Made by a program: the position numbers and the translations under genes. Shown here one piece after another: positions 1 through 14,562 of a stretch of DNA of 14,562 nucleotides (its first letter is position 1; the number at the start of each line of letters is the position of its first letter). Origin of the DNA: an uncultured Mailhella sp. (GTDB taxonomy: Bacteria > Desulfobacterota > Desulfovibrionia > Desulfovibrionales > Desulfovibrionaceae); assembly GCA_944324625.1 (NCBI GenBank), contig CALUWZ010000029.1, positions 1-14,562 of the forward strand, read 5' to 3'. Below the pieces are notes generated by a model, which saw only the letters and a program-made list of their open reading frames with translations, made no database searches and was not told where the DNA came from.

Positions 1-1198
1 AGTATTCCAAAGTCTTGGCTATGAGCCGTTCTTCATTTTTCAGTAAATTAAATACGTCTTCCTCATTGCCCGAATTAATATCAATCTCCGCCGCTGATTT
101 GGGCTGCGAACCGAAATCCGTGTAGAATTCTTCCAAACTGTCAGCAAAATACTGCTGTATGCGTTTGGATAAATCAAAAAACTCCACGCATTCGGAAAAA
201 CACAAAACAGACAGCCGTTCCATTTCATTATTGAGTTCGCGGACATTGCCCTTCCAGACATACCCCAAAAGCGCCCGTTTCACGGCATCGGAAAAACGGG
301 GCATTTCCCTGCCTGCCTGCTTGCAGAAACGATCCAAAAATTTATAGGCAAGAAGCAAAATATCTTCCCCGCGTTCGCGAAGCGGCGGAATATAAATTTC
401 CTCCACTGCCAGACGGTAATACAAATCTTCGCGGAATCTGCCTTCTTCCATGGCTTTTTCCAAATTGGCATTGGTGGCAGATATAACTTTTACGTCAACG
501 GGAATAGTCCTGCTGCTGCCTATGCGGCAAATTTCTTTTTCTTCAAGAACCCTCAGCAGCTTTGCCTGATTGGCAAGACTCATATCGCCGAGTTCGTCAA
601 GAAAAACGGTTCCGCCGTTGGCTTCTTCAAAATATCCCTTGCGCTGATTGACTCCGGTGGCTATGCCTTTTTCTATGCCGAACATTTCACTTTCAAACAG
701 CGATTCGGGAATTGCGGTACAGTTTACGGCAATAAACGGGTTTTCCCTCCTCGGAGAATGAAAATGGATAAATTTTGCAAAAAGTTCCTTGCCTGTGCCG
801 GTTTCGCCGAGCAGCATGGTATTGATGGGATTTCTGGCAATATTTTCCGCTATTTTTATGGCCTGCTGCATTTTCGGGCTTTGGCCGATAATGGAACTGC
901 CCGAAAACGTTTCCTGCATAATCCCCATTAAATGCGTATTCTTGTGCTGCAAAGCGGCTTTTGCCCGTTCCAGCTCTTCATTTTGTTTTTTGAGTTCCTC
1001 AATCAAACGCGCATTATACAAATCCCTGCCTTCCACTTTCACCAGCATAAGCCCGAAAGCCTCTGCCAAGCGGTTTAATTCAGGGGTTGCATTGCCTTCA
1101 ACCGTGTATTCAAAAAGCTTTTTGTCATCGGCGGGCTTTCCCCATGCCAAATCGTCGCAAAGCGAAATCAGAATATCCAATATCTTGTGTTCATTCAT
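1..1198 (-). CDS. Sigma-54-dependent AAA+ transcriptional activator (bacterial enhancer-binding protein), 3' end outside window
   Basis: 399 residues are visible before the window edge. After an N-terminal segment of about 95 residues with a coiled-coil-like stretch (about 62-88) and no recognisable phosphoreceiver domain comes a sigma-54 activator AAA+ domain: Walker A GETGTGKE (131-138), Walker B GGTVFLDE (195-202), the arginine-finger region RFREDLYYRL (254-263) and the sensor II motif GNVREL (317-322). The C-terminal helix-turn-helix (Fis type) is expected in the missing part. The usual GAFTGA loop that contacts sigma-54 reads GIATGV (178-183). The gene starts 7 bases after the sctU stop, so it looks like the last gene of the leftward operon. 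ATG 1198 is chosen as the first start after sctU; its ribosome site is weak. A family member of this kind beside T3SS genes (compare HrpR/HrpS) is likely the system's regulator; that role is inferred. Confidence 0.9.
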   Translation of the reverse strand, partial: MNEHKILDILISLCDDLAWGKPADDKKLFEYTVEGNATPELNRLAEAFGLMLVKVEGRDLYNARLIEELKKQNEELERAKAALQHKNTHLMGIMQETFSGSSIIGQSPKMQQAIKIAENIARNPINTMLLGETGTGKELFAKFIHFHSPRRENPFIAVNCTAIPESLFESEMFGIEKGIATGVNQRKGYFEEANGGTVFLDELGDMSLANQAKLLRVLEEKEICRIGSSRTIPVDVKVISATNANLEKAMEEGRFREDLYYRLAVEEIYIPPLRERGEDILLLAYKFLDRFCKQAGREMPRFSDAVKRALLGYVWKGNVRELNNEMERLSVLCFSECVEFFDLSKRIQQYFADSLEEFYTDFGSQPKSAAEIDINSGNEEDVFNLLKNEERLIAKTLEY

Positions 1199-1205
1199 AA
1201 TCAGC

Positions 1206-2246
1206 TCATTTATTTTCTAAAGATTGAACCCATTTTAAAACTTCAGCCACCGGCTTTATCAAGTCGGCAGGAATATAGGCATTTTCCGTTCCCTCGGCAT
1301 AAAGACTGCGCGCAAGGGGCACATTGCGCATAATGGGTATGCCCTCTTCTTCCGCAACCTTTATCATGCGCTGGGCCAATAATCCTTCGCCTTTTGCCAA
1401 AATAACGGGAAGCGGCGTTTTATCCTTTTCATAATCCAAAGCAACCGCATAATGGGTCGGGTTGGTGACAAGCACCTTTGCCCTGCGTACGTTTCCCATG
1501 GAATTTTGTGCAATAAGTTCCTGATGCAGCTGCTTGCGTTTTCCTTTAATATGCGGATCGCCTTCCATTTCCTTGTATTCCCGTTTTACTTCGTCTTTGC
1601 TCATCATGTGCTGTTTGCTGTACTGCCATTTCTGAAACATGTAATCAAGAGCCGCAATCACGCAGAATGCACTGCTTGCATAAATAAGCAGGCCTTTCAC
1701 AGCATCGGCAATAATAGTCCACAAACTGTGAATGGTACCGGTCTGGATTTTAAAAAATACCGTGACATATTCAGACAAAACTGCATATACGGCATAACTT
1801 ATCACCCCGACTTTTATCATGTTTTTTAAAAATTCAACGGCATTTTTAACGGAAAAGACTTTTTTGAACCACTTGCTCGGATTTAAATTCTCCAGTTTAG
1901 GCATGGCCGCCTTCATGCTGAACATAAAGCCTACCTGCGCAAGATTGCCGATGAGAGCCATTCCCATAACCAAAAAAACAATGGGAAAAACAACCCAAAT
2001 AAACGCATCTCCTGCTACGGCAGCAATTCTTCCCGCAGCCTGCATGAACGGCATGTGAAAACTTTCAAACGTCACATAAAACATGTACATCATGATTTCA
2101 TAAATATTCTCACCCATGGCCACAAGATATGCCACAAGCGCCATGACGGTAAGCGCCGTGGAAATTTCCTGACTCTTGCAGACATCGCCCTTTTCTCTTG
2201 CCTCGCGAAGCCGCTTGGGCGTAGGCTGTTCGGTTTTATCGCTCAA
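1206..2246 (-). CDS. sctU: SctU (YscU/SpaS/FlhB family), T3SS export switch protein
   Basis: 346 residues, the usual length for the family. The start MSDKTEQPTPKRLREAREKG is the classical FlhB/YscU N-terminus. Four hydrophobic segments (about 29-47, 80-108, 145-165, 177-205) are followed by a charged linker and the cytoplasmic domain. The autocleavage motif NPTH is intact at 262-265, within VLVTNPTHYAVAL. In this family cleavage between N and P remodels the cytoplasmic domain and lets the system change from early to later substrates. The ATG overlaps the sctT stop by 4 bases, so translation is probably coupled. Nothing is broken. The neighbours S, T and V support the injectisome rather than the flagellar assignment. 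Confidence 0.96.
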   Translation of the reverse strand: MSDKTEQPTPKRLREAREKGDVCKSQEISTALTVMALVAYLVAMGENIYEIMMYMFYVTFESFHMPFMQAAGRIAAVAGDAFIWVVFPIVFLVMGMALIGNLAQVGFMFSMKAAMPKLENLNPSKWFKKVFSVKNAVEFLKNMIKVGVISYAVYAVLSEYVTVFFKIQTGTIHSLWTIIADAVKGLLIYASSAFCVIAALDYMFQKWQYSKQHMMSKDEVKREYKEMEGDPHIKGKRKQLHQELIAQNSMGNVRRAKVLVTNPTHYAVALDYEKDKTPLPVILAKGEGLLAQRMIKVAEEEGIPIMRNVPLARSLYAEGTENAYIPADLIKPVAEVLKWVQSLENK

Positions 2247-3055
2247 AATACGCCTCCGAGTTGATTCTGCAGGGAAGAAAACGCCTGCAAAAGCAAAGGC
2301 ATGAAACTTGTTACAAGAAGCCCAAAATAAAAAATAAGCAAAAACGAAGCAATGCCGCTTTTAATGGGCATGGCAAGAATATACACGTTCAACTGCGAGG
2401 CAAATCTGTTGATAAGCCCCAAGGATACGTCAGTCAAAAGGCAGGCAACAACAATAGGCCCGGAAAAAAGCAGCATAAGTTCCATAAGATAGCCCACCTG
2501 CGAAGCAAAAAGCACGGCAAGGTCAGGACGGACAAAAGTTTCTGCGGGCAAAAGCTCGCCCACCGGATAAAGCACATAACTTGCGTACAAAAACTGCAGA
2601 AAAACCAAAAACGCCCCGCCGGCAAAGAAAATATACACAATAGCCTGAAAAAAGAACGAACCGAGCGGAGAAGTCTGCTCTCCGGACAGGGGATCGGCTC
2701 CCATGGCCTGTGTCAGGCCCCTTTGGTTATCGATAAAAAAGCCGGCGGACTGAATGGCCCAAAACATAATGCCCACCAAAAGCCCTATGCACAGACCGAT
2801 AATGCATTCCTTAAGCAGAAGGGCAAGAATCTGCGCATACATTAAAAAACCGCTGCCTGAAATATGCACCTGCTCCATGACAAGCGGATGCAATACCATG
2901 TACAGGGAAAAAGCCACGGCAAACTTTATGGAACCAACCAAAATCTGCGAACCCATAAACGGCAGGATTATCATAACCATTAAAATCCTCGGCATGCCGA
3001 CGGTAATGGCCATAATATGATCAATAAGCTGCAAACTTTCAATGAGTTCCTGCAC
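2243..3055 (-). CDS. sctT: SctT (YscT/SpaR/FliR family), inner-membrane export gate component
   Basis: 270 residues of strongly hydrophobic protein with about six membrane-embedded segments, the normal length for SctT. The stretch NQRGLTQAMGADPLSGEQTS (113-132) contains the family's typical NxRG and DPLSGEQTSPLG pattern, well conserved in SpaR and YscT proteins. In known systems SctT, together with SctR and SctS, forms the helical export gate through which unfolded substrates enter the membrane channel. It lies 9 bases after sctS and overlaps sctU by 4 bases. The S-T-U order is the standard one for T3SS operons; the usual upstream partner sctR is missing here. Confidence 0.95.
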   Translation of the reverse strand: MQELIESLQLIDHIMAITVGMPRILMVMIILPFMGSQILVGSIKFAVAFSLYMVLHPLVMEQVHISGSGFLMYAQILALLLKECIIGLCIGLLVGIMFWAIQSAGFFIDNQRGLTQAMGADPLSGEQTSPLGSFFFQAIVYIFFAGGAFLVFLQFLYASYVLYPVGELLPAETFVRPDLAVLFASQVGYLMELMLLFSGPIVVACLLTDVSLGLINRFASQLNVYILAMPIKSGIASFLLIFYFGLLVTSFMPLLLQAFSSLQNQLGGVF

Positions 3056-3064
3056 GGTTTGCCT

Positions 3065-3319
3065 CTACAACAAATAAAAACGGGTAAAAATATCCTGCGA
3101 AAACTGCAGTATCTGACCGCTGAGCCAGCCGCCCATTAAAAACAGCGTTACAATAACGGCTATGAGCTTGACACCGAACGTGAGTGTCTGTTCCTGCAGC
3201 TGAGTAATGGCCTGAATGAGACTGAGCACTATGCCCACCAAGGACGCCACCACGATAGGCGGCAAAGAGAGCATAAGCACAAGATACAAAGCCTGAGCGG
3301 CGGCATTCATAACATCCAT
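3065..3319 (-). CDS. sctS: SctS (YscS/SpaQ/FliQ family), small export gate subunit
   Basis: 84 residues with two hydrophobic hairpin helices (about 10-37 and 47-68) separated by the conserved polar turn ITQLQEQTLTFGVK, a FliQ/YscS hallmark (usual length 84-90). Four copies of this subunit wrap the SctR/SctT core in known systems. An AGGA ribosome site sits 7 bases before the ATG. It is followed by sctT after a 9-base gap. The 55 bases between it and the end of the sctV reading frame show no recognisable terminator, so continued transcription from sctV is likely. Confidence 0.95.
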   Translation of the reverse strand: MDVMNAAAQALYLVLMLSLPPIVVASLVGIVLSLIQAITQLQEQTLTFGVKLIAVIVTLFLMGGWLSGQILQFSQDIFTRFYLL

Positions 3320-3374
3320 AGCACGTCCTGTAACCCAAATTTTGCCTGTTTTTCAAAACTGCCGCGAAGAACGC

Positions 3375-4127
3375 TTAAAAACGGATTCTTTCAATGGGCT
3401 GAACTGAAATTTCAGGCGTTATTTCCTGATAAGCCACAACAGGAAGTTCATAAAATTCCCCTTCGATAAGACGGCGCACATAACGGCGTATATCCATGGA
3501 GGCAAGCAGAACCGGTTTCTGCTTGCTTGTTTTTACTTTTGCAAAAACAATACGCAAAGCCTGCAAAATCCGTTTTGAATTTTCAGGGTCAAGAGCCAAA
3601 AATGCTCCTGCGGAAGTTTGGCGGATGGCTTTGCGCACAATTTCTTCCACCTGAGGGTCAAGCAAAATGGCAGGCAGCATATTATGGCCTTTTGAATACA
3701 TATAGCTGATTTGGCGTTTCAGGCCGCCGCGCACGTATTCCGTAAGCATAACCGTATCTTTTTCCTTGGGAGCCCATTCAATCAGAGTTTCCAGTATGGT
3801 GCGAAGGTCGCGGATGGAAACCTGTTCCTGCACAAGACGCTGAAAAATTTCCGCAATGCGCTGAACAGGCAGAAGGCGGGTTGTCTCGCGCACAAGGTCA
3901 GGACTTCTTTCTTCCATTCTGTCAAGCAGATATTTTGTTTCCTGCATGCCGAGAAAGGTTGAAGCATGACGGGCCAAAATAAGAGACAAATGATAAGCCA
4001 GAATCTGAGCGGGAGGCATGCAGGAAATGCCTGCACGCTCCAAAGACTGCTGATAGTTTTTGGAAACCCATATTGACTCTATGTTGGGCAGAAACGGCTC
4101 GCCGATTGCATAATCAATGCCGAGCAT
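3375..4127 (-). CDS. sctV: SctV C-terminal fragment: most of the cytoplasmic ring domain
   Basis: 250 residues counted from the first ATG (4127) after the third in-frame stop. It contains the well-conserved SctV cytoplasmic sequence: FLGMQETKYLLDRMEERSPD, ILETLIEWAPKEKDTVMLTE and RKAIRQTSAGAFLALDP, closely matching the YscV and chlamydial CdsV style. This part normally forms the nonameric ring that binds chaperones, gatekeeper and SctX/SctY. There is no convincing ribosome site before ATG 4127, so independent translation is poorly supported. It is in the same frame as the N-terminal fragment. If the stops are errors, this is simply the second part of one 698-residue protein. Confidence 0.8.
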   Translation of the reverse strand: MLGIDYAIGEPFLPNIESIWVSKNYQQSLERAGISCMPPAQILAYHLSLILARHASTFLGMQETKYLLDRMEERSPDLVRETTRLLPVQRIAEIFQRLVQEQVSIRDLRTILETLIEWAPKEKDTVMLTEYVRGGLKRQISYMYSKGHNMLPAILLDPQVEEIVRKAIRQTSAGAFLALDPENSKRILQALRIVFAKVKTSKQKPVLLASMDIRRYVRRLIEGEFYELPVVAYQEITPEISVQPIERIRF

Positions 4128-4136
4128 TATCAGGTT

Positions 4137-4181
4137 CTAGCGAGTGACGCGGACCTGAATTGTATCCTATTCAAGCATTCA
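4137..4181 (-). other. Cluster of three in-frame stop codons inside sctV
   Basis: Read on the minus strand from 4181: TGA, ATG CTT GAA, TAG, nine sense codons, TAG. No other in-frame stop interrupts the remaining part of the sctV frame. TGA (sctT, sctU, sctY, sctE) and TAG (the LcrH-like gene at 9944-9946) serve as normal terminators elsewhere in the window, so the genetic code is not globally changed. The first stop sits where SctV homologues usually have glycine (NEVPxxxG), which fits GGA to TGA. Confidence 0.9.
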
Positions 4182-5471
4182 TCGGGACATGGGAACTTCG
4201 TTCAGGTTCAGAATATCGGAAACGCCGGCAAGTCCCTGATTGGGGCGAATGTGAATGCCGGGAAACGGCACGCCCAAATCAAAATACAAAGCCTGACGCA
4301 AAGAAATCAGTTCGTCATTCAGGCTTTCATAATCGAGTTCCTGACCGAATTCAGGAGAAATATCCAAAATAATCGGAACGGTAGGCGCAAAATTATCTCC
4401 TTGGTCAGAACTTTTGGCTTTCTTCTTCGGCTTGGAGGCTGAAGGAGTAAGGGTTTTGGAAAGTTCTTCCTGAACGTCAGGCTGCTTGGGCGCACTGCGA
4501 AGACGCTTGAGCACATAGCCGAACCCTGCCACCAAAGCCGCAAGGGTCATAAGCTGAGGCTTCGGAAAACCGGGAATGAGGGAAAAAAGAAAAATCAATC
4601 CGCCTGCCATTAAAATAGCTTTGGGCTGAGCAAAAAACTGCTCGCCCACCTGCGTTCCGATATTGTCTTCACTGTCGCCGCTTCTTGTTATCAGAATACC
4701 TGCCGAAATAGATACCAAAAGAGACGGTATCTGGGAAACAAGACCGTCGCCGATAGTCAGAATGCCGTATGTCTGCAGGGCTTCGCTGCCTGTCATGCCG
4801 TGCTGGGTGATACCGATAACAGACCCGCCCACAATATTTACCACGGCAATAATCATGCCTGCGATACTGTCGCCTTTAACAAACTTCATGGCACCGTCCA
4901 TGGCACCGTACATTTGGCTTTCCAGAGAAACACGCTCGCGCCTTCTTTGTGCCTCTTCCATATCGATAACGCCGGCACGCATGTCAGCGTCAATGGACAT
5001 TTGCTTGCCCGGCATGGCGTCAAGGGTAAATCTGGCGCCGACTTCCGCCACACGTTCCGCACCTTTGGCAATAACCAAAAACTGCACGATAGTCAGAATC
5101 AGGAAAACAACGGCGCCGACGACAAAATTGCCGCCAAGGGCAAATTCGCCGAACGTAAAAATAATTTCCCCCGCATCGGCCTGCAGGAGAATAAGGCGCG
5201 TAGTGGTAATGTTAAGACCCACGCGAAACAGCGTGGTAAAAAGCAGCATGGTTGGAAAAACAGAAAAATCAAGCGCAGTTTTCACATACATGCTCATCAT
5301 GAGCATGAGAAAAGAAAGCACCATGTTTATGCCGATCAGCGTATCCACCACCGGCGTAGGCAGAGGAATAATCATAAGCGCAATGACAACAACGAGCAGA
5401 AACACCATATTGATGTCATTGTGTTTGGCTATGAGAGAAACGGCTTTAACGGATTTATTGAAAAAACTCAT
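4179..5471 (-). CDS. sctV: SctV N-terminal fragment: membrane domain plus start of cytoplasmic domain
   Basis: 430 residues from ATG 5471 to the TGA at 4179. About eight hydrophobic segments occupy residues 20-320. The FHIPEP-family core is clear: FRVGLNITTTRLIL (82-95), AKGAERVAEVGARFTLDAMP (135-154) and the cytoplasmic loop GKQMSIDADMRAG that follows. A lysine-rich linker (about 325-358) leads into the cytoplasmic domain, which runs to NEVPMSR and then stops. ATG 5471 is preferred over the upstream in-frame TTG 5477 because a GGGA ribosome site lies 7 bases before the ATG but almost touches the TTG. It begins 2 bases after the sctY stop. On its own it lacks most of the ring-forming domain and would not be expected to be fully functional. 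Confidence 0.85.
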   Translation of the reverse strand: MSFFNKSVKAVSLIAKHNDINMVFLLVVVIALMIIPLPTPVVDTLIGINMVLSFLMLMMSMYVKTALDFSVFPTMLLFTTLFRVGLNITTTRLILLQADAGEIIFTFGEFALGGNFVVGAVVFLILTIVQFLVIAKGAERVAEVGARFTLDAMPGKQMSIDADMRAGVIDMEEAQRRRERVSLESQMYGAMDGAMKFVKGDSIAGMIIAVVNIVGGSVIGITQHGMTGSEALQTYGILTIGDGLVSQIPSLLVSISAGILITRSGDSEDNIGTQVGEQFFAQPKAILMAGGLIFLFSLIPGFPKPQLMTLAALVAGFGYVLKRLRSAPKQPDVQEELSKTLTPSASKPKKKAKSSDQGDNFAPTVPIILDISPEFGQELDYESLNDELISLRQALYFDLGVPFPGIHIRPNQGLAGVSDILNLNEVPMSR

Positions 5472-5473
5472 GC

Positions 5474-5815
5474 TCAATTCCCTTTCAGCAGCAAATACTT
5501 GTCAAGCGTATCCTTTGCCTCGTCCCTGCGGCCTTCAAGGTACAAAGCCTGTGCTTTAAGCAGATAATAACAGGCCTGCCTGCCCACAAAAACGGAACCG
5601 TCAAAAAGATTCTGCAGATATTCCAAAGCCTGCGCTCCGTTTTTCTGCATAATCGCAAGGGACGCCGTCAGGGCAAAAATACTTTTGTCATAGGGATTGT
5701 TTTCCGTCATGACAAGCAGGGATTTCAAAATCTTTTCGGCTTTTTCGTATAAACCCATGCGGTAATACAAATATCCCAGAATATGCAGAGATTTCTGTTC
5801 GTCGATGTTGAGCAT
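5474..5815 (-). CDS. sctY: SctY (YscY-like), TPR-like chaperone of SctX
   Basis: 113 residues of helical, TPR-like sequence, with repeats around LHILGYLYYRMGLYEKAEKI (10-29) and YYLLKAQALYLEGRRDEAKD (82-101). YscY is 114 residues, has this fold and is encoded directly before lcrD/yscV, after yscX, as here. In Yersinia the YscX-YscY complex binds the cytoplasmic domain of YscV and is needed for export of early substrates. The ATG is next to the sctX stop (no gap) with a GGGGGA ribosome site reaching into the sctX end. The call rests on length, TPR character and gene order more than on sequence identity, because SctY proteins diverge strongly. A YscG-type TPR chaperone is the main alternative. 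Confidence 0.75.
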   Translation of the reverse strand: MLNIDEQKSLHILGYLYYRMGLYEKAEKILKSLLVMTENNPYDKSIFALTASLAIMQKNGAQALEYLQNLFDGSVFVGRQACYYLLKAQALYLEGRRDEAKDTLDKYLLLKGN

Positions 5816-6175
5816 TTATCCCCCGATCATAAGCCCGCAGTATGCCTGCAGGAGCGTTTTGTTTTCCTGCAGGGGAATCAGTTCTTCCTGAACAGTCTGC
5901 CGAACAAGGCTGTCCGTGCTTTCCTGCATTTTTCCTATGCATTGGTCAAGTGTCTGCGAAAAAACGGCAGGACGCAGAAGCTGCCCGTCCCCTGTGCTCG
6001 GCGAAAGGCTTTCTTCAATGATTTGTGCATAATTTTTGGGAGCATACAAATCTTCCAGCCCGGCTTCATACAAAACGGAAGCGGCAAGATTTTCGGCTTT
6101 GGGAAGAGCACTGCTGCCGTTGTATTCCAAAATATTCTGTATGCCCAAAGAAGAATCAAGCAAATTTATTTTCAT
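5816..6175 (-). CDS. sctX: SctX (YscX-like), early secreted T3SS component
   Basis: 119 residues, soluble, no signal peptide, mostly helical in its second half (about 75-115), compared with 122 residues for YscX. It lies between a SycN-like chaperone gene and sctY, exactly as yscX does in Yersinia. YscX is itself exported, is held by its chaperone YscY and docks on the YscV ring. A GGGGGA ribosome site lies 5 bases before ATG 6175. I recognise no strict residue motif, so the identification comes from synteny, size and partner genes. The SctX/SctY pair is known mainly from the Ysc family and Chlamydiae, which helps place this system. Confidence 0.7.
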   Translation of the reverse strand: MKINLLDSSLGIQNILEYNGSSALPKAENLAASVLYEAGLEDLYAPKNYAQIIEESLSPSTGDGQLLRPAVFSQTLDQCIGKMQESTDSLVRQTVQEELIPLQENKTLLQAYCGLMIGG

Positions 6176-6189
6176 AAAATCCCCCGTGC

Positions 6190-6564
6190 TTACTGCATTA
6201 ACTGCTGAAATTTGTCATTCAGATAATAAACGGCATTTTCAAGTTCCGTTCCGGAAACAAGCCCGTCCGGGGAAAAACGCAGGCCTAGTATGCAGCTGTC
6301 CCCGGCAATACTGCCGTATACGGGAGGAACATGGGCTTTTTCATAGGAGCAGAACTCCAAAAGCTTGAGCGGAAACATGCTGTCGTAAGTATCGTATTTT
6401 TTTGCCATATACACCAAAAGTTCTTCGTCGCTGCCCTGCTTTTGCCGCTCAAAAAAGACCATGCCGACGTCCTGAATCTCAAGCCCGGCAATTCCCTGTT
6501 CGGAAAAAGCAAATTCCGCAATCCCGATGCGCTGTGCAAATTCCTGTAAAATATGCTCAAACAT
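6190..6564 (-). CDS. SycN-like small T3SS chaperone (CesT/SycE-type fold) for the gatekeeper
   Basis: 124 residues beginning MFEHILQEFAQRIGI, the amphipathic first helix typical of small homodimeric or heterodimeric T3SS chaperones. An alternating beta-type middle follows (LEIQDVGMVFFERQ, ELLVYMAKK), then a final helix ending near FQQLMQ. SycN (123 residues) sits at the same place, between tyeA and yscX, and with YscB binds YopN. By position this protein probably serves the SctW gatekeeper encoded just upstream. Its GGAG ribosome site lies 6 bases before ATG 6564, immediately upstream of the sctW TAA, so the two are probably co-translated. The fold and role are inferred from size, pattern and gene order. 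Confidence 0.7.
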   Translation of the reverse strand: MFEHILQEFAQRIGIAEFAFSEQGIAGLEIQDVGMVFFERQKQGSDEELLVYMAKKYDTYDSMFPLKLLEFCSYEKAHVPPVYGSIAGDSCILGLRFSPDGLVSGTELENAVYYLNDKFQQLMQ

Positions 6565-6567
6565 TGT

Positions 6568-7689
6568 TTACTCCAATCCTGCCAAATATTCATCTTCACG
6601 CTCAATGGCCTTGTCAAGCGCCTGCTGGGAAACATCCAATACTTTTTGAAATCCCTGTTCATCGTCAAAAAGCTTTGCGGGAAAACTGCGCATCATGCCC
6701 ATAAAATCCTGCAAAAACAGCACTTCCCTTTCAATATCGGGAGCTTTGGCTTTTCTGGCGATATCCTCAATATGCATGGCTCCCAGATATTTCACTTCCC
6801 GAAGAGCGATAACGGAATTCAAAAGCTCCATGGCAGTCAGACCTGAATTTTGCACCTTATGTTCCTTTTCCCAGCGTCCCGCCAGATCGCCGCAAAGCAC
6901 ATACGCACTTTGCAAAAGCCGCACGCTGCCAAGATTGCGGTGCACATATTCCAAATGGGTTTTATCCATGCTCGGACTGTCGGACGCAATGTCCCCGGAA
7001 AGAGTCGCAAACAAAAAATCCATTGCTTTTTCAAAGTTCAGCGCAAACTTCTCCTGCACATACTGAAAAGCTTTGGTCACGTTTTCAAAATCAAATACGG
7101 TCCGGCGGTACAAATCCCGCATATCGTCGCTTGTGCCGACTTCTTCATAGCCTTTGGCGGCCAGTGCCCCGGTAAGGCCTGTTTTGATTTCCGCACCGTG
7201 CTTTCCTTCCAGTTCCGCAATTGCTTCGCGTATGCCTGCTTTTATGTCTTCAGAAACGGAACCGTCTTTTTCAAGCTCTTCCAAAACAGACTGCAGACCT
7301 GCCCATGCGTCCGTCAAATCAGGAAAATGCCGCAGAGCTTCACGGAGGGCATGTTCCTTTCCTGCTTTTGCCTGCAGGCTGTCTTTTAAAATATCAAGCT
7401 GACGGGTTTTGCCGGCTTCATGCATTAAATCCTTATATAACTGCACTCGGCGCTTAATGGCGCTGTCTTCCCTGTCTCTGTCTTTGCGTTCTTCAAGTTC
7501 AAATTCTTTAGTGGTATCCACGGCAAAAGTCAGTTCTTCCGCAGCATTGGCAAGCAATGACATGGGAGAAGAAACCGCCTGTGCAGCTCTGCCCATGAGA
7601 GACCCCACGGAAGCGGAAGAAGCCGCACCGCCTGTCTGCATTGTCTGCCCCTGCACAAACTGATTTTGTACGGAAAAATCTAATGCCAT
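6568..7689 (-). CDS. sctW: SctW gatekeeper (YopN-TyeA fusion / CopN / InvE / SepL family)
   Basis: 373 residues, like InvE or CopN. The N-terminal 45 residues are rich in Ser, Ala and Gln, as expected for a T3SS secretion signal. A coiled-coil region follows (about 60-115) with EERKDRDREDSAIKRRVQLY, resembling the conserved YopN/InvE core. The last 90 residues (about 281-361) correspond to TyeA, so the YopN and TyeA functions are fused. Gatekeepers bind the SctV ring and hold back effectors until translocators are secreted. ATG 7689 is chosen over an upstream in-frame GTG at 7695, because GAGGTG lies 5 bases before the ATG and includes that GTG. It is the first gene of the leftward operon, preceded by a promoter candidate at 7720-7736. 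Confidence 0.88.
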   Translation of the reverse strand: MALDFSVQNQFVQGQTMQTGGAASSASVGSLMGRAAQAVSSPMSLLANAAEELTFAVDTTKEFELEERKDRDREDSAIKRRVQLYKDLMHEAGKTRQLDILKDSLQAKAGKEHALREALRHFPDLTDAWAGLQSVLEELEKDGSVSEDIKAGIREAIAELEGKHGAEIKTGLTGALAAKGYEEVGTSDDMRDLYRRTVFDFENVTKAFQYVQEKFALNFEKAMDFLFATLSGDIASDSPSMDKTHLEYVHRNLGSVRLLQSAYVLCGDLAGRWEKEHKVQNSGLTAMELLNSVIALREVKYLGAMHIEDIARKAKAPDIEREVLFLQDFMGMMRSFPAKLFDDEQGFQKVLDVSQQALDKAIEREDEYLAGLE

Positions 7690-7719
7690 ATACACACCTC
7701 ATGCTGTTTTTCGGTAACA

Positions 7720-7736
7720 AGCAATAATTATACCAA
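7720..7736 (-). promoter_or_regulatory. Candidate promoter of the sctW operon: sigma-54-like GG-N10-GC element containing a TATAAT
   Basis: The minus strand reads TTGGTATAATTATTGCT, with GG (7734-7733) and GC (7722-7721) separated by 10 bases. This fits the TTGG and TTGCT parts of the -24/-12 consensus but not its central CAC. Transcription would start near 7709, about 20 bases before the sctW ATG and just upstream of its ribosome site. The same bases include a perfect sigma-70 -10 hexamer TATAAT (7732-7727), but no good -35 lies 17 bases upstream, only a T-run. Both readings are possible. The sigma-54-family activator at the end of the same operon favours the first. Confidence 0.45.
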
Positions 7737-7748
7737 AAAAAATAAAAC

Positions 7749-7778
7749 GCAAAAAGACAGCCTTAAAAAACTTTTTGC
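7749..7778. repeat. 8-bp perfect inverted repeat upstream of the sctW promoter
   Basis: GCAAAAAG (7749-7756) and CTTTTTGC (7771-7778) flank a 14-base spacer. It is centred about 54 bases upstream of the start predicted from the promoter element. It could be a regulator site or a short stem-loop; A/T composition makes a chance match possible. Confidence 0.4.
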
Positions 7779-7807
7779 TTGTTCTTATTATAGAAATTAT
7801 ATATACT
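7779..7807 (+). promoter_or_regulatory. Possible sigma-70 promoter for the rightward operon
   Basis: TTGTTC (7779-7784) and TATACT (7802-7807) are separated by 17 bases. A start near 7814 would give a leader of about 180 bases containing both the 17-bp dyad and the 29-base palindrome. In such AT-rich DNA several -10-like words occur, so this is only the best-looking candidate. No GG-N10-GC element faces right. Confidence 0.3.
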
Positions 7808-7863
7808 AAAGTTAATAGTTTTGCAAATATTTTGGGATAAAATTTTTAAAACTGTGCGGTTTA

Positions 7864-7880
7864 TGCCAACAAAATTGGCA
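7864..7880. promoter_or_regulatory. 17-bp perfect dyad TGCCAA-N5-TTGGCA, candidate activator binding site
   Basis: The two 6-base arms are exact reverse complements separated by CAAAA. The 6-5-6 geometry equals that of the NtrC enhancer site (TGCACC-N5-GGTGCA). It is centred about 163 bases upstream of the start predicted for sctW and about 123 bases upstream of ATG 7995, a usual distance for an enhancer-binding protein site. Binding by the regulator at 1-1198 is inferred. Confidence 0.45.
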
Positions 7881-7918
7881 AATTCCTCTGTCCTCTTATT
7901 CATCTTTATCATAACCAT

Positions 7919-7947
7919 GCAAAATAAAAAAATTTTTATTATTTTGC
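7919..7947 (+). promoter_or_regulatory. 29-base near-perfect palindrome in the leader of the rightward operon
   Basis: Arms GCAAAATAA (7919-7927) and TTATTTTGC (7939-7947) pair perfectly, and the inner AAAAATTTTT (7928-7937) is itself self-complementary, leaving one unpaired A (7938). A T-run follows shortly after (CACC then six or more T). In RNA this is a hairpin plus U-tract about 48 bases before ATG 7995, so an attenuator or operator is possible. Its stem is A/U-rich and weak for a terminator. Confidence 0.4.
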
Positions 7948-7994
7948 ACCTTTTTTGCAAAACTTCCACACATATCACCCAAAGGAGAAATACC

Positions 7995-8264
7995 ATGGAT
8001 TTTCAAGAACAACAAAAAAAATTTGAAGAATTGAAAAATCAGTTCGCCCAATTAAATACAGTTTTCGACGAAACCATGAAAAAAAACAAATTTTCCGAGG
8101 AAGATTTGAAAATTGACGAAAACGCATTGTCTTCCGAAGAAAAACAGGCATGGGAAAAAATAAAAAGCGACGTCCAAAACTCTGCCAAAGCCCACGCAAA
8201 TGACTCCGCCCCAAACCAGTCAAGCAAAGCCGGCATTGGCAGAAGAAACGCCATCCGTTTATAA
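7995..8264 (+). CDS. Small charged T3SS protein in the SseA/LcrG position (putative chaperone of the filament/tip proteins)
   Basis: 89 residues, very hydrophilic, starting MDFQEQQKKFEELKNQFAQL, a coiled-coil-like helix. An acidic middle (SEEDLKIDENALSSEEKQ, about 36-53) and a basic C-terminal tail ending GRRNAIRL follow. There is no membrane segment and no cysteine. ATG 7995 is fixed by AGGAG (7983-7987) 7 bases upstream; the frame is open further upstream but without a start signal. I do not recognise the family by sequence. It is the first gene before filament, LcrH-like chaperone and translocator genes, the place of sseA in SPI-2 (chaperone of SseB) and lcrG in Yersinia, so a chaperone or tip regulator is likely by context only. 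Confidence 0.7.
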   Translation: MDFQEQQKKFEELKNQFAQLNTVFDETMKKNKFSEEDLKIDENALSSEEKQAWEKIKSDVQNSAKAHANDSAPNQSSKAGIGRRNAIRL

Positions 8265-8310
8265 TTGCAGCAAATACTCTTCATTTCAGTGCATGAACGC
8301 ATTATTCTGC

Positions 8311-8348
8311 CGGCATAAGCAATTTTGTTATAAAACAAAATAATGCCG
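8311..8348 (+). promoter_or_regulatory. Two-part stem-loop between the small gene and the first sctA
   Basis: An inner 20-base palindrome (ATTTTGTT 8322-8329, loop ATAA, AACAAAAT 8334-8341) is embedded in outer arms CGGCAT (8311-8316) and ATGCCG (8343-8348). It ends 33 bases before ATG 8382, in the only sizeable gap (117 bases) of the translocon part. There is no T-run after it, so an mRNA processing or stability element or an operator is more likely than a terminator. Confidence 0.4.
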
Positions 8349-8381
8349 CAAATCAAAACCATTAACAACGTGAGGTTAAAT

Positions 8382-8897
8382 ATGTCTACAGGTCCTGTTT
8401 CAAATACAAGTTCCACCAGTGCCATTATGGGCAGCATTGATCTTGGTCCCAGCAACAGCATTCAGTTTATGTTTGCAAAACTCCAGCTTGCCCAAGCACA
8501 AATCTGCAAAGACCAAGCCAAAGAATACATCGATAAAGTCACCCAAACCCAAGAAGAACAAAAAAAATGCGCCGACATGATTGCCAAAGCACGCGATCTT
8601 CAGCAGCAGGCAAAAAACGACGATACAACAATCGAAATGCCCCAAGACATGAAAGAATTTTTTGAAGAAAACGGACTCAAATGGGACACAAAAGGCGGCG
8701 ATGATCTTCACAATGAAGACGAATGGGAATACAACATCAAATCCCTGACCAACTACCAAGACACCTTGGGCACAACCACCCAAACCGACATGGTTTATCT
8801 GCAGGACTTTATGAGCCAATACAACGGCTTCCTGCAAGGAGCAAACTCCGCCATCAGTGAATCCAACGACACTCTGACAACAATTCTGAGAGGATAA
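8382..8897 (+). CDS. sctA: SctA-like filament/tip protein, first copy (EspA/SseB family)
   Basis: 171 residues. The long helical N-terminal part (about 22-76) holds NSIQFMFAKLQLAQAQICKD, similar in character to the EspA helix around its MFAYMYQAQ segment. A polar central part contains MPQDMKEFFEENGLKW (86-101, compare EspA LPDEVISYIND), and a C-terminal helix ends TLTTILRG. EspA and SseB polymerise through such terminal coiled coils into a sheath between needle and translocon. ATG 8382 is preferred over 8343 because GAGG lies 6 bases before it and the second copy starts at the equivalent MTGPVSN. It is followed after 1 base by a close paralogue. The EspA/SseB assignment is by pattern and gene order, since this family is poorly conserved. 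Confidence 0.72.
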   Translation: MSTGPVSNTSSTSAIMGSIDLGPSNSIQFMFAKLQLAQAQICKDQAKEYIDKVTQTQEEQKKCADMIAKARDLQQQAKNDDTTIEMPQDMKEFFEENGLKWDTKGGDDLHNEDEWEYNIKSLTNYQDTLGTTTQTDMVYLQDFMSQYNGFLQGANSAISESNDTLTTILRG

Positions 8898-9356
8898 TAT
8901 GACAGGACCGGTTTCAAACTCCAATTCTGTCGGTGCCATTATGGGCAGCATTGACCTTGGTCCCAGCAACAGCATTCAGTTTATGTTTGCAAAGCTCCAG
9001 CTTGCCCAAGCACAAATCTGCAAAGACCAAGCCCAAGAATACATCGATAAAGTCACCAACACCCAAGAAGAACAAAAAAAATGCGCCGATATGATAGCCT
9101 TAGCGCGTGAAATGCAGAACAAAGGCGAAGCAGGAGACGGTGTCGGAGAAAAAAGCATTTCAGGAACAACCGTTACAGGCGAAGACTGCGCTGCCATGCC
9201 CAAGGAACTTGTCGAGTTTATGGATAAAAACAATCTGCTCTACACAAACAAAGACGGTGACTATATCCTTGGCAAGGACGAGTGGGAACAGTGCATAAAA
9301 TCCCTGACCAACTACCAAGACACCTTGGGCACAACCACCCAAACCGACATGGTTTA
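8421..9356 (+). repeat. Direct tandem duplication: two homologous blocks shared by the sctA copies
   Basis: Block A is 8421-8585 against 8935-9099 (165 bases each, only scattered differences). Block B is 8739-8797 against 9298-9356 (59 bases, identical). The intervening sequences (8586-8738 and 9100-9297) do not align well. The pattern shows a recent duplication or continuing gene conversion of the ends with a diverged centre. Confidence 0.85.
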
Positions 9357-9456
9357 CCTGCAGGATTTTATGAGCCAGTACAACGGCTTCCTGCAAGGGG
9401 CAAACAGCGCCGTCAAAGAATCCAACCAGACCCTTACCACTATTTTGCGAGGCTAA
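8899..9456 (+). CDS. sctA: SctA-like filament/tip protein, second copy (EspA/SseB family)
   Basis: 185 residues, a tandem paralogue of the preceding gene. The first 68 residues and the last 53 are nearly the same as in copy 1, with 39 consecutive identical residues from IKSLTNYQ to LQGANSA (133-171). The centre (about 69-131) is different and 14 residues longer, with a Gly/Ser/Thr-rich insert (GEAGDGVGEKSISGTTVTGE) and an extra cysteine (97). As in copy 1, a motif like EspA LPDEVISYIND is kept (MPKELVEFMDKNN, 100-112). The start lies 1 base after the previous stop, with AGAGGA 4 bases upstream. Both may be exported subunits of one filament, or one may be the tip; the sequence does not decide. 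Confidence 0.72.
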   Translation: MTGPVSNSNSVGAIMGSIDLGPSNSIQFMFAKLQLAQAQICKDQAQEYIDKVTNTQEEQKKCADMIALAREMQNKGEAGDGVGEKSISGTTVTGEDCAAMPKELVEFMDKNNLLYTNKDGDYILGKDEWEQCIKSLTNYQDTLGTTTQTDMVYLQDFMSQYNGFLQGANSAVKESNQTLTTILRG

Positions 9457-9457
9457 C

Positions 9458-9946
9458 ATGAGCAATATGCTGAATTATACGGAAGATGAAATCAAAAAAA
9501 TCAGTCAGGGACTTTTAAGCGGTCTGACCATTGCCGATGTGACCAATACCGATCAGCAAACCTTGGACGCTTTGTACTCTCTTGCCTACAACCTTTACAT
9601 GGCTCAGGAATACGACAAAGCGGAAACCGTTTTCAAGGCACTGTGCACATACAAGCACAACGAAGAAAAATACTGGATGGGCTTTGCAGGCTGCCGTCAG
9701 GCCCTTGAAAAATATGCGGAAGCCATTGACGCATACAGCATTGCCGGCTTTGCGGGCGCACTGCAGAATCCTGTTCCGTTCTTTTATGCCGCCAAATGTT
9801 TCCTCAAAATGGGCGACAAAGAAAGCACCGTCGGAAGCTTGAAATCTCTCCTTACCATGGGTGACGACAACAACCAAGAACACAAAATGTGCAAAGAAAA
9901 AGCCGCTGAACTTTTAAAACTTTTGGAAGAAAACAAGCAGGACTAG
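9458..9946 (+). CDS. lcrH: LcrH/SycD-family class II chaperone of translocators (TPR protein)
   Basis: 162 residues (LcrH has 168). Three TPR units are visible: around LDALYSLAYNLYMAQEYDKA (36-55), YWMGFAGCRQALEKYAEAID (72-91) and PFFYAAKCFLKMGDKESTVG (107-126), with the NPVPFFYAAKC pattern that is highly typical of LcrH, SicA, IpgC and CesD. These chaperones hold both hydrophobic translocators soluble in the cytoplasm, and the two translocator genes follow directly. The ATG is 1 base after the sctA stop and the TAG stop is 2 bases before the next gene. This TAG shows that UAG is an ordinary stop codon in this organism. Confidence 0.93.
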   Translation: MSNMLNYTEDEIKKISQGLLSGLTIADVTNTDQQTLDALYSLAYNLYMAQEYDKAETVFKALCTYKHNEEKYWMGFAGCRQALEKYAEAIDAYSIAGFAGALQNPVPFFYAAKCFLKMGDKESTVGSLKSLLTMGDDNNQEHKMCKEKAAELLKLLEENKQD

Positions 9947-9948
9947 CC

Positions 9949-10974
9949 ATGACAAACCAAGTCCAAAACAACGGAAATTTTTCCGCCGTCAATTTTGAAA
10001 ACATGTTTACCGAAGCTCTCGGTGAGCTGGAAAACCTGCAAAAACTGCTGGCTTCGGAAGGTCTTATGCCTGACGGCAAAAAAATCGCAGACAAAAACCC
10101 GAATCCCGAACTGCCGTCCCTGCCTGCCCCTCCCGCTTCTTCCCTTTCTCTGGAAACTCTGATAAATGCCATAGGCTTTGAACAGAGAAGAACCAACTGC
10201 AAAGCAGGACTTGAAAGCATCGAGGCAAAAGCAGAACAGCAAAAAGCCACCAATGAAAAGCAGCTGGAAGAAATTGCCAAGCAGCTGGACAAAATGGCGG
10301 AACAAAAAGTTGCCAATATTTTCAAAAAAATCTTCGGCGTCATCGGTGCCATTATCGGCGTTGTGGCGTCCGCCGTCACCATTGCCGCAGGTGCCATGAC
10401 AGGAAACCCGCTTCTTATGGCTGCAGGCGTCATGGGTGCCATTATGGCTGTCGACAGCGTTCTTTCCACTGCATCGGACGGAAAAATATCCCTTTCGGCA
10501 GGCTTTACGGAACTTGGAAAAGCCATGGGCATGGATGACGATGCAGCATCCAAATTCGCTCTCGGCATACAAATTTTTATGTCGGTTGCCACCATTGCCT
10601 TAAGTTTCGGCGCAGGCATTGCTTCTTCTGCCTCATCCTCCATGAAAGCCGCTTTAAACGCAACCAAAACCATATCCATGCTCAATAAGGCCCAGCAGGG
10701 ATTCAACGCCGCAAACGGCATTGTTTCCATGGGACAGGGAGCCTCCGCCATTGCAAGCACCGTAATCCAATACCAAGCGGAAAAATGCAAAATTTCACAG
10801 AAAGAACTGGAAGCCATTTTGGAACGCATACGCCAAGCCATTGAAATGGAAAAAGATCTGCTTGAAGCAGAAATGCAGAGAAGCGACGAACTTCTCGGCA
10901 AAGTCCATGAAATAGTTCAGGACAAAAATGCTGCCCAAACGGCAATTTTAACAGGTACGCCAAACTTTGCCTGA
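9949..10974 (+). CDS. sctE: SctE major translocator (YopB/SseC/IpaB-like pore protein)
   Basis: 341 residues. A polar N-terminal region with a proline-rich stretch (51-63) and a coiled coil (about 85-120) precedes hydrophobic segments at about 128-172 (VIGAIIGVVASAVTIAAGAM, then LLMAAGVMGAIMAV) and 204-226 (ALGIQIFMSVATIALSFGAG). A long amphipathic helix follows at 275-330. This arrangement of a coiled coil, two membrane regions and a C-terminal helix is that of YopB-type translocators, which insert in the host membrane as part of the pore. It is shorter than YopB (401) or SseC (484). It follows its presumed chaperone LcrH after 2 bases and precedes sctB. Confidence 0.85.
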   Translation: MTNQVQNNGNFSAVNFENMFTEALGELENLQKLLASEGLMPDGKKIADKNPNPELPSLPAPPASSLSLETLINAIGFEQRRTNCKAGLESIEAKAEQQKATNEKQLEEIAKQLDKMAEQKVANIFKKIFGVIGAIIGVVASAVTIAAGAMTGNPLLMAAGVMGAIMAVDSVLSTASDGKISLSAGFTELGKAMGMDDDAASKFALGIQIFMSVATIALSFGAGIASSASSSMKAALNATKTISMLNKAQQGFNAANGIVSMGQGASAIASTVIQYQAEKCKISQKELEAILERIRQAIEMEKDLLEAEMQRSDELLGKVHEIVQDKNAAQTAILTGTPNFA

Positions 10975-11015
10975 TACCTGTCGGTTTTGCCAAAGTTTGC
11001 TCCAAAAATAAGGAG
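10951..11015 (+). promoter_or_regulatory. Overlapping, mutually exclusive stem-loops at the sctE-sctB junction
   Basis: Stem 1 pairs ACAGGTA (10951-10957) with TACCTGT (10975-10981), enclosing the sctE stop. Stem 2 pairs CAAACTTTG (10961-10969) with CAAAGTTTG (10991-10999). They overlap and cannot both form. CTCC (11000-11003) could also pair with GGAG of the sctB ribosome site (11012-11015). No strong T-run follows. A role in adjusting sctB translation relative to sctE is speculative. Confidence 0.35.
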
Positions 11016-11020
11016 AAATT

Positions 11021-11809
11021 ATGTCTACCTCCATCAGACCTATTGATATTCAAGTCCCAACGGATCAATTATATGCCGGCATTGTAGGGGGAACTAACGA
11101 TATTCAGGGCAATTTAAAAACAAACGGACCAAATGCCAATTCCGAAACCCCGCCCGCCAATTCCCCAAAGGAAAATAAAGAAACACCGGTTCTGACAAAA
11201 CCAAGCGGCAGTTTTTCACAGCAGCTTGTCAATTACACACCGCCTTCATTCGGAGCCTCCCTGCTCAGCCTTATCACAACCATGAGCGCAGAACAGCGTC
11301 AGGCAGCCCGCGAACAAAAAATCCAGCAAACAGAAGCACAGGTCGCCAATATCCAAGAACAGGCAAAAGAAATGAAAAACAAAGCCATTACCCAGCTTTG
11401 CCTCGGAGTTGTCGCCGGCACCATAAGCATTGTTCAGGGCTTGGTTTCCAATGCCATGACAATCAAAGGCGTAAGAGATATCAGAAATACATACGGCGTC
11501 GGAAAAACTGCAGAAAACACGACCATGACCAGAAACAATGCCGAAATGCTTCTCAACGCCAAAGTTCAGGCAACGTCATCTTCAATCGGCGGCGTTTCAA
11601 GCGTAATGAACTCCATTACCCAAGCCGTAGGCGGCATTTTTGATTCCGAAATAACCGAACTGCAGGCAGATCAGGAACGCATGAAAGCCATGCAGGAAAG
11701 CCTTGATTCCCTTGAACAATCCCTCAAGGAAACCATTCAAAAAGCCCTGCAGACGCAAAACGCCATTCAGGAAAACATGAACCAGACCAGAACCAAAATT
11801 CTCGGCTGA
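11021..11809 (+). CDS. sctB: SctB minor translocator (YopD/EspB/SseD-like)
   Basis: 262 residues. A polar Asn/Pro-rich N-terminus (1-65) is followed by a helix rich in Gln and Glu (90-121), one hydrophobic segment (about 123-147, ITQLCLGVVAGTISIVQGLV) and a coiled-coil C-terminus (about 205-260). A single membrane segment with a C-terminal coiled coil is the YopD/EspB design; YopD has 306 and SseD 195 residues. Such proteins form the host-membrane pore together with the SctE protein encoded just upstream. AGGAG lies 5 bases before ATG 11021. The 46-base gap after sctE carries the stem-loops described separately. Family identity is inferred from architecture and order. Confidence 0.8.
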   Translation: MSTSIRPIDIQVPTDQLYAGIVGGTNDIQGNLKTNGPNANSETPPANSPKENKETPVLTKPSGSFSQQLVNYTPPSFGASLLSLITTMSAEQRQAAREQKIQQTEAQVANIQEQAKEMKNKAITQLCLGVVAGTISIVQGLVSNAMTIKGVRDIRNTYGVGKTAENTTMTRNNAEMLLNAKVQATSSSIGGVSSVMNSITQAVGGIFDSEITELQADQERMKAMQESLDSLEQSLKETIQKALQTQNAIQENMNQTRTKILG

Positions 11810-11858
11810 TATTTGACAAAATTACTGTTTCCTATTATTTAGGTACAGGGGGAAAATT

Positions 11859-12302
11859 ATGATTGATACCGTTATTGAAGTAATCCGCAGCATTGAAGTA
11901 ATCCGCAGCCATGCAAAATGGCAGAAACCTTTGCAGAAAGAACAGAATTTCTTCAGTTTTTTGCTGGAAAACAATGCGGAACTGTCCCTTTTTTCTCCCA
12001 ACGGGCAAGACTGTATTTTTATCGTTACGCTTTCCCCTGTACCTGAAGACAGTCAAAGAGACAATTTTCTGCAAAACCTTGCCCGAAAAAACGCAGGCAT
12101 GTACAAAAAAAGAAAATCTGTCCTTTCCGTGACAAACGGCAAAATTACCCTGCACCGTCTGCTCAGGCGGCAGGAATTGTCTTCGGAAAACATTCTGCAG
12201 ACAGCCAAAGACATTCTGAACGATGCCGACATTTGGCATACAATTCTTTCGGAAAACAAACAGCAGGCTTCGCCTTTCTCTTTTGCAGGAATGAAATTCT
12301 GA
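11859..12302 (+). CDS. Putative class I T3SS chaperone (CesT/SycE-like), upstream of the secretin
   Basis: 147 residues, soluble, no signal peptide or membrane segment. Strand-like segments (FSFLLENNAELSLFSP, CIFIVTLSPVP, KSVLSVTNGKITLHRLL) lie between helical ends, a pattern fitting small T3SS chaperones. Chlamydial systems also carry a SycE-like gene in their sctC/sctD neighbourhood. The N-terminus includes a doubled IEVIRS sequence from an 18-bp tandem repeat. GGGGGA precedes ATG 11859 by 5 bases. It is 49 bases after sctB and 18 bases before sctC. The family is not certain; a secreted regulator or a secretin assembly factor cannot be excluded. Confidence 0.55.
   Translation: MIDTVIEVIRSIEVIRSHAKWQKPLQKEQNFFSFLLENNAELSLFSPNGQDCIFIVTLSPVPEDSQRDNFLQNLARKNAGMYKKRKSVLSVTNGKITLHRLLRRQELSSENILQTAKDILNDADIWHTILSENKQQASPFSFAGMKF
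11874..11909 (+). repeat. Perfect 18-bp tandem duplication inside a coding region
   Basis: ATTGAAGTAATCCGCAGC occurs twice without spacer (11874-11891 and 11892-11909), repeating IEVIRS at residues 6-11 and 12-17. Being a multiple of three it keeps the frame. Exact identity suggests a recent slippage event. Confidence 0.95.
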
Positions 12303-12320
12303 TACAGGTAACAATTTCCC

Positions 12321-14075
12321 ATGACCAAAAAAATTCTTCTCATTTTTCTGTTTGGTTTTTTATACTTTTTACCCCAAAACGCCTTTGGGGCTTTAGTATT
12401 TAAAAACCCGTTTTCCTATTATGCAAAACAGCAGGACATCAGCACTGTTCTCGTCCAGTTTGCCAAATCACAGGACATGTCCGCAACTGTTTCTTCACAG
12501 GTGGAAGGAAAAATGAGCGGCCGCTTTGATGCGGTAAACCCGAATGATTTTTTAAACACCATACATTCCGCCTTTCAAATTTCATGGTATTCCATTGGAA
12601 AAAATCTGTATTTTTACCATGATAAAGAATTTACCCAAAGTTTCCTGTCCTCTTATACCATGGATACGGGCCATCTGTATTCGCTCCTGCGGCAGGCCCG
12701 GGTCTTTTCGCCCGAACTCATGCCTGTGCTCAGTGCAAACAATATTATTCAAATCCAAGGCCCGCAAAGCTATATCGACAATATAAAAAATGCCGCCGCA
12801 ACCTTTGAGGCCACCCAAACCCAAAATATCGTCATGCAGGTTTTTCCGCTCAAATACGCTTGGGCGGACGATATCACCATTACCAGCATGGATAAGGAAA
12901 TTACCATTCCCGGCATTGCCACAATTCTGCGCGCAATGCTCACGGGAGAAACCGTTTCTGCCCAAAAACAGGTTCAGCAGAAAGCCAGCATGGAAGGACT
13001 GAACGGCAAAGGCCTGAGTACTGTCGGCACGGCTGAAGAAAACAGCCCAAGCCAAGAAAGTTCTCCATCGCCTGCCCCCCTGCACAGCGTAAACATTATG
13101 GCTGACCCGCGCGTCAATGCGGTTGTGGTCAACGATGCCGCCTACCGCATGCCCTATTATCAGCAAGTAATCCAAGATCTTGACAAACCTGTGGAACTTG
13201 TGGAAATCCACGCCGCCATTGTGGACATCAACACCAATTTCAGCAGAGAACTCGGCATCACCTACCAAGGCAAAAACGACAATACGCAGGACGGAGGCTG
13301 GAGCGGCGGCGGTGAACTGGGAAATAACTCAGGAAAATTCAACACGCTGCCGGAAATGGGCAACATTGCTTCGGGCGGCCTTTCCCTTTCTACCATTTAC
13401 ACTATGGGCTCAGACTTCTTTTTGGCTAAAATCCAAGCCCTGCAGGAAGACGGCGAAGCCCGCATGCTCGGCAAACCCTCAGTGCTTACTGTTGACAATA
13501 TTCAGGCAACTCTTGAAAATACCAGCACCTATTATCTTGAAGTTGCAGGCAACGAAATGGTGGACTTATTCAAAGTGGAAGCAGGAACCGTTCTTCGGGT
13601 TACACCGCACATTATCAAAAACCAAGACGGAACATCTTCCATTAAACTTGCCGTCACCGTGCAGGACAACCAAAACGACAACAACTCAGCTCCGCTGAAA
13701 GAAAACGGAATTGCCCCCATAAAGCAGACCAAAATAAATACCCAAGCCATTGTGGGTTCCAATCAGAGTCTGCTTATTGGCGGATACTATTATGAAGAAA
13801 AATCAGACAATGACAGCGGCGTGCCGATTTTAAAAAACATTCCCGTTCTCGGGCACCTTTTCAAAAGCACAAGCAAAAACACAAGGCGCATGGAACGCCT
13901 TATCCTGATCACTCCAAAAATTATCCGTCTGGATGAAATTCCTCAGACACCGACATATATCGAAACCACGGAATTTACCAAGTCGCCGACACAAAGCGAT
14001 TATGAACCAAGACCAGCAGCAGTGCCGCAGACAGGAAGCGGCTGCGCCAAAAAATCACCGTCTGTAAGCAGCTAA
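12321..14075 (+). CDS. sctC: SctC outer-membrane secretin (YscC/InvG/EscC family)
   Basis: 584 residues. A Sec signal peptide (MTKKILLIFLFGFLYFLPQN, cleavage likely after AFG at 23) is followed by periplasmic N-domains. N0 (about 28-105) includes VSSQVEGKMSGRFDAVNPND, the usual T3SS secretin pattern, and N1 runs to about 175. The N3 domain (about 175-290) contains a low-complexity Ser/Pro insert near 241-253. The secretin beta-barrel domain (about 292-535) holds EARMLGKPSVLTVDN (379-393) and the signature VPILKNIPVLGHLFK (501-515). A polar tail of about 45 residues after 538 may be a pilotin-binding region, by analogy. It forms the outer-membrane ring. It is 18 bases after the chaperone-like gene and 9 bases before sctD. 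Confidence 0.96.
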   Translation: MTKKILLIFLFGFLYFLPQNAFGALVFKNPFSYYAKQQDISTVLVQFAKSQDMSATVSSQVEGKMSGRFDAVNPNDFLNTIHSAFQISWYSIGKNLYFYHDKEFTQSFLSSYTMDTGHLYSLLRQARVFSPELMPVLSANNIIQIQGPQSYIDNIKNAAATFEATQTQNIVMQVFPLKYAWADDITITSMDKEITIPGIATILRAMLTGETVSAQKQVQQKASMEGLNGKGLSTVGTAEENSPSQESSPSPAPLHSVNIMADPRVNAVVVNDAAYRMPYYQQVIQDLDKPVELVEIHAAIVDINTNFSRELGITYQGKNDNTQDGGWSGGGELGNNSGKFNTLPEMGNIASGGLSLSTIYTMGSDFFLAKIQALQEDGEARMLGKPSVLTVDNIQATLENTSTYYLEVAGNEMVDLFKVEAGTVLRVTPHIIKNQDGTSSIKLAVTVQDNQNDNNSAPLKENGIAPIKQTKINTQAIVGSNQSLLIGGYYYEEKSDNDSGVPILKNIPVLGHLFKSTSKNTRRMERLILITPKIIRLDEIPQTPTYIETTEFTKSPTQSDYEPRPAAVPQTGSGCAKKSPSVSS

Positions 14076-14084
14076 AGGAAAAAT

Positions 14085-14562
14085 ATGCAACAGCGTCAGG
14101 AACTATATCTTCATATTTTTTCAGGCTGCCACATTGGCGCCGTCATACATATTCCCCAAGGAAAATACATTCTGGGAACAGATGATGCATGCGATTTTAT
14201 TTTCATGGACAAAAACATGGCTCCCCACCATGCAAGTCTGGAAGTAATTGAAATCCCGCAAAAAACCGAAAACGGCGGAACGGAATTTCAGGTAAAAATA
14301 ACCCCCCTCGAAGGCAAAATTTTTCTGGAACAGCAGGAAGCAGACACTGAAATTCCGTGGGAAAAAGAACAGCTCCTGTCTTTGCAGGGCGTGTATTTGG
14401 CATGGACTGACAGCAGCAATCCTGAAATTTTGCAGCAAATTTCCAAATCCATGTATGCTCCTCAGGCATTGCAGCAGCCTGCCGCCGACAGCACGCATGA
14501 CGGACAGACCAATAGTGATGCCCCTGAAAGTGACAACAATATTGGCACATCATCAGAACAGG
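14085..14562 (+). CDS. sctD: SctD inner-ring protein (YscD/CdsD-like), N-terminal FHA domain, 3' end outside window
   Basis: 159 residues are visible. Residues about 5-105 form an FHA-type domain: LHIFSGCHIGAVIHIPQGKY (9-28), then ILGTDDACDFIFMDKNMAPHHASLEV (29-54), which resembles the YscD/CdsD start, where the FHA domain is cytoplasmic and contacts the sorting platform. A polar Gln/Ser/Asp-rich linker begins near 125; the membrane helix and periplasmic ring domains would follow outside the window. The order sctC-sctD is standard for Ysc-type operons. AAGGA overlaps the sctC stop and lies 5 bases before ATG 14085. No break is seen in the part present. Confidence 0.85.
   Translation, partial: MQQRQELYLHIFSGCHIGAVIHIPQGKYILGTDDACDFIFMDKNMAPHHASLEVIEIPQKTENGGTEFQVKITPLEGKIFLEQQEADTEIPWEKEQLLSLQGVYLAWTDSSNPEILQQISKSMYAPQALQQPAADSTHDGQTNSDAPESDNNIGTSSEQ

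What the first reader, a model, noticed from the sequence alone, without database searches (positions are those of the whole stretch)
4137..4181. Three in-frame stop codons within 15 codons split an otherwise perfect sctV
The sctV frame is continuous for 698 codons, yet carries TGA, TAG and TAG in 45 bases and none elsewhere. Neutral decay would be expected to scatter stops and frameshifts; here all are clustered, in frame, with homologous sequence between and after them. All three can be explained by one change type: G to T (GGA, GAG, GAG; the first fits the family glycine after NEVP) or C to T (CGA, CAG, CAG). SctV is essential for known T3SSs, and all neighbours are intact. Explanations to separate are a real local mutation burst or silencing of the system, a consensus or assembly error, local recoding, or a working two-piece SctV.
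Basis: seen in the sequence. Interest (0 to 1): 0.85.

Follow-up and report, generated by a model that had tools for sequence, protein, structure and literature searches.

The report
Likely sequence error in secretion-gate gene
The gene for the export gate of a bacterial type III secretion machine carries three stop codons in one short stretch of this draft genome; a public copy that is identical for 250 residues right after that stretch lacks two of them, so those two are likely a local sequencing or assembly error rather than new biology.

Summary
The three stops are there: minus strand TGA 4181-4179, TAG 4169-4167, TAG 4139-4137, in a sctV frame of 698 codons open elsewhere. But the gene is not "otherwise perfect". 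In codons 433-450, eight letters (three stops, five sense) occur in 0 of 119 relatives, against 4 of 680 in the rest of the frame. A protein from another assembly, P0121, equals the window at 250 of 250 residues after the stops, yet has other, sense residues at seven codons of the stretch, both TAGs included. The smallest set of base differences is eight, all transversions. Recoding is unlikely: TAG and TGA end genes here, and 226 of 236 aligned orthologues have no internal stop. So the two TAGs and five neighbouring changes are most likely a local sequence error of this contig. The first stop is open: P0121 begins exactly at the next codon, with the same rare methionine, so TGA may be a real lesion, or that contig may end there. 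A two-chain SctV restarted at TGA-ATG is possible but poorly supported: no ribosome-binding site, a cut inside a folded subdomain, no split at this place in 119 relatives.

The parts
4182..5471 (-). sctV piece 1: membrane domain, linker and first part of the cytosolic domain (430 codons from ATG 5471)
   Evidence: (TIGR01399 positions 2-410); listed in the protein database as P0001, the window's own protein
4179..4181 (-). Stop 1, TGA, codon 433
   Evidence: 0 of 119 relatives has a stop here; the same-species protein P0121 starts at the next codon, so this stop may be shared
4176..4178 (-). ATG, codon 434, directly after stop 1; methionine here in 0 of 119 relatives but also the first residue of P0121
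   Evidence: no ribosome-binding site upstream
4128..4169 (-). Stretch of codons 437-450 in which seven codons differ from the same-species copy P0121; likely erroneous sequence
   Evidence: 7 of 17 codons 434-450 differ, 0 of 250 after them; 8 minimal changes, 8 transversions
4167..4169 (-). Stop 2, TAG, codon 437 (sense in P0121)
4137..4139 (-). Stop 3, TAG, codon 447 (sense in P0121)
3375..4127 (-). sctV piece 2: rest of the cytosolic domain (250 codons from ATG 4127, and the natural stop)
   Evidence: (TIGR01399 positions 442-677); 250 of 250 residues identical to P0121
5477..6175 (-). Two small genes directly upstream: a TPR protein in the YscY position (5477-5815) and a YscX family protein (5819-6175)
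   Evidence: PF09474 67.6 bits; TPR_19 30.4 bits; the YscY label is by position only
1206..3319 (-). sctU, sctT, sctS directly downstream, without internal stops
   Evidence: over the curated cut-offs of TIGR01404, TIGR01401, TIGR01403

Best explanation
Two of the three stops (TAG 4169-4167 and TAG 4139-4137), with five odd sense codons among them, are likely a local sequence or assembly error of this draft contig, because a protein from another assembly that equals the window at all 250 residues after the stops has other, sense residues at all seven places. The error would lie in about 42 bases (4128-4169). How it arose is inferred: for example a thinly covered join bridged by poor read ends in a 237-contig draft. 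The first stop (TGA 4181-4179) is a separate matter: it may be a real lesion of this species, since the other assembly's protein begins at the very next codon with the same rare methionine. If it is real, SctV would end after the first part of its cytosolic domain and the injectisome of the neighbouring intact genes would likely be inactive.
For: P0121 (one ENA contig of 18,250 bases): 0 of 250 differences to piece 2 but 7 of 17 in codons 434-450 (Fisher p 1.1e-9, boundary set at the start of piece 2). In those 17 codons P0121 differs from the next species' copy P0002 at 1, the window at 8. Eight letters with 0 of 119 support lie in 18 codons, against 4 in the other 680; six intact relatives picked from the 119 and scored the same way reach at most 4 in 18. 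All 8 minimal base differences are transversions. The genome is a draft of 237 contigs, 88.67% complete. No template for the stretch elsewhere in the genome and no repeat pair over it.
Against: The draft is not generally poor: of 236 orthologues aligned between 40 of its 237 contigs and a same-genus genome, 226 have no internal stop and the other ten look like overlong starts or wrong-frame alignments; an error here would be isolated. A real burst in this one strain would look the same. P0121 does not clear the first stop. The transversion count rests on P0121's residues, not its bases.
Confidence: 0.7

Rival explanations
1. The whole stretch is real: a burst of substitutions in this strain has broken sctV, with the TGA first (shared with the sister strain) and the rest later, so the secretion system is being lost.
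For: The window and P0121 share the methionine at codon 434 and perhaps the TGA; no full-length copy above 94% identity to piece 1 is among the 120 listed of 5237 hits.
Against: Seven changed codons in 14, none in the next 250, all minimal changes transversions; the other T3SS genes examined (sctU, T, S, W, C in the window; sctR, sctJ and a cut sctN-like frame elsewhere) show no stop.
Confidence: 0.17
2. A sub-case of the best explanation: stop 1 is error or a contig-end effect as well, the contig of P0121 simply ends at the same hard-to-assemble place, and sctV is intact in the organism.
For: Short proteins from the ENA and Logan sources begin with methionine in 40 of 40 and 11 of 11 rows checked (65 of 120 rows were checked; NCBI rows 0 of 6, JGI rows 4 of 8), so a gene truncated at a contig end would also be shown with a methionine start; a 99% identical copy of the neighbouring upstream gene is listed on another contig, of 13,093 bases.
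Against: An earlier in-frame ATG lies only four codons upstream (codon 430), so a contig end would have to fall very near; the window and P0121 agree on a methionine seen in 0 of 119 relatives.
Confidence: 0.3
3. A working two-piece SctV: translation stops at TGA and restarts at the ATG directly after it, giving two chains that assemble in the ring.
For: TGA and ATG are adjacent and P0121 starts there; both pieces stay well conserved, 95% and 96% identical to P0002. Two of 16 gene starts in the window as I placed them (sctW and the gene at 8343) also lack an anti-SD pairing, so a missing site is no proof.
Against: Predicted pairing with the anti-SD tail is -0.5 kcal/mol; 83% of the 65 in-frame start codons inside sctV pair as well or better; the cut falls near the end of the first part of subdomain SD1, whose second part would sit on the other chain; 119 of 119 best relatives of piece 1 run through this place unsplit; in the window two more stops follow.
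Confidence: 0.05
4. Local recoding: the stops are read as amino acids.
For: The frame goes on without a shift.
Against: TAG ends 36 and TGA 20 of 191 orthologues at the relative's end; 226 of 236 have no internal stop; P0121 has sense codons at two of the positions.
Confidence: 0.01

Closest known systems
SctV (YscV/InvA/SsaV/MxiA, TIGR01399), export gate of injectisome type III secretion systems
   Same: Both pieces fit successive parts of the model and solved SctV chains such as 7alw and 7qij; operon neighbours are sctS, sctT, sctU and YscX/YscY-like genes.
   Different: The frame is cut by three stops as written; neither piece alone reaches the model's cut-off (557.1 and 305.3 against 692.25 bits).
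Intact sctV of gut Desulfovibrionaceae (Mailhella and kin; P0002-P0120)
   Same: 94% to 74% identity over piece 1; 116 of 119 are 680 residues or longer, the rest 476, 514 and 643.
   Different: 119 of 119 have sense residues at the three stop columns.
T3SS genes with an internal translation start (SctQ/HrcQ, PMC8553256; only its search listing seen)
   Same: Would be the nearest precedent for a second start inside a T3SS gene.
   Different: There the long product is also made and the gene is not cut by stops (recalled); here no ribosome-binding site precedes the ATG.

Membership tests
SctV export gate (TIGR01399) | Collinear match to the model over its length | tested here: met
   Pieces cover positions 2-410 and 442-677 of 677
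SctV export gate (TIGR01399) | One protein above the curated cut-off of 692.25 bits | tested here: not met
   557.1 and 305.3 bits for the two pieces apart; the frame was not read through
Local sequence error | Another copy from the same species with sense codons at the places in question | tested here: met
   P0121 at codons 437 and 447 and five more; not shown for codon 433. That it is the same species is inferred from 250 of 250 identical residues
Local sequence error | Reads of the source sample disagree with the contig | not testable with these tools
   No reads held
Genuine pseudogene | Same lesion in independent assemblies of the species | tested here: inconclusive
   P0121 starts right after codon 433, but its DNA and contig end are unseen
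Two-chain (split) gene with restart | Ribosome-binding site or coupling signal at the second start | tested here: inconclusive
   No SD pairing (-0.5 kcal/mol); the stop and the ATG are adjacent, which could allow a restart
Two-chain (split) gene with restart | The split recurs in relatives | tested here: not met
   0 of 119; 7 other genomes with a sctV at 54% identity or more have one open frame of 697-713 codons; 85 alignments of P0121 over 200 residues long to 89 relatives' loci hold no stop
Recoded stop codons | Codon has lost its use as terminator, or internal stops recur | tested here: not met
   TAA 135, TAG 36, TGA 20 as terminal codons of 191; 226 of 236 orthologues without internal stop

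The most novel reading that the evidence does not exclude
In this species SctV, the one-chain export gate of injectisomes, is made as two chains: a membrane chain that ends at TGA and a cytosolic chain restarted at the ATG that touches it, so that the gate ring is built from split subunits; only the two later TAGs are error.
Probability: 0.05. Interest if true: 0.7.

Novelty: not a real feature. Interest (0 to 1): 0.18.

Why it matters
It shows how a striking cluster of stops in a draft genome can be judged without reads: a same-species copy in public data and a count of private residues separate a likely local error from biology. It also warns that the first stop alone deserves a read check, because a broken or split export gate would decide whether this bacterium's secretion system works.

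Tried and rejected
Template or gene conversion: the 106 bases around the stops match nothing else in the genome beyond five weak stretches of 14-31 bases and no repeat pair overlaps the stops. A second, full-length sctV in the genome: besides the window only the flagellar FlhA on C26, cut by the contig end, was found. A viral-contig scan with 30 bases of piece 2 found nothing. A first comparison with the same-genus genome G001 gave 20 of 215 best hits with a stop, mostly because wrong-strand frames had been taken as genes; one search replaced it. There, of 236 hits of 70% identity or more and 100 residues or more, ten held a stop: by my reading six lie in overlong N-termini (L123, L130, L119, L110 twice, L133) and four are wrong-frame alignments, since another frame is open over the whole stretch or all but one codon of it (L138 twice, L104, L135). 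Some of the 226 clean hits may also be wrong-strand frames; I did not check them one by one. A mismatch count against G001 was not useful as a test: among 101 orthologues of 88% identity or more, variable stretches reach 13 mismatches in 17 codons, so private residues and the same-species copy were used instead. One search stopped with a script error after its main counts; the rest was redone. Papers: no held paper joins the words Mailhella and type III secretion; two searches on draft-genome errors gave two listed papers that I did not open and none; one search listed three off the point; PMC3459982, PMC4641369, PMC8213127 and PMC8223533 were seen as passages.

Full report
What is there. The window is the whole of contig C29 (14,562 bases) of a draft genome of 1,801,007 bases in 237 contigs, 88.67% complete. 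Named relatives of its sctV are gut Desulfovibrionaceae such as Mailhella. The contig carries an injectisome cluster: a sigma-54 type regulator, sctU, sctT, sctS, sctV, TPR (YscY position) and YscX genes, a chaperone-like gene, sctW, two similar EspA-like genes, a translocator chaperone, translocator-like genes, sctC and the likely start of sctD. The sctV frame on the minus strand, 5471-3375, is open over 698 codons except for TGA at 4181-4179, TAG at 4169-4167 and TAG at 4139-4137.

More than three stops. The best 119 listed relatives of piece 1, other than the window's own entry, were aligned. All 119 have a sense residue at each stop column. Five further codons in the same 18 (434, 439, 441, 444, 450) carry residues that 0 of 119 relatives have. 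In the other 680 codons of the frame there are only 4 such private residues. Six intact relatives, picked by me from the 119 and each scored against the other 118, have at most 4 private residues in any 18 codons. So the odd thing is a dense patch of eight private letters, three of them stops, in an otherwise ordinary gene.

A same-species copy. The search with piece 2 admits only proteins of 137-437 residues. It returned P0121, 267 residues, from one ENA contig of 18,250 bases. Its last 250 residues equal piece 2 exactly; before them it has 17 residues that line up with codons 434-450. There the window differs at seven codons: 437, 439, 441, 444, 446, 447 and 450. Two of these are the TAG stops. 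The residue at 446 is not private (7 of 119 relatives have it). In these 17 codons P0121 differs from the next species' copy P0002 at one residue, the window at eight. The seven codons need at least eight base changes, and all eight are transversions, which is unusual for natural substitutions (general knowledge) and fits random base error somewhat better. I take the two TAGs and the five missense changes as error of this contig with a confidence of 0.7. How the error arose is inference.

The first stop. P0121 starts exactly at codon 434, the ATG that follows the TGA, and shares with the window a methionine that 0 of 119 relatives have. Either the other assembly has the TGA too, or its contig ends within a few codons upstream. 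Short proteins from the same sources in this database start with methionine in 40 of 40 ENA and 11 of 11 Logan rows checked (65 of 120 rows checked in all; NCBI 0 of 6, JGI 4 of 8), so a contig end cannot be ruled out. No full-length copy closer than 94% to piece 1 was listed, though a whole 698-residue protein would have been within the length limits. I give about even odds, somewhat in favour, that the TGA is real.

Other readings. Recoding: among orthologues that end where the relative ends, the terminal codons are TAA 135, TAG 36 and TGA 20, and 226 of 236 aligned orthologues have no internal stop. Two-chain SctV: the ATG at 434 has no ribosome-binding site (-0.5 kcal/mol), although two of 16 gene starts in the window, as I placed them, have none either. 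By the SsaV subdomain ranges in PMC8223533 (passages read; SD1 350-418 and 464-479, SD2 419-463) and the alignment of piece 2 to the SsaV chain 7awa (query 12 at chain 435), the patch would fall at about 406-423 by counting back without gaps, the end of the first part of SD1 and the start of SD2. A cut there would put the two parts of SD1 on separate chains. The ring's protomers are held by SD3-SD3 and SD3-SD1 contacts (PMC8223533). Decay of the whole system: sctU, T, S, W and C score above their model cut-offs; sctR on C58 and sctJ on C187 have no stops, and an sctN-like frame on C58 is cut by the contig end without a stop in the part seen.

Verdict. The remaining question, whether the TGA is real in this species, is an ordinary check with reads. 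Against this reading stands the otherwise clean draft: no convincing internal stop among 236 orthologues from 40 of its 237 contigs.

Noticed in passing
8343-8897 and 8899-9456 (+): Two adjacent genes encode near-duplicate proteins (76% identical) with long identical ends and a variable middle; the first matches EspA (PF03433, 23.0 bits) just below the cut-off of 23.4, the second matches no Pfam family. They may be tandem needle-extension or tip proteins.
   Followed up: partly
5477-6175 (-): A YscX family gene and a TPR gene in the YscY position lie directly upstream of sctV; a paper listed (PMC9163089, abstract start seen) reports that the export gate SctV binds complexes such as YscX:YscY, so partner genes of the gate sit next to it.
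   Followed up: partly
2-1198 (-): A sigma-54 type regulator next to the cluster, as in the Desulfovibrio vulgaris T3SS that PMC4641369 puts under a sigma-54 dependent regulator (passages).
   Followed up: no
L128 (G000:C26) 13237-14655: The flagellar FlhA gene is cut by the contig end (473 codons kept, 93% identical to that of G001), so the genome has a flagellar export gate beside sctV.
   Followed up: partly
P0122 (ENA contig of 98,128 bases): A 271-residue sctV end piece from a relative of G004 (17 of 271 differ) starts near the same place; whether it is a contig end or another broken sctV could not be seen.
   Followed up: partly
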